Shown: positions 1 to 64,000 of the stretch, in pieces
Layout: each line of letters opens with the position of its first letter
Position numbering within the stretch: the first letter of the stretch is position 1
From: Acidimicrobiia bacterium
GTDB lineage: Bacteria > Actinomycetota > Acidimicrobiia > Acidimicrobiales > Bin134
Assembly (NCBI GenBank): GCA_022826705.1
Contig: JAJDUJ010000024.1
Location: forward strand, 1-64,000
Reading direction: 5' to 3'
DNA length: 64,000 bases
The notes under the pieces: model-generated
What the model was told of the DNA's origin: nothing
The model's input: the letters and a program-made list of their open reading frames with translations, nothing else
Database searches by the model: none
Made by a program: the position numbers and the translations under genes

Positions 1-1
1 C

Positions 2-568
2 ACCTCGCTCTGCAACGACATGACAGTAGACGCCGAGGGGCGCGCCTACGTGGGCAACTTCGGGTTCGACCTGCACGGTGGAGAGGACTTTGCTCCCGCC
101 ACTCTCGGGCTCGTGCAGACAGACGGCACAACGGAAGCCGCGGCCGACGGCCTGGCGTTCCCCAACGGTGCGGTCATTGCTCCGGACGGCGCTACCTTCA
201 TCGTGGGAGAGAGCTTTGCCAGCCAGTTCACCGCGTTCGATTTCGGGCCCGAGGGACGGCTGGAGAATCGCCGGCTGTGGGCCGCGGTACCGGGAACCAT
301 TCCCGATGGCTGTTGTTTCGACGCCGAAGGAGGCATTTGGTACGCCGACGCCATAGGCCGAGCCGCTCTACGCGTGGTCGAAGGAGGCGAGATCACCCAC
401 CGAGTGGAGACAGAGCTCAACTGTTTCGCGGTGATGCTGGGAGGCGACGACCGCCGCACGCTCTTCCTTGTCACCGCCCCGGGCTCTCACCCTGATGAAG
501 TTCAGGGAGCTGGGCAGGGGCGCATTGAGTCGGTGCCGGTGGAAATTCCCGGTGTCGGGCTTCCCTAA
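2..568 (+). CDS. SMP-30/gluconolactonase/LRE family protein, 5' truncated
   Basis: The reading frame is open from the left edge, so the N-terminus is missing; about 189 C-terminal residues remain. The family forms a six-bladed metal-dependent beta-propeller that hydrolyses sugar lactones or related esters in the cytoplasm. The visible part opens with Asn-Asp followed by a VDAEGRAYVGNFGFD-type strand, then GTIPDGCCFDAEGGIWYAD, which carries the Asn/Asp metal-ligand positions typical of the family. An in-frame ATG at 20 is probably an internal Met, because the homologous sequence continues upstream of it. It precedes two coupled SDR genes by 20 bases and may share their transcript. A second SMP-30 gene lies at 48543-49451. 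The family call is firm; the substrate is unknown. Confidence 0.85.
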   Translation, partial: TSLCNDMTVDAEGRAYVGNFGFDLHGGEDFAPATLGLVQTDGTTEAAADGLAFPNGAVIAPDGATFIVGESFASQFTAFDFGPEGRLENRRLWAAVPGTIPDGCCFDAEGGIWYADAIGRAALRVVEGGEITHRVETELNCFAVMLGGDDRRTLFLVTAPGSHPDEVQGAGQGRIESVPVEIPGVGLP

Positions 569-588
569 AGGATCAAGGAGCTTCAATC

Positions 589-1335
589 ATGAGATTCTCT
601 GGAAAGGTTGCATTGGTAACCGGAGCTGGGTCGGGCATCGGCCAGGCCACCGCGATACGGCTGGCCAGCGAGGGGGCCGCGGTGGTCGGCAGCGACATCA
701 GCGAGGCCGGTCTCGAGGAAACCGCTGGGATGGTCACCGGCGATGGCGCATTCCATCCCGCTGTATCAGATGTGCGCTCTCGAGATGCCTGCCATGAACT
801 GGTGGCCTCGGTGGTCGCCGATCACGGTCGCCTCGATGTGCTGTGCAATGTAGCGGGAGTGGCCCGGGGCCATCGCGTGGGCGATGTCGATCAGGAAGCC
901 TGGGATCTGATCATGGGTGTGAATGTTGAGGGAATGTTCTGGATGTCACAGGCCGCGCTCCCCCACTTGGAGTCATCGGAGGGGTGCATCGTGAACATCG
1001 CCTCCAATGCAGGATTGATGGGACAGGCCTACACCGTGCCCTATTGCACCAGCAAGGGGGCGGTAGTGCTGATGACCAAGGCCATGGCCATGGAGACAAT
1101 GAAGACCGGCATGCGGATCAACGCCATTGCCCCGGGCGGGGTGGAAACCAATCTGACCGCCTCCTTCGGCTTTCCCGAAAATCCCGACATGGAGCTGATG
1201 GGGCGGTATATGGGGATGCGGGGAATGGCCCAAGCCGACGACATCGCTTCTCTGGTGGCGTACATCGCCTCCGATGATGGCCACCGAATCCACGGCTCGG
1301 TGCTGAGCATCGACGGAGGCATGACAGCAGGATGA
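589..1335 (+). CDS. SDR family oxidoreductase
   Basis: A classical short-chain dehydrogenase of 248 aa, the usual length. The cofactor loop TGAGSGIG is at residues 11-18, the NVAG-type motif near 87-90, and the catalytic Ser139-Tyr152-Lys156 follows. It should interconvert an alcohol and a ketone using NAD(P). The start is supported by an AAGGAG ribosome binding site about 9 bases upstream of ATG 589. The stop overlaps the start of the next SDR in an ATGA, so the two are translationally coupled. With the upstream lactonase this suggests a small sugar- or alcohol-oxidising operon. The substrate cannot be read from the sequence. Confidence 0.92.
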   Translation: MRFSGKVALVTGAGSGIGQATAIRLASEGAAVVGSDISEAGLEETAGMVTGDGAFHPAVSDVRSRDACHELVASVVADHGRLDVLCNVAGVARGHRVGDVDQEAWDLIMGVNVEGMFWMSQAALPHLESSEGCIVNIASNAGLMGQAYTVPYCTSKGAVVLMTKAMAMETMKTGMRINAIAPGGVETNLTASFGFPENPDMELMGRYMGMRGMAQADDIASLVAYIASDDGHRIHGSVLSIDGGMTAG

Positions 1336-2120
1336 GCTGGGACCCAGTCGGACAACGAGTACTGGTCACCGGCACCTCGTCGGGCATCGGAGCTGCTCTG
1401 GCGGTTGAGCTGGGCCAGAGGGGGGCGTTCGTGGGCTTGGCCGCCCGTCGGGGTGATCGTCTCGAGCAAGTTCTCGAAGCAGTACGAGATGCTGGCGGCG
1501 ATGGCTCCTTGTGGACGCTGGACTTGGCTGACTTGGAAGGCGTGGCGCCATTTGCCGATCGGGCCTGGGCCGAAATGGGTCCTATCGACGTGCTGGTGAA
1601 CAACGCCGGCGCCCCGCGGCGGCGGTCCATGAAGCGTCTCACTCCAGTGGAACTAGACGAAACAATGGCGGTGAACTTCACCGGGTCGGCCCGGCTCACT
1701 CTGGCCCTGCTGCCCTACATGCTGGAGCGGGACTCGGGGGCCATCGTGAATGTCTCCTCCATGGGCACCCAGTCGATGGCCTTTCGAACCGGTGCTTACG
1801 GCGCGGCCAAAGCCGCTCTCAATCTCTTCACCGAAGCTCTCTATCTGGATCTCGCCGGTACCGGTGTTCGGGCCCATCTGTTCACTCCGGGGTCTACCGC
1901 AACCGAGTTCTCGACCCCCAAGCCGGGAAATGACGACCCGTTCCCCCAACCGCCGGGCTCGGCCATGGACCCGACCGATGTGGCTAAGGCGCTGATCGCC
2001 AAGCTGGGCAGCAGAGACTTCGAGGGTTTCGCCGCACCAGCCCTAAAAGACACCGCTCAGACAAAACGAGCCGATACCAACGGATATCTGGTAGAGATAC
2101 TGGAGATGCTGGGCCGCTAA
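1332..2120 (+). CDS. SDR family oxidoreductase
   Basis: A second classical SDR of 262 aa. It has TGTSSGIG at about residues 13-20, NNAG at 90-93 and Tyr156/Lys160 of the catalytic motif. It begins with an ATGA overlap on the previous SDR, so the pair is probably made together. Its last codon overlaps the convergent phosphotransferase gene by four bases (2117-2120), leaving no room for a terminator. The two SDRs are clearly different proteins, not a recent duplication, so they may act at different positions or steps on one substrate. Function beyond NAD(P)-dependent oxidoreduction is unknown. Confidence 0.92.
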   Translation: MSWDPVGQRVLVTGTSSGIGAALAVELGQRGAFVGLAARRGDRLEQVLEAVRDAGGDGSLWTLDLADLEGVAPFADRAWAEMGPIDVLVNNAGAPRRRSMKRLTPVELDETMAVNFTGSARLTLALLPYMLERDSGAIVNVSSMGTQSMAFRTGAYGAAKAALNLFTEALYLDLAGTGVRAHLFTPGSTATEFSTPKPGNDDPFPQPPGSAMDPTDVAKALIAKLGSRDFEGFAAPALKDTAQTKRADTNGYLVEILEMLGR

Positions 2121-3475
2121 TCGATTCTTGAGAAGGTGCGGCCGGGGAACAGGTCCACAACTGGCTTCCACAGATACTCCAGTCGCCAAGCGCGGCGAGC
2201 CAGATAGCAGAGCACCTCGGCCTCGTTCTGTGTACCCCATCCTTGAATGGCCTGCTCGAGGTCCATCAATCCCTCCTCGAGCTTGTCCGCCCGTCGGCCA
2301 GTCAGCGCAGCGATCTCGTCCAATTCGATGTCTGCGAGATGGGGGCCGAGTTGCTTCTGGCGATCCAGGCATTCAACTAACAAGGCGGCGTGCTCGAGGC
2401 GATGGCGGGGAAAATCGCCGTCTACGGCGGGCAGTACCTCATCGCGCAGGTTCTGGATCACCACTCCTTCCAGCGAGGAGCCCATTTCAACCTGGGGAAG
2501 TTCTGGACGCTCCAACTCGATGCCCATGGCATCGGCTAGCGCCTCGCAGGTGGCCCTCTCGCAGATATAGCGATAGGCCCAGTTCATGCCGTTGGGCATC
2601 TGGGGGTCGTTGATCACGGTAATGCGAGCCAGTGAGACGATGGACCGCACAAACTGCTGCACTCGGTAGTACCGAACCGAGTCGAGGTGAACCGGAAACC
2701 CCGACAGCTCCTCATATCGGCGAAAGATCGGGCCGAGGCCCTCATCGGGAGTCGAGGGGCAGAAGAACTCCCGGGTGCAGATGTTGCCGAAGTCCTCCAT
2801 GGGATCGCCAAAGTGAGCCCATTCCCAGTCCACGATGGCGCTTACCTGTCCTTCATGGAACATGAAGTTGGCCGGCCCGGTGTCGCCCTGCAAGAGGCTC
2901 ACCCGGTCGAGGGGCTCGGGAATATGGTTGCGGATCCACTGGAGCGAATACGTGTACAGCGGATCGGTCACCATGCCGCCGAGGAACTGCTCTACGAAGT
3001 CGATCTCACCCAACGCGCACTCGGCCGAGGTGGTGGGAATGGGCATGTGGTCGAGCCCGAGCGAGTCGGGGTCCAGCGAGTGAAGCAGCACTAGCTGCTG
3101 GATGAAGTCCTCGAGCACCGCGGCCTGCTCTTCGGGGTCGGCGTTGTCCAGGTCGGCCCGACCTGGCATACGTTGGTGCAACGCGGCTTGGAGGTCCTCG
3201 CTCCAAGCGCAGATGGCGGGAACCTTCATGCCAGTCTCGACCAACGCGGTCTGCACCTTGGCTTCGCTCTTCACCGAGTGTGTGCCGCTGCCATCCCCCT
3301 CGCGGTCCAGCCGCAGGAAGTATTCCGCCACCGACCCATCGGGACGGGTCACGTCCACCACCCACGCCTCCCTTCGGGCGATGTGACGCTTCAGATGGGT
3401 GATGCGACCGCCTCCCGCCTCGGCGATCCAGTCGGTCATCCCATCGGGCAGGTCGTGCTTGAGCTCTTCAGCCAT
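2117..3475 (-). CDS. phosphotransferase (APH-like kinase) fused to a DUF6285-like domain
   Basis: 452 aa. The N-terminal two thirds is an aminoglycoside-phosphotransferase/choline-kinase fold. The catalytic loop is QGDTGPANF at 196-204 (Asp198, Asn203), and IVDWEWAHFGDP at 214-225 supplies the metal-binding Asp216. The usual His of the HGD loop is Gln196 here. The C-terminal ~120 residues contain a helical segment (LRDEVLPAVDGDF and onward) resembling DUF6285, which I recall as normally a separate gene beside such kinases in acyl-CoA gene clusters. These kinases are not drug-resistance enzymes; they are associated with acyl-CoA dehydrogenases, and the acceptor is unknown. The fusion supports a physical partnership of the two domains. 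Confidence 0.82.
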   Translation of the reverse strand: MAEELKHDLPDGMTDWIAEAGGGRITHLKRHIARREAWVVDVTRPDGSVAEYFLRLDREGDGSGTHSVKSEAKVQTALVETGMKVPAICAWSEDLQAALHQRMPGRADLDNADPEEQAAVLEDFIQQLVLLHSLDPDSLGLDHMPIPTTSAECALGEIDFVEQFLGGMVTDPLYTYSLQWIRNHIPEPLDRVSLLQGDTGPANFMFHEGQVSAIVDWEWAHFGDPMEDFGNICTREFFCPSTPDEGLGPIFRRYEELSGFPVHLDSVRYYRVQQFVRSIVSLARITVINDPQMPNGMNWAYRYICERATCEALADAMGIELERPELPQVEMGSSLEGVVIQNLRDEVLPAVDGDFPRHRLEHAALLVECLDRQKQLGPHLADIELDEIAALTGRRADKLEEGLMDLEQAIQGWGTQNEAEVLCYLARRAWRLEYLWKPVVDLFPGRTFSRID

Positions 3476-3495
3476 CCCGATGGCTTAGCACGCCG

Positions 3496-4275
3496 CTAGC
3501 CCCCAGGTCGCCTTCCCCAAACAGCAACCCAGAGGCAGTCGATGTAGCGGAAGGTGGGATCATCGAAGCAGTCGAGCAACCCGTCGTACTCGGATTCGTC
3601 GTAGTCCTCTCGACGGACGCTCAGCGGCCTCGCCACCTCCATTGTGAAGCGGCGGTATCGGGCCCGCAGTGACCCGCCACTCACAATGTCGGTCAGCCCC
3701 TCCGAGGACACCTCTTCCAGGCTGCCTCCCAGCACGTCGTGCACACGCCGGCCGACAAACGCATCCATGCGGGTACCAGAGGCCGATCGCTCCCGGAAAC
3801 GGCGGAACACTTCGGCTCGGGGATGGTCAGGATCGCACTCCATCATGGTTCCGTAGTCCGGCTCGGCGACAGCTACCCATCCTCCAGGGCGAGCTGAGGA
3901 CACCAAATTGCCTACGGCAGCATCAAAATCGGAAACGTGGGCCAACAGGGCCCGACAATGCACCAAGTCGAAGGCTGAATCCTCCACCGGGCCGTCGCAG
4001 ATGTCGTGGGTGCGAACGTCGGGTCCGCTTAAGAACCTGGGCATTATGTCTGCCGAAATCACCTCGGCACCCCGATCTCTCAGCCAATTCGACACCGAGC
4101 CTCTGCCCGCCCCCACATCGGCACACCGCCAGCCGCTCCCCACCCCGATTCGCTCCAGCCGGGCAAAGGTGGGCCCGTCGAGAATGGCCTCCAACAGTGC
4201 CAGACGCGGCCCTTCTCCCGCCTCGTCGATCTCCGACATGGCATATCGCACTCCAGGGCGTTCTGCACCGGTCAT
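3496..4275 (-). CDS. class I SAM-dependent methyltransferase
   Basis: 259 aa with a Rossmann methyltransferase core. Motif I is ADVGAGRGS at about residues 51-59, followed by an acidic-strand equivalent (VISADIM) and a 'FDLVHCRALLAHV' motif IV/V region. It should transfer methyl from S-adenosylmethionine to a small molecule, but the acceptor is not evident. The start is uncertain: ATG 4275 leaves only 22 bases to the divergent cupin gene and has a weak ribosome binding site, while an internal ATG at 4239 would give a 247-aa protein and more room for a divergent promoter. It lies 20 bases upstream of the phosphotransferase gene on the same strand and is probably cotranscribed with it. Confidence 0.85.
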   Translation of the reverse strand: MTGAERPGVRYAMSEIDEAGEGPRLALLEAILDGPTFARLERIGVGSGWRCADVGAGRGSVSNWLRDRGAEVISADIMPRFLSGPDVRTHDICDGPVEDSAFDLVHCRALLAHVSDFDAAVGNLVSSARPGGWVAVAEPDYGTMMECDPDHPRAEVFRRFRERSASGTRMDAFVGRRVHDVLGGSLEEVSSEGLTDIVSGGSLRARYRRFTMEVARPLSVRREDYDESEYDGLLDCFDDPTFRYIDCLWVAVWGRRPGG

Positions 4276-4297
4276 GTTGTGAGCCTACGATGCGGGT

Positions 4298-4618
4298 ATG
4301 AGCGAAGAGCGGGCATTCGGCGATGTGGCCACCAAACTGCTGATGGAGAACGACCGCGTGCGGATCTGGGAGATGCGCTTGGACCCTGGCGAGCGGTCTG
4401 ACCTTCACCGGCACGATCATGACTACGTGCTGGTCCAGGTGTCGGGCGACAAGATCGCGGGAGATTTCGAGCCAGACACCGCTGGGGAGTTCTCTGGCCT
4501 GGTTGAGGGCGACGTGATCCCCGGCCAATCCATGTTCATCTCCAAAGGCGGCATCGAAACCGCAGTAAACACTGGCACCAAGCCCTATTACGAGGTCTTG
4601 ATTGAACTGAAGGATTAG
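4298..4618 (+). CDS. small cupin-domain protein
   Basis: 106 aa, a single conserved cupin barrel. LDPGERSDLHRHDHDY supplies the His-rich first cupin motif, and an equivalent of motif 2 follows near residues 70-85. Proteins of this size bind a metal through the histidines and are often dioxygenases, isomerases or simple metabolite sensors. It is divergent from the methyltransferase, and the next gene begins only six bases after its stop. No specific substrate can be proposed. Confidence 0.8.
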   Translation: MSEERAFGDVATKLLMENDRVRIWEMRLDPGERSDLHRHDHDYVLVQVSGDKIAGDFEPDTAGEFSGLVEGDVIPGQSMFISKGGIETAVNTGTKPYYEVLIELKD

Positions 4619-4624
4619 CACGTC

Positions 4625-7600
4625 ATGCGTGCGACAACGGCCAGGCTCATCATTGTGCTGGCTTTCGTTGCGGCTGCTTGTGGCGGCGACTCCGGCGATC
4701 AGCCCGTCTCTGACCCCATCGAGCAGACAGGCACGCCAGCCCCAACCCCATCCCCACCCCTAGAGGCCGTTCCAGAACCATCTCCTAGTCCCACTCCAGA
4801 ACCAGAGGAAGCACCCACGCCCACCCCTGAACCCACGCCACCACCAGTGGCCGAGGCCAGCCCACCGCTCGTTGAGGAACTGAAGACCGTTGCCTTGAAC
4901 CTCTCACATACATGCTGGTCACGACCGAACGGCCCGGTTGCCTGCTGGGGATCGACGGAAGGTGGCGCAACAGATGGGCCCGACAGCCAGTTCACAGCTC
5001 TCGTCGGGGGCATCGACTTCTCGTGCGGAATTCGACTCGACCAGTCCCTTGAATGCTGGGGTGATCAGCGCTTTTCAAGTGGCTTGGTCAACGTTCCCTC
5101 TGGGTCCTTTATCCAAATCACGGCCGGCGACGATCACGTCTGCGCATTGGATATCCATGGAAAGGCCAGGTGTTGGGGGGATTCGTGGGAGGTGCCTGGA
5201 TCCTTGAACCCTCCGTATGCGAAGTTCACCCAGCTGACGACAACCCGCCATGGAGTCTGCGGCCTGCGAGAAGACCAGACAATTGTCTGTTGGGGAGAAG
5301 ACATATTTGAGCAAGGCTTGCTGAACCCACCCGAGGGCCGATTCCGGTATTTGACAGCTGAAGGCGGAGCTGGATTTGTATGTGCGATTCGAATCGATGA
5401 CACAGTCGCTTGCTGGGGTCGTAACGACATAGGTCAAACCGCAGCTCTAGACGGGCCGTTTGCCACGATATCCCTTGGGTCATTCCATGTTTGCGGCCTT
5501 CGGCCCGATCATTCCGTAGATTGTTGGGGCAGCAACCGGGATGGAGCTACCCAGCCGCCCACCGGAGCATTTAAGACTATCTCTGGCGCCAATGGATTTA
5601 CCTGCGGCCTCCGCCCTGACGACTCCGTCGAGTGTTGGGGGGACAGCTGGTTCGAAGTTACCGACCCGCCCGAAGGGGCGTTCTCGCAGATTGTCGCATC
5701 CGACTGGGAGGCTTGCGGTCTACGGGCCGATGAGACGCTGGAATGCTGGGGTCGCATGAATTACGGATTCTCGGACATCCCTGAGGGGACGTACACGGCC
5801 ATATCGAGAGCAATCCCTGTAGGCGGCGAGTCCCACGGGCATTTGTGTGCCTTGCGAACAGATCAGACCATTGCCTGCTGGGGCGACAACGGTGAGAGAC
5901 AATCCGAACCGCCAGACGGCCAGTTCATCGCCGTTGCCACAAGTTTTGAGCACTCATGTGCCATCAGGGTGGATGGAAGCGTTGTTTGCTGGGGAACCAG
6001 CTACTGGGACGATCATTCGATTCCCGATGGCAGATTCACTTCCATCACCGCCGGTGATTACCACGTCTGCGCCCTTGAGCGCAGTGGAGAGGTGAAGTGC
6101 TGGGGTGGCAGTAGCTACGGGCAGCTCAACGTCCCCGATGGCCAGTTTGCCGCCATAAGGGCACAAGATGGGTTCACCTGCGGCTTGCGCCTAGACGGCA
6201 AGGCGGAATGCTGGGGGACAGACACGTGGAACATTGATGATGCTCAAGACCTGCTTGATCCGCCTGAAATTTCTTTTGCTGAGATTTCCTTGAGCACTCA
6301 CCGCGCCTGTGGGCTTCTCCAAGATTCGACAATTCTCTGCTGGAACCAGCGGGGGGAGTTCATCGCCGAACAGCCTGGTAAACGATTCCGCTCAATTTCA
6401 GTTGGGGGTGGCTCCTTGATTTGTGGAGTGCTCCTGGACAACACAGCTGACTGCTGGCATCCCTATGGGCACTTGGACATGGAACCCCCTGAGGGGCAGT
6501 TCACCGCGATAACAGCAGGGGCAAGTTACGCATGCGGAATCCGCATGGATGGAATCATCCTTTGCTGGGGAAGACCACCTGGATTCACAGCGCCCCCGGA
6601 CGACGTCGTGGTCGTTGGGCACGATGCGCCACCCACATTCACAGAATCTCAACCTTCCCCCCTCCAGACATCCGAACCTTCTGGGATTTCCGTCGACCCG
6701 CCAACTCCCCAATTTGACGACGAACGCTTTGTCGCTGTTTCAACTGGTGATTGGCAGACATGTGGGCTCCGAGGAAATGGGCACATCGCATGCTGGGGTT
6801 TGAACCGCTTCGGACAAACGGATGCGCCGAACGGAGAATTCACTGCGATATCCGTCGGAGAAGAGCATGCCTGTGCAATTCGGACAGACGGTACTGTCGC
6901 CTGTTGGGGATACGACCAACAAGGACAGTCAAGCCCTCCAAACGATCAATTCCTAACCATTTCGGCCGGCGGACACCACACCTGTGGCATCCGCACTGAC
7001 AACACGCTGGCCTGCTGGGGAGACGATGGCTGGGACGTAGGTGAGTTGGATTATGAGCAATTGCTGTCTGATGCGCCCGAGGGCGAGTTCACTGCCGTTT
7101 CAGCTGACGATGAACACACCTGTGCAGTGCGTTCTGATGGGAGGATCATTTGTTGGGGTCGCAACGACTTTGGGGAACTCAACGCGCCGAGAGGTCAGTT
7201 CGTTGCTGTAGAGACCAGTCGAGACCATTCATGCGGTATCAACCCTGACGGCTACATGAACTGTTGGGGCCGCTCCCATACGGGGGCCTTGAATGCGCCT
7301 TATACACAATTCACCCACATGGCAGCGAGCGGGTGGCACACATGCGGACTGCGCTTGGACAACGCCATCATGTGTTGGGGCAGGCGTTTCAACGAGAGAA
7401 TCAGCCAGCCAGACGGCGAATTCCTTTCTGTGACCACATCTGAGGCGAGATCGTGTGGGGTACGGCCTGAAGGCACAATCACCTGTTGGGGACGAGACAA
7501 CTCTGGCTCGGCCATAGAACCCCAAGGCTTGTTTGAGTCGCTTTCGGTATCGGTGGACGGTGGAGTCAGCGAAGGGTACTTCTGCGGGTTGCGCACTGAT

Positions 7601-8326
7601 GGCACGGTCTCGTGTTGGGGAGACAACTCATCTGGTCAGCTAGACGTTCCAGATGGGCAGTTCACAGCAGTTGCTGCCAGCAAGTACGCCGCGTGTGGAA
7701 TCAGACCGGACAGGAGTATCACCTGCTGGGGATCGCTGGACGCTCCGTCAGGCGAATTCCGGTCGATAGCCGCGGGCGGATTTCACTTCTGCGGTATTCG
7801 GGAAGACAGCACTGCAACGTGCTGGGGTGGCAACAACTACGGACAATCTGATCCGCCCGACGGCCAGTTCGCATCAATGGCAGCCGGCGGCTGGCATTCA
7901 TGTGGAATACGAATTGACCAGACCATTGCCTGCTGGGGCACGAGCAACGCCGGCGAATTCGATCCACCTTCTGGACAATTCACGGCCATAGATGCTGGCG
8001 AGCAGCATACGTGTGCCCTGCGAACCGACGGAAGCGCAGCGTGCTGGGGAGTTGACTACTTCGGTGAAACCGATCCACCCAAAGGCCGATTTCTTGCAAT
8101 CTCCGCGGGTGGGTCACGCTCGTGCGGTCTGCGATCTGACGGAATCGGAGAGTGTTGGGGGGGCTACCAGTCGCAAGGACCAAGCCACGCTGATGGCCGA
8201 GTTCTCGCTGTTGAAGTAGGTCCCCGCTACACCTGCGGGATATTGGCAGGCAACGTCATGCAGTGCTGGGGATACCTACCTCGGCTCTCTCCGATCCCAG
8301 ACGGCGTTGAGCACATTCGGCCATAG
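4625..8326 (+). CDS. giant secreted lipoprotein with 29 RCC1-like beta-propeller blades
   Basis: 1233 aa. A lipoprotein signal (hydrophobic stretch ending VAAAC, Cys19) is followed by a Pro/Glu/Thr-rich linker to about residue 75. The rest is a tandem array of about 37-residue repeats with the pattern C-[GA]-[LI]-R-x-D-(4)-C-W-G. I count 29 copies, 15 before and 14 after a Pro/Ser-rich linker at about 655-700. Each repeat has two Cys ten residues apart, consistent with one disulfide per blade outside the cell. RCC1-type propellers usually have seven blades, so the protein could fold as about four propellers in two pairs. It is probably anchored to the membrane and displayed on the surface; binding partner unknown. 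The short gap suggests cotranscription with the cupin. Confidence 0.9.
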   Translation: MRATTARLIIVLAFVAAACGGDSGDQPVSDPIEQTGTPAPTPSPPLEAVPEPSPSPTPEPEEAPTPTPEPTPPPVAEASPPLVEELKTVALNLSHTCWSRPNGPVACWGSTEGGATDGPDSQFTALVGGIDFSCGIRLDQSLECWGDQRFSSGLVNVPSGSFIQITAGDDHVCALDIHGKARCWGDSWEVPGSLNPPYAKFTQLTTTRHGVCGLREDQTIVCWGEDIFEQGLLNPPEGRFRYLTAEGGAGFVCAIRIDDTVACWGRNDIGQTAALDGPFATISLGSFHVCGLRPDHSVDCWGSNRDGATQPPTGAFKTISGANGFTCGLRPDDSVECWGDSWFEVTDPPEGAFSQIVASDWEACGLRADETLECWGRMNYGFSDIPEGTYTAISRAIPVGGESHGHLCALRTDQTIACWGDNGERQSEPPDGQFIAVATSFEHSCAIRVDGSVVCWGTSYWDDHSIPDGRFTSITAGDYHVCALERSGEVKCWGGSSYGQLNVPDGQFAAIRAQDGFTCGLRLDGKAECWGTDTWNIDDAQDLLDPPEISFAEISLSTHRACGLLQDSTILCWNQRGEFIAEQPGKRFRSISVGGGSLICGVLLDNTADCWHPYGHLDMEPPEGQFTAITAGASYACGIRMDGIILCWGRPPGFTAPPDDVVVVGHDAPPTFTESQPSPLQTSEPSGISVDPPTPQFDDERFVAVSTGDWQTCGLRGNGHIACWGLNRFGQTDAPNGEFTAISVGEEHACAIRTDGTVACWGYDQQGQSSPPNDQFLTISAGGHHTCGIRTDNTLACWGDDGWDVGELDYEQLLSDAPEGEFTAVSADDEHTCAVRSDGRIICWGRNDFGELNAPRGQFVAVETSRDHSCGINPDGYMNCWGRSHTGALNAPYTQFTHMAASGWHTCGLRLDNAIMCWGRRFNERISQPDGEFLSVTTSEARSCGVRPEGTITCWGRDNSGSAIEPQGLFESLSVSVDGGVSEGYFCGLRTDGTVSCWGDNSSGQLDVPDGQFTAVAASKYAACGIRPDRSITCWGSLDAPSGEFRSIAAGGFHFCGIREDSTATCWGGNNYGQSDPPDGQFASMAAGGWHSCGIRIDQTIACWGTSNAGEFDPPSGQFTAIDAGEQHTCALRTDGSAACWGVDYFGETDPPKGRFLAISAGGSRSCGLRSDGIGECWGGYQSQGPSHADGRVLAVEVGPRYTCGILAGNVMQCWGYLPRLSPIPDGVEHIRP

Positions 8327-8363
8327 GCTCCTTATTCCCTAGAGGCAACCCCCGTTTACTTCA

Positions 8364-9749
8364 GTGCCAACCATGCATGATCCTGTCCACCGGGATGACC
8401 CGAGCTACGCCTGGCGGTTGCTCATAACCCTGCTCGCTGGTCAGGTGGTGTTTGGCTCCACCATGACCATCATTGGGGCCTCGCTTTCGGACATTGCGGA
8501 GGATCTCGGCACCACCAATGCCACTTTGTCATGGGCAGTCACCGCCCCATTCCTCGGTTTGGCCGCGGGGACCACCATTTTCGGAACCCTGGGAGATCTA
8601 TGGGGCCACCGGCGGATGCTGATTCTCGGCCTGACAGTGTTCACCGCGGCCACCGGGGTATGCGGGCTCGCTTGGGATGCCTTCAGCTTCATCGCCTTTC
8701 GAGCGCTGGTCGGGCTGGGAGGCGCCATGATGATCCCTAATGGGATGGCCATCATGATGGCCGCATTCCCCGTTAACCAGCGGGCTCGGGCCATGGGCTG
8801 GTTCCAGTTCGGGGCCGTCGGAGGACCGGCCATCGGCCTGGTTACCGGCGGTGCATTGGTGGATGCGCTGGGCTGGCGGGCGATCTTCGCGGTGTACACC
8901 CCCGTCACCGCGATCGGACTGCTTGCCTCGGTCTTGGTTGTCCGCCCAACCCGCAAGGGCGAGGCCAAACCAGTCGATATTGCAGGAGCGATCAGCCTGG
9001 TGGCCACCGTGGTGGTGTTGATGGTTGCATTGGACCGAGGCGCCACGCTGGGTTTCGACCACCCGGTGGCATTGGCACTCTTGGTTCTCGTCCCAATGGC
9101 TATTGGGGCTTTCGTGGCTATCGAGCAGCGGACAGCCCATCCGATGATCCCTCTAGAGTGGTTCCGTCGCCGCAACTACGCGGGGCCGGTCGTGGCTTCG
9201 GCCACGGCTAATGCGGCCTACATGGGCGGGTTCATACTCGCGCCCCAACTCCTTCAGGAGCGTTACGGGTACACCCTGACCGCTGCCACTGTGTTCTTGG
9301 TAATCCGTTTGATCTCCTACAGCATCAGCTCTCCGGTAGGCGGCAGGCTGACCGCCGTCCAGGGTGAGCGCTGGACCTCTTGTCTGGGCAGCGTGTTGGT
9401 GGTACTGGCCATGGTGTCCTTTGCGGCGGGATCCCTGGCCGACGCGGTTGTGCTGGTCGTACTTGGCCTGGCTCTGGCCGGAGGAGGGCTGGGGGTGGCC
9501 GGACCTGCCTATCAGGTGTCGGTAGTGGGGGCCGTTCCCATGGCAAATCTGGGAGCCGCAACTGGCATGTTCCAGACACTCACCAGTTTGGGCACAGCCG
9601 CCGGCATCCAGGTGCTGGTGTTGGCCGTAGGAGATGAAGCCACCGGTGCGGCATTCGCCAACGCTTTCTGGTTGGGCGCAGCGGTTGCCGCCGTTGGCGT
9701 CTTTGGTGCGTTGGCTATTTCTTCAACCAACTCTGCTTCAATGAAGTAA
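8364..9749 (+). CDS. MFS transporter, probable drug/metabolite exporter
   Basis: 461 aa, almost entirely hydrophobic, with the major-facilitator fold. The loop 2-3 signature is GTLGDLWGHRRMLI, near residues 73-86. The N-terminal half resembles the DHA2 (EmrB/QacA-like) proton-antiport exporters, though 461 aa is at the short end of that group. The start is either GTG 8364 or ATG 8373; neither has a clear ribosome binding site. It is 37 bases downstream of the propeller lipoprotein and convergent with the UGSC selenoprotein gene, whose stop is four bases away. The substrate is unknown. Confidence 0.88.
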   Translation: MPTMHDPVHRDDPSYAWRLLITLLAGQVVFGSTMTIIGASLSDIAEDLGTTNATLSWAVTAPFLGLAAGTTIFGTLGDLWGHRRMLILGLTVFTAATGVCGLAWDAFSFIAFRALVGLGGAMMIPNGMAIMMAAFPVNQRARAMGWFQFGAVGGPAIGLVTGGALVDALGWRAIFAVYTPVTAIGLLASVLVVRPTRKGEAKPVDIAGAISLVATVVVLMVALDRGATLGFDHPVALALLVLVPMAIGAFVAIEQRTAHPMIPLEWFRRRNYAGPVVASATANAAYMGGFILAPQLLQERYGYTLTAATVFLVIRLISYSISSPVGGRLTAVQGERWTSCLGSVLVVLAMVSFAAGSLADAVVLVVLGLALAGGGLGVAGPAYQVSVVGAVPMANLGAATGMFQTLTSLGTAAGIQVLVLAVGDEATGAAFANAFWLGAAVAAVGVFGALAISSTNSASMK

Positions 9750-9752
9750 TGG

Positions 9753-10301
9753 TCAGCTCTGGCCCGTCAGCGCGGCCAAGACTTTGGGAGCCATGATCTC
9801 CGCTAGATCCAAGCACTCCTCTTTGGACCAGATGGCGATGGGAACCCACGGATAGTCGACGGTTAGAAACTCGTAGTCGGGGCATCCGCTGACTCGGGCG
9901 ATGGCCTGGGCCGATCCCCTCATCTCCTCATGGACGATGGCGATGCTGGGAACACCGGCCCACTCCAACTCCACTGCGTCCCGCAAACTGCGGGCACTAC
10001 AGCTGCCTCAACCGCCGAAGCCAGTGATGGCGACGGTTGCCTCCTCGGTCAACCGACTCCAGTCTCCCGGATCAGGGGGAATGGACACCGAGCTCTTGAC
10101 CACCTTGAGCGGGGCTTGTAGATCGCTCAACTTGTTCAGCTCGTCATAGAGCGCATCCAGGAAGATCTCCCCCTCGCCGAGGCCGTTGGCCACCAAAGCG
10201 ACGACCGCCCCGTCCAAGCTGGCCGGCCGGGGAGAAAAATCATGGTCGTCGGTGCGGTCGAACGGGCCCGAGGTGGGATCGAGGCCGATGAGGGTCGTCA
10301 T
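9753..10301 (-). CDS. UGSC family selenoprotein (in-frame TGA read as selenocysteine)
   Basis: Two same-frame open stretches, 97 codons (10301-10011) and 84 codons (10007-9756), are separated only by TGA at 10010-10008. Reading the TGA as Sec gives a 182-aa protein with a continuous Rossmann-like pattern: the beta strand VAITGFGG runs into U-G-S-C, then SARSLRDAVELEWAGVPS. U-G-S-C is the motif that names the UGSC (seleno)protein family, first noted in marine metagenomes. A hairpin with a GU-containing loop follows the TGA (separate entry). A thiol/selenol redox role is inferred; no reaction is established. The partner gene lies 39 bases upstream. Alternative: a nonsense-mutated Cys homologue, which the hairpin and preserved downstream frame argue against. 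Confidence 0.85.
9978..9997 (-). promoter_or_regulatory. bacterial SECIS-like stem-loop for the UGSC selenoprotein
   Basis: On the coding (minus) strand, five perfect GC-rich pairs (CCCGC/GCGGG) close the pentaloop AGUUU. Two more pairs (GU/AC) follow below a single bulged G. Counting from the base after the TGA, the loop G and U fall at +20 and +21. As I recall the E. coli fdhF SECIS, its loop G-U has the same offset and a bulge sits on the same 5' side. These are the features SelB recognises. The hairpin lies within the coding sequence, as bacterial SECIS elements do. Confidence 0.7.
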
Positions 10302-10340
10302 GGCTTCAGACTAGCCGACGAGCGCGCGTCCGGGCAGCGG

Positions 10341-11324
10341 CTAGGAGATGGGCTCGGTGATGGCGAGGGCGAGGTGGGGTAGCAGGAGCCAGCTGGCCCC
10401 CATGCCCGCTCCCCCGGCGGCCACGATCAAAATGCCCTCGGGTTTTCCGATGCGGGCCATCCGGTCGGTGGCGCTGGTGGCCGGCGCGTTGAGCCGGGGC
10501 CACAGATACTGCTGGATATCTGCTTTCGACCACCCTTCCTCATTGAAGAACCGATGGTGCTCGTGGCCGACCACGATCACGACGTTGCCGTCTTCTCCCA
10601 GCCAAGAGTCCCCAGCGATTCCATTGGCCCGGATATTGGTGACCAGCGTGTCGCAGACCCCCTCGGCATTGCGACTGGTGAAATCGGTGGCCTCGACCAT
10701 CTTCATCAGGGAGTGGACGGTGACCGCGCTCTGCTCAGGGGCTAAACCCCGCTGGACGTGCAGCGGCTCCCATTCGGATGCCTCTTCGTTCTCTCCGAAG
10801 CAGAAGGAATAGCGAGCTGGGGTGGAGTAGCTGGCCCGGTCCAAAAAGCCGGGGATGCCACGGCACACGTTGCGGATCACGAGGCGGAGGGCCCGGCCGA
10901 TGGTGGCGTTGGCCCGAAATCCAGGTCCGAAGCAGCCTGCCCCCGAGGCCACACCCAGTTCATTGCGGATTGGTCCGTTGATGATGACAGCCTGAGCTGC
11001 GCCCGACAGTGTGCCGGTGGTCGAGTGGCAGTTGCCCTTGGGATGGAGATGCGCCCGAACCGCGGCCACCACGGTGGGGAAGTACTCGGGCAAGCAACCG
11101 GCCATGACCGCGTTCGCCGCGGCCTGTTGCGCGGTGCACGTCACCTCTCGGGTCGGCACGGTGCCAAGCACCTCGTCCCCGGAGAGGCCGGCGCGCTCCA
11201 GAAAGGCGGCCACCTTTTCCGGCGTCGGAGGCATGATGGGCAGCCCATCAGTCCATCCCTTTTCGAAATAGTCCTCCACCAAGGCTTCATAGGAGTCATA
11301 GGCGTGCTGGGCGGCCGTCGTCAT
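10341..11324 (-). CDS. conserved partner protein of the UGSC selenoprotein
   Basis: 327 aa, no signal peptide. It has a recognisable N-terminus (EKGWTDGLPIMPPTPEKV) and Cys-bearing segments including VTCTAQQAAANAVMAGCLP, CHSTTGTLSGAAQAV, GAGCFGPGFRANATIGRA and VRNVCRG-like residues. The Gly/Ala-rich C-terminus (LIVAAGGAGMGASW) ends near the stop. It is upstream of the UGSC gene by 39 bases on the same strand, so the two are almost certainly cotranscribed. I recall proteins of this type recurring beside or fused with UGSC domains, which suggests a two-component redox or C-S/C-N cleaving enzyme. That is inference; the catalytic activity is not known to me. Confidence 0.7.
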   Translation of the reverse strand: MTTAAQHAYDSYEALVEDYFEKGWTDGLPIMPPTPEKVAAFLERAGLSGDEVLGTVPTREVTCTAQQAAANAVMAGCLPEYFPTVVAAVRAHLHPKGNCHSTTGTLSGAAQAVIINGPIRNELGVASGAGCFGPGFRANATIGRALRLVIRNVCRGIPGFLDRASYSTPARYSFCFGENEEASEWEPLHVQRGLAPEQSAVTVHSLMKMVEATDFTSRNAEGVCDTLVTNIRANGIAGDSWLGEDGNVVIVVGHEHHRFFNEEGWSKADIQQYLWPRLNAPATSATDRMARIGKPEGILIVAAGGAGMGASWLLLPHLALAITEPIS

Positions 11325-11333
11325 GCTCTGATG

Positions 11334-11795
11334 CTAAAGCTCGTGGCGGGTGGTCTCCCATACAGAACGGATAGCGAAACTGGATCTGAGTCGGCCTACA
11401 CCACTGAAGCGGGACAGATATTGATTGTGGATTCGCTCAAAGTCGCGTTGGTCGGCCACAGCAAGGTGGAGGAGGTAGTCGGCGTCACCGGCCATCAAGT
11501 GGCAGGACATGACCTCGGGGCACTCCACCACTTCCTTCTCAAACTGGCGGAGATTCGCCTCGCTCTGGCTCACCAAGGAGATTTCAACGAAGACATCGAG
11601 AGAGCGGTTGATGGCTTCGGGATCGAGGATCATCACGTACCCGGCAATCACACCGTCGGTTTCGAGGCGCCGGACCCGCCGATAACAAGCCGACGGCGAC
11701 AGCCCCACCCGGTCGGCGAGTTCCGCGTTCGACATCCGTGCATCGCTCTGGAGTTCGTTGAGGATTGATCGATCGATTGAGTCCAAGTCCGACAC
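11334..11795 (-). CDS. Lrp/AsnC family transcriptional regulator, probable AldR-type
   Basis: 153 aa from GTG 11795, chosen because AAGGAGG sits about seven bases upstream; the frame stays open to 11825 without a better site. The N-terminal winged helix-turn-helix (LDSIDRSILNELQSDARMSN, then AELADRVGLSPSACYRRVRRL) is followed by the RAM/AsnC ligand-binding domain with the GDADYLLHLAV strand. Such proteins form octamers that sense amino acids. It is divergent from alanine dehydrogenase across a 184-base AT-rich interval, the arrangement of aldR-ald in mycobacteria, where it controls ald in response to alanine. That role is likely here. Confidence 0.88.
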   Translation of the reverse strand: MSDLDSIDRSILNELQSDARMSNAELADRVGLSPSACYRRVRRLETDGVIAGYVMILDPEAINRSLDVFVEISLVSQSEANLRQFEKEVVECPEVMSCHLMAGDADYLLHLAVADQRDFERIHNQYLSRFSGVGRLRSSFAIRSVWETTRHEL

Positions 11796-11979
11796 TGGTC
11801 TGCCTCCTTGCGACGAGATAAACACTCAAACCTTGTAGAACATAAAATAACCGATAGATTGAATCTATGCGGAGAGATTATTCGCCTATAGGCCTATATC
11901 CCGCATCTTTTCAAGAATTATTCACCCCTATCGCGGATAAAATATCAACATAGCGATCGGTTTGCGGCGGAGGCATGAG
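11796..11979. promoter_or_regulatory. divergent lrp-ald control region with palindromes
   Basis: A strikingly AT-rich island in GC-rich surroundings. It contains an inverted repeat ATAGATT-G-AATCTAT at 11854-11868, a perfect 12-base palindrome TATAGGCCTATA at 11887-11898, and a direct repeat of ATTATTC at 11877-11883 and 11917-11923. The direct-repeat copies start 40 bases apart, close to four helical turns, as expected for an octameric Lrp-type protein wrapping DNA. These are candidate operators for the Lrp regulator; the precise site cannot be assigned by eye. Confidence 0.55.
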
Positions 11980-13113
<1,134 letters not shown>

Positions 13114-13125
13114 TCGAACTCGCTG

Positions 13126-14646
13126 CTAGATCAGTTCAGCCATCCGCTCTGCTACCGCGATCACATTCAAGTTCGTGTTGGCTCTCGGGGTCTCCGGCAT
13201 GATTGACGCGTCGCACACCCGGAGCCCTTCGGTCCCCCAAATCCGGCCGTCGGGGCCGACCACCGCAGCCGGGTCATCGGCTGGACCCATCGCACAGGTG
13301 CCTGCGCCGTGGTAAAAGGCCACATGACGGGCGAAGACGTAGGCCAAGAGGTCGTCGCGGGTCAGTCGATCGGGTAGAAACAGCGGACCTCGGGCCACCC
13401 TTCGGTATGGGGTCGTCGCCAGTAGCTCCAAGCTCAGCTCTACCGCTTCCACCAGCCGCTCAAGATCGGGCTTATGAGCCAGGAACGGATAGGTGATGGC
13501 TGGTGGATCAGCCGGATCAGTTGACACCGGGCGCACCGATCCTCGGGCCTCCACCTGTTGCAGCGCCGCGTTGAAGGCGAAGACGGTGTCCTGGCCGCCA
13601 GCCTCAACCTGGCGTCGGGGACTGCTAGTGAGATCAATCCTCCCCACGGGGAACAACTGGAGATCGTTGGCGGGTCCCGTCGAGCTGGTGAACCGCAGCA
13701 GGGTCTGAATGGTCACATCTTCCGGGGTCACCATTTTCGGTTTGGGTGCGGCAAAAAGATAGATGGCAGGGTGATCGGAAAAGTTGGCCCCTACCCCGGG
13801 ACGGTCGGCAACCACGTCGATTCCCAAACCAGCCAGCTCAGATGCCGGGCCAATCCCCGATCGCCACAGCAACATCGGCGATTGGACGACCCCAGCGGCC
13901 AGGATGACCTCCTGGGCAGGGATGGCTTCTGCCCGGCCGTCACAAACAGCGTCCACTCCAACGGCTCGGTTGCCGTTCCACCGCACCGTTAGCGCCAGGC
14001 AGCCGCCCCTCACCTCAAGGTTGGGCCGTTTCCTGACCTGGGTGGTCAAGTAGACATCAGCAGCGGACACACGCTGCAATCCACGGCGATTACGAGGCAG
14101 CGGGCCTACGCCGTGGGAATTGGGAGCGTTGTGATCCGCGGTGTAGTCGAAGCCCGCTGTCTTGCACGCCTCATAGAACGCGGCGTGGACCGGGAGCAGT
14201 TCTGCCTCTGGGGTACGCATGATGGGCAGCGGGCCGTCGCGGCCATGCCAGCGCTCCTCACCGTCTGGATCCGACTCCAGTCGTCGGAAACTGTCCAGCA
14301 TCGCTTCCCACCGCCACTCGGGAAACCCCCAGGCGTCGAAGTCTGCGGGCATTGCCCGTATGGCGATACCGCCATTGACCGCAGAACTGCCGCCGAGCAC
14401 TCTTCCTCGGGGGTAGGGCTGAGTTCTGCCTCCGGGAAGACGCACCTCATCGCCCCAGTCATGATCCGGATGCGACGAGATCGTGATGTCGGCCAATTCA
14501 GGGGGCAAGTGGGCTCCGTGGTCCGGACCGGCCTCGAGCAGCAGCACTCGGCACGCCGGATCTTCCGACAACCGGGCGGCCAAGACCGACCCTGCCGAGC
14601 CCCCACCCACGATGACCCTGTCAAACGAACGTTCAGCCTGCACCAC
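13126..14646 (-). CDS. GMC family FAD-dependent oxidoreductase
   Basis: 506 aa. The FAD ADP-binding motif (VIVGGGSAGSVLAARL at about 10-25) and LLLEAGPD follow directly. The GMC signature region GRVLGGSSAVNGG is near residues 80-92, and the C-terminal catalytic-site blocks HVAFYHGAGTCAMG and NTNLNVIAVAERM are present. It oxidises an alcohol (choline, an aliphatic alcohol or a polyol) to an aldehyde using FAD. It has no signal peptide and is cytoplasmic. It converges with ald, with only 12 bases between the two stops, and is divergent from the next SDR by 44 bases. The substrate is unassigned. Confidence 0.92.
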   Translation of the reverse strand: MVQAERSFDRVIVGGGSAGSVLAARLSEDPACRVLLLEAGPDHGAHLPPELADITISSHPDHDWGDEVRLPGGRTQPYPRGRVLGGSSAVNGGIAIRAMPADFDAWGFPEWRWEAMLDSFRRLESDPDGEERWHGRDGPLPIMRTPEAELLPVHAAFYEACKTAGFDYTADHNAPNSHGVGPLPRNRRGLQRVSAADVYLTTQVRKRPNLEVRGGCLALTVRWNGNRAVGVDAVCDGRAEAIPAQEVILAAGVVQSPMLLWRSGIGPASELAGLGIDVVADRPGVGANFSDHPAIYLFAAPKPKMVTPEDVTIQTLLRFTSSTGPANDLQLFPVGRIDLTSSPRRQVEAGGQDTVFAFNAALQQVEARGSVRPVSTDPADPPAITYPFLAHKPDLERLVEAVELSLELLATTPYRRVARGPLFLPDRLTRDDLLAYVFARHVAFYHGAGTCAMGPADDPAAVVGPDGRIWGTEGLRVCDASIMPETPRANTNLNVIAVAERMAELI

Positions 14647-14690
14647 TGGCTCACAGTAGCGACCAAACGGGCGGCCACTAGGTTGGCTCC

Positions 14691-15560
14691 ATGGGCAGAT
14701 CTTGTGAGGGACGAGTGGCGCTGGTCACCGGAGCGAGTCGAGGGATCGGAGAAGGGGCGGCGCGGCGTCTGGCTGCCGAGGGGGCAGCAGTAGCCGCGGT
14801 GGCCCGCACCCGCGCCGACGGCGACCACCGACTGCCCGGCTCATTGGAACGATTGGTGGCCGACATTGCAGAGCTGGGAGGTCGGGCGGTGGGCATACCG
14901 GCTGACCTGTCGGATCCATCGCTGGACCGGTCGAAGGTCGTGGCTCAGGCCGAAGAAGCGCTGGGTGGCAAGGTGGATATCCTCATCAACAACGCGGCCC
15001 GGGCCTTCTACCAGCCGTTTACCGAGTTAACCGAGAAGCGATGGCGTATCGCTTACGAGCTGAACGTGTGGGCCCCATGGGATCTGGCCCGACTGGTTCT
15101 GCCCGGAATGCGGGAACTGGGCCGGGGGGCAATCGTAAACATCTCATCCGGAGTAGCCGAGCCTCCGTCGCTGCCTCCCAACCGGGCCAGCGGACCCACC
15201 ATGACCGGGTGCCTGTACGGATCGACCAAAGCCGCTCTCAACCGCTGGACGGTGGGGTTGGCCGCTGAGACATGGGACGACGGGATCACCGTCAACGCCG
15301 TGTCGCCAGAGGCTGCGGTGATGACTCCCGGCGCCGGGGATTACGTGAACCTGCCGCCGGAGAGCCTTGAGCCCATGGAAACCATGTGCGAGGCCATCTT
15401 GGCCCTGAGCACGGCCAAGCCCCAAGAACTCACCGGTAGGATTACCTACTCATTGTCTTTGATCTGCGAGCTCAACCGCCCGGTTTGCACCCTTGACGGT
15501 ACCGAGCTTCACCTTGGCTGGCAGCCCGACGACATCGACCCCAACCGATTGCGCGGATGA
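14691..15560 (+). CDS. SDR family oxidoreductase
   Basis: 289 aa, slightly longer than a minimal SDR. TGASRGIG is at 13-20, a divergent NNAA at 100-103 replaces the usual NNAG, and Tyr176/Lys180 form the catalytic pair after the Ser-Ser at 152-153. An insertion with SLPPNRASGPT lies between the Ser and the Tyr, over the substrate pocket. The ~45-residue C-terminal tail after the core is also longer than usual. It sits alone on the plus strand, divergent from the GMC oxidase and convergent with an enoyl-CoA hydratase. The substrate is unknown. Confidence 0.88.
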   Translation: MGRSCEGRVALVTGASRGIGEGAARRLAAEGAAVAAVARTRADGDHRLPGSLERLVADIAELGGRAVGIPADLSDPSLDRSKVVAQAEEALGGKVDILINNAARAFYQPFTELTEKRWRIAYELNVWAPWDLARLVLPGMRELGRGAIVNISSGVAEPPSLPPNRASGPTMTGCLYGSTKAALNRWTVGLAAETWDDGITVNAVSPEAAVMTPGAGDYVNLPPESLEPMETMCEAILALSTAKPQELTGRITYSLSLICELNRPVCTLDGTELHLGWQPDDIDPNRLRG

Positions 15561-15569
15561 TCCCGCCCA

Positions 15570-16337
15570 CTATTGGGCGGCTTTGTTCGACTCCCGCTCG
15601 CCTCGGACGAAGGCCTCCCGAGCCTTGTCGCCCTCACCCATGAGGTTCAGCTCGTAGGTGAACCCCTGCTCGAAGCGATAGCTACGGTGCACGTCCACCG
15701 GATCGATCCCGTTGATCGACCACTTCGCCTTGCGGATCACTCCGGGCGGCTTGGACGCGATCACCCCGGCCAGCCTTCGGGCTTCGTCCATGAGCTCATC
15801 TCCCGGGACAACGCTAAGCACAGTCCCCCACCGCTGGAGGTCTTCAGCCGCCACGGGCTCGCAGCTGTACATCATCCAGCGCATCACCTTCTCGGGAACC
15901 AGCCGAGCGGTGTGGGTGGCAGCACCTAGAGCCCCATTGTCCACCTCGGGCATGGAGAACTTCACTCCTTCTGCGGCCACTACCAAGTCGCAATTCCCCG
16001 CGAGGCCGATGCCCAACCCCAGACAAAAGTCCTGAACGGCGGCAATCACAGGGACCGCGCAGTCGTACACCGCCCCGAAGGCCTCATAGCAGGCATCTCC
16101 CGTGCCCAGGACCCCCTCAAAGCCCTCCATGGCCTGCATCTCCTTGATGTCCACCCCGGCGTTGAATCCCCGGCCCACCGCGGTGAGGATGGCAACCCGC
16201 ACGTTGGAGTCGTGCTTGTAGCTGCGGAAGATCTCGGCCAGCCGATAGGTGTCGGCGATGTTGAGGGCGTTCACGGGGGGATTGTCCATGGTGACGACCG
16301 CGATGCCCTGCTCATCAATCTCAGTGTGGATAGCCAC
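15570..16337 (-). CDS. enoyl-CoA hydratase/isomerase family protein
   Basis: 255 aa, a normal crotonase-fold length. The first oxyanion-hole strand is GRGFNAGVDIKEM, near residues 55-67. The second block (LGLGIGLAGNCDLVVAAE) leads to FSMPEVDNGALG, where Glu of MPEV occupies the usual acid/base position. It acts on a CoA thioester by hydration, isomerisation or C-C bond cleavage. It converges on the SDR and is divergent from the LLM gene; the 96-base interval to that gene's TTG start holds the promoters. The exact reaction cannot be separated from others in the family. Confidence 0.88.
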   Translation of the reverse strand: MAIHTEIDEQGIAVVTMDNPPVNALNIADTYRLAEIFRSYKHDSNVRVAILTAVGRGFNAGVDIKEMQAMEGFEGVLGTGDACYEAFGAVYDCAVPVIAAVQDFCLGLGIGLAGNCDLVVAAEGVKFSMPEVDNGALGAATHTARLVPEKVMRWMMYSCEPVAAEDLQRWGTVLSVVPGDELMDEARRLAGVIASKPPGVIRKAKWSINGIDPVDVHRSYRFEQGFTYELNLMGEGDKAREAFVRGERESNKAAQ

Positions 16338-16433
16338 TGTGCGCTCCTTTGCCTCTCGACTGTCAGCGTAGGCTCGCCACGCCTCAGCTACTACCTTCTA
16401 GGCGAAGCAACTTCCCCAGAAAGCGAGTTCATC

Positions 16434-17516
16434 TTGCGCATCGGCTACCTGATCGACACCAACCACGGGTACTACGACCAGCCCCTGCCCGAACCGGACA
16501 ATGCGGCCGAAGCCCTCGACGCCATGATCGAAGAAGGCATCCTGGCTGAGCAGTCCGGATTTCACTCCATTCAGGTACCCGACCGCCATGGCCGCACGGA
16601 GTCGTACTTCGGCTCTCCACTGAACCTGTTGATGATCTTGGCCCGAGAGACGAGTCGAGTGGCCATCGGGTCGTATTGCCTGGTCAATACCCTCTACCAT
16701 CCCATGGAAATCGCCGAGCAGTGCGCCATCATCGACAACATCTCCCGAGGCCGGCTGTACATGACCTGGGGTCGGGGATTCCACGCCGGCTACTGGGGCC
16801 AATTCGGCGTTCCACCCGAGCGGATGCTGGGCCGCTACCTGGAGAACGTGGCCATCATTGACAAAGCATTGCAATCCAAAGGAGAGCGGTTCAGCTGGGA
16901 GGGTGATTTCTACCAGGTGAATGACGGCCTGCTCTCTCCCAACTCCTACCAACAGCCCCGGTTCCCGTTCTGGGGCGGCGGCCAGCTCCCCGCAGCTATC
17001 GAACGGTGCGGGGTCTACGCCGAATCGTGGACCTGTGACGACTTCCCCATCCTCAAGGAGACCTGGGATGTGCAGGCCGGCGCCTACCGGGCCAAAGCCA
17101 TCGAAAACGGCAAAGAACCGTTCATCGTCTTGATGAGAAAGGCCTGGGTGGCCGACACCTTCGAAGAGGCCGCCGAGCAATACGGCACCCACTACGTACC
17201 CGAGATGAGGTTCTACTGCGAGCAAGGAATCCTGGCCCACCACCCCGAATTCGACTCTCCCGAGAAGATCACCACCGAATCGGCCCGCGAGCACATCGTG
17301 GTGGGCTCCCCTGCCCAGTGCCGAGAGCGCTTGGAGCAGTATTACGAAGAGTTGGGCGTGCAGTATTTCACCGTGCAGTTCCGCATGGTCACCGGCCCCT
17401 CGTTCGAGGCCACCCGGGAACAGATCCAACGCTTTGGAGAAGAGGTGGTGCAGCCCCTGCACCGCAAGTATCCCGCCCCCGACCATCCGGCCATCCCTGA
17501 AGCCTGTCGGTGGTGA
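16434..17516 (+). CDS. LLM class flavin-dependent oxidoreductase
   Basis: 360 aa from TTG 16434, which gives the family-like N-terminus MRIGYLIDTNHG and has AAAGCGAG upstream; the frame itself is open further upstream without homologous sequence. This luciferase-like TIM barrel uses FMN or F420. It has PDRHGRTESYFGSPL, RGRLYMTWGRGFHAGYWGQFG, and the substrate-binding loop PRFPFWGGGQLPAAIE. Two dehydratase-like hot-dog genes follow directly, so the three are likely an operon that degrades an acyl or alkyl compound. The monooxygenase direction is plausible but unproven. Confidence 0.85.
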   Translation: MRIGYLIDTNHGYYDQPLPEPDNAAEALDAMIEEGILAEQSGFHSIQVPDRHGRTESYFGSPLNLLMILARETSRVAIGSYCLVNTLYHPMEIAEQCAIIDNISRGRLYMTWGRGFHAGYWGQFGVPPERMLGRYLENVAIIDKALQSKGERFSWEGDFYQVNDGLLSPNSYQQPRFPFWGGGQLPAAIERCGVYAESWTCDDFPILKETWDVQAGAYRAKAIENGKEPFIVLMRKAWVADTFEEAAEQYGTHYVPEMRFYCEQGILAHHPEFDSPEKITTESAREHIVVGSPAQCRERLEQYYEELGVQYFTVQFRMVTGPSFEATREQIQRFGEEVVQPLHRKYPAPDHPAIPEACRW

Positions 17517-17520
17517 ACCG

Positions 17521-17979
17521 ATGACCTCGATGACATTGACTCCAACCACCGACGAACTCGAATCCCTGGTGGGGAGACAGTTTCCCGGCGGAACCTACGC
17601 CGTGGAGCCGTGGCGAGTCTGGTTGACCAATGACGTCATCGGCGCGCCACAGCGAACCGACGGCGTCGCCCATCCCATGTTCTGCTACTACGCAGCCATG
17701 GCCGGTTTGGGCATCTCCATCGACGAGATGTTCACCCTCTGCTATGCGTCGGCCGACGATGGCCCAATGTTCGGCGAATGCGACATCCAACAGTTACGTC
17801 CCTTGGAGATCGGTGCCACCTACACCGTACGGGGAGAGATAACCAGCGCAGTCCGCAAGCAAGGAACGCGCACGGGGACCTTCGATATTGTGGCCTTTCA
17901 ACTGGAAGTCATTGCCCCCGATGGCGAAGTGTCCTCCATTGTCTCCAACTCTTTCATCTTTCCCAGGAGGCCCCAGTGA
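17521..17979 (+). CDS. MaoC-like/FAS1-like dehydratase N-terminal hot-dog domain protein
   Basis: 152 aa from ATG 17521, four bases after the LLM stop; the frame is open further upstream but that part lies inside the LLM gene. It resembles the N-terminal hot-dog half of two-domain MaoC dehydratases (FAS1-like), with FMCYY-like and DGPMFGECDIQQLRPLEIGATY segments. The catalytic Asp-His pair is not expected in this half. The next gene supplies the other half and overlaps it by four bases (GTGA), so they likely form a heteromeric enoyl-CoA hydratase or thioester-binding enzyme. Confidence 0.78.
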   Translation: MTSMTLTPTTDELESLVGRQFPGGTYAVEPWRVWLTNDVIGAPQRTDGVAHPMFCYYAAMAGLGISIDEMFTLCYASADDGPMFGECDIQQLRPLEIGATYTVRGEITSAVRKQGTRTGTFDIVAFQLEVIAPDGEVSSIVSNSFIFPRRPQ

Positions 17980-18386
17980 GCACGGTCCCTGATCCATCAA
18001 TAGGTGACGAGCTACCCCGTCTGGTCATCGAGGCAGTTGACGCCGAGAAGATGAAAACGATGGCCGCTTTGCTAGGCGACTCAAACCCCATCCACTGGGA
18101 CGTTGCCACCGTAAGAGAACTGGGCATGGGCGACCAGCCGGTGAATCAAGGTCCCAACAATCTGGGGTACGTGATGAATATGTTGGGCGGATGGGCCGGG
18201 GGTGCAGAGCGCATCCAAGAGATCCGTGTGCGTTTTCTGGACAACGTCTTCGCTGGTGACTGCTTGGAGGCCGGTGGCACTGTCACCGCAATCAGTGATG
18301 ACGGCACCGTCGAATGCGATGTCTGGCTGGCAAGAGACGGCACACACCCAGTGCTGGCTGGAACGGCCTCCCTGATATTGAGGTGA
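17976..18386 (+). CDS. MaoC family dehydratase, catalytic hot-dog half
   Basis: 136 aa from GTG 17976, supported by AGGAGG five bases upstream and the GTGA overlap with the previous stop. MAALLGDSNPIHWDV carries the hydratase-2 motif D-x-N-P-x-H, giving the catalytic Asp and His. NNLGYVMNMLGGW and the later IRVRFLDNVFAGD complete the hot-dog fold. With the preceding half it should hydrate or dehydrate an acyl-CoA. It ends seven bases before the convergent ABC permease gene. Confidence 0.85.
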   Translation: MSTVPDPSIGDELPRLVIEAVDAEKMKTMAALLGDSNPIHWDVATVRELGMGDQPVNQGPNNLGYVMNMLGGWAGGAERIQEIRVRFLDNVFAGDCLEAGGTVTAISDDGTVECDVWLARDGTHPVLAGTASLILR

Positions 18387-18393
18387 GGCTCGA

Positions 18394-19257
18394 CTAGGCG
18401 GCCAACCTCACGTTGTAGTTGCTGGAAAACGACCGGATCAGCAGAGCAAACAAGAACAGCACGACAGTGCCCAGCACCATGGTGGCGCCAGCCGCAGTGT
18501 CGTGGTGGTAGCTGATGAGCAAGCCGACTACCACGGAGGCGGCGCCAATGATGACCGCGGCGATCATGATGGCTGGAATGCGGCGGACCAACATGGCCGC
18601 AGTGGATGGCGGCGCCACCAAGAAGGCAAAGACCAGCAAGTTCCCCACCGCCTGAAACGATGCCACGATGGAAATGGCCAACAGCGCCAGTAGGGCGGCG
18701 TGGGCCAGGCGGGGTCGAAGCCCCATGAGCCGAGCCTGGACCTCATCGAAGGTCATTACCAGGAAGGCGCGGTGAAAGAACATGACTCCCAACAACGTGA
18801 TCCCGGCGATGATCAGCTGGCGAAGAAGGTCACTGTCGGTGACGCCGGTAATGGAGCCGAACAAGAACCGGCTTAGATCACCGGAGTAAGCCCCCGAGCT
18901 GCTGGACATGATCACCACTGCCAAGGCCAAGAAACCCACGTATAGCAATACGATTGAGCTGTCGTCAGGAAGCGGAGAATGATTGCGGATCAAGTTGACG
19001 CCGGAAATCATGATTAGCGCGGCGACCAGCGCACCCAACGTTGGGTCGCCCCCGACAATGAAGGCGATGGCCAGGCCGGGCAGCACTCCATGGGCCAAGG
19101 CCTCGCCGAAGAAGCTCATCCCCCGGAGTACCACCCAAGTTCCGATCGGTGAGGTGGCCAGCACAGCCAGCAGCCCCGACCATAGGGCCTTTTGCATGAA
19201 GACGTTGTCGAGAAAGGGCTCGATCCACCAGTCGAGTGGACTGGTCAGAAACTCCAC
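18394..19257 (-). CDS. metal (zinc/manganese) ABC transporter permease
   Basis: 287 aa with about eight to nine membrane segments, of the ZnuB/MntB/AztB type. The conserved block VLRGMSFFGEALAHGVLPG, near residues 44-62, carries the typical histidine. It imports a transition metal handed over by the binding protein encoded 26 bases upstream. The ATPase gene that normally accompanies it is absent from this locus. A Fur/Zur gene lies just beyond the binding protein, pointing to zinc. Symbol withheld because ZnuB and AztB cannot be separated by eye. Confidence 0.88.
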   Translation of the reverse strand: MEFLTSPLDWWIEPFLDNVFMQKALWSGLLAVLATSPIGTWVVLRGMSFFGEALAHGVLPGLAIAFIVGGDPTLGALVAALIMISGVNLIRNHSPLPDDSSIVLLYVGFLALAVVIMSSSSGAYSGDLSRFLFGSITGVTDSDLLRQLIIAGITLLGVMFFHRAFLVMTFDEVQARLMGLRPRLAHAALLALLAISIVASFQAVGNLLVFAFLVAPPSTAAMLVRRIPAIMIAAVIIGAASVVVGLLISYHHDTAAGATMVLGTVVLFLFALLIRSFSSNYNVRLAA

Positions 19258-19283
19258 TAGCCCAATTTAGTTAATCGGATAGA

Positions 19284-20324
19284 TCAACCGAGCCCTTCGA
19301 CGATCACCTGGGCGTTGGTGCGAATGAAACCGATGTAGGTGCCAGCGCTGCCATCAGGGGGACCCAGCGATCCGGTATTCAAGGAAAGCACCTTGACGCC
19401 GGCTGCTCGGCCGAGGGCCTCGGCATCATCGGAGCTGTGCGTCGTTTCCGAGAAGATGGCGGCCACACCGGTGTCTTCGATCAGATGAACCAGTTCCTGG
19501 AGCCCCGCGGGGTTGGCCTCAGCCAGGGTGGAGCCACTCGGAATGACGGTCCCTATCAGTTGGAACCCATACCGATCAGCGAAGTAGCCGAGGGCATCGT
19601 GATTGGTGACTAACAGGCGATCCTCAGGATGCAGCGGGGCCAAGATCCCATCGACTTCGTCGTCCACAGCAATCAACTCGCTGCGGTATGTCGCAACGCA
19701 CTCATCCAGGGCCCCAGCATCTAGGCCCGCGTGCGTGGCCAGAGCTTGGCTGAGCGCGGGCAGCGCATCGGAAACCCGAATGGGATCAAACCACACATGA
19801 GGGTCGGCGCCACCGTGCGCGTGGGCGTGGCCGTGTTCGTCCTCATGGTCGTCGTGCTCGTCCTCGTGTTCGTCCTCATGGCCGTGCTCGTCGTCGTGGT
19901 CATCGTGGCCCATTTGAACCGTCGTCGAACCGTATTCGATGGTCGAGACGTGGTCTGCCATGTGGAATACCGGCGTCCCGGCTTGCTCCACCGCTTCGAG
20001 AGTATCCACGAGCCCTTCTTCTAGATGGAGACCGTTGGCCACAACTAGCGGGGCGTCTTCCATCAATCCCCGGGCTTGCAGCGAGGGCTGATAGGCGTGG
20101 GGGTCTCCTCCAGTCGGTATGAGGGTGACCACGTCGGCTAGGCCATCGCAGACCACGTTCGCCACCACGTCACCCCATATCGATGTTGTGACCACTACCG
20201 TCGGGACGCCATCGGACTCAGCCGCGTCATCGTCGTTCCCACACCCCCACGCAACCAATGCCAGTGCGGCCAGCAAAAGGCCCGTGCGCAATGCAATTCT
20301 TCTTGAATTGATAATGAGTCCCAT
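19284..20324 (-). CDS. zinc-type ABC transporter substrate-binding lipoprotein (ZnuA-like)
   Basis: 346 aa from ATG 20324; an upstream ATG at 20354 would add ten residues. The N-terminal signal ends in VAWGC, a slightly atypical lipobox, so surface lipid anchoring is probable. The cluster A-1 metal-binding fold has the His ligands in NGLHLEEG, ADPHVWFDP and VTNHDALGYF, plus the acidic fourth ligand near SETTHSS. A long His/Asp/Glu-rich loop at about residues 145-185 is typical of zinc chaperoning in ZnuA. It is transcribed ahead of the permease and divergent from the Fur/Zur gene. Confidence 0.9.
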   Translation of the reverse strand: MGLIINSRRIALRTGLLLAALALVAWGCGNDDDAAESDGVPTVVVTTSIWGDVVANVVCDGLADVVTLIPTGGDPHAYQPSLQARGLMEDAPLVVANGLHLEEGLVDTLEAVEQAGTPVFHMADHVSTIEYGSTTVQMGHDDHDDEHGHEDEHEDEHDDHEDEHGHAHAHGGADPHVWFDPIRVSDALPALSQALATHAGLDAGALDECVATYRSELIAVDDEVDGILAPLHPEDRLLVTNHDALGYFADRYGFQLIGTVIPSGSTLAEANPAGLQELVHLIEDTGVAAIFSETTHSSDDAEALGRAAGVKVLSLNTGSLGPPDGSAGTYIGFIRTNAQVIVEGLG

Positions 20325-20401
20325 TCCTGCAAACCTATTCTTGGGTAAGCACAAATGCCAAACAGAACATTCGAGAGGCGCTTCGGCGGAATGGAAAAAT
20401 C

Positions 20402-20629
20402 ATGGCGGCTGTAGTCCACGCGCTGTACATCATCGGCCAGCTCATTGCGATCATGGGGGTGGTATTCGCCCTCCCCTTGGTGATGTGCGAATGCTGCCGG
20501 TACTGGTGGAAATGCCGGTGCGCCCGCCGGGAGCAGTGCTCAGCGCCTATTACTGCGGCGACTGGGTCCACGTCCTCCCCGACCGGCTGTTCATTGAGCG
20601 CGTCGATTTCGTCGGATGTAAGCACCTAA
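20402..20629 (+). CDS. possible small Cys-rich membrane peptide
   Basis: A 75-codon frame in the 319-base interval between the zinc binding protein and the Fur gene. It predicts one hydrophobic helix at residues 3-28, followed directly by a Cys-rich basic patch (CECCRYWWKCRCARREQC) and a Ser/Thr-rich tail. GGAATGGAAAA lies just upstream of the ATG, a weak ribosome binding site. Its position beside metal-uptake genes makes a metal-related peptide conceivable. I do not recognise a family, and the frame could be chance. Otherwise the interval appears to hold only the divergent promoters. Confidence 0.25.
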   Translation: MAAVVHALYIIGQLIAIMGVVFALPLVMCECCRYWWKCRCARREQCSAPITAATGSTSSPTGCSLSASISSDVST

Positions 20630-20643
20630 AATACAGAACACAA

Positions 20644-21114
20644 ATGACTGGGCAACCACTACCGGACTCCGACGACAGAAACTTCCTCTCCGAGCTGCAC
20701 ACCCAAATCAGCAACAAGCTGGCCCAGCAAGACCTCCGATATACCAGGGGTCGAAAGCAACTGGTAGAGGTCTTGGCTCAAGCCGGGCAACCCATGACGT
20801 TGCCCGACATTGTGGCAGCAGATCCCAAAATGGCTCGGAGCTCCGCTTACCGCAACCTAGACGTGCTGTTTCGCTGCGGTGCCATACGGCGAATCAACTC
20901 GGGGGGTGAATACGCCCACTTTGAATTGGCCGAACCATTGCTCGGCCACCACCACCACCTGATCTGCATCAGCTGCGGCAGCATTGAAGATGTTCATCTT
21001 GACGGTGATATAGAACACTTGGTGGACAAGAGCCTGAGCGAGATCGCAGACCGAACCGGCTTCACTCCTACCCATCACAGCCTCGACCTTCACGGGCATT
21101 GCGCGCATTGCTGA
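20644..21114 (+). CDS. Fur family regulator, probable zinc uptake regulator (Zur)
   Basis: 156 aa from ATG 20644. An N-terminal winged helix (RYTRGRKQLVEVLAQAG, then ARSSAYRNLDVLF) is followed by the dimerisation domain. HHHHLICISCG and the terminal HGHCAHC give the His-rich sensing site and two CxxC-like structural zinc sites. Its position opposite the zinc binding protein and permease supports Zur rather than Fur or PerR. No clear ribosome binding site precedes the ATG; TAAAAT at 20627-20632 is a possible -10 that would give a very short leader. With zinc bound it would repress the uptake genes. Confidence 0.88.
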   Translation: MTGQPLPDSDDRNFLSELHTQISNKLAQQDLRYTRGRKQLVEVLAQAGQPMTLPDIVAADPKMARSSAYRNLDVLFRCGAIRRINSGGEYAHFELAEPLLGHHHHLICISCGSIEDVHLDGDIEHLVDKSLSEIADRTGFTPTHHSLDLHGHCAHC

Positions 21115-21142
21115 ACTGTTTGCCGAGCCTTCGCCTCGGGCT

Positions 21143-22720
21143 ATGCGGCTGACCGAACTCCGGCTAAGTCCAGAACTGCTCCCGTGGCGCGATGAGGTTA
21201 GGGAGTTTCTGAACGCAGAGATGGCGCCTGAGAAGGTTGCTGGCCATATCGACTCGACTGATCTGACGGGCCTCAACCAGGATTTCGAGCGGCATCACCA
21301 GAAAGAGGCTGCTCGCCGGGACATGCTGGCCATCTCATTGCCCGTGGCCGACGGCGGCCAGGGCCGGTCTAGGGCTTGGAAGCACCTGTACGACTTGGAG
21401 GCCGCCTTCCACGGTGCACCCTCCGTCGACACCGGCGTGACGTTGTGCGGATTCGTGCTCTCTCGCTTCGGGACCCGAGCCCAAAAGGCTCGTTGGCTGG
21501 CACCCATGGTCTCCGGGGAGATGTTGGGAGCCATCGCCTATAGCGAGGCCGGGGCTGGCAACAACCTGGCGGCCATTTCCACCACGGGGGTCCGAGACTC
21601 CGGCGGGTGGGTACTGGCGGGAACCAAGTCGCACGTTACGGGGGCCCACAAGGCCGACATAGCTGTGGTGTTGGCCGTGACTGACCCCAAGAAGATCGCT
21701 CGCTCTTCGATGACCATGTTCTTGGTTCCCTTGGACACTCCCGGAGTGGAAATAGAGCGAAGGCCCACCATCAACGGTTGGACTCTCGGTGAAATCGATC
21801 TTCGCCAGGCGCGAATCGATGACGATTGCGTACTGGGCGAAGTTGGCCAAGGATGGTCGCAGGTAATGGCCGCGGTGGCCGCGGAACGAGGCTCATTGGC
21901 TCACTACGGATGGGCCGAGCAGTGGTTACAGCGGCTGCCAGCAGGTGTCCCTCGGCTGGAGCGAGCCAGGTTGCACGCGGTCGCGGCCCAAGTCCGGGGC
22001 TTCGGCCAGCGCCTGATCGACTACGAGGAGTCTGGCCTGCCTGTGGGTTACGAGGCATCGGTGGTGAAGGTGGCCTCCACCGAGCTTCTCCAAGACATCG
22101 CCCGCACGGCCCGATCGGGAGCGGGACAGGGCGAAACCGACTGGACTCCGATGTTTGAGGACGGCCCGTCGTATGCCTATAACGCGTTGGAGGCCATTCA
22201 CCCCACCGTGTCGGTCGGAGCGAACGAGACCCACCGGGACATGATTGCGGCCGACCTGTTGAGCCGCGACCTGACTGTGGCCACTCCCCCAGCCGCGGCG
22301 TCCCATAACCCTGTTCTCTCCACCTGTGCCAAGCAGGCAGAGCAGGCCCGCCGAGTCTTGGCCCTGACTGCTCAACACGCTCTTCAGCGCCCGCTGTACG
22401 GGAAGCCGGTGGGAGATTTCCAGGCGGCCCGTCATCGTTTCGTGGACATGGCTATCGCGGTTGAGGCCATGGAGCTGACCACTGCGGAAGCCGCCCTCGT
22501 CCCTTCGGGGCCACAACGCGACTACCTGGTGTCAGCTGCCAAGGTGACTGGGAACGAGTGCCTGCTGGATGTGATGGCCGGTGCCCATCAGTTGCACGGG
22601 GCCGACGGCTACTACGACGACCAATATCTCGCGCCGCTCACCCGTCGAGCCTGGGCCGTCCAGACTGAAGGGGGAAGCACCGCCGAACATCTGGAGCAGC
22701 TGGCTCGCCTCACCGACTAG
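21143..22720 (+). CDS. acyl-CoA dehydrogenase with an extra C-terminal ACAD domain
   Basis: 525 aa against the usual ~380. Residues 1-385 form a full acyl-CoA dehydrogenase: an N-terminal helical part, the FAD-binding beta domain (GAIAYSEAGAGNN), and a C-terminal helical part ending with a motif like SVGANETHRDMIAADLL. A further ~130 residues then repeat only the C-terminal helical domain (LQRPLYGKPVGDFQAARHRF near 415-434, ending EGGSTAEHL). The extra domain could fill the role of a second subunit, as in heteromeric dehydrogenases for bulky substrates. It starts 28 bases after the Fur gene and converges on TauD with a four-base overlap. Confidence 0.85.
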   Translation: MRLTELRLSPELLPWRDEVREFLNAEMAPEKVAGHIDSTDLTGLNQDFERHHQKEAARRDMLAISLPVADGGQGRSRAWKHLYDLEAAFHGAPSVDTGVTLCGFVLSRFGTRAQKARWLAPMVSGEMLGAIAYSEAGAGNNLAAISTTGVRDSGGWVLAGTKSHVTGAHKADIAVVLAVTDPKKIARSSMTMFLVPLDTPGVEIERRPTINGWTLGEIDLRQARIDDDCVLGEVGQGWSQVMAAVAAERGSLAHYGWAEQWLQRLPAGVPRLERARLHAVAAQVRGFGQRLIDYEESGLPVGYEASVVKVASTELLQDIARTARSGAGQGETDWTPMFEDGPSYAYNALEAIHPTVSVGANETHRDMIAADLLSRDLTVATPPAAASHNPVLSTCAKQAEQARRVLALTAQHALQRPLYGKPVGDFQAARHRFVDMAIAVEAMELTTAEAALVPSGPQRDYLVSAAKVTGNECLLDVMAGAHQLHGADGYYDDQYLAPLTRRAWAVQTEGGSTAEHLEQLARLTD

Positions 22721-23499
22721 ACGAGGGCGCTCCCGGCAATGGTGACCCGGTGGAGCACGCGCTCCTCACCGGCCACGTCCCCGACAACAGCGTGCTGAGT
22801 CGAGCGGTTGTCCCAGATCACCAGGTCGCCGCTGCGCCACCGATGTCGATACGTGTTCTCGTAGCGCCCGATCACCCCGTAGAGGTATTCCAGGAGAGGG
22901 CGGCTCTCCTCAGGAGTCCACCCATCGATTCGAGTCACGTAGTTGCCGTTGACGAACAATGCCTCTGCTCCGTTGTCAGGATGGACCCTCACCATCGGGT
23001 GCACGGCAACCACCGCCTCATGGTCCAAGCCGGCGTCGGCAGCCAGGCTGGTGCCCTCATGGACCGCTGAGAGGGAGCGGAGCAACTCCTGGAGACCGGA
23101 TGACAGCGACTCGAACGCCTTGGTTGCGCTGGCAAACATCGTGTCACCACCCACCTCGGGCAAAACCCTGGCCAGCAGCAAAGTGTAGGCATGTGGCTCG
23201 CGCATGTGGGTCGAGTCGGAGTGCCAGGTCTGGGTGATGGGGTTCGGGTCGTAGATCTTCATGATCCCCGAGTACCCCTCGATCGACGGGACATAGGGGT
23301 GGATGGAGATCTCCCCCCACTTGGCGGCAAAGGCCAGCTGGTCTTCAGGGGTCATCGCTTCCTGGCCGCGGATGCAGATGACGCCGTTCCCATGAAGGGC
23401 ATCGCGCACCGACGCGAATTCGGTGTCGGAGATCTCACCGGTCAGATCCAGCCCGAGCACCTCCGCGCCGAGGGCACCTGCCAGCTGCCGGATCTCCAT
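22717..23499 (-). CDS. TauD/TfdA family Fe(II)/2-oxoglutarate dioxygenase
   Basis: 260 aa. The iron-binding facial triad is visible as His93-x-Asp95 (TWHSDST) and His236 (TQHAVVGD). Arg251 (LHRVTIAG) should hold the 2-oxoglutarate carboxylate. It hydroxylates an unknown substrate, coupled to oxidative decarboxylation of 2-oxoglutarate. It is the last gene of an apparent operon HIBADH-P450-TauD, 12 bases after the P450 stop. TauD itself cleaves taurine, but the family is broad and no taurine-specific residues can be claimed. A second TauD/P450 pair is at 60174-62309. Confidence 0.9.
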   Translation of the reverse strand: MEIRQLAGALGAEVLGLDLTGEISDTEFASVRDALHGNGVICIRGQEAMTPEDQLAFAAKWGEISIHPYVPSIEGYSGIMKIYDPNPITQTWHSDSTHMREPHAYTLLLARVLPEVGGDTMFASATKAFESLSSGLQELLRSLSAVHEGTSLAADAGLDHEAVVAVHPMVRVHPDNGAEALFVNGNYVTRIDGWTPEESRPLLEYLYGVIGRYENTYRHRWRSGDLVIWDNRSTQHAVVGDVAGEERVLHRVTIAGSALV

Positions 23500-23511
23500 A
23501 GTCGAAGAACT

Positions 23512-24774
23512 CTAGCCAGCGGCCGTATGGCCAACGGCGAGGTCGATGAACTCGATGGGCAGCGTCTTGAGCCCGCTCAATCGGTTGGTGCGGGTCCATG
23601 TGGCCTCACCGACGATCTCGATATTGGTCCAGCGATCCAAGATCGTGTTGAGCATCACATCGATCTCGAGCCGGGCCAGATTGGCGCCCAGGCAGAAATG
23701 GGGGCCGTGACCAAAACCCATATGGTTGTTAGGACTTCGGTCGATGCGAAACTCAAACGGATCATCGAACACTGCATCGTCCCGATTGGCCGACATCTCC
23801 CACACCACGACCTTCTCTCCCGCCTGGATGTTCTGGCCACCCAGAACCGTGTCCTGTGTGGCCGTGCGCCGCTTGTAGACCGACGGTGTCGTCCACCGGA
23901 CGATCTCTTCGATGGCCGTGCCCATGAGGGACCGATCGGCGGTGAGGCGAATCAACTGCTCCGGCGACTTCACCAACTCCCACAGGCCCCCGGCGATGGC
24001 CTTCCGAGTGGTCTCCGATCCAGCGGTGAACAGCAGCGACCAGAACATTGCCACTTCGTCGCTGTCCAGCCGAGAAGGATCCTGGTCGGGGAGTTCGCCG
24101 TGGATGACCACCGAAAGCAGGTCGTCTCCCGGGTTCTCAATGCGCTCTTGGATGAGGCGCTGGCCGTATAAGAACATGTTGACTCCGGCCTCACTGGGTT
24201 CGCTGGACATCTCCTCTTGCGTAAGGGTCTCCGAGGTGATGTCCACCCACTCGCACAGCATGCGTCGATCCTCGTTGGGCACGCCCAGCAGCATGCAAAT
24301 GGCCTGAAGGGGAAGCTCCGCAGCCACATCGACAACGAGGTCGCAGGCGCCTCGCTTACCGAAAGCGGGAGCCACGCTGTCGAGGATCTGGTGAGATCTG
24401 GCCATGAGGTCATCGCGGATCCGACCGATCATCTTGGGAGTGAATCCCTTGTTCACCAACTGTCGGATCCGTTGGTGGCGCGGGTCGTCCATCATGTTGA
24501 GGAGCTTCCCGCTCATCTCCATGTCGTTGATGGTTGTGCCGCCGTAAGGACGATCCCCTCCGGTGTGGCTGGAGTAGATCTTGGGGCTGCGAAACACCTC
24601 CACCACCAACTCATGAGTACTCACGCACCAAAAGCCCTCGCCATCAGGCGTGCGGGCGGTCGGCTCGTGCCACCACACCGGAGCATGCTCGCGCAGCTGG
24701 ACAAAGGCCTCGTGGGGAAATCCATGAACAAAGGTCTGGTAGCTGCTGAGGTCGGGAACGTCGAGCGCGACCAT
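23512..24774 (-). CDS. cytochrome P450
   Basis: 420 aa, a soluble bacterial class I P450. The I-helix oxygen-binding motif is AGSETT (LLFTAGSETTRKA), the ExxR comes from IEEIVRW-like helix K, and the heme loop FGHGPHFCLGANLAR places the axial ligand at Cys361. It needs a ferredoxin and reductase, not seen in this window. Its ATG overlaps the stop of the upstream dehydrogenase by one base (TGATG), so translation is coupled. The substrate is unknown; the neighbours suggest oxidative attack on an alkyl, terpenoid or sterol-like compound. Confidence 0.95.
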   Translation of the reverse strand: MVALDVPDLSSYQTFVHGFPHEAFVQLREHAPVWWHEPTARTPDGEGFWCVSTHELVVEVFRSPKIYSSHTGGDRPYGGTTINDMEMSGKLLNMMDDPRHQRIRQLVNKGFTPKMIGRIRDDLMARSHQILDSVAPAFGKRGACDLVVDVAAELPLQAICMLLGVPNEDRRMLCEWVDITSETLTQEEMSSEPSEAGVNMFLYGQRLIQERIENPGDDLLSVVIHGELPDQDPSRLDSDEVAMFWSLLFTAGSETTRKAIAGGLWELVKSPEQLIRLTADRSLMGTAIEEIVRWTTPSVYKRRTATQDTVLGGQNIQAGEKVVVWEMSANRDDAVFDDPFEFRIDRSPNNHMGFGHGPHFCLGANLARLEIDVMLNTILDRWTNIEIVGEATWTRTNRLSGLKTLPIEFIDLAVGHTAAG

Positions 24775-25673
24775 CAGTCCTCCTTGGGCGGTGGTGGGAC
24801 GGTGAAGCCCGCCTCGTCTTCGAGCGCTTCCAAAGCACCGATAAAGAACTTGTCTCCAAGCCCCATCTCCACCGAGCGGACAAGCACATTGTGAGCTGCT
24901 GTAGTCAGTGGCAGCGGGGTGTCGATCTCCGACGCGGATTCGATGGCGAGGCGAAGGTCTTTCTCGGCCAGTGCCAGATCATAAGTTGAGTCTTCCCATT
25001 GTCGGTTCACGACCATTTCCGAAAGCACCATGTAGAACCCGGCCGAGCTAGCCCGCAGCACTTCCAAAAACTTCGGCAGATCCAAGCCCGCCTTGGCGGC
25101 CATGAGGTAGCCCTCTTCGAATACCTGGGTTCCAACCAGGAAGATCTGGTTATTGATGAGCTTCACCAAGGTGCCGGTACCCGAAGGGCCCAACCACTCA
25201 GTGTCGTCCTTGCCGAAACAAGTCAGCGCGTCTCTGACCCGGTCGAATGCCGCCTCATTGCCGGAGGGCATCAGGGTGAGGGTCCCTGCTTCGGCTCCCA
25301 TGCTCCCCCCGGAAACCGGGCAATCGAGATAGTCCACCCCCTCTGCCGCGCAGGCATCGAATAGCTCGGCGGTCACCCCGACGCTGTTGGTCGACAGATC
25401 GACGACCGCCAAGCCTGGCGACCCCGCTGAGAGGATGCCATCAGGGCCGGTCACCACGGCGCGCGACACCTCAGGCGTAGGCAACGACAAGAAGATGGCC
25501 TCACTGGCTTGGGAGACACTCGCCGGATTGCGAGCTTCGCGGGCACCGGCGTCCCCCAGTCGCCGGCAGGCCGCGGGATCAAGATCAGCCACGGTCAGCT
25601 CATGTCCGGCCGCCAGGATGTGGCGGGCACAAGGGCCGCCGATGTTTCCAAGTCCAATGAAGCCGATTCTCAT
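24774..25673 (-). CDS. NAD(P)-dependent oxidoreductase of the 3-hydroxyisobutyrate dehydrogenase family
   Basis: 299 aa. The N-terminal Rossmann motif GFIGLGNIGGP (residues 4-14) is followed by the substrate loop DCPVSGGSMGAEAGTLTLM, the family's DxPVSGG block at about 116-134. The catalytic Lys lies in GTLVKLINNQ. It oxidises a beta-hydroxy acid to the semialdehyde or reduces a related aldehyde. It is the first gene of the TauD/P450 operon. The substrate could be 3-hydroxyisobutyrate, tartronate semialdehyde or another beta-hydroxy acid; the sequence alone does not decide. Confidence 0.9.
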   Translation of the reverse strand: MRIGFIGLGNIGGPCARHILAAGHELTVADLDPAACRRLGDAGAREARNPASVSQASEAIFLSLPTPEVSRAVVTGPDGILSAGSPGLAVVDLSTNSVGVTAELFDACAAEGVDYLDCPVSGGSMGAEAGTLTLMPSGNEAAFDRVRDALTCFGKDDTEWLGPSGTGTLVKLINNQIFLVGTQVFEEGYLMAAKAGLDLPKFLEVLRASSAGFYMVLSEMVVNRQWEDSTYDLALAEKDLRLAIESASEIDTPLPLTTAAHNVLVRSVEMGLGDKFFIGALEALEDEAGFTVPPPPKED

Positions 25674-25712
25674 CAGCAGGTCTCCTACGGCCAGCGTATC
25701 CCGCTCGAAGAC

Positions 25713-27185
25713 CTAGAGGATCAGCTTGCTGAGGGAGTCTTCGAGGCCACCCGGCCGGCTGGAGAGCAGCCAGGCAGCCCGCTGACGATGCGCCGCATCG
25801 GCCAATTCATCGGGACTAGGTGCCCGGAAGTCGAGTCCGTTTTCGGCCGCGAGTCGGCGCAGGCCCAATTCTGCCAGTCGGCAAGCCGAGCGCATTTCCG
25901 CCGCTACTACGGCCCCTCGAGTGCCTCCTATTGGTTCGGAGAACCGCTCATGTGCCTCGGCGAGAAGAGCCAGTCCGCTGGTGGTTCTCTCCTGGTCGAG
26001 CGCGCCGAAACTCCCAAATGCCGTTGCGCACAGCCCATAGAAGATCGGGCTGCCGTTTATCGACACCAGCCCAAGGCTCTCGCCGATTCCACCCAGGTGA
26101 TCGATCAGCGCACCGATGCCTTCTTGGCAACAGAGAATCTCGTCGATTCGCTCGCCAACCTCGGCATGGTCGGGAACTGGCTGCCCGTTAGCGGCCGCAC
26201 CGGCACGCACCATGGAAGGGAGCGACACCGGCAGGGGCTGGAAATGCCCGTTGTCGCCCCAGTCGGTCAGCAGGAACCCGGGTGACTCATGAGCTGCACC
26301 AATCGCGGCAGCGTCGGCGATGTTGGCAGCCGCGTTGAGGTTTCGGCCGATAAAGGTGTTCCAGCTGCCGGTTCCGGGAGCCACCCAGAACGGCATTCCA
26401 GCTTCTATGAAGAGACGAGCGTGGGATTGAAAGCCCAGATGGGGATCCTCTGGAAGCGCTAGACGATCGAGAAGGTCGGGCGGGAGCATGGCCTCCCACC
26501 CTCCTTCGGATGGAGCCTCGTAGTTCCAGACAACCGGCACCGCTCCGTCGGGAATCCTGTCCAGCAGGGAGAAATCCCGGCGGAATTGATCGGCCCAGAA
26601 CATCACTTGGTAGCCGTCGCCAACCAGAGGCTCGATGATCCGGGTCAGATGCTCGATATACACGGTTTCCCGGCCCCGCGCGGCCACGTCCGGCGCGGAA
26701 ACGCCTTCCCCCAATTCGAATGGCTCGTCACCGCCAATATGGATGCGGCTGCTGCGGACAGCCCCACCCAACTCCCGAGCCAGGGCAACGCCAAACGCGG
26801 CATTCTGTGCCGTGGGAGCCAGGCACCCCGGTCGCATAGTGCCAGAGCCGAAAAGGGCGGGCGCTCCATCAGGGCACTCAGCCAGACCTCGATAGCGCTC
26901 GTGGGCCAACCATCGCTCCATATGGCCAAAACAGTTCATGTTCCCGACAAGGTCCATGCCGCGGGCCTGGCAAACACCATCGAGCCACCGCAGTTCTTCC
27001 GTGGTCAAGGGTGATGCCCCCTCCCACACTTCACGATGTCCGGAATAGGCGAATGCGTGCTCGACATAGAGTTGGAGCTCGTTGAATCCGAGCTCTGCCA
27101 AGACCTCTACCAGCCACTCCAGGGTCTCCTGGGTCGGTACTCGGTCCCTCGAGACATCCAGCATGTAAGCCCGTCGTTCGAACAT
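25713..27185 (-). CDS. glycoside hydrolase family 20-like (beta-hexosaminidase-like) protein
   Basis: 490 aa from ATG 27185 (MFERRAYML), with GGTGG upstream; the frame is open to 27302 but that would overlap the divergent TetR gene. A TIM-barrel core starts with FNELQLYVEHAFAY. HIGGDEPFELGEG near residue 155 matches the GH20 H-x-G-x-D-E catalytic motif, where Glu donates the proton and Asp stabilises the acetamido group. There is no signal peptide, so it would act on imported amino-sugar glycosides. The C-terminal ~120 residues are helical and unfamiliar. The match is partial, so substrate specificity is uncertain. Confidence 0.72.
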   Translation of the reverse strand: MFERRAYMLDVSRDRVPTQETLEWLVEVLAELGFNELQLYVEHAFAYSGHREVWEGASPLTTEELRWLDGVCQARGMDLVGNMNCFGHMERWLAHERYRGLAECPDGAPALFGSGTMRPGCLAPTAQNAAFGVALARELGGAVRSSRIHIGGDEPFELGEGVSAPDVAARGRETVYIEHLTRIIEPLVGDGYQVMFWADQFRRDFSLLDRIPDGAVPVVWNYEAPSEGGWEAMLPPDLLDRLALPEDPHLGFQSHARLFIEAGMPFWVAPGTGSWNTFIGRNLNAAANIADAAAIGAAHESPGFLLTDWGDNGHFQPLPVSLPSMVRAGAAANGQPVPDHAEVGERIDEILCCQEGIGALIDHLGGIGESLGLVSINGSPIFYGLCATAFGSFGALDQERTTSGLALLAEAHERFSEPIGGTRGAVVAAEMRSACRLAELGLRRLAAENGLDFRAPSPDELADAAHRQRAAWLLSSRPGGLEDSLSKLIL

Positions 27186-27203
27186 AAGTCCACCAAAACC
27201 ATC

Positions 27204-27214
27204 ATGTGACACAT
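27204..27214. promoter_or_regulatory. candidate TetR operator
   Basis: A perfect inverted repeat ATGTG-A-CACAT lies midway in the short interval between the divergent GH20-like and TetR genes. A TetR-type dimer bound here could control both. Half-sites of five bases are short for this family, so the assignment is tentative. Confidence 0.4.
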
Positions 27215-27233
27215 CGCTTCTACCCAGTGTAGG

Positions 27234-27875
27234 GTGGCCCAAATGGGTGCCTCCAGCAAGCTCAGAAAATACCGCTCCGACCACGAAGACCTGAACACTC
27301 AAAGCCGTTCAGCGATCATCGAAGCGGGACAAGTGTTGTTCTTGAAGCAAGGAATCGCCTCTACGACGATGGGGGAGATCGCCGAGCAGGCCGGAGTGAG
27401 CCGGGTTACCGTGTACCGTCACTTCCCCGAGTGCGGCGCAATTGCTCTCGAGGTGTACTGCCGAATGCTCGAATCTGTCCTCGAGGCGGTTAGAGCAGAG
27501 GTACCCGCCGGAGTCAGCGGACTTGACGCAGCCCACCACTGTCTCAATGCCCTCTTCACGGTGTATCCCGCCCAGGAATCAGCATTTCGCTTTTGCGCGG
27601 CATACAGCTCCTACCATGCCATCGAGGAACGCTCCGACGAACTGGCAGAGTGGTACGACGCTCGCGAGTTCCATGGATTACCCGAGGCTTGCGGGCAGTT
27701 CTTTGGCGCCCATCTCGACCAGGAGACGGCTGGCCGTCTGATGGCGCTCACCGATGCCGCCGTCAGCGGATTGTGCGGCCTGGCAGTAGCCGGATCTCCA
27801 CAGAACCGAACAAATGTCGAAGCCCGGCTCCGCCATCTCCAAGAGATGATCTTGGGACACCTCGAGCATCTCTAG
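27234..27875 (+). CDS. TetR/AcrR family transcriptional regulator
   Basis: 213 aa from GTG 27234, or 210 aa from ATG 27243. The N-terminal helix-turn-helix is standard (TMGEIAEQAGVSRVTVYRHFP at about 46-65). The helical C-terminal ligand domain is Cys- and Ala-rich and of normal length. It is divergent from the GH20-like gene, its most likely target, and the interval contains a short palindrome. It converges on an amidohydrolase, overlapping it by four bases at the stops. The ligand is unknown. Confidence 0.9.
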   Translation: MAQMGASSKLRKYRSDHEDLNTQSRSAIIEAGQVLFLKQGIASTTMGEIAEQAGVSRVTVYRHFPECGAIALEVYCRMLESVLEAVRAEVPAGVSGLDAAHHCLNALFTVYPAQESAFRFCAAYSSYHAIEERSDELAEWYDAREFHGLPEACGQFFGAHLDQETAGRLMALTDAAVSGLCGLAVAGSPQNRTNVEARLRHLQEMILGHLEHL

Positions 27876-29029
27876 TCTTCGGGTCCCTCGATTCGGTAGA
27901 GGGCGGCTGCGTTCTCCCACAGCAGCTTGCGGCGGACTTCCTCGGAATGGCCAGCGAGCGAAGCCTCGATCCGCTCCCGCACATTGCCATAGAGACAGGT
28001 CGGGTGGGGAAAGTCGGTCTCGAACAACACGTTGTCGACGCCGATCTTGTCGAGCAGCCGCTGCGGTGCCGTCTCCTCGAACCAGTAACAGGCGTACACC
28101 TGGCGGCGGAAGTACTCGCTGGGCATCATCTCGAAGTTGGCGGCCTGCTCAAGTCCTCCGCATTCATTGAAGGAGTGGTCGACAGCCTCGAGCACAAAGG
28201 GGATGAACCCGATGCCGCTCTCCACCGACACGAACTTGAGGTCGGGGTAGCGAGGAAGCACGCCGGACCCCAGCAGATCGGTGAGCTGGATGCCGTTCTT
28301 GAGGAACATCTCCAGAGACGCGTAGGCGTAGGTGGAAGGCTTGCCGTGGGCTGCCATCCGCTCTGGAGTGAACCCAGTGGTGGTGTCACCGCTGCCGATG
28401 TGGAAGCTGATGGGAAGACCGGCCTCTTGGGCCACCGACCACAGTGGATCCCAGTGGGGGTCACCGAGGAGGGGCAGCCCGAACCGCTGCGGCTCGCCAG
28501 TGAACAGGACCGCGCGGTGGCCGAGTTCGGCGCACCGAGCGACCTCAGCCACGGTGTCATCGATGTCCCAGAAGGGGGTCGAGATAACGGCCACGAATCG
28601 CCGCGGATCGGGAGATATCCAGTCGAGCTGGAAGTTGTTGTACGCCTGAACACAGGCCAGCATCAGCTCGCGGTCTTTCAGCTTCAAGAAATGCTGGGCT
28701 CCGAACCCTCCAACATTGGGATAGAGCACCTGAGCCCAGATTCCCTGCTCGTCCATGAGCTTTAGCCGCTCGCTGGAGTCGTAGGCCGCCGGGTGGATCT
28801 CCTCGAACACTGAGGGCCCAGCAGGAAAGGGCTCCGGCCATCCGGCCACCGCGGTCATTCCCACAGAGGAGAACACCTCGCCTCCCACGAACCAATGATC
28901 CTTTCCCTCCTCGGAGCGCTCTACCCGGGGTACACGGTCTTTCAACTTGGCGGGAACCCGGGATACAAACGTGTCGGGGGGCTCGGTGACATGGGTGTCG
29001 ACGTCGATGACGAGCTCAGTGGTGGGCAT
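27872..29029 (-). CDS. amidohydrolase family (ACMSD-like) metal-dependent hydrolase
   Basis: 385 aa from ATG 29029 (MPTTELVIDVDTH); the frame is open upstream but would overlap the SDR gene. It is an amidohydrolase-2 TIM barrel: DVDTHVTEPPDTF gives the first metal-ligand pair, a central FHIGSGD supplies a His, and FETDFPHPT holds the catalytic Asp near the C-terminus. Relatives decarboxylate or hydrolyse carboxylated aromatics. It is 44 bases downstream of an SDR on the same strand, probably cotranscribed. A second, differing member is at 53002-54291. Confidence 0.87.
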   Translation of the reverse strand: MPTTELVIDVDTHVTEPPDTFVSRVPAKLKDRVPRVERSEEGKDHWFVGGEVFSSVGMTAVAGWPEPFPAGPSVFEEIHPAAYDSSERLKLMDEQGIWAQVLYPNVGGFGAQHFLKLKDRELMLACVQAYNNFQLDWISPDPRRFVAVISTPFWDIDDTVAEVARCAELGHRAVLFTGEPQRFGLPLLGDPHWDPLWSVAQEAGLPISFHIGSGDTTTGFTPERMAAHGKPSTYAYASLEMFLKNGIQLTDLLGSGVLPRYPDLKFVSVESGIGFIPFVLEAVDHSFNECGGLEQAANFEMMPSEYFRRQVYACYWFEETAPQRLLDKIGVDNVLFETDFPHPTCLYGNVRERIEASLAGHSEEVRRKLLWENAAALYRIEGPED

Positions 29030-29073
29030 GCCTCCAGTCTGCCCCACTGATGTCGGGCAGAGGTACTTGACCC

Positions 29074-29820
29074 CTATTTTGTAATGCGGGCCATGCCTCC
29101 ATCTATCACCACGGTCTGGCCGTTCATGAAGCTTGAATCGTCCGAGCACAAATACAGCAGTAAACCGACAAGGTCTTCGGGTTGGCCTGGTCGTCTGATG
29201 GTTTGGCGGGCCAGCAGCCTCTGAACCTGGTCCTCAGGGAGCTTTGCGGTCATCACACCTGGAGCAATGCCATTGACCCTGATGTTGTCGGCAGAAAGCT
29301 CATCGGCGAGCACCTTCGTGACACCGTTGAGGGCCAACTTCGAAACCGTGTAGGCACCGGCATCGATCAATGCGCCGTTGGATGACTGATTGACGATGAC
29401 GCCACCGCCCCGGCCGCGCATCGACTCGGCACAGGCCTTGGCGCACATGATGGGGGCGACGGTGTTCACAGCCAGGATCTCCATCCATTCATCGGCGGAG
29501 AGGATCAACGCCTCGCTCCACTTCCCCCGAGCCAGCCCGGCGTTGTTGACCAGGATGTCGACGCCGCCAAATGCATCGTCGGAAGTCTTCACCATTGCCT
29601 TGATGTCTTCGTCGGACGTCACGTCACAGCGGACTCCGATGGCCTGGGCCCCGGTTGAGGCGATGCTCTCGGCGGTGCGAACTGCTGCTTCGCCGTCGAC
29701 ATCAGAGACGACCACTGCGGCACCCTCTGAGGCGAGCGCCCGGGCATACACAACCCCCAACCCTCCGACACCGGCGCCGCCCGCACCAGTGACTATCGCA
29801 ACTTTGCCTTCAAGTCTCAT
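29074..29820 (-). CDS. SDR family oxidoreductase
   Basis: 248 aa. The glycine-rich loop is expanded (TGAGGAGVGGLG, residues 11-22) compared with the normal TGxxxGIG. NNAG lies at 92-95, and Tyr157/Lys161 follow the Ser pair at 146-147. The C-terminal MNGQTVVIDGG is typical of FabG-like SDRs. AGAGGTGG lies upstream of the ATG. It probably forms a two-gene unit with the following amidohydrolase, for instance oxidising a ring substrate before decarboxylation. The substrate is unknown. Confidence 0.9.
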   Translation of the reverse strand: MRLEGKVAIVTGAGGAGVGGLGVVYARALASEGAAVVVSDVDGEAAVRTAESIASTGAQAIGVRCDVTSDEDIKAMVKTSDDAFGGVDILVNNAGLARGKWSEALILSADEWMEILAVNTVAPIMCAKACAESMRGRGGGVIVNQSSNGALIDAGAYTVSKLALNGVTKVLADELSADNIRVNGIAPGVMTAKLPEDQVQRLLARQTIRRPGQPEDLVGLLLYLCSDDSSFMNGQTVVIDGGMARITK

Positions 29821-29876
29821 ACAACCACCTCTTGCGCGCCTGAAATCCTATGTCCACCGTCCATCAAAGTTCGGGG

Positions 29877-31364
29877 TTAAGGGGCAAAGCTGAGGGGGAT
29901 TCGGATGGTGGCCTCGGGTTCTTGGAGGCCGGAGTCGTTGACCGCGATCACGCAATCGTTGACAGTGGCATCACAGATACCGCTGCCTACCGCGCCGACG
30001 ATGACCGTCAACTCCACCGAGCCCTCGCCAGTGGGATTGGGATGCAAGATCCTGGCGTTGGTGAAGTCGCAGACCCCCGAACCCTCCGTGCCCCCCTGGG
30101 AGCATTGGAGGATGTTCACAGTTTGTTCAGGAAGGAAGCCGCTCCACGTGACCACCACTGTTTGACCGTCCACTAGCCCAGTTGTCGGCTCGGCCGATGC
30201 CTGACGGCTGAGCTCGGGCACCTCGAACTCAACCGTCAAGCCGGAATCCGCTTCGGCTGCAAACACCAACTCGGCTTCGGGAGATGAGCGGGGCTGCTGC
30301 AAGCGGGTGGCGGCCTCTTCATCTCCTACGAAAGCCACGGCCAAAAAGTCCAAGATGGTGGTGATCACGTCGTCGAAGAGATCACTGGATTGACCTAGCC
30401 AAGAACCGTGGTCCGCGCCTTCTAGGGTCAAGAGGCCCTTTATCGCCGAGATGTCATTGAACAGCTTCGGAGAGGTTGCATAGAGGATCAAGGGGTCCTT
30501 GGTGCCGTGGACTATCAAGATGGGCGGAGTGGCGGCGAAGTCGTATTCCCCCTCAAACGGGGCCGGTGGACCCGCCATGGCCACCACCGCATCTACCCGC
30601 TCGTCGCGGCAACAACTGTTGGCGCTGATTCCCAGCACGGTGATTGCCCCGTTGGAATGCCCTATTGCCGCGATTTGGCTGTTGTCCACCGTGCCCGCCA
30701 ACAGCCATTGGGGATCGGCGGCCCGTTCGACAACGGTGTCGATCAGAAAGCTCAGGTCCCCCGGTTGGGAACCTGTGTCGCCCGCATCGGGGCCACCAGG
30801 GTTGAAACGCGAGCTGCGGGGGAATTCGGGGGCAACAACCACGTATCCCCCTGAAGCCACCGCAGCCAGAAACTCTCCATACCCCTCCGGATAGCCGCCC
30901 AGACCATGGGCGAATAGCACCAGCGGATAGGGGCCACCGGCCGGTGAAGCGTTCTCGACCGGGGCGGACGCGCCATTGACCGCGGCCGGGTAGACGATCA
31001 GGGTCCGAAGCGTCCGGCTATCCCTACCGGGATCGTCTCCGCTCGGTGGTGTCACACGCTCATAATCGGTGTACACCTCTTCGATGTAGCCAATCCCAGA
31101 GGCAACGGGGTCGGGCTCACTTGTGGCAGCTTCAACAGGTACCGAGGGAACGTCTACGGCTGGGGTTCCAGCCGGACCATCACCAGTCGGTTCAACCGGA
31201 GTCGTCTCCAACGAAGGAGTTGGCTGCGTGGCGGCGTCGGGCTGCCGGGCATCGTTCGGAGCCTCATCCGATTGATCCGCAGATGATCCGCATGCCATCA
31301 GCAAAGCTGCAACCAGAGCGACAACGCTGACACTGGCCGCCATGCGGCCCATCGAGTCCGACAT
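29877..31364 (-). CDS. secreted alpha/beta-hydrolase lipoprotein with C-terminal neocarzinostatin-like domain
   Basis: 495 aa. The lipoprotein signal ends LLMAC (Cys25), followed by a Pro/Thr-rich linker to about residue 90. The alpha/beta-hydrolase core has the oxyanion segment LFAHGLGGYPEGY, the nucleophile elbow GHSNG, an acid near HGTKDPLI and the catalytic His in GADHGSW. This resembles dienelactone-hydrolase, chlorophyllase and polyester-hydrolase relatives. The last ~105 residues (GLVDGQTVVVTWSGFLPEQ, then LQCSQGG and Cys pairs) match the neocarzinostatin/macromomycin immunoglobulin-like fold. It should be a membrane-anchored esterase outside the cell. The combination is unusual. Confidence 0.85.
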   Translation of the reverse strand: MSDSMGRMAASVSVVALVAALLMACGSSADQSDEAPNDARQPDAATQPTPSLETTPVEPTGDGPAGTPAVDVPSVPVEAATSEPDPVASGIGYIEEVYTDYERVTPPSGDDPGRDSRTLRTLIVYPAAVNGASAPVENASPAGGPYPLVLFAHGLGGYPEGYGEFLAAVASGGYVVVAPEFPRSSRFNPGGPDAGDTGSQPGDLSFLIDTVVERAADPQWLLAGTVDNSQIAAIGHSNGAITVLGISANSCCRDERVDAVVAMAGPPAPFEGEYDFAATPPILIVHGTKDPLILYATSPKLFNDISAIKGLLTLEGADHGSWLGQSSDLFDDVITTILDFLAVAFVGDEEAATRLQQPRSSPEAELVFAAEADSGLTVEFEVPELSRQASAEPTTGLVDGQTVVVTWSGFLPEQTVNILQCSQGGTEGSGVCDFTNARILHPNPTGEGSVELTVIVGAVGSGICDATVNDCVIAVNDSGLQEPEATIRIPLSFAP

Positions 31365-31370
31365 CTGCTC

Positions 31371-32477
31371 TCAGAATACGACTACCCCGCGGGCGTTGTG
31401 GCCGTCTTCCATCTTCTCCACGGCGCCGTTGATCTCATCGAGATCGAATCGGTGGGTGATGAGCTTCTCGATCTCGAGCTGGCCTTGCCGGTACATCTCA
31501 ACCAGCATCGGAATGTCAGTGGTGGGCCTAGAAGTGCCGTACACGCAACCCATGAGAGTCTTCTCTGTCATGCAGAACTCCAGGCCGGGCAGCTCGGTCA
31601 AAGCGCCGGCGGCTTGGACTCCGATGGCCACAACCGTGCCGTCCTGACGGAGGCAGTCCCAGGCCAGGCGTACCAGGGCGGGGATGCCAACCACTTCAAA
31701 CGCGTAGTCGGCCCCTTCTCCCCCGGTGAACTCGAAAACCTGCTCGACTGTGGCTTCGGGGTCTTCGTTCTTGATGAGATGGGTAGCTCCAAAACCCTGC
31801 GCCATGGCCAGCTTGTCGTCGTGGAGGTCGACGCCGATGATCCCGCTGGCCCCGGCGAGCACAGCCCCTTGGATCACGTTGAGCCCCACGCCGCCGCAGC
31901 CGATCACCACCACAGAGGAACCCGGCTGCACCTTGGCCCGATTGAAGACTGCCGACGTTCCCGTCAACACGCCGCAACCAGTCATGGCCGCGATCTCCAG
32001 CGGCACGTCTTTAGGAATCGGTATGGCTCGCCTCTCATTGCAGACGAGCTCCTCCGAGAGGGTGCCGATCGCCGAGAACTGGTAGAGACCGCGGCCCTCG
32101 GAATCGGCCATCCGCGGCCCACCTTCGGCGGAATCGGTGCCGGTGAAAGTCAGATCCAGATTCGCAGAGCACAGGTTGGGCCGGCCCTTGAGGCAGTTCC
32201 GGCACACCCCGCAGTGGATCAGGGCTGAGAGCACCACATGGTCGCCCACCTGGCAAGTAGTGACCTCGCGCCCAATTTCCTCCACCACTCCAGCGCCTTC
32301 ATGGCCGAGGATCATGGGGAGAGGGAACGGCAGATCACCGGTTTGCACCGCGACATCCGAGTGGCACAGGCCACTGGCTCCCACCTTGACCCGCACATCA
32401 TTCGGACCGACAGCGCCGGAGGTGAACTCCACGACGTCGATAGGAACGCCGGCCTCATATACGACCGCGGCCTTCAT
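31371..32477 (-). CDS. zinc-dependent alcohol dehydrogenase (MDR family)
   Basis: 368 aa. Catalytic zinc ligands are visible in GLCHSDVAV (Cys, His/Asp) and GHEGAGVVEEIG. The four-Cys structural zinc site is CGVCRNCLKGRPNLC, and the NAD fold has VVVIGCGGVGLNVIQGA. The overall type resembles class III or mycobacterial NDMA-dependent alcohol dehydrogenases. It oxidises an alcohol or a thiol-adduct aldehyde with NAD. It shares one base with the upstream CaiB gene's stop, so the two are coupled; the hydrolase lipoprotein follows six bases downstream, probably in one transcript. Confidence 0.92.
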   Translation of the reverse strand: MKAAVVYEAGVPIDVVEFTSGAVGPNDVRVKVGASGLCHSDVAVQTGDLPFPLPMILGHEGAGVVEEIGREVTTCQVGDHVVLSALIHCGVCRNCLKGRPNLCSANLDLTFTGTDSAEGGPRMADSEGRGLYQFSAIGTLSEELVCNERRAIPIPKDVPLEIAAMTGCGVLTGTSAVFNRAKVQPGSSVVVIGCGGVGLNVIQGAVLAGASGIIGVDLHDDKLAMAQGFGATHLIKNEDPEATVEQVFEFTGGEGADYAFEVVGIPALVRLAWDCLRQDGTVVAIGVQAAGALTELPGLEFCMTEKTLMGCVYGTSRPTTDIPMLVEMYRQGQLEIEKLITHRFDLDEINGAVEKMEDGHNARGVVVF

Positions 32478-33694
32478 TACGCAACCACCCCTTTGACCTT
32501 CAAGTCGATTACCTCGTCCCAGTCCATGCCCAGGTTCTCGGTGAGGATCTCATCACCGTGTTCATTGAACCCCGGAGCGCGGCCCGGTGGGGCCGGCTCC
32601 CCGTTGAACTGAACCGGAACCGCCACCAACTTGAACGGAATCCCGTCTTCGCTCACCGCCTCCTGGACGTAGCCATTGGCCTCCACTTGTGGGTCGTCGA
32701 TTATCTCAAGAGTGTCGAGCGCCGGAGTCCACTGGCCGGAGAAGTCGGCAAACAGCTCCCTCACTTCTTCCAGGGTGCGGCTCGCCACCACCTCCTCGAC
32801 GACATTCCGAGCGGGCGCAGCGTTGGCCATCAGCGTCTCATAGGTGGCGAATCGCTCATCTTCGATCAACTCTGGACGCCCGATCACCCGGCAGAACTCC
32901 TGCCAATACGGGAGAGGCTGAAGGCAGGTGATGTTGATGGTGTAGCCGTCGGCGGTGACATAGTTGCCGAGGAGCGGCTGAGTGAGCCCGCTCAGATCGA
33001 CCGGCCGCCACGGCGTGTTGTTGACGTGCGACATCGCCACGCCCGCTCCCATAGCCCACAGTCCGGTGCCCAGCAGGGACACCTCCAGTGCGACGGCCTC
33101 TCCGGTCCGCTCTCGGTGGAACAACGCAGTGGCAATCCCTCCGGCGATGGTCATCGCCCCGATCGAGTCGCCGAAGGCCGGACCCGGCTGAGAGGGCATG
33201 CGCTCATCGTCGGTGTACCAGGTGCCCATGGCCGCTCCCGACCGCACCCAGAACGAGGTCATGTCATAGCCGCCCCGATTACCCTCCGGCCCCTTGGGAC
33301 CCCACGCCGTGCCCGCCGCGTACACGATGCTCTCGTTGTGGGGCCGCACCTCCTCCTCAGTGATGTGCAGCCGCTCTCGCACATTCGGCGGTTTGTTGGT
33401 GAGGAAGACATCAGAAATGGCGATGAGCCGGTGCAGTATCGACATCCCCTCGTCTGTTTGGAGGTCCAAGCCAAGGCTGCGCTTGCCCCGGTTGGCGTGT
33501 TCCATGATGGCGTGGACTTCCCCCTTGAGGTCGAGGGCCCCACTCGACGCCAGGCCCCGAGCGGCGTCGCCTCGCTGGGCGTGCTCGATCTTGATGACAT
33601 CAGCACCCCAGTCGGCCAGCACCGCTGAAGCCGCAGGCACAAAGGTGTGATCGCAGACATCCAGGATGCGGATGCCCTCCATCGGTTGAATCAT
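32477..33694 (-). CDS. CaiB/BaiF family CoA-transferase
   Basis: 405 aa, a class III CoA-transferase with the interlocked-ring fold. MEGIRILDVCDHTFVPAAS opens the N-terminal domain, ADWGADVIKIEHAQRGDAAR is the characteristic early block, and the catalytic Asp should be that of GGYDMTSFWVRSG near residue 150. It moves CoA between an acyl-CoA and a free acid. AGGAGG precedes the ATG. It is the first gene of a CaiB-ADH-hydrolase unit, divergent from the DUF427/TesB fusion. The acid partner is unknown. Confidence 0.93.
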   Translation of the reverse strand: MIQPMEGIRILDVCDHTFVPAASAVLADWGADVIKIEHAQRGDAARGLASSGALDLKGEVHAIMEHANRGKRSLGLDLQTDEGMSILHRLIAISDVFLTNKPPNVRERLHITEEEVRPHNESIVYAAGTAWGPKGPEGNRGGYDMTSFWVRSGAAMGTWYTDDERMPSQPGPAFGDSIGAMTIAGGIATALFHRERTGEAVALEVSLLGTGLWAMGAGVAMSHVNNTPWRPVDLSGLTQPLLGNYVTADGYTINITCLQPLPYWQEFCRVIGRPELIEDERFATYETLMANAAPARNVVEEVVASRTLEEVRELFADFSGQWTPALDTLEIIDDPQVEANGYVQEAVSEDGIPFKLVAVPVQFNGEPAPPGRAPGFNEHGDEILTENLGMDWDEVIDLKVKGVVA

Positions 33695-33750
33695 GAGCTC
33701 CTCTTCCTCCTGCTCCCCCGTCGAGGCGACGCTACCAATACGATCTCAGC

Positions 33751-35067
33751 GTGAGCGAGATTGAGTCTGCGTGGGGCCGGTACCCCGGCTATGCCATTGA
33801 TCTGATCCCGTGGTCGGGTCGGGGTCGGTCGACGTTCAACGGAGCCACCGTGGCCGAAAGCGACTCATGCCTGATTGTCAAGGAGTCGGACCACCAGGAC
33901 CAGCTCTACTTCCCTATGGACGACGTGGCCTGGGAGCACTTCACCGAGACCGAGTTGCACACGGTGTGCCCGTTCAAAGGTGAGGCCGACTATTGGACGC
34001 TGGCGGTCGGCGGCGACACCGAGGAGAACGTGATGTGGGCCTACCGCCGGCCCTTCCCAGAAGTCGCCGGCCTCGAGGGCCACGTGGCCTTCTACACCGA
34101 TCGGGTCCAAGTCGAGCTTCTTGAAGAGGTGGCAGAGGATGGCGGCGACATCGTGGCCTACCGCTTTCCGGTTTGGGGCACCGCCGCCGATTTGGCGCGA
34201 TTGATCGACGTGGTGCCCGATGGCGACCGGCGATTCACCAGTCCGTCGTTCCCCGACCCGCCCCTGGGCACTTTCATCGACCTCCCTAATGACCGGCGAC
34301 CCCGCCAAGTGATTGAGGGCGGCCAGCTCTTGGGCCAGGCCATTGTGGCGGCATCCAAGACCGTCCCCGACCAGCGGGTGGTGTCGGCCTCGATGGTCTT
34401 CACCAGAGCGGCCCGGTTCGACTCTCCCTTGGCCGTCGAAGTGGACCTGCTGCGTCAGGGCCGGACCTACTCCACCGTGGAGACCCGTATCGTCCAACAC
34501 GACAAGTTGTGCTCGGTTGGCTTGGTCCTGCTCGACGGCGGTGCTGAGGACGTCTACCGGGTGACAGCTGAAATGCCCGAGGTTCCCGATCCGCTGGATT
34601 GCCCGCTGCGGGACTTCCAGGTGATTGGGCGCGACATCCGGGTGGTGGACGGTGCCTACAACTTCGATCCTGATGATGTGGGTCCTCCGGAGTTGTTCGT
34701 GTGGATGCGCTATCGAGACCGGCCCGAAGGCCCGGCGATGCAGGCTGCTCTGTTGGCCCAGGCCACCACGCACTACACCATCGGGGCGTCGATGCGGCCC
34801 CATCAGGGCATCACCGAGGCTTTGGCCCACGTCACCCTGTCAACTGGTCCTATGGCGGTCGACATCGCCTTCCACGACGAGGCCAACGTATCTGACTGGC
34901 ACCTCTACGAAAATCCCGCCGTCTACGCCGGCCAAGGCCAAGTGCAGGGCCAAGGCCGAATTTTCGCCCAAGACGGACGCCTCGTCGCCTCCTATTCCTG
35001 TCATGCCATGGTGAGGTCATTCGACACCGACCCCAACCACATCGGCGGCTTCACCTCAGCTATGTAG
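33751..35067 (+). CDS. DUF427-TesB (acyl-CoA thioesterase II) fusion protein
   Basis: 438 aa from GTG 33751. Residues 1-140 form a DUF427 domain (HTVCPFKGEADYWTL and WAYRRPFPEVAGLEGHVAFY). Residues 150-438 form a double hot-dog acyl-CoA thioesterase II: EGGQLLGQAIVAASKTV, then YTIGASMRPHQG with the catalytic segment HVTLSTGPMAVDIAFHDE in the second half. It should hydrolyse acyl-CoA to the free acid and CoA. The role of the DUF427 domain is unknown; fusion to an acyl-CoA enzyme suggests a ligand-binding role. It is divergent from CaiB. Confidence 0.88.
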   Translation: MSEIESAWGRYPGYAIDLIPWSGRGRSTFNGATVAESDSCLIVKESDHQDQLYFPMDDVAWEHFTETELHTVCPFKGEADYWTLAVGGDTEENVMWAYRRPFPEVAGLEGHVAFYTDRVQVELLEEVAEDGGDIVAYRFPVWGTAADLARLIDVVPDGDRRFTSPSFPDPPLGTFIDLPNDRRPRQVIEGGQLLGQAIVAASKTVPDQRVVSASMVFTRAARFDSPLAVEVDLLRQGRTYSTVETRIVQHDKLCSVGLVLLDGGAEDVYRVTAEMPEVPDPLDCPLRDFQVIGRDIRVVDGAYNFDPDDVGPPELFVWMRYRDRPEGPAMQAALLAQATTHYTIGASMRPHQGITEALAHVTLSTGPMAVDIAFHDEANVSDWHLYENPAVYAGQGQVQGQGRIFAQDGRLVASYSCHAMVRSFDTDPNHIGGFTSAM

Positions 35068-44365: not shown

Positions 44366-45099
44366 GCCACCCCCAGGGGCCGACCACCGTCGACGCTGAT
44401 GATCGCGCCGGTAGTAAATGGCAGATCGCTGACCACCGCGCTCACCGCACGAGCCACATCTTCGACAGTGGCCAGGCGATCCAGGGGTGTGGCCACACGC
44501 TGGGCATCAATGAATTCTGGGGGCATCTTGTCGGCGTACTCCCCCAGAACCCACCCGGGGGACACCGACACCACGCGCACCGAAGGGGCCAATGCCCGCG
44601 CCAGCGATCGGGTCATGCTGTCGAGCGCCGCTTTGGATGCGCAGTAGGCGACGTTTGACCCCTGACCGGTGACGGCGGCCACCGATGAGATGTTGACCAC
44701 GACCGCTCCGTCGGCCTTGTCCAGCAGAGGACGCAGGACCCGGATGGCGGCGAATGAACCGCGCCAGTTGGTCGCGAAGATCTCGTCGATTGTCGAGTCG
44801 TCCAGCGCGTCGAGGTCGTCGTGGGGCACTGGTCGAGTCACGCCGGCGCAGTTGACGAGCACGTCCAGCGAGCCCGGCGATTCCGCCAGCGTGTGGGCAA
44901 GACTGACGAGCGACTCCGGTTCGAGCACCGCGATCCTCATTGCCTGATGGCCGTGGCCGGGTAGTTGGGCCACCAGAGATTCAGCCCGCTCGGCAGAGCG
45001 GTGGTATCCAGCCACCACGGAGAAGCCGTCGGCGGCCAGGCGATGAGCAATGGCTGATCCGATTCCGCCGCTTGCCCCGGTGACAACCGCCGTCTTCAT
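44362..45099 (-). CDS. SDR family oxidoreductase in the HpsN-like operon
   Basis: 245 aa. TGASGGIG is at 7-14, NCAG at 83-86, and Tyr152/Lys156 follow the Ser pair at 138-139. It overlaps the upstream HisD/HpsN-type gene and the downstream bicupin gene by four bases each, so the three are translationally coupled. In dihydroxypropanesulfonate breakdown, SDRs accompany HpsN to interconvert stereoisomers by oxidation and reduction. A comparable role on a polyol is a reasonable inference here. Confidence 0.9.
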
Positions 45100-46403
45100 G
45101 CTCGGACTCCCCCGTACCGCTTGACGCGGATATCGGCTTGAGCCTGGTGTCCGGCGAAATTCTCAATGGCGCACAGCCGGCTGCAGTATTCCCCAATCAG
45201 AGCGCTGGAACTCGGCTCAGTGACTCGCTGGTAGGTCACTGTCTTAATGAACTTCCCCACCCAGAGGCCACCGGTGTAGCGGGCTGCGCCCTGGGTGGGA
45301 AGGGTGTGGTTCGTCCCGATCACCTTGTCGCCGTAGGACACGTTCGTCATCGGGCCCAGGAACAGGGCGCCGTAGTTGGTCAAACGCTCCAAGAAGTAGT
45401 CGTCATCCGAGGTCATGACCTGGACATGCTCGAAGGCCAGCTCATTGGCCATCTCCAGCATCTCTTCCTTGTCTTTACAGACCACCACTCGGCCGTAGTC
45501 AGCCCAAGCCGTCGAAGCAACATCCGCGGTGGGAAGGGTCTTCAGCTGGCGCTCGACCTCTTCAATGGTGTCCAAACCGAGTTGGCGGGATGTGGTGAGC
45601 AACACCGCGGGCGAGGTTGGACCGTGTTCGGCTTGCCCAAGCAGGTCGGTGGCGCAGATCTCTCCGTCCACCGTGTCGTCGGCCAGCAAGAGAGTCTCGG
45701 TGGGTCCGGCCGGAAGGTCGATGCCGACTCGTCCGTAGAGTTGGCGCTTGGCTTCGGCCACGTAGGCATTCCCTGGTCCGACCAGTACGTCGACGGGATC
45801 GACGAACTCGGTTCCCAGTGCCAGTGAGGCCACTGCTTGAACCCCGCCCAGCAGATATATCTCATCTGCTCCGGCAAAGTGCATGGCCGCCACCGTCTCA
45901 GCGGGTACCGCTCCGCCGATCGGCGGGGTGCAGGCTGCCACACGTGACACGCCGGCCACCTTGGCAGTGAGCACGCTCATGTGGGCCGAGGCCACCATTG
46001 GGTAGCGTCCGCCCGGGACATACGCCCCCACAGACTCGACTGGGATGTTCTTGTGCCCCAGGACAACCCCGGGCATGGTCTCAACCTCGGTGTCGCTGAT
46101 GGAGTCAAGCTGGGCTTGGGCGAAGTACCGAATCTGGGACTGGGCGAACTTGATGTCTTTTACCGTGCTGGCATCGACTCCAGAGACGATCCTGTCGATT
46201 TCCCCTGGGCTCAGTCGGAACTGCTCCGGGGACCAATTGTCGAATTGGCTCGACATCTCCCGCACCGCGGCTTCGCCCCGGGCCTCAACCTCAGCGATCA
46301 AGGAACGGACCCGCTCAGAGAGCTCCGGGTCGGAGCCGTGAGAGGCTTTGGCCGCCGCGGCTTTGAGGACCTCAGGCACTGGACTTCCTCGTTGTCTTGC
46401 CAA
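45096..46403 (-). CDS. histidinol dehydrogenase family enzyme, HpsN (sulfopropanediol 3-dehydrogenase)-like
   Basis: 435 aa with the full HisD fold. GKNIP-like [19 protein letters not shown], the QAEHGP zinc-ligand motif, and the NAD-binding [16 protein letters not shown] are all present. The C-terminal region [20 protein letters not shown], followed by [15 protein letters not shown], is the form I associate with HpsN rather than biosynthetic HisD. Both enzymes oxidise a primary alcohol to a carboxylate in two NAD-dependent steps. No other histidine gene is nearby; the neighbours are a transporter and oxidoreductases. The substrate may be a sulfo- or plain polyol. Confidence 0.87.
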
Positions 46404-47427
46404 TGCGGATGGCTCCGGGAACGACGATTGAAACCGGCTTTTCCTGCGGGCCGGCCCCAGAGCCCATCAACACGTCAATTGCCCGAGCCACGAGGACGTC
46501 GGTGGTCTGCACCAGCGTGGTCAAGTCGTATCCGGCCCAACTTGCTTGAGGGAGCCCGTCAAAGCCAGTGAGCAACAGGTCACCTGGTACAGAGATACCC
46601 GCATTGGCAAGCCCGTCGAGAACGCCAAAGGCCACTTCATCGCTGCCCACCATCACTGCATCAGGCAATCGGTCTCGCTGCGCCAATTGGGCGGCGGCCT
46701 TGTAGCCGGCATCGTAGGTATAGGCACCTGCTTCGATATAGGGACAAGCAACCCCGTGCTCAGCCAGGGTCTGCACAGCTCCTCGATACCGCACCTGGTC
46801 GGTGGAGGCCGATGACACCCCGCCGATGTACGCCGCAGTCTCTATTCCCAGCTTGACAAGATGCTCGGCCAGCTCGGCCATCCCCGCCTCGTTGTCAACC
46901 GACACTGAAGGCACCACGCCTTCTGCGGCCGGCTGGTTGAAGGCAACCGAAGGCCGCTCCGAGGAGCGCATCCCGACCAGTTGGGCCTGACCAATGGTGG
47001 CTGATGCCAGTACGACACCGTCAAGGCGGTACTGCGCAACAGAGGCCAACGCCCCATCGACATCTCTCGGCGTGCCAAAACTAAACACCAGCAGCTGGTA
47101 TGAGCGTTCGGCCAACTGGCGGGAGAACTCGGCCAGAACGCTCTGCCAATACTCACCGTAGGCAGGCACCACGGCACCCACGATGTTGGTCCTTTGCGAC
47201 TTGAGGCTCCTCGCAATGGCGTTGGGCACGTATCCCAGCCGTTCCGCGGCTACCCGCACTCTCTCTCGCGTGGCCGGTGAAACCTTGTCGGGCGATGAGA
47301 ACACCCGGGCAACCGTTGTCTGCGAAACACCGCTTTCAGCCGCCACATCGACAGAGGTAACGCGATGGTTGGCCTGCGATTGGTTCCGCGTTAGAGAAGA
47401 GGATGCCGCCCCGGCTTTGCCCCCCAC
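46372..47427 (-). CDS. LacI family transcriptional regulator of the catabolic cluster
   Basis: 351 aa from GTG 47427. The N-terminal LacI helix-turn-helix ([20 protein letters not shown] at about 23-42) and hinge ([19 protein letters not shown]) are followed by a periplasmic-binding-like sensor domain. A -10 element ends seven bases before the GTG, so the mRNA is probably leaderless. Its own promoter carries an operator-like palindrome that recurs upstream of the paralogue 3/lactonase pair. It overlaps the HpsN-like gene start by 32 bases. It likely represses the cluster until a substrate-derived sugar or polyol binds. Confidence 0.92.
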
Positions 47428-47434
47428 GGATGCG

Positions 47435-47463
47435 ACACTATGAATACGTAGTCATTCTGTCAA
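47435..47463 (-). promoter_or_regulatory. lacI promoter with embedded operator
   Basis: On the minus strand, -35 TTGACA (47463-47458), a 17-base spacer and -10 TAGTGT (47440-47435) precede the GTG start by seven bases. The spacer contains the pseudo-palindrome TGAATACGTAGTCA (plus strand, 47441-47454), in which 12 of 14 positions are symmetric around a central CG, as in LacI-family operators. Binding there would block RNA polymerase. Confidence 0.7.
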
Positions 47464-47496
47464 ACCGCACTCGCCATCAGCATCATCTGCTTCCGC

Positions 47497-48465
47497 TCAG
47501 CCAGAGTGCAGCAGGATCTGCTTCCATATGGCGGTCTCGTCGAACAGCACGTACTCGCGCCGCAGTCCCCACGGACCGAATTCGGCATGGCTCAATCCCA
47601 TGACATGAACAGGCGCTCCTGTCGGCCTTCCGAGCATTCCCCACCCATCGTGCCTGCCATCGAGCGACCAGCGCAGTGCCGCCCGCGGTGACATTTCGGG
47701 ATCGCTACGACCGATGACGTGGTGGATGCGGAACTCCGCATCGGGGAACGCGCTCCGCAACGCGAGCCAGAAGCCGTCGGCATCGCTCCAGCCGTGCCCA
47801 GTCTGACCACCGGGCAATTCCAGTTGCGCGGCCCGGTCATACACCTTGGGTATCACCGCCAGTTTGCCGTCGATCACTTGACTTATGGCCTCGGCATACT
47901 GGATGCCCACCTCGTGACCATTCCCAGTTCCCTGGTAGATGGCATCTACATCAACCGCCGGACTGAACGGTTTATTGGCTTTCTCAAAGCCGCCTTCTTC
48001 GATAATCCGGTCTGACGCATAGCGCTTGGGATCTATCCCGAGCTGGCGAACTACCGCCCCCTGATCTCTTATGAGCCACTCGTCGTAAACCTGATTCTCC
48101 CGACAAGCGCAGTCGGCGATGATTCGGTATCTCAAGCTGGTTCCGCTCGCCTTTCCGTACACGCCATCGCCAAGATGGGTCGCCGTAGACAAGATGCGAT
48201 GTGACGACAAGAAACCGCTTTCCTCGTCTCCGCTCCAGATCACGTCCTCCCCGAGGAGCTGGCGATCCGGAAACTCAGCCAGGGTGGCAATAGTGGCCTT
48301 GACCACCCCCTCGTTGCCAACGACTACTCCGTCGGGTGACCGCACCGCGATCTTCGGCGCGTAGTAGCGATACAGCGAGTCGACGCCGCGCTCTTCCCAG
48401 ATCTCCTTGGTGATCCCGAGGATGTAGTCGGGCAGGTTGCTGAACTTCGGATCAAATCCCTTCAC
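47497..48465 (-). CDS. tandem NTF2-like (SnoaL-like) protein, paralogue 3
   Basis: 322 aa from GTG 48465, with CCGGAG upstream. It has two NTF2-like halves: an N-terminal one with DSLYRYYAPKIAVRSPDG, and a second with SLDGRHDGWGMLGRPTG and a GLSHAEFGPWGLRREYVLFDE end, characteristic of SnoaL-like cone folds. It is more divergent than paralogues 1 and 2. It is transcribed from the operator-bearing promoter at 48500-48528, divergent from the SMP-30 lactonase. The reaction is unknown; location suggests the same pathway. Confidence 0.75.
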   Translation of the reverse strand: MKGFDPKFSNLPDYILGITKEIWEERGVDSLYRYYAPKIAVRSPDGVVVGNEGVVKATIATLAEFPDRQLLGEDVIWSGDEESGFLSSHRILSTATHLGDGVYGKASGTSLRYRIIADCACRENQVYDEWLIRDQGAVVRQLGIDPKRYASDRIIEEGGFEKANKPFSPAVDVDAIYQGTGNGHEVGIQYAEAISQVIDGKLAVIPKVYDRAAQLELPGGQTGHGWSDADGFWLALRSAFPDAEFRIHHVIGRSDPEMSPRAALRWSLDGRHDGWGMLGRPTGAPVHVMGLSHAEFGPWGLRREYVLFDETAIWKQILLHSG

Positions 48466-48499
48466 ACGTGCTCCGGCGCTTGCTGGCAGGTCGGATCGG

Positions 48500-48528
48500 A
48501 GGTTATGAATACGTGGTCAATTTGTCAA
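48500..48528 (-). promoter_or_regulatory. promoter/operator shared by SnoaL-like paralogue 3 and the divergent lactonase
   Basis: Minus strand: -35 TTGACA (48528-48523), 17-base spacer, -10 TAACCT (48505-48500). The spacer holds TGAATACGTGGTCA (plus strand, 48506-48519), differing from the lacI copy at one of 14 positions. Including the flanks, 22 of 25 bases match the lacI module and the geometry is identical. It lies 15 bases upstream of the lactonase start, so a bound regulator would affect both directions. Confidence 0.7.
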
Positions 48529-48542
48529 CGTCGGAGAACGCC

Positions 48543-49451
48543 ATGACAACCATTGAGGCGGTGAGCCACGCACCCTCGACATTGGGAGAGTGCCCGGTGT
48601 GGGATGGCCGCCAGCAGGTGCTTTATTGGGCCGATATCGACGGACGGGCCATCCATCGCCTGGATCCAACCACCGGGGCGACCGCTTCGAGAGCGATGGC
48701 TGGGCGACCGGGATCTTTTGTCCTCACCACCGATCCCAACCGCCTGCTCGTGGCCTGCGAGCACGAGCTGGTGGTCCTCGATTGGGACGCGGGCGCAGTG
48801 GCAAGCTGGCTCCAGATCGAGGAGGCGGGAACCGGCAATCGACTCAACGATGGCCGTTGCGATCCCATGGGCCGATACGTGGTGGGCTCGATGTACGCCG
48901 ACACCAACGCCGGGAGATCCACTGGCTCCCTCTATCGGATTGAAAGCAGCGGAGAGTTGACCGGTCTCCGCACGGGAATCGGCGTCACCAACGGATTGGC
49001 CTTCGATACCGACCGCCGGCGCATGTACTTTGCCGATACTCCCACCGACCGGGTCCTGGTGTTCGACTACGACCTAGACACTGGCCACATTTCCAATGAG
49101 CGGGTCTTTCTGGACTATACGGACTTGCCCGGCAAGCCCGATGGCGGGTGCGTCGATGCCGACGGCTGCTATTGGTCCGCCTCCGTCTACGGGTGGGCTG
49201 TCATCCGGGTCACCCCTGAAGGGGCTGTTGACCGCCGAATCGAATTCCCGGTACAGAAGCCATCGATGCCCGCCTTTGGAGGCTCCGACCTCTCGACGCT
49301 GTTCGTCACCACTATCGGAATGGGGGGCACAACACCTTCTGAACCCGGTCGCGATGGATTCGAGCCCGGAGACCTGCTGGCCCTCGATGTTGGAGTGCAG
49401 GGCCGGCCCGAACCGCTCTTCGACCTTGCTGCCGATGCGATTTCGACGTGA
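48543..49451 (+). CDS. SMP-30/gluconolactonase/LRE family protein
   Basis: 302 aa from ATG 48543, with GGAG nine bases upstream. The six-bladed propeller motifs are visible: LGECPVWDGRQQVLYWADI carries the metal-ligand Glu, GNRLNDGRCDPMGRYVVGS the Asn/Asp pair, and GVTNGLAFDTDRRRMYFAD and KPDGGCVDADGCYWSASVYG the later ligands. It hydrolyses an aldono- or similar lactone in the cytoplasm. It is divergent from the SnoaL-like paralogue 3 and shares the operator. A lactonase fits a pathway in which the dehydrogenases produce a sugar or sulfo lactone. Related to the partial gene at the left edge. Confidence 0.93.
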   Translation: MTTIEAVSHAPSTLGECPVWDGRQQVLYWADIDGRAIHRLDPTTGATASRAMAGRPGSFVLTTDPNRLLVACEHELVVLDWDAGAVASWLQIEEAGTGNRLNDGRCDPMGRYVVGSMYADTNAGRSTGSLYRIESSGELTGLRTGIGVTNGLAFDTDRRRMYFADTPTDRVLVFDYDLDTGHISNERVFLDYTDLPGKPDGGCVDADGCYWSASVYGWAVIRVTPEGAVDRRIEFPVQKPSMPAFGGSDLSTLFVTTIGMGGTTPSEPGRDGFEPGDLLALDVGVQGRPEPLFDLAADAIST

Positions 49452-49469
49452 GCGGGATTCAAGTGGCAG

Positions 49470-50318
49470 TTACGGAGTGACGAGTTCTGGCTCGACGACA
49501 TTTACCAGCATCTCCATCGATCGGGTCCAAGCGTCGGCGTCGGTTCTCCACGGTGCCGATACCACGTGCTCCACTCCAGCCTCGGCATAGCGGTCCCGCT
49601 CATCGCGGATTTGGGCGGGATCCATGCCCTGGGGATCCCAGCCAGTGCGGTATGAGAAGGTGAATCCAGCCTCCGGGCGGCTCTTGGCCAGTTGGGCCCG
49701 GATATCGGACACGATGTTTGCCATCTCTTCGGGGGGTTTGCTCAGTCCCTGGTAGCCATCCCCCACCACGGCAGCCCGGTCATATCCCGGCTGGCTGCTC
49801 CCACCGACCCAGATGGGGATCGGGTGGGCCGGTTGGGGCAGCACCTTGATGTCTTCAAACTGATAGTGATTCCCCTGGTAGGAGGCAGGGGACTCCGTCC
49901 ATACCAAGCGCATGATCTCCAACGCCTCGTCCATGCGCGCCCCCCGGGTATGGAAGTCCTGCCCGAGGGCCGAAAACTCAGCCGCCGACCACCCCACCCC
50001 GGCGCCAACGGTAAGCCGCCCGCCGCTCAGCTGGTCGAGGCTGGCCAGGCTGTTGGCCAGGTGGAGCGGATGGTATTGGGGAACCACCATCACGCTGGTG
50101 CCCAGTCCGATTCGCTCAGTAGCCGCTGCGGCCCATCCCAGGGTGAGCAATGGATCGAACAAGTACGAAGCTGGGTATCCCTGGTCAGCCGGGAAGACGA
50201 GGTGATCGCTGACCCACACGTCAGCCAAACCAATCTCCTCAGCCCGAACCGCGACCTTGGTGATGGCTTCTGGGGAGGCGGCTCGACCGTACTGGGGCAG
50301 GTGGATTCCTAGTCGCAA
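49470..50318 (-). CDS. LLM class F420-dependent oxidoreductase
   Basis: 282 aa, the length of the F420-type luciferase-like subfamily (TIGR03619-like). MRLGIHLPQYGRAASPEAI opens the barrel; DVWVSDHLVFPADQGYP and LDQLSGGRLTVGAGVGWSAAEF are the standard cofactor and active-site blocks, followed by PIPIWVGGSSQPGYDRAA. It should carry out a hydride transfer with F420, which supports an actinobacterial origin. It converges with the lactonase gene (18 bases apart) and follows the GcvT-like gene on the same strand. The substrate is unknown. Confidence 0.9.
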   Translation of the reverse strand: MRLGIHLPQYGRAASPEAITKVAVRAEEIGLADVWVSDHLVFPADQGYPASYLFDPLLTLGWAAAATERIGLGTSVMVVPQYHPLHLANSLASLDQLSGGRLTVGAGVGWSAAEFSALGQDFHTRGARMDEALEIMRLVWTESPASYQGNHYQFEDIKVLPQPAHPIPIWVGGSSQPGYDRAAVVGDGYQGLSKPPEEMANIVSDIRAQLAKSRPEAGFTFSYRTGWDPQGMDPAQIRDERDRYAEAGVEHVVSAPWRTDADAWTRSMEMLVNVVEPELVTP

Positions 50319-50343
50319 AGCAGCTACTCCCTTGTTCCGGCGC

Positions 50344-51528
50344 TCACGGGTGCCATGGGGCTCGTGGCAGTTGCTTCTCCTTGTCGATGAAGGGCAGCAA
50401 CTCTACGGTCGCCTCGTGCAACTCGCCGTCATGGTCCTGCAACTGAACCCTTTTGTCCGTCCACTCGTCCCCGGGCAGCGGCCGATCGAAACGCACGTAG
50501 CCGACTCCCTCGTCCCGCGTGGGCGACCATGTGCCGATGGTTATGTGCCCTACCGGAGTGTTCTCAGAGTGCACGGCCATAAAGGTCTCTGGAGTCGCGG
50601 TCGGGCAAACCAGCCCGAGCAAGAGCTGACTGCGGTCGGCGGCATCCAACGCGGCTCGCCCAATGAAGTCTCCCTTGTCGAAGTTGACAAAGTGCCCGAG
50701 GCCGGCGCTGAACGGGGTCAGATCCGGCTCTATGTCGCTGCCGTTGTCCAAGATGCCAGCCTCTATACGGCGAATCCCCATCGAAGACGACGTGCTGAAC
50801 TCCATGCCGAACTGCTCACCGCTAGTGAGTAAGTAGTCCCAGAGGGCATCGTGGTCGGTGGGCTCTGGGCCGCTGTTGCAGTAGATCTCGATTCCCACTT
50901 CTCCGGTCCAACCGGTTCGAGACACCCACAGTGTCTGGCCGCCGATGTTGAAGAACCCGGCCCGGAAGTACTTGAAGTCGGCTGGCAGCCCGCCGCCGAT
51001 CGCAGCATTCAGCACATCGAGCGACTTCGGCCCCTGGATTTGCAGCACCCGTGAGTCGGGATCGGAGACCTGGGCATCAAGCCCGATGGCGGCGGCCTTG
51101 AGCCAGCTGATGAACTCGCCATTGGCCTTGACGTACCAGAAGCGATCCGCCTCCAACCGCATGATCACGCCGTCCATCACGATTTTGCCGTCCTCATAGC
51201 AAGCGAGGGCGTACCGACACCGTCCCACTCCAAGCGTCTCCGCCTTGCAAACGAGAACCTTCTCCAGCACCCGAACGGCATCGGGACCAACGATCTCAAT
51301 GGGTTGCTCAGGAACGTCGTACAACAAGACGCCTCTGCGCAATTTCCAATAATTGGGAATCGGATCCTCGTCGTGGGACGCCTTCAGCGGATACAGGCGA
51401 CCGCAGTACAGGCCGAAGATCGTGGACTCAGTGGCATATCGATGGGCAAACGGCGACTGATGCTGCCGAAAAGAACTGAACTCGACCGTGTCAAACGCCT
51501 CGATGTAGTAATGCCTCTCCCCCGCCAT
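50344..51528 (-). CDS. GcvT family aminomethyltransferase/demethylase-like protein
   Basis: 394 aa with the glycine-cleavage T-protein fold: [21 protein letters not shown], then [21 protein letters not shown], and a [12 protein letters not shown] block in the tetrahydrofolate-binding domain. The family includes GcvT, dimethylglycine oxidase domains, DMSP demethylase DmdA and aromatic O-demethylases. No other glycine-cleavage genes are nearby, so demethylation of a methylated compound with tetrahydrofolate as acceptor is more likely than glycine cleavage. Probably coexpressed with the F420-LLM gene that follows 25 bases later. Confidence 0.85.
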
Positions 51529-51595
51529 AGGAGCCTCAACCTACAGCCATTACCATCCGTCGAGTGAACGTCCAGAGCGACCCTGGATACAGCGT

Positions 51596-52114
51596 GTGAC
51601 TTCCCGCCTGGAGCTGGTGCTTGGGGATATAACGGCTGAGGACGTGGACGCCATTGTGAATGCAGCCAATCACACGCTTTTGGGGGGTGGCGGGGTGGAT
51701 GGGGCGATTCATCGGGCGGCGGGGCCGGAGTTGGTCGAGTACTGCCGGACTTTGGGTGGGTGTGAGACAGGGCAAGCAAAGATCACACCAGGGTTCAACC
51801 TTGCGGCTCGCTGGGTCATACACACGGTGGGGCCGGTGTGGCACGGCGGCGGGCGCGGTGAACCGGAACTGCTGGCTTCCTGCTATCGGGAGTCCCTGGC
51901 TCGGGCCGACGAGGTTGGGGCGGAGTCGGTTGCCTTCCCGGCCATTTCTACTGGGGTCTTTGGGTATCCGATTGACGCCGCGGCCTCCGTCGCGGTGGAG
52001 ACTCTCCGCACCACTCCTACCCAGGTGAACGAAGTTCGGCTCGTCGCCTTCAACCAGGAAACCGTGGACGCCTACCAGAGCATCCTCGATCTCGACACCA
52101 GCGCTGATCCCTAA
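51596..52114 (+). CDS. macrodomain protein, O-acetyl-ADP-ribose deacetylase-like
   Basis: 172 aa from GTG 51596. A MacroD/YmdB-type macrodomain: [20 protein letters not shown] holds the adenine and Asn-binding residues, [14 protein letters not shown] is the diphosphate loop, and ISTGVFGYP is the second loop. Members remove acetyl from O-acetyl-ADP-ribose or ADP-ribose from protein side chains. It is a single-gene unit, convergent with the enoyl-CoA hydratase and divergent from the GcvT-like gene across a 67-base interval. Full length. Confidence 0.94.
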
Positions 52115-52127
52115 GATCCGCCCCCGG

Positions 52128-52982
52128 TCAAGCCTTGCGCTGGCTGTAGTCGCTGAAGGGGCCGTCGCGTTGGGCAACTGCTGCTGGGACACCCTCGGTC
52201 ATGGCCGTCTCAATGAACGCGAGCGCTTCGGGGGTGTTGCGCATCGCACCGTCGAGGATCGATCCGAGCACCTGGGAATTGCGCAGCCCCATCCCCTCGT
52301 AAGCCTGATTGACGACCAACTTCATGGCGGCCAGCTGCGACGATGGGATGCTCGATAACTGTTCGGCCAACTCCTGTACCGCGTCATCGAGTTGGTCGGG
52401 CGGAACTGCCTGGTTGATGAGCTCCACCCGAGCTGCCTCAGTACCGGAGAGCGGCTTGCCGGTCAGGGCGTACTCCTTGGCCTTGGCGAGCCCAAGCCGG
52501 TACACCCACATTGCGGTCAGGTAGCAGCCCCACATCCGGGAATAAGGCGTGCCGATCTGCGCATCTTCAGCCGCGACAACAAGATCGGCTGAGAGGGCCA
52601 TGTCGGAACCGCCGCCCACACACCATCCGTGCACCTGGGCAATGGTCGGCTTCGGGCTCGACCAGAGGCCCATGAAATTTGGGACCGGTGCATCCCAGCG
52701 ATTGGTGACCCCGATGGCATCTCGTCCCGGATCCCAAGTCCGGCCCTCGCTCCGCACTGCAGCGATGTCGCCGTCAGCGCCGAAGTCGAACCCGGCGCAA
52801 AAGGCCCGACCGGCACCCCGCAACACGATCACCTTCACCTCCGGATCGCGGTTCGCCTCCGCTATGAAGTTGTCGAGTTGCGTCCACATGGGCCGGACAA
52901 TGGCGTTCAGATAGTCAGGACGATTCAGTGTGATCGTCGCAGTAGTTCCAGCAGTGCTGTACAAGACGTAGTTGTCGCTCAT
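52128..52982 (-). CDS. enoyl-CoA hydratase/isomerase family protein
   Basis: 284 aa, crotonase fold. GAGRAFCAGFDFGADGD supplies the first oxyanion-hole strand, and WCVGGGSDMALSADLVVAAE the second. The position that usually carries the catalytic Glu reads GTPYSRMWG, so the classical hydratase Glu is missing, suggesting isomerase, hydrolase or other chemistry. It follows the amidohydrolase gene on the same strand by 19 bases, so cotranscription is likely. Confidence 0.87.
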   Translation of the reverse strand: MSDNYVLYSTAGTTATITLNRPDYLNAIVRPMWTQLDNFIAEANRDPEVKVIVLRGAGRAFCAGFDFGADGDIAAVRSEGRTWDPGRDAIGVTNRWDAPVPNFMGLWSSPKPTIAQVHGWCVGGGSDMALSADLVVAAEDAQIGTPYSRMWGCYLTAMWVYRLGLAKAKEYALTGKPLSGTEAARVELINQAVPPDQLDDAVQELAEQLSSIPSSQLAAMKLVVNQAYEGMGLRNSQVLGSILDGAMRNTPEALAFIETAMTEGVPAAVAQRDGPFSDYSQRKA

Positions 52983-53001
52983 GGGATCCCAATCTGGCGG
53001 G

Positions 53002-54291
53002 TTACTCAGGCCACTCGATGTTGTAGTCGTCGAACCAGAACCGGGCCTCGCGGATGGCGTTCGGGTCGGTTCGCAGGCCGAGGTCCTGGTTGAGCTGTTC
53101 TGGGGTGGGCCCGATTTGGCTGGCGATGTTCGACAGCCCGTCGATGTCGAGGTCGTAGCACCGCACGGCGTTGAGCCCGAGCAAAAGGCGAGTCTCCTCC
53201 ACGGGAATCTGCTGGAAGTCGGTCTCTAGGCGCTCAACTGTGTTGGGCCAGCTTCCCTCGGGGTGGGGATAGTCGGTGCCCCACATCAGAGCGTCGACAC
53301 CATTCATGTAGCGGCGCCGCAACTCGACTTTGCTCATGGTGGAGGCGCCGATGAACACGTTGGTGCCGATGTACTCCGACGGCAGACGCTGAATGAGGCC
53401 CTTCGTCTGCGAGCTCATCTTCTTCACCTTCCAATTGCGCCCGCCGAACATGGCGTCGGCCTTGAACAGCAGGTCGCCCAGCCACCATGAACCGCACTCC
53501 ACCGGCACATAGCGGAGGCCGGGATGGCGATCAAAGGCCCCGGAGAAGAGGAGCTGCCACAGGGGCCGATGGGTCCAGAACGCCACCTCGAGCATGTACT
53601 GGGCCATGTTCTCGTTGTACGACGGCCTGTCGGCCTCGCCCGAGTGAGTGTGTACAACCAGTCCAGCCTCGGCACAGGCCGCCCATATCGGGTCGTAGCT
53701 CTCGTGGCCGTATGACGGATGCTCATGCCACATGGTCGGGATCATGATGCCCTTCACGCCGGGCTTGCCGGCCAGCGCCTCAATCTCCTTCACCGACTCT
53801 TCGACACCGTGAGTGATCGGCACCAAAGCCACCCCGCCGCGGCGAGGCGGGTTGGTGGCGCAGAACTCCTCGAGCCAGCGGTTGTGGGCCCGGGCACCGG
53901 CCCAGGCCTGGCGGGAGTCGGTGATCTGCCCGGCTGACAGACCAGCCCCGAACGGCGGAGCCTCCATTCCGGTGACGGCGTCGCCGTCAGCGAAGATGAT
54001 CTCGCCGGCCACGCCATCGGCATCGAGAGTCTTGTCGCGGATTTCCGGGTCGTAGGCCCCCTTCAACCCGATCTCGTTCTCGCTCTCCCACTGTTCGACG
54101 TATTCGCCGTTGATCTCTTCGACCATGGCCCGATGCTGGTGGCGGGTGACCAACCATTCGTCGAACTCAGAATGCAGCGATGACTCCAAATACTCGCGGT
54201 AGTCCTCGACGAACAACCCGGCGTGAGTATCGGACGAGACGATTATGTATGGGGCGTTGCTTTGGTCAACACCGGCGACAGGGCTGGGCAT
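53002..54291 (-). CDS. amidohydrolase family protein
   Basis: 429 aa, amidohydrolase-2 TIM barrel. VSSDTHAGLFVEDYREYLE opens the barrel (a Gly replaces the second residue of the usual HxH), VVHTHSGEADRPS supplies a central His, and WGTDYPHPEGSWPNT the late Asp. GGGAG-type bases (GAGGGAGC) precede the ATG. It is divergent from a VOC protein across 107 bases and upstream of the enoyl-CoA hydratase. Hydrolysis or decarboxylation of a carboxylated ring or lactone is the family-level expectation. Confidence 0.87.
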   Translation of the reverse strand: MPSPVAGVDQSNAPYIIVSSDTHAGLFVEDYREYLESSLHSEFDEWLVTRHQHRAMVEEINGEYVEQWESENEIGLKGAYDPEIRDKTLDADGVAGEIIFADGDAVTGMEAPPFGAGLSAGQITDSRQAWAGARAHNRWLEEFCATNPPRRGGVALVPITHGVEESVKEIEALAGKPGVKGIMIPTMWHEHPSYGHESYDPIWAACAEAGLVVHTHSGEADRPSYNENMAQYMLEVAFWTHRPLWQLLFSGAFDRHPGLRYVPVECGSWWLGDLLFKADAMFGGRNWKVKKMSSQTKGLIQRLPSEYIGTNVFIGASTMSKVELRRRYMNGVDALMWGTDYPHPEGSWPNTVERLETDFQQIPVEETRLLLGLNAVRCYDLDIDGLSNIASQIGPTPEQLNQDLGLRTDPNAIREARFWFDDYNIEWPE

Positions 54292-54398
54292 TGGTCAGCT
54301 CCCTCTCGAATATTGGGCGAGTACAACAGCTAGATCGCTGATCACACTGTACTGTCACACCGGCAACAGCTCGCCAATGGCGCTCTCAAGGAGGACGT

Positions 54399-54818
54399 AT
54401 GACTCAGATCCTTGCCCAGTACTGCATCAACGTGGAAGACATGGACCGGGCTCTGGAGTTTTGGGTGGATGTGTGCGAGCTCGAACTCCAGCACCGCCTC
54501 GAGATTCCCGGTGCGCTGGAGGCAGTGATCCAGTCGCCCCACGGCGGATCACGCCTCCAGCTGGCGCAGCACCTCGACAATGAGGGCCCTATCGATATGG
54601 GCACCGCCATGTGGAAGATCTACATCAACACGTCGGACTGCCATCGGCTTTACCAGCGGGCCATGGACGCCGGCTGTGAGTCGGTAATGGAGCCCACCCA
54701 TCTCGATCGATGGCCGGTGATCATGGCCTACGTGAAGGACTTCGACGGCTATCTCATCGAGTTCGTCGAGCACAAAGAAGGCACCCGCCCCGGCATCCCC
54801 GACCCGAAGAAGGTATGA
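54399..54818 (+). CDS. VOC family (glyoxalase/extradiol dioxygenase-like) protein
   Basis: 139 aa with two beta-alpha-beta-beta-beta modules. The first is AQYCINVEDMDRALEFWVDV; the second has YQRAMDAGCESVMEPTH and ends YVKDFDGYLIEFVEH, where the Glu of the last strand is a metal ligand in this fold. AAGGAGG precedes the ATG by four bases. Its stop overlaps an ATG (54815) that would begin the following exporter in another frame (see 54847). The reaction is unspecified: a small dioxygenase, isomerase or lyase. Confidence 0.9.
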   Translation: MTQILAQYCINVEDMDRALEFWVDVCELELQHRLEIPGALEAVIQSPHGGSRLQLAQHLDNEGPIDMGTAMWKIYINTSDCHRLYQRAMDAGCESVMEPTHLDRWPVIMAYVKDFDGYLIEFVEHKEGTRPGIPDPKKV

Positions 54819-54846
54819 GCGACTCCACTAGTTCGGGAATACTGCC

Positions 54847-55563
54847 CTGAGCCCGCTTGAGATACTCATAATCATCTGCTTCTCGGCCGCCGGAGCCATT
54901 TCCCAGGGCTGCCTGGGCATCGGCCTGGCTCTCGTGGCCGGACCAGCCCTCGTGGCCATCGACCCGGGCTTTGCTCCCGGACCGCTCATTGTCGTCGGCC
55001 AAGTTGTCGGCATTCGCAACGTCATCGTCGAACGCAACCACACCGACCGTCAGGCTGTCCGACGTTGTGCATTCGGACTGCCGTTCGGCTTGGCTGGTGG
55101 ACTGGTCGTGCTCTCCATGGTTAGCGACGAGATCATCGCGCTCCTGGTCGGAAGCCTCGCCGCGGCCGGTGCCCTATCGCTTCTCTGCGGATTTCGGATT
55201 GCCCGGACGCCAAAGGTGGAGGTTGCCACCGGAATGGGGGTTGGATTTTCAAGCATGACTGCCGCCCTGCCAGGCCCTGCATTTGTGCTCACTTTCAGCG
55301 ATATGAAGCCGGCGACACTGCGAGGCACAGTTGGCACGGTATTCCTGATGGTGGCGGTTGCCGCCTTGATCGGGCTCCTCGCCACCGGCGAGTTCGGCCT
55401 GTACGAGATCGAACTCATCGGCTGGCTCATCCCCGGCATCATTCTGGGGCTGTTCTTGGCCCGCTTTGTACGCCCATTGCTCGATCGAGCCTGGTTCCGC
55501 CCCGCTGTGCTCCTCGTCGCCCTCGCCGGCGGCATCGCCCTCATCCTCCGCCAGATCCTGTGA
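54847..55563 (+). CDS. TauE/SafE family membrane exporter, start codon disrupted or non-canonical
   Basis: About 238 aa with eight predicted membrane helices. The sequence clearly matches TauE/SafE from the first visible residues (LEILIIICFSAAGAISQG, then LGIGLALVAGPALVAIDP). The frame opens after TAG at 54829-54831 and has no ATG, GTG or TTG before GTG 54934, which would remove the first helix; CTG 54847 is the earliest possible start. An ATG at 54815 with ATGA coupling to the VOC gene leads in another frame to TGA 54848-54850, so a one-base indel here would restore a normal start. The family exports sulfite, sulfoacetate or other organosulfur anions. Confidence 0.75.
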   Translation: MSPLEILIIICFSAAGAISQGCLGIGLALVAGPALVAIDPGFAPGPLIVVGQVVGIRNVIVERNHTDRQAVRRCAFGLPFGLAGGLVVLSMVSDEIIALLVGSLAAAGALSLLCGFRIARTPKVEVATGMGVGFSSMTAALPGPAFVLTFSDMKPATLRGTVGTVFLMVAVAALIGLLATGEFGLYEIELIGWLIPGIILGLFLARFVRPLLDRAWFRPAVLLVALAGGIALILRQIL

Positions 55564-55645
55564 GCGCAGTTTTCAGCACCCGCACCAGGGCATCAGCTCC
55601 ACTCATGGGAGTGCTAAGCAGTGAAAGCCACCAAGAGGAGACACC

Positions 55646-58027
55646 ATGACTGAGATCTATCGCGATCCGAACGCGTCCATCGACGACCGAGTTGCCGATC
55701 TCCTAGGGCGCATGACCTTGGAAGAGAAGGTGGCCCAACTCGGAGCGATCTGGCTCACTGCTCTGGTTCAAGACGAGAACTTCGACGCCGACCATGTGGC
55801 CGAGGCGCTGGTCAACGGCATCGGCCAAGTCACCCGCATCGGAGCGAGCACTGGACTGCTGGCCAGCGAATCGGCCGAGCTCGGCAATGCCATTCAACGA
55901 GTGCTGGTAGAACGCACCCGGTTGGGGATTCCCACGGTGATCCATGAGGAGGGCGTCGGCGGCTTCCTCCACCGCGGGGCCACCACGTTTCCCCAAGGGT
56001 TGGGTCTGGCGGCTACCTGGAATGTGGACCTCATGGCCGAAGTGGCAGGGGTGATTCGCACCCAGATGACCGCCGTTGGCGCCCGCCACAACCTCTCCCC
56101 GGTCTTGGACGTCGCCCGGGATCCCCGATGGGGCCGGGTCGAGGAGACCTACGGGGAGTCACCGGAGTTGTGCGCTCGGATGGGTGTTGCCTACGTCGGG
56201 GCTCTCCAAACCGACGATCTGGCCAACGGCGTGGTGTGCACTGGCAAGCATTTCCTGGGCTACGGGTACTCCCTCGGGGGCCGGAATCAAGCCCCCGTCC
56301 ACCTCGGCGATCGAGAGCTACGCGAGGTTTACGCCGAGCCGTTCGCAGCCGCCATCCGCGAGGCGGGCCTGGCCTCGATCATGAACAGCTATTCGTCGAT
56401 CGACGGTGTACCGGTGGCGGCCAGCCGGGCAATGCTCACCGACCTCTTGCGGGGTGAACTGGGCTTTGCCGGCACGGTGGTGGCCGACTACTTCGCGGTT
56501 ATGCAGCTCCACTTCAACCACATGACCGCGGCAGATCCCACCGAGTCGGCTATCCAAGCTCTAGGCGCGGGACTCGACATCGAATTGCCGGCGCTCGACT
56601 GCTACAAGCACCTGCCAACCGCAGTTCATGAAGGTCGAATCCAGGAGTCAATCATCGACGAATCCTGTGCTCGGGTGCTGACCCAGAAGTTCCAACTTGG
56701 ACTGTTCGAAAACCCCTATGTGGACGCCGATTCTGCGCCCCGCGTATTCGACACTCCGGACCAGCGGGCGCTCGCCCGGCGAGCTGCCGCCGAAGGGGTG
56801 ATCCTGCTCAAGAACGACGGCGTCCTGCCTCTCAGCCCCTCAATCTCCAAGGTGGCGGTCATCGGTCCTCACGCCGACGATCCTCGTCTTCTCCAGGGCG
56901 ACTACCACTATCCCGCCCATCTGGAGATCATCTACCAGAACCGCAGTGCAGAGATGCTCGAAGCCATGGAAGCGCTCGGGATCGAAGAGGGGCTCGACCA
57001 GTTGCCTGAGGCCGGTGGCACTTTTTCCCCGGGACCGCACTACACACCTCACGTGACACCGCTCGAAGGACTGCGGACCGCGCTGCCCAACACCGACATC
57101 ATCCATGCAGTGGGATGCGCCGATACTGGCGACGATGCATCGGGCATCGAGGATGCCGTTCAGGCCGCGTCGTCAGCCGACGTTGCCATCGTGTGCGTGG
57201 GCGCCCGCTCGGGGCTGGTTGCCGACGCCACCGTGGGAGAAGCCCGCGACGCCACCGAACTGGGCCTTCCCGGGGTGCAGTCGCAACTGGTAGCCGAGGT
57301 AGCGGCCACCGGCACCCCGACCGTCGTCGTCTTGATCAGTGGCCGAGTCCACACCCTCGAAGATGAGTCGGCGGCAGCCGACGCCCTGCTCTGGTCGATC
57401 CTTCCCGGCGAGGAAGGAGGCGCCGCTATCGCCGATGTGCTGGTCGGTGCCGTTAACCCTGCGGGACGTCTGCCGGTCTCTCTGCCCAAACACGTCGGCC
57501 AGATTCCGCTGCACTACGACATGCGGCGACGGGGCGACCGGTCGGAGTTCTACGGCAGCTACGTCGATTGCGAATCTGACGCGCTCTATTGGTTCGGGCA
57601 CGGCCTGTCGTACACCGCGTTTGAATATGGCGAGCCCTCAGTGACACCCGGGTCGACTACAGAGGCCACCACGATTGCAGTGCCGGTTGCCAACACCGGG
57701 TCAAGCGATGGTGATGAGGTCGTGCAGCTCTATGCGACCGACGAGGTCGCCTCGGTAGCCCGGCCGATCCGCGAGCTCATCGGCTTCACCCGGGTGACCA
57801 TCCCCGCAGGAGAGTCCCGCACAGTCACCTTCACAGTCCACCCCAGTCGGCTGGCCTTCCACAGCCTCGACATGGCTCTGGTCGCCGAGCCCGGAACATT
57901 CACTTTCCGAGTGGGGGGCTCACCATACGACTCCGCCATGAGAGAGATCCCGGTCAACCTCGCCGGCAACATCGCTCGCTACGACCGGCGTTCCATCATC
58001 GCCACCACGGCCGAGATCAGCATGTGA
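55646..58027 (+). CDS. glycoside hydrolase family 3 beta-glycosidase
   Basis: 793 aa. The N-terminal GH3 barrel has PVLDVARDPRWGRVEETYGE, TGKHFLGYGYSLGGRN and the nucleophile Asp at about 281 in VVADYFAV. The C-terminal alpha/beta sandwich starts near ILLKNDGVLPL and is followed by a fibronectin type III-like domain ending in EPGTFTFRVGGSP. There is no signal peptide, so it should cleave an imported beta-glucoside or beta-xyloside in the cytoplasm. The 82 bases before the ATG include AGGAGACACC as a ribosome binding site. It is probably monocistronic. The sugar specificity is not readable. Confidence 0.95.
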   Translation: MTEIYRDPNASIDDRVADLLGRMTLEEKVAQLGAIWLTALVQDENFDADHVAEALVNGIGQVTRIGASTGLLASESAELGNAIQRVLVERTRLGIPTVIHEEGVGGFLHRGATTFPQGLGLAATWNVDLMAEVAGVIRTQMTAVGARHNLSPVLDVARDPRWGRVEETYGESPELCARMGVAYVGALQTDDLANGVVCTGKHFLGYGYSLGGRNQAPVHLGDRELREVYAEPFAAAIREAGLASIMNSYSSIDGVPVAASRAMLTDLLRGELGFAGTVVADYFAVMQLHFNHMTAADPTESAIQALGAGLDIELPALDCYKHLPTAVHEGRIQESIIDESCARVLTQKFQLGLFENPYVDADSAPRVFDTPDQRALARRAAAEGVILLKNDGVLPLSPSISKVAVIGPHADDPRLLQGDYHYPAHLEIIYQNRSAEMLEAMEALGIEEGLDQLPEAGGTFSPGPHYTPHVTPLEGLRTALPNTDIIHAVGCADTGDDASGIEDAVQAASSADVAIVCVGARSGLVADATVGEARDATELGLPGVQSQLVAEVAATGTPTVVVLISGRVHTLEDESAAADALLWSILPGEEGGAAIADVLVGAVNPAGRLPVSLPKHVGQIPLHYDMRRRGDRSEFYGSYVDCESDALYWFGHGLSYTAFEYGEPSVTPGSTTEATTIAVPVANTGSSDGDEVVQLYATDEVASVARPIRELIGFTRVTIPAGESRTVTFTVHPSRLAFHSLDMALVAEPGTFTFRVGGSPYDSAMREIPVNLAGNIARYDRRSIIATTAEISM

Positions 58028-58031
58028 GGGC

Positions 58032-58829
58032 TTAGGGCAGGTGGCGGTCCCACTCGTAGGGGATAACGGCGAAGAAGGGCGCCGCTAGGAGCGGTGTCAC
58101 TGTTTCCTCAGCCCATCGGTCCTCCAATATCGGCTGGAGTCGGCGGGCCACGTCGATCGGATCGCCGTCAATGAAGCAGAGGCTGACCTGCTTCGGACCC
58201 TCGTCGGGCGATGTCGGAGTGAGGAACCAGTCATAGCCCATGGATCTCTCCGGGTCGGAGACGGCCCACCACACCCCGGCAACGCCTTCGATGTCGACCA
58301 GACGGTCAGCGGCGGCGGCTCCAAGCTCGATGAGCAGATACGCCCCGAGTGCAGAGCGCCAAGGGAGGACGTCTGCTCCGGCAACAGCGCGTTGGGCTGC
58401 GAACTTGCCGATCACGGTGTAGAGGTCTCCCTCCACGGCGGGCAGCCGATGCGGCATTCGGCCTGCTTTGAAGAGTTGTTCCCCGAGACCGTAAAACGAG
58501 TCCATTGCCGTTTGGTCGGTAAACAGGTACACCATGACGTGGTCGGTGACCTCATAGCGGGGGTCAGCCGCAGCGCGTGCCGATCGGCATTCCGGCGTGG
58601 ACACGAAGCGAAGCGATCCGCGGACCTCAGGCAGCCGATGCTGCTCGGCCCGATGGTCGAGCGTATGCCATGCCAAGTACTCGGCATCGCGGCCCTCTGG
58701 GTGGCGGGCCGATATCGACACGAACATCTCCGCAACGTCGCCGCGCCCCAGCGCCAACACTCCGGGGATCTCATCTGATGGTCTCCCTGAAGGGCTTGAG
58801 CGGGCGATAGATGAGGCGAAGCTGCTCAC
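58032..58829 (-). CDS. EthD-like ferredoxin-fold (dimeric alpha-beta barrel) protein
   Basis: 265 aa from ATG 58829, coupled to the upstream cupin gene by ATGA. The N-terminal ~35 residues look disordered. Two copies of a ferredoxin-like fold follow: ARHPEGRDAEYLAWHTLDHR starts the first, with the His-rich pattern seen in EthD-type proteins, and WWAVSDPERSMGYDWFL lies in the second. Relatives accompany P450s in alkyl-ether degradation (EthD), which fits the P450 two genes upstream. The function of the fold here is a guess; the operon context is solid. Confidence 0.6.
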   Translation of the reverse strand: MSSFASSIARSSPSGRPSDEIPGVLALGRGDVAEMFVSISARHPEGRDAEYLAWHTLDHRAEQHRLPEVRGSLRFVSTPECRSARAAADPRYEVTDHVMVYLFTDQTAMDSFYGLGEQLFKAGRMPHRLPAVEGDLYTVIGKFAAQRAVAGADVLPWRSALGAYLLIELGAAAADRLVDIEGVAGVWWAVSDPERSMGYDWFLTPTSPDEGPKQVSLCFIDGDPIDVARRLQPILEDRWAEETVTPLLAAPFFAVIPYEWDRHLP

Positions 58830-59338
58830 GGCAACGGCTGGGCATCGAGCAGAACGAAGGCCAGGCGGGCCGGCTCGGTGCCTCGATTCTCCCAGTGATG
58901 GGCGGTCCCGCGCTGGACCACCGTGTCGTACTTGTGCAGGGTCACCTCGCCCTCGTCCAGTAGCAGGGTGACTTCACCGTCGAGAACCACCATGTAGTCG
59001 ATCGTCCTGGTCGTGTGCATCCCTGGGCGGCCATCACGGTGGGTGACGGCTCCCTCTGCGGCGAGCCGTTCCGCGGTCTCGGCGGCTGCTCCCGGGGCGA
59101 GTTCCCGACTGGGGGGAAGCTCCACCATCCAGAACAACGAGCCCTGGGGCGGAGCCTCAAGGCGAGTCTCCCGCAACGCGGCATCGGTCACCTCCCCAGA
59201 GTTGTCTGCCGGAGAACCCTCCGTTGTCCAGATCTGCACTCGGCGCTTGTAGTCGTGGACATCGTCGAAGACGACAACCGACTTGCCGTCGGCATCGTGT
59301 CCTGTGACCACGCGGCGGATCGTGTGGGCGTTGTCCAT
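58826..59338 (-). CDS. cupin-domain protein
   Basis: 170 aa. A cupin barrel in the C-terminal half carries HTTRTIDYMVVLDGEVTLLL and later VVQRGTAHHWENRGTEPA, the usual two motifs. The N-terminal half has a beta-rich strand set (FDDVHDYKRRVQIWTTEG) consistent with a longer cupin. It lies between the SDR and the EthD-like gene in a five-gene minus-strand operon. It may be a dioxygenase, an isomerase or a ligand-binding protein of the pathway. The N-terminal metal site is less clear. Confidence 0.75.
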   Translation of the reverse strand: MDNAHTIRRVVTGHDADGKSVVVFDDVHDYKRRVQIWTTEGSPADNSGEVTDAALRETRLEAPPQGSLFWMVELPPSRELAPGAAAETAERLAAEGAVTHRDGRPGMHTTRTIDYMVVLDGEVTLLLDEGEVTLHKYDTVVQRGTAHHWENRGTEPARLAFVLLDAQPLP

Positions 59339-59382
59339 CTTCTGCCTCGTTCCTTGTTGTTGGGGTTCTTCTGTAGCCGAAC

Positions 59383-60177
59383 TCAGAGCGGCATTACCCG
59401 TCCGCCGCTGGCATGGATTGTGGCCCCGAGCATGGCATGGCTCGGCGCGGAGGCGGCATAGGCGATCACATCGGCTGCCTCGTCGACCCTCAGTACCCGG
59501 CCCCAGGGCAGCAAGCCGCGGTGCACGACATTCAACATGTGCTCGTCTTGTTCGGGAGTTGGAGGATTCTCGCTGCCCATGCCCCCGGTCGAGATGCCAC
59601 CGAGGGCGACGACATTGACCACGATGCCGTAGGGGGCGAGCTCAGCGGCGGCCGACTTGGTCCAGGCAATCAACCCCCCTTTGGCGGCGTTGTAGAGGGA
59701 TACCGGGCTCATGTCGGCGGGCGGCGGGTTGAACGGTGCCGTCGAGGCCACGCTCACCACCCGGCCGTAGTTGGCCTCCTTCATGGCCGGAACCACTGCC
59801 TGAGTACACAGCATCGGACCGAGCAAGTTGACGCCGATCACTCGGTTGAATTCCTCTACCTCAAAGTTCTCGGTGCTGCTGGCCCCACCGATTGCCGCGT
59901 TGTTGACCAGGGCGTCAATGCGGCCGAACTCCCCGAGCACGGATTCGGCCATGTCGGCGACATCATCTCGATTCGACACGTCGGCGCGCACCCAGATCGC
60001 CCGCTGGCCGGTCTCTCCCATGACTGCCTCGACGCTCTGTTTCCCCCAGTCCTGGCGAATGTCCACCAGTGCGATGTCGTAGCCACGTTGGGCAAGGGCT
60101 CGCGCCGTTACCCCACCAACTCCCCAGGGCCGTGCCCCGGTGACGATGGCAACCCTGCTGTCGCTGCGAGTGCTCAT
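59383..60177 (-). CDS. SDR family oxidoreductase
   Basis: 264 aa. The cofactor loop TGARPWGVGG (13-22) departs from the usual TGxxxGIG. NNAA at 92-95 replaces NNAG, the Ser is at 145, and Tyr162/Lys166 follow. Its ATG overlaps the P450 stop by four bases (ATGA), so it is translationally coupled and may oxidise the alcohol made by the P450. Gene order in the operon is TauD, P450, SDR, cupin, EthD. Confidence 0.9.
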   Translation of the reverse strand: MSTRSDSRVAIVTGARPWGVGGVTARALAQRGYDIALVDIRQDWGKQSVEAVMGETGQRAIWVRADVSNRDDVADMAESVLGEFGRIDALVNNAAIGGASSTENFEVEEFNRVIGVNLLGPMLCTQAVVPAMKEANYGRVVSVASTAPFNPPPADMSPVSLYNAAKGGLIAWTKSAAAELAPYGIVVNVVALGGISTGGMGSENPPTPEQDEHMLNVVHRGLLPWGRVLRVDEAADVIAYAASAPSHAMLGATIHASGGRVMPL

Positions 60178-61475
60178 GTTTCATGCTCCTTTGGGGAATC
60201 GAAGGTGACCAACAACTGGGTGAGGCCGCGGAGGATATAGCTGTCCATGTAGTTGTAGATGTGATCGTCGGCGAGGGTCAGGTTAGGCAAGTCCAACATG
60301 GCGTTGGTACCCACTTTGCCCTCAAGGCGGGCCAGGCCCTGGCCGATGCAGTAATGCTCGCCATAGCCGAAGGCAACGTGGTCATTGGGGTCGCGGTCAA
60401 TGTCGAACTCACCGGGCATTGGGCACAACTCGGGGTCTCGATTGGCCGCCGCGAATGCCACCCATGCGAACTCGCCTTTGGCCACTGGCTTATCGCCCAA
60501 TTGGGTGTCTCGGGTGGCAACTCGAAACAACCCGGTCACCGGTGCTTCGTGGCGGAGGGCCTCCTCCACGAAGGCGGGCACCAGATCCCGATCCTCTGCC
60601 AGCCGGTCGCGCAACTCGTGATCGGTGGCCAGTCGATGGCCGATGTTGGCCAATAGCGTGGTAGTCGTCTCATTGCCTGCCAGCAGAAACTGTCTCAACG
60701 CGGTTATCCGCTCTTCGTGGGTCAAGGGCTCGCCGTCGACCTCGGCGTTGGCCACATCCGAAATCAGATCGCTTCGCGGCTCGGCCTGGCGCTGTTCGAT
60801 CATGGCCGAGAAATAGTCCTCGAACTCGGACTCAGATCTGATGTAGCTGCGTACTTCGTCCCGGCTTGGGTTGGCCCGTCCGATGGGAATGGCGAAGTCA
60901 TCCGACCATCCTTTGAACTTCCCGAGTTCTTCCTCGGGGACGCCAAGCATTCGGGAGATCATCACCATGGGCAACAAGACGGCGTACTCGCGAAACAGGT
61001 CAGCCTGATCCCGATGGGCGAACTCAGCAACCAGCTGATCAGATACCGACATGACCTCGGGCTCCAGCGCCCGGAGGCGGGCAGGACGGAACGCCCTATT
61101 TAGCGCGCGGCGCTGTCGAACATGCTCGGGCGGATCGGCGGTGTTTAGCACCCGCCCCCGATTGCGGCTTCGGAAACGGCTGACCGCCTCAGCCATTTCC
61201 GGCTCCATAGCAATAGCGGCGGTGTGATCTGCCACCGGATTCCGGAAGTCATAGGTCGCGGTTGGTGACCGGTTCGACCACGTTTCAGGGTCGACAACGA
61301 TGTCGTGCAGCAGCTTGTAGCTGGTTATGACCCAGGCCCCCATTGCCTCGCTATAGAAGGCCGGCTCCGAGGCCTCCCGCACGTCGTCGAAGAGCTGCCA
61401 AGGCGAAGCCAGCAGGTCTTCGTCGCGATCTAGCAGCCGCTGAATCCTGTCATCTAGTGAATCTGTCATCGCCAC
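60174..61475 (-). CDS. cytochrome P450
   Basis: 433 aa from GTG 61475, or 431 from ATG 61469. The I-helix reads LLAGNETTTTLL, with Asn in the conserved oxygen-activation region. The heme loop FGYGEHYCIGQGLAR gives axial Cys376. HIxxRR-like YDFRNPVADH and PEHVRQRRALNRAF are typical of soluble bacterial P450s. It needs external redox partners. TauD ends nine bases upstream, and the SDR gene overlaps. Clearly a different subfamily from the P450 at 23512-24774. Confidence 0.95.
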   Translation of the reverse strand: MAMTDSLDDRIQRLLDRDEDLLASPWQLFDDVREASEPAFYSEAMGAWVITSYKLLHDIVVDPETWSNRSPTATYDFRNPVADHTAAIAMEPEMAEAVSRFRSRNRGRVLNTADPPEHVRQRRALNRAFRPARLRALEPEVMSVSDQLVAEFAHRDQADLFREYAVLLPMVMISRMLGVPEEELGKFKGWSDDFAIPIGRANPSRDEVRSYIRSESEFEDYFSAMIEQRQAEPRSDLISDVANAEVDGEPLTHEERITALRQFLLAGNETTTTLLANIGHRLATDHELRDRLAEDRDLVPAFVEEALRHEAPVTGLFRVATRDTQLGDKPVAKGEFAWVAFAAANRDPELCPMPGEFDIDRDPNDHVAFGYGEHYCIGQGLARLEGKVGTNAMLDLPNLTLADDHIYNYMDSYILRGLTQLLVTFDSPKEHET

Positions 61476-61484
61476 CCCGGATAG

Positions 61485-62309
61485 CTATTCGGCCGCCACT
61501 GGGCAATCGCCCTCCACGAGCAGCCGCCGCAGCACGCGCTCCCCTTCCCAGGGGTCGCGCACGGCAAAGTGAGCGGTGCAACGCTCGTCCCAGATCACCA
61601 CGTCTCCGTTGCGCCAGCGCCAGCGGCAGGTCACGCTGGGATTGGTGGCGTGTTCTGTGACGGCAGCCATGAAGCTGTGGCTGGCATGGTCATCCAGCCC
61701 TTCGATGGAGGCATCCCCAACGCAGAAGATCGCCTCTTCCCCCGTTTCAGGGTGCCGACGCAACAGGGGCTGGCGCACCCCTTGGAGATTGTCCCGCCAG
61801 ATCTGCGGATCGAAATCTGGGAACAACTGCTGCTTCAGTCCAATAAGCGTGTCGGGCACGCTGTGCACTGTGGAGCGCTCCCGCATCTGCTCCCGCAGCT
61901 CGTCGGGCAGCCACGAGGCGGCCAGCACCAGGTTGGCCCACATGGTGTCGCCGCCTACCGGTGGAACATCGATCGCTCTCAAGATGCCGAAAGCAGGCGG
62001 GTTGGGCGCATAGAGCACATCCAAATGCCACCGGTCGGTCAGCAGCTGGTGGTCGCTCTTGACCCGCAACTCCGACGGCTCGGCCTTGTCGACCCCGGCG
62101 AGACGATCCATCGGATGGATCCACGGTTCACCCAGCGACTCAGCCAGACGGATATGGCCAGCATCGTCCAAGAACTGGTCGCGGACACCCACCACCTTGT
62201 AGTCCAAGAGCGCTCTCCGCAGTTCCGCCGTCGTGTCAGCATCGAGTTCTCGCAGGTCTATATCCGATAGCTCCGCCCCAAGTGCCGCCGTAAGCGGTTC
62301 GATTCTCAT
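61485..62309 (-). CDS. TauD/TfdA family Fe(II)/2-oxoglutarate dioxygenase
   Basis: 274 aa from ATG 62309 (MRIEPLTAALGAEL), with GGGAGG eight bases upstream; the frame continues upstream without homologous sequence. The iron ligands are His95-x-Asp97 (RWHLDVLY) and His247 (TAHFAVRD); the 2-oxoglutarate Arg is at 261 or 262 (VLRRLLVEG). It is the first gene of the five-gene operon. It differs considerably from the TauD at 22717, so the two may serve separate substrates. The 136 bases up to the GNAT stop are non-coding and should hold its promoter. Confidence 0.9.
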   Translation of the reverse strand: MRIEPLTAALGAELSDIDLRELDADTTAELRRALLDYKVVGVRDQFLDDAGHIRLAESLGEPWIHPMDRLAGVDKAEPSELRVKSDHQLLTDRWHLDVLYAPNPPAFGILRAIDVPPVGGDTMWANLVLAASWLPDELREQMRERSTVHSVPDTLIGLKQQLFPDFDPQIWRDNLQGVRQPLLRRHPETGEEAIFCVGDASIEGLDDHASHSFMAAVTEHATNPSVTCRWRWRNGDVVIWDERCTAHFAVRDPWEGERVLRRLLVEGDCPVAAE

Positions 62310-62445
62310 GCAGATGGCCTCCCGAAACCTGACACCCTTAGGCAAATGGCTTAGCACCCCTCAAGCCCGCTAACCATCCGGCCAGCGTTGCTGATGATGA
62401 GACAATGCGCGTGTTTGCTGGTCGCAGCGGAGGCGAGCTCACCGG

Positions 62446-63531
62446 CTAAAGCTCGTGTCGGTAGTAGAGGAGCCGGAAGAATTCATTGCTGGCTGGTTCG
62501 AAGGTGGGATCCAACTGCCACCCCTCTCGCTCATAGAAGCGACGGGCCCGAAGGTGCTCCTCCACCACTCGCAATCGAGCTTCCGTGTGACCTTGATCAG
62601 ATATCCACGCCAAGCCAGCGTCGAGAAGCTGAGTTGCAACTGGCGACCCCCACACTTCGGGGTCGACGTAGAGCATGTCTATTTCGGGCAGGTCTCGTGG
62701 CGTAGGTAGATCCTCGTCAGCCAGCACAACGCCGAGGACACGATTGCCAGGATCCACCGCGACCCACACCGCGATTGTTGGGGTATTGATTCCATGAGCC
62801 CAGTCGTATCCTTGTCGCTTCCGCGCTGCCTCATCGAGGACATCTGGGGCCAATGAATCGGCATAGGCGGCGCGCCAAGACCGCAAGTAACACTCGCGGA
62901 TGCCCGGGATGTCAGCGTCGATGGCCTCACGTACTGAGAACCCGATGGCAGCGTTCTGCTGGCTAGAACTGGGAGCAACAAGGGCTTGCCACCCGATCTT
63001 GGTTATGAACCAAGCAACGTCGATTCCGATTGTGGCCGGGGCATGGGGATCTACCTTTGACTCTCCGTCAAGGTGGTAACCGAGAGCATCGGGAATGGCC
63101 CCACTCCTGGTGTTGGCCTTGTCGTGGTGGATTTCGACCCGTTCGATTTCGGGGACCTTGAACGCAGCAGACGTGAGGATGCGAGCCATCTCGCTGGCGT
63201 AACCCCGTCGGAGGTGATCTACGTGTACCCAGTAGCCGATTTCCAATGTCTGAGGGCTGGCGCGCCGGTGGAATCCGCAACCACCGACGACTTGGTCTTC
63301 CAGGAAGGCCCCGAACACGACCTCTTGACCGGCTTTCCAGTCATCCTCCCAGCGGCGAATAAGCGCTATCCGGTCGCGGTCGCTCAGAGGCTCGAACTCG
63401 ATCCAAGACATCCACGGTCGCAGATGTTCGATGCTGTCTTGGATGGCGTCACGCAGAATCTCCATATCACTGACCCGCCAACGCCGCAAGACCAGGCGGG
63501 GGCCGACAACGACCTCCGGGAAAACACTCAC
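62446..63531 (-). CDS. double GNAT acetyltransferase
   Basis: 361 aa containing two GNAT folds. The first (residues 10-165) is RimJ/RimL-like: LVLRRWRVSDMEILRDAI and IGYWVHVDHLRRGYASEM, which carries the acetyl-CoA pyrophosphate loop R-x-G-Y-A. The second (residues 195-361) starts FSVREAIDADIPGIRECYLRSWRAAY and has IDMLYVDPEVWGSPVA and a FYEREGW end. A degenerate Q/RxxGxG in the second suggests only one site may be active. It acetylates small amines or proteins. Single gene, divergent from the truncated right-edge gene by about 99 bases. Confidence 0.87.
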   Translation of the reverse strand: MSVFPEVVVGPRLVLRRWRVSDMEILRDAIQDSIEHLRPWMSWIEFEPLSDRDRIALIRRWEDDWKAGQEVVFGAFLEDQVVGGCGFHRRASPQTLEIGYWVHVDHLRRGYASEMARILTSAAFKVPEIERVEIHHDKANTRSGAIPDALGYHLDGESKVDPHAPATIGIDVAWFITKIGWQALVAPSSSQQNAAIGFSVREAIDADIPGIRECYLRSWRAAYADSLAPDVLDEAARKRQGYDWAHGINTPTIAVWVAVDPGNRVLGVVLADEDLPTPRDLPEIDMLYVDPEVWGSPVATQLLDAGLAWISDQGHTEARLRVVEEHLRARRFYEREGWQLDPTFEPASNEFFRLLYYRHEL

Positions 63532-63606
63532 CTGCCAACACTTCCACAGTAAGTCGGGAATCTTCAGCAGAATTACGACTGCTCCAGAGGTCGCTGAGGG
63601 ATCAAG

Positions 63607-63632
63607 GGTCGTCTATTTTGCAGGTCGTCTAT
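63607..63632. repeat. direct repeat GGTCGTCTAT
   Basis: The ten bases GGTCGTCTAT occur at 63607-63616 and 63623-63632. The second copy runs into the ATG of the right-edge gene. Sixteen-base spacing places the copies on roughly opposite faces of the helix. It could be a regulator half-site pair or chance. Confidence 0.3.
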
Positions 63633-64000
63633 GACGACATGGAGCGAGTTCTGCAAACGGATAGAGGCCCTTGGCGAAGGCCTGGATGACGAGGGGCAAA
63701 GGCACTTGGCCAATCAGGTGGCTTGCTGGCTGACCTATGCGATCGGCCACGACGATCCCCGTCATCCTGCCTTCTTCCGGAGCAGCGATCCCGTGTACCA
63801 GTGGGGTGGGCCCAACGCCGATCAAGTGGCCCGTCGGACCGCGATCGACGGCGACGGGGTGTATCGGATCTCGGGCCACATGGGCGCCTGTGAAGAGTTC
63901 GTGCTCCAGATCAAGCTCGGCGCCACCCAGAGCGGCGGTGCAGGAGTAGGCCTGGAAGTGACCGGTTCCAGCCTCGGGCTGGGTCCGGGCGACGATATCG
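63631..64000 (+). CDS. DUF1214-like family protein, 3' truncated
   Basis: Open from ATG 63631 to the right edge, about 123 residues. The segment YQWGGPNADQVARRTAIDGD followed by GVYRISGHMGACEEFVLQIK resembles N-terminal parts of DUF1214/DUF1254-type proteins with an 'IDG.G.YRI.G' strand. N-terminal helices (SEFCKRIEALGEGLDDEGQR) precede it. No signal peptide is visible. The function of the family is not established. The remaining C-terminus lies outside the window. Confidence 0.6.
   Translation, partial: MTTWSEFCKRIEALGEGLDDEGQRHLANQVACWLTYAIGHDDPRHPAFFRSSDPVYQWGGPNADQVARRTAIDGDGVYRISGHMGACEEFVLQIKLGATQSGGAGVGLEVTGSSLGLGPGDDI

Follow-up and report, generated by a model that had tools for sequence, protein, structure and literature searches.

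A UGSC-family selenoprotein gene from Acidimicrobiia, its adjoining partner gene and a remote relationship to glycine and proline reductases

The DNA analysed here, a stretch of 64,000 nucleotides that we refer to as the window, carries on its minus strand (positions 9753–10301) a gene for a protein of 182 residues in which an in-frame TGA at codon 98 (10008–10010, minus strand) is, on the comparative sequence evidence, almost certainly a genuine selenocysteine codon, making this a selenoprotein gene. It is a member of a known selenoprotein family, whose function is now testable. The family has been described since 2008 under the name 'UGSC-containing protein', with 255 sequences in the GOS set that place it among the most abundant selenoproteins of aquatic metagenomes (PMC2398784), and it is listed among the prokaryotic selenoproteins whose functions are largely uncharacterised (PMC13188914). 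A first reading of the window, made from the sequence only, held that selenoproteins are rarely recorded in this lineage; that statement has to be softened, since actinobacterial UGSC selenoproteins have already been published (PMC2398784), among them UGSC-motif proteins of the Geodermatophilaceae (PMC5330540).

The gene belongs, moreover, to a set of six copies in one genome; it is accompanied by a partner gene, and its product is very likely to be remotely related to the selenoprotein subunits of glycine and proline reductase, GrdB and PrdB. In the open-access literature searched we found no report of an expansion to six copies, of an obligate partner, of homology with GrdB/PrdB or of the thioredoxin operons described below.

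The window gene and its selenocysteine codon

The reading frame starts with an ATG at 10301 and stops with a TGA at 9753–9755, with exactly one internal TGA between them. When this TGA is read through, the Pfam profile PF24696 (UGSC) matches residues 7–179 (4.2e-39; score 134.9 bits, cut-off 25), and because the match runs across the TGA the protein on both flanks of the codon must be real. The sequence-only reading, in which the frame is open on either side of a single TGA and this TGA supplies the U of UGSC, is thus borne out. It was also right in taking the terminal TGA as the gene's own stop: the close orthologues L041 and L044 have TAA at the end of the gene, implying that the window gene closes with a normal stop codon. 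The NCBIfam equivalog NF041046, on the other hand, scores 88.2 bits (5.1e-25), below its curated cut-off of 125 bits, and on these profile scores the window copy is to be placed inside the broader Pfam family but outside the equivalog. The expectation that automatic annotation would split the gene into two holds only in part, since Pfam and NCBI already have family models, yet with an NCBIfam score under the cut-off (88 against 125) a split could still occur. The window protein shares with the family as modelled in PF24696 and NF041046 ('UGSC family (seleno)protein') its length, the U/C-G-S/A-C motif and the in-frame TGA, and differs in being a diverged copy that shares its genome with five paralogues.

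The six paralogues lie on six contigs of the host genome and are 21–35% identical to one another. Every one of them contains a single TGA, which falls on the U of its UGSC or UGAC motif. In the same genus UGSC genes occur in 19 of 22 genomes, mostly five to seven in each, and 102 of the 104 matches have one TGA, the exceptions being a site within a run of N (L048/L182) and a fragment of 34 residues. For the window copy itself, 23 orthologues were collected from public genomes, mostly Acidimicrobiia MAGs. On whether cysteine or selenocysteine occupies the UGSC position, the point for which the sequence-only reading proposed an alignment, the TGA is kept in 22 of the 23 orthologues, down to 56% identity, as in the six paralogues, and four natural cysteine forms have TGC or TGT. 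The 22 are all of the readable orthologues; in the remaining one, L048, a scaffold gap of 10 N (6290–6300) falls exactly over the TGA and hairpin. Sequencing error is excluded by the presence of the TGA in these separately obtained orthologues and in all six paralogues. The cysteine of the motif, Cys101, is invariant in 39 diverse UGSC sequences. That six selenocysteine copies of one family have been kept points to substantial selenium use in Acidimicrobiia.

The hairpin downstream of the UGA codon

The codon is followed by a SECIS-like hairpin (9976–9997, minus strand) in which a G-U-U loop (9988–9986) is closed by six pairs, formed by 9994–9989 with 9985–9980. Counting the U of UGA as position 1, the loop is G23-U24-U25, so that its G-U falls at +20/+21 after the codon. 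The Escherichia coli fdhF element likewise has G23-U24, and the fdhF offset cited in the sequence-only reading agrees exactly with the fdhF sequence as confirmed across 5,368 genomes of E. coli. The two elements thus share a G23-U24 loop at equal distance from the UGA, whereas the window hairpin has a different stem sequence, a loop of three bases and no bulged U at position 17. No other of the window's 1,878 TGA triplets, counted over the two strands, is followed by a stem of at least five pairs whose loop lies at positions 23–25 and starts with GT. Rfam gave no match at gathering level in the window. Folding of the single sequence was weak, and not significant, when compared with shuffled sequences (z of −0.8 to −1.3), and the case for a SECIS element rests for this reason on its position, conservation and covariation.

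Synonymous variation among 16 close sequences is seen in 4 of 14 conserved degenerate codons in the hairpin region (codons 98–112), compared with 93 of 115 outside this region (Fisher p = 1.2e-4), and in L049, L050 and L052 a synonymous compensatory swap has converted GCC..CGG to GCG..CGC. In an alignment of 22 diverse TGA forms 86% of the cells are paired, double (compensatory) changes are found in 15 cells against 4.0 expected from shuffles, and the covariation score is 0.277 against 0.105 for shuffled alignments, a value reached by none of 500 shuffles and lost when the partner strand is slid. Kinship among sequences can lift scores above those of shuffled alignments, but the synonymous constraint, the cysteine forms and the slide control all agree; in the four natural cysteine forms no stem was found at the hairpin site. 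This conservation is strong evidence that the hairpin 3′ of the UGA is under selection. In two of the six paralogues (L021 and L025) the hairpin has a CCG loop at positions 23–25 instead of GU, like the hairpin in the host selD gene, and the SelB protein of this lineage may accept both loop types.

Selenocysteine machinery

The genes for selenocysteine insertion, whose absence would have told against the sequence-only reading, are all present in the host genome (3.45 Mb in 31 contigs; 95% complete). Contig C27 carries adjoining selA (4.8e-120) and selB (3.1e-82) genes together with tRNA-Sec (68.6 bits; UCA anticodon as assigned by ARAGORN), and selD (2.9e-106) is found on contig C10. Across 396 genomes of the phylum, selA is present in 22 of the 23 genomes with a TGA-bearing UGSC gene, compared with 236 of 396 overall (p = 8e-5). 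The sole TGA-form genome without a selA match is G036, the assembly of which is 94% complete, and in G102 and G150, for which only TGA-free UGSC forms were found, there is likewise no selA match. Decoding of UGA-98 as selenocysteine, for which SelB, charged tRNA-Sec and the hairpin would act together, is supported by these findings. A reading of the TGA as a real stop, within a decaying pseudogene or between two separate short genes, could appeal to a TGA-broken frame as the usual mark of decay but is highly improbable, the comparative data weighing strongly against it: orthologues that are 56–99% identical keep the TGA and have a 3′ half equally constrained as protein, the same codon is present in six paralogues, and the compensatory changes in the RNA are accompanied by complete machinery.

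The selD gene (L018; C10:53799–54743, minus strand) also has a TGA within its own frame, and the hairpin with the CCG loop comes after it; host selenophosphate synthetase is thus predicted to be a selenoprotein. A further candidate selenoprotein of the host is the product of a GRDB/PrdB-like PF07355 gene (L095; C30:105120–105536, minus strand), which has an in-frame TGA at the catalytic position in the sequence TPVUPLC.

An adjoining partner gene

Immediately upstream of the UGSC gene (10341–11324, minus strand) is a gene for a protein of 327 residues that matches no Pfam or NCBIfam family. A homologue of this partner adjoins all six host UGSC copies and is present at practically every UGSC locus examined, either upstream or downstream and, except in L052, in the same orientation. 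Among the 396 phylum genomes it occurs in all 27 that have an above-cut-off UGSC match and in only one of the 369 others (G183). In Variovorax boronicumulans the two proteins are naturally fused in a single protein of 545 residues, and the 'Unknown_1' domain to which UGSC was found fused in the GOS study (PMC2398784) is likely to be the partner. This combination of co-occurrence, adjacency and natural fusion supports an obligate two-component enzyme, and we are highly confident, to judge from gene content, that UGSC and partner constitute an obligate two-gene module.

Among the residues conserved in the partner are DGLP, MAGC77, R144, C175 and E178. A sequence search of the PDB gave no relative of either the UGSC protein or the partner, and the structure model of the partner is poor (pLDDT 64.7), with no trustworthy fold match. 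Identity with the pyruvoyl subunit PrdA/GrdE was considered and rejected, there being no sequence match to PF09338 members; the Asn98-Cys99 pair of the partner is not conserved, with Cys99 in 10 of 41 sequences. In G183, the genome with no detectable UGSC gene, two long frames of 664 and 782 residues (L181; contig C272) contain four partner-like matches and are apparently doubled partner domains.

Relationship to glycine and proline reductases

When the UGSC profile was compared with that of the PF07355 (GRDB) selenocysteine domain from the same phylum, hhalign gave a probability of 94.6% and a score of 54.1, with selenocysteine aligned on selenocysteine and the catalytic residues in register; control profiles (reversed, 100 column-shuffled and unrelated) reached at most 1.5% and a score of 19.5. 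With HMMER none of 15 UGSC members matched PF07355 at E ≤ 10. HMMER alone being blind to it, the relationship is one of remote homology rather than family membership, and the UGSC domain is very likely to be a remote homologue of the C-terminal selenocysteine domain of GrdB/PrdB. The two have in common the selenocysteine domain and an 'E..GIP' segment after the selenocysteine, and the association with thioredoxin genes is found in some UGSC relatives also. In contrast to GrdB/PrdB, however, UGSC proteins are about half the length, have no direct PF07355 match and are not accompanied by a PrdA/GrdE pyruvoyl subunit. The corresponding family, PF09338, is absent from the host genome and the partner is unlike PrdA/GrdE, implying that the substrate-activating half would have to differ. 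GrdB and PrdB combine a selenocysteine nucleophile with dithiol reduction, although their mechanism is itself not fully settled (PMC10298544, PMC13188914). A PDB sequence search returned no relative of the GRDB selenocysteine domain.

The predicted structure of the UGSC protein (pLDDT 83.8) is an alternating (β-α)5 arrangement in which Sec98 lies between strand 3 and the helix that follows. Its structural matches are with flavodoxin-like, receiver and Rossmann-like proteins, not with thioredoxins, the best having Z = 9.8 (a designed protein) and natural proteins 8–9. As these matches are middling, only a fold class is claimed, and the model suggests that this is flavodoxin-like rather than thioredoxin-like.

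Possible electron supply and genes beside other copies

Thioredoxin system genes accompany the pair in some relatives. A plasmid of Arthrobacter sp. ERGS1:01 has the operon trxB-trxA-partner-UGSC, with UGSC in its cysteine form, and a phosphosulfolactate synthase-like gene also belongs to this operon; in Variovorax sp. SRS16 trxB shares the strand of UGSC and precedes it by four genes; and in V. boronicumulans a TrxB-like oxidoreductase is encoded two genes upstream of the UGSC-partner fusion. In haloarchaeal relatives the UGSC and partner genes occur without trx. No trx gene was detected in the vicinity of the six host loci, and among 32 further loci of the phylum just one has such a gene, which is TrxB-like. 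The genes beside the other host copies are catabolic, encoding SDR, luciferase-like monooxygenase, amidohydrolase, CoA-transferase and SnoaL-like proteins and transporters. The Arthrobacter UGSC protein (L144:6938–7753) is in addition extended at its C-terminus by a segment similar to a NifU-like domain (4e-6).

Proposed function

What reaction might such a pair of proteins catalyse? We know of no reaction assigned to any UGSC protein. Taken together, the partner, the link with GrdB/PrdB and the thioredoxin operons of the cultured Arthrobacter sp. ERGS1:01 and Variovorax lead to a definite enzyme hypothesis. The best overall explanation, and one that we consider reasonably probable, is a thioredoxin-recycled, GrdB-like reductase made up of two proteins, UGSC and its partner. 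The UGSC protein would form one half of this two-component enzyme and the 327-residue partner the other. We infer a GrdB-like nucleophilic role for the selenocysteine: Sec98, as a selenolate at the N-terminal end of an α-helix, would attack an activated carbon in a small organic molecule, the substrate, bound jointly with the partner. Cys101 would then resolve the selenium adduct, and dithiol reduction, by thioredoxin and thioredoxin reductase, would regenerate the reduced Se–S pair. The chances that the pair has a thioredoxin-linked reductase activity seem to us evenly balanced. Against the model stand the rarity of trx genes beside the copies of this host and phylum and the lack of a PrdA/GrdE-type subunit. 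The six diverged host copies could each act on different substrates.

Of the two other functional explanations that we have weighed, the stronger, though improbable, is a non-reductive enzyme such as a lyase, hydrolase, racemase or carbon–sulfur/halide lyase, with Sec/Cys98 as covalent nucleophile and electrons needed only to keep this residue reduced. The catabolic genes beside the paralogues and the lack of trx genes at most loci would be natural for an enzyme of this kind, but GrdB and PrdB, to which the domain is related, are both reductive, and an invariant Cys101 is what would be expected of a resolving thiol. Somewhat less likely again is a general thiol-disulfide oxidoreductase, or a peroxide or antioxidant protein, of thioredoxin-like fold, in which the U-x-x-C redox motif acts on protein disulfides. 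The motif itself, the thioredoxin-like fold proposed in 2008 (PMC2398784) and the thioredoxin genes near some relatives are consistent with this, but the predicted (β-α)5 model places the selenocysteine after the third strand and does not match thioredoxins, the profile aligns with GrdB/PrdB, and an obligate partner and catabolic neighbourhoods are better suited to a metabolic enzyme.

On the GrdB-like reading, the glycine/proline reductase superfamily could have a branch that has so far gone unrecognised, formed by UGSC and its partner: a non-pyruvoyl selenoenzyme of two subunits, recycled by thioredoxin, that is actinobacterial, lies outside the classical Stickland fermenters and has six substrate-specific copies in one Acidimicrobiia genus. 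We put this forward tentatively, its prospects being slightly short of even.

Neighbourhood of the window copy

Nine bases upstream of the partner gene is a gene for an Lrp/AsnC-family regulator (11334–11825, minus strand; assigned from Pfam and NCBIfam), which is syntenic in L033–L048 and is the probable operon leader. Divergent from it is an alanine dehydrogenase gene (11962–13113, plus strand; TIGR00518, 1.3e-150), for which synteny is seen in L033–L048 only. Given these neighbours, the window copy might perhaps act on an amino-acid-related compound, but we consider an amino-acid substrate doubtful; as a general functional clue the ald/Lrp neighbourhood was rejected, being confined to the close relatives L033–L048. 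Elsewhere in the window, positions 4625–8326 encode a protein of 1233 residues that consists of RCC1 repeats (PF13540, 1e-118). This protein also has a lipoprotein-like signal at its N-terminus and a linker rich in Pro, Thr and Glu.
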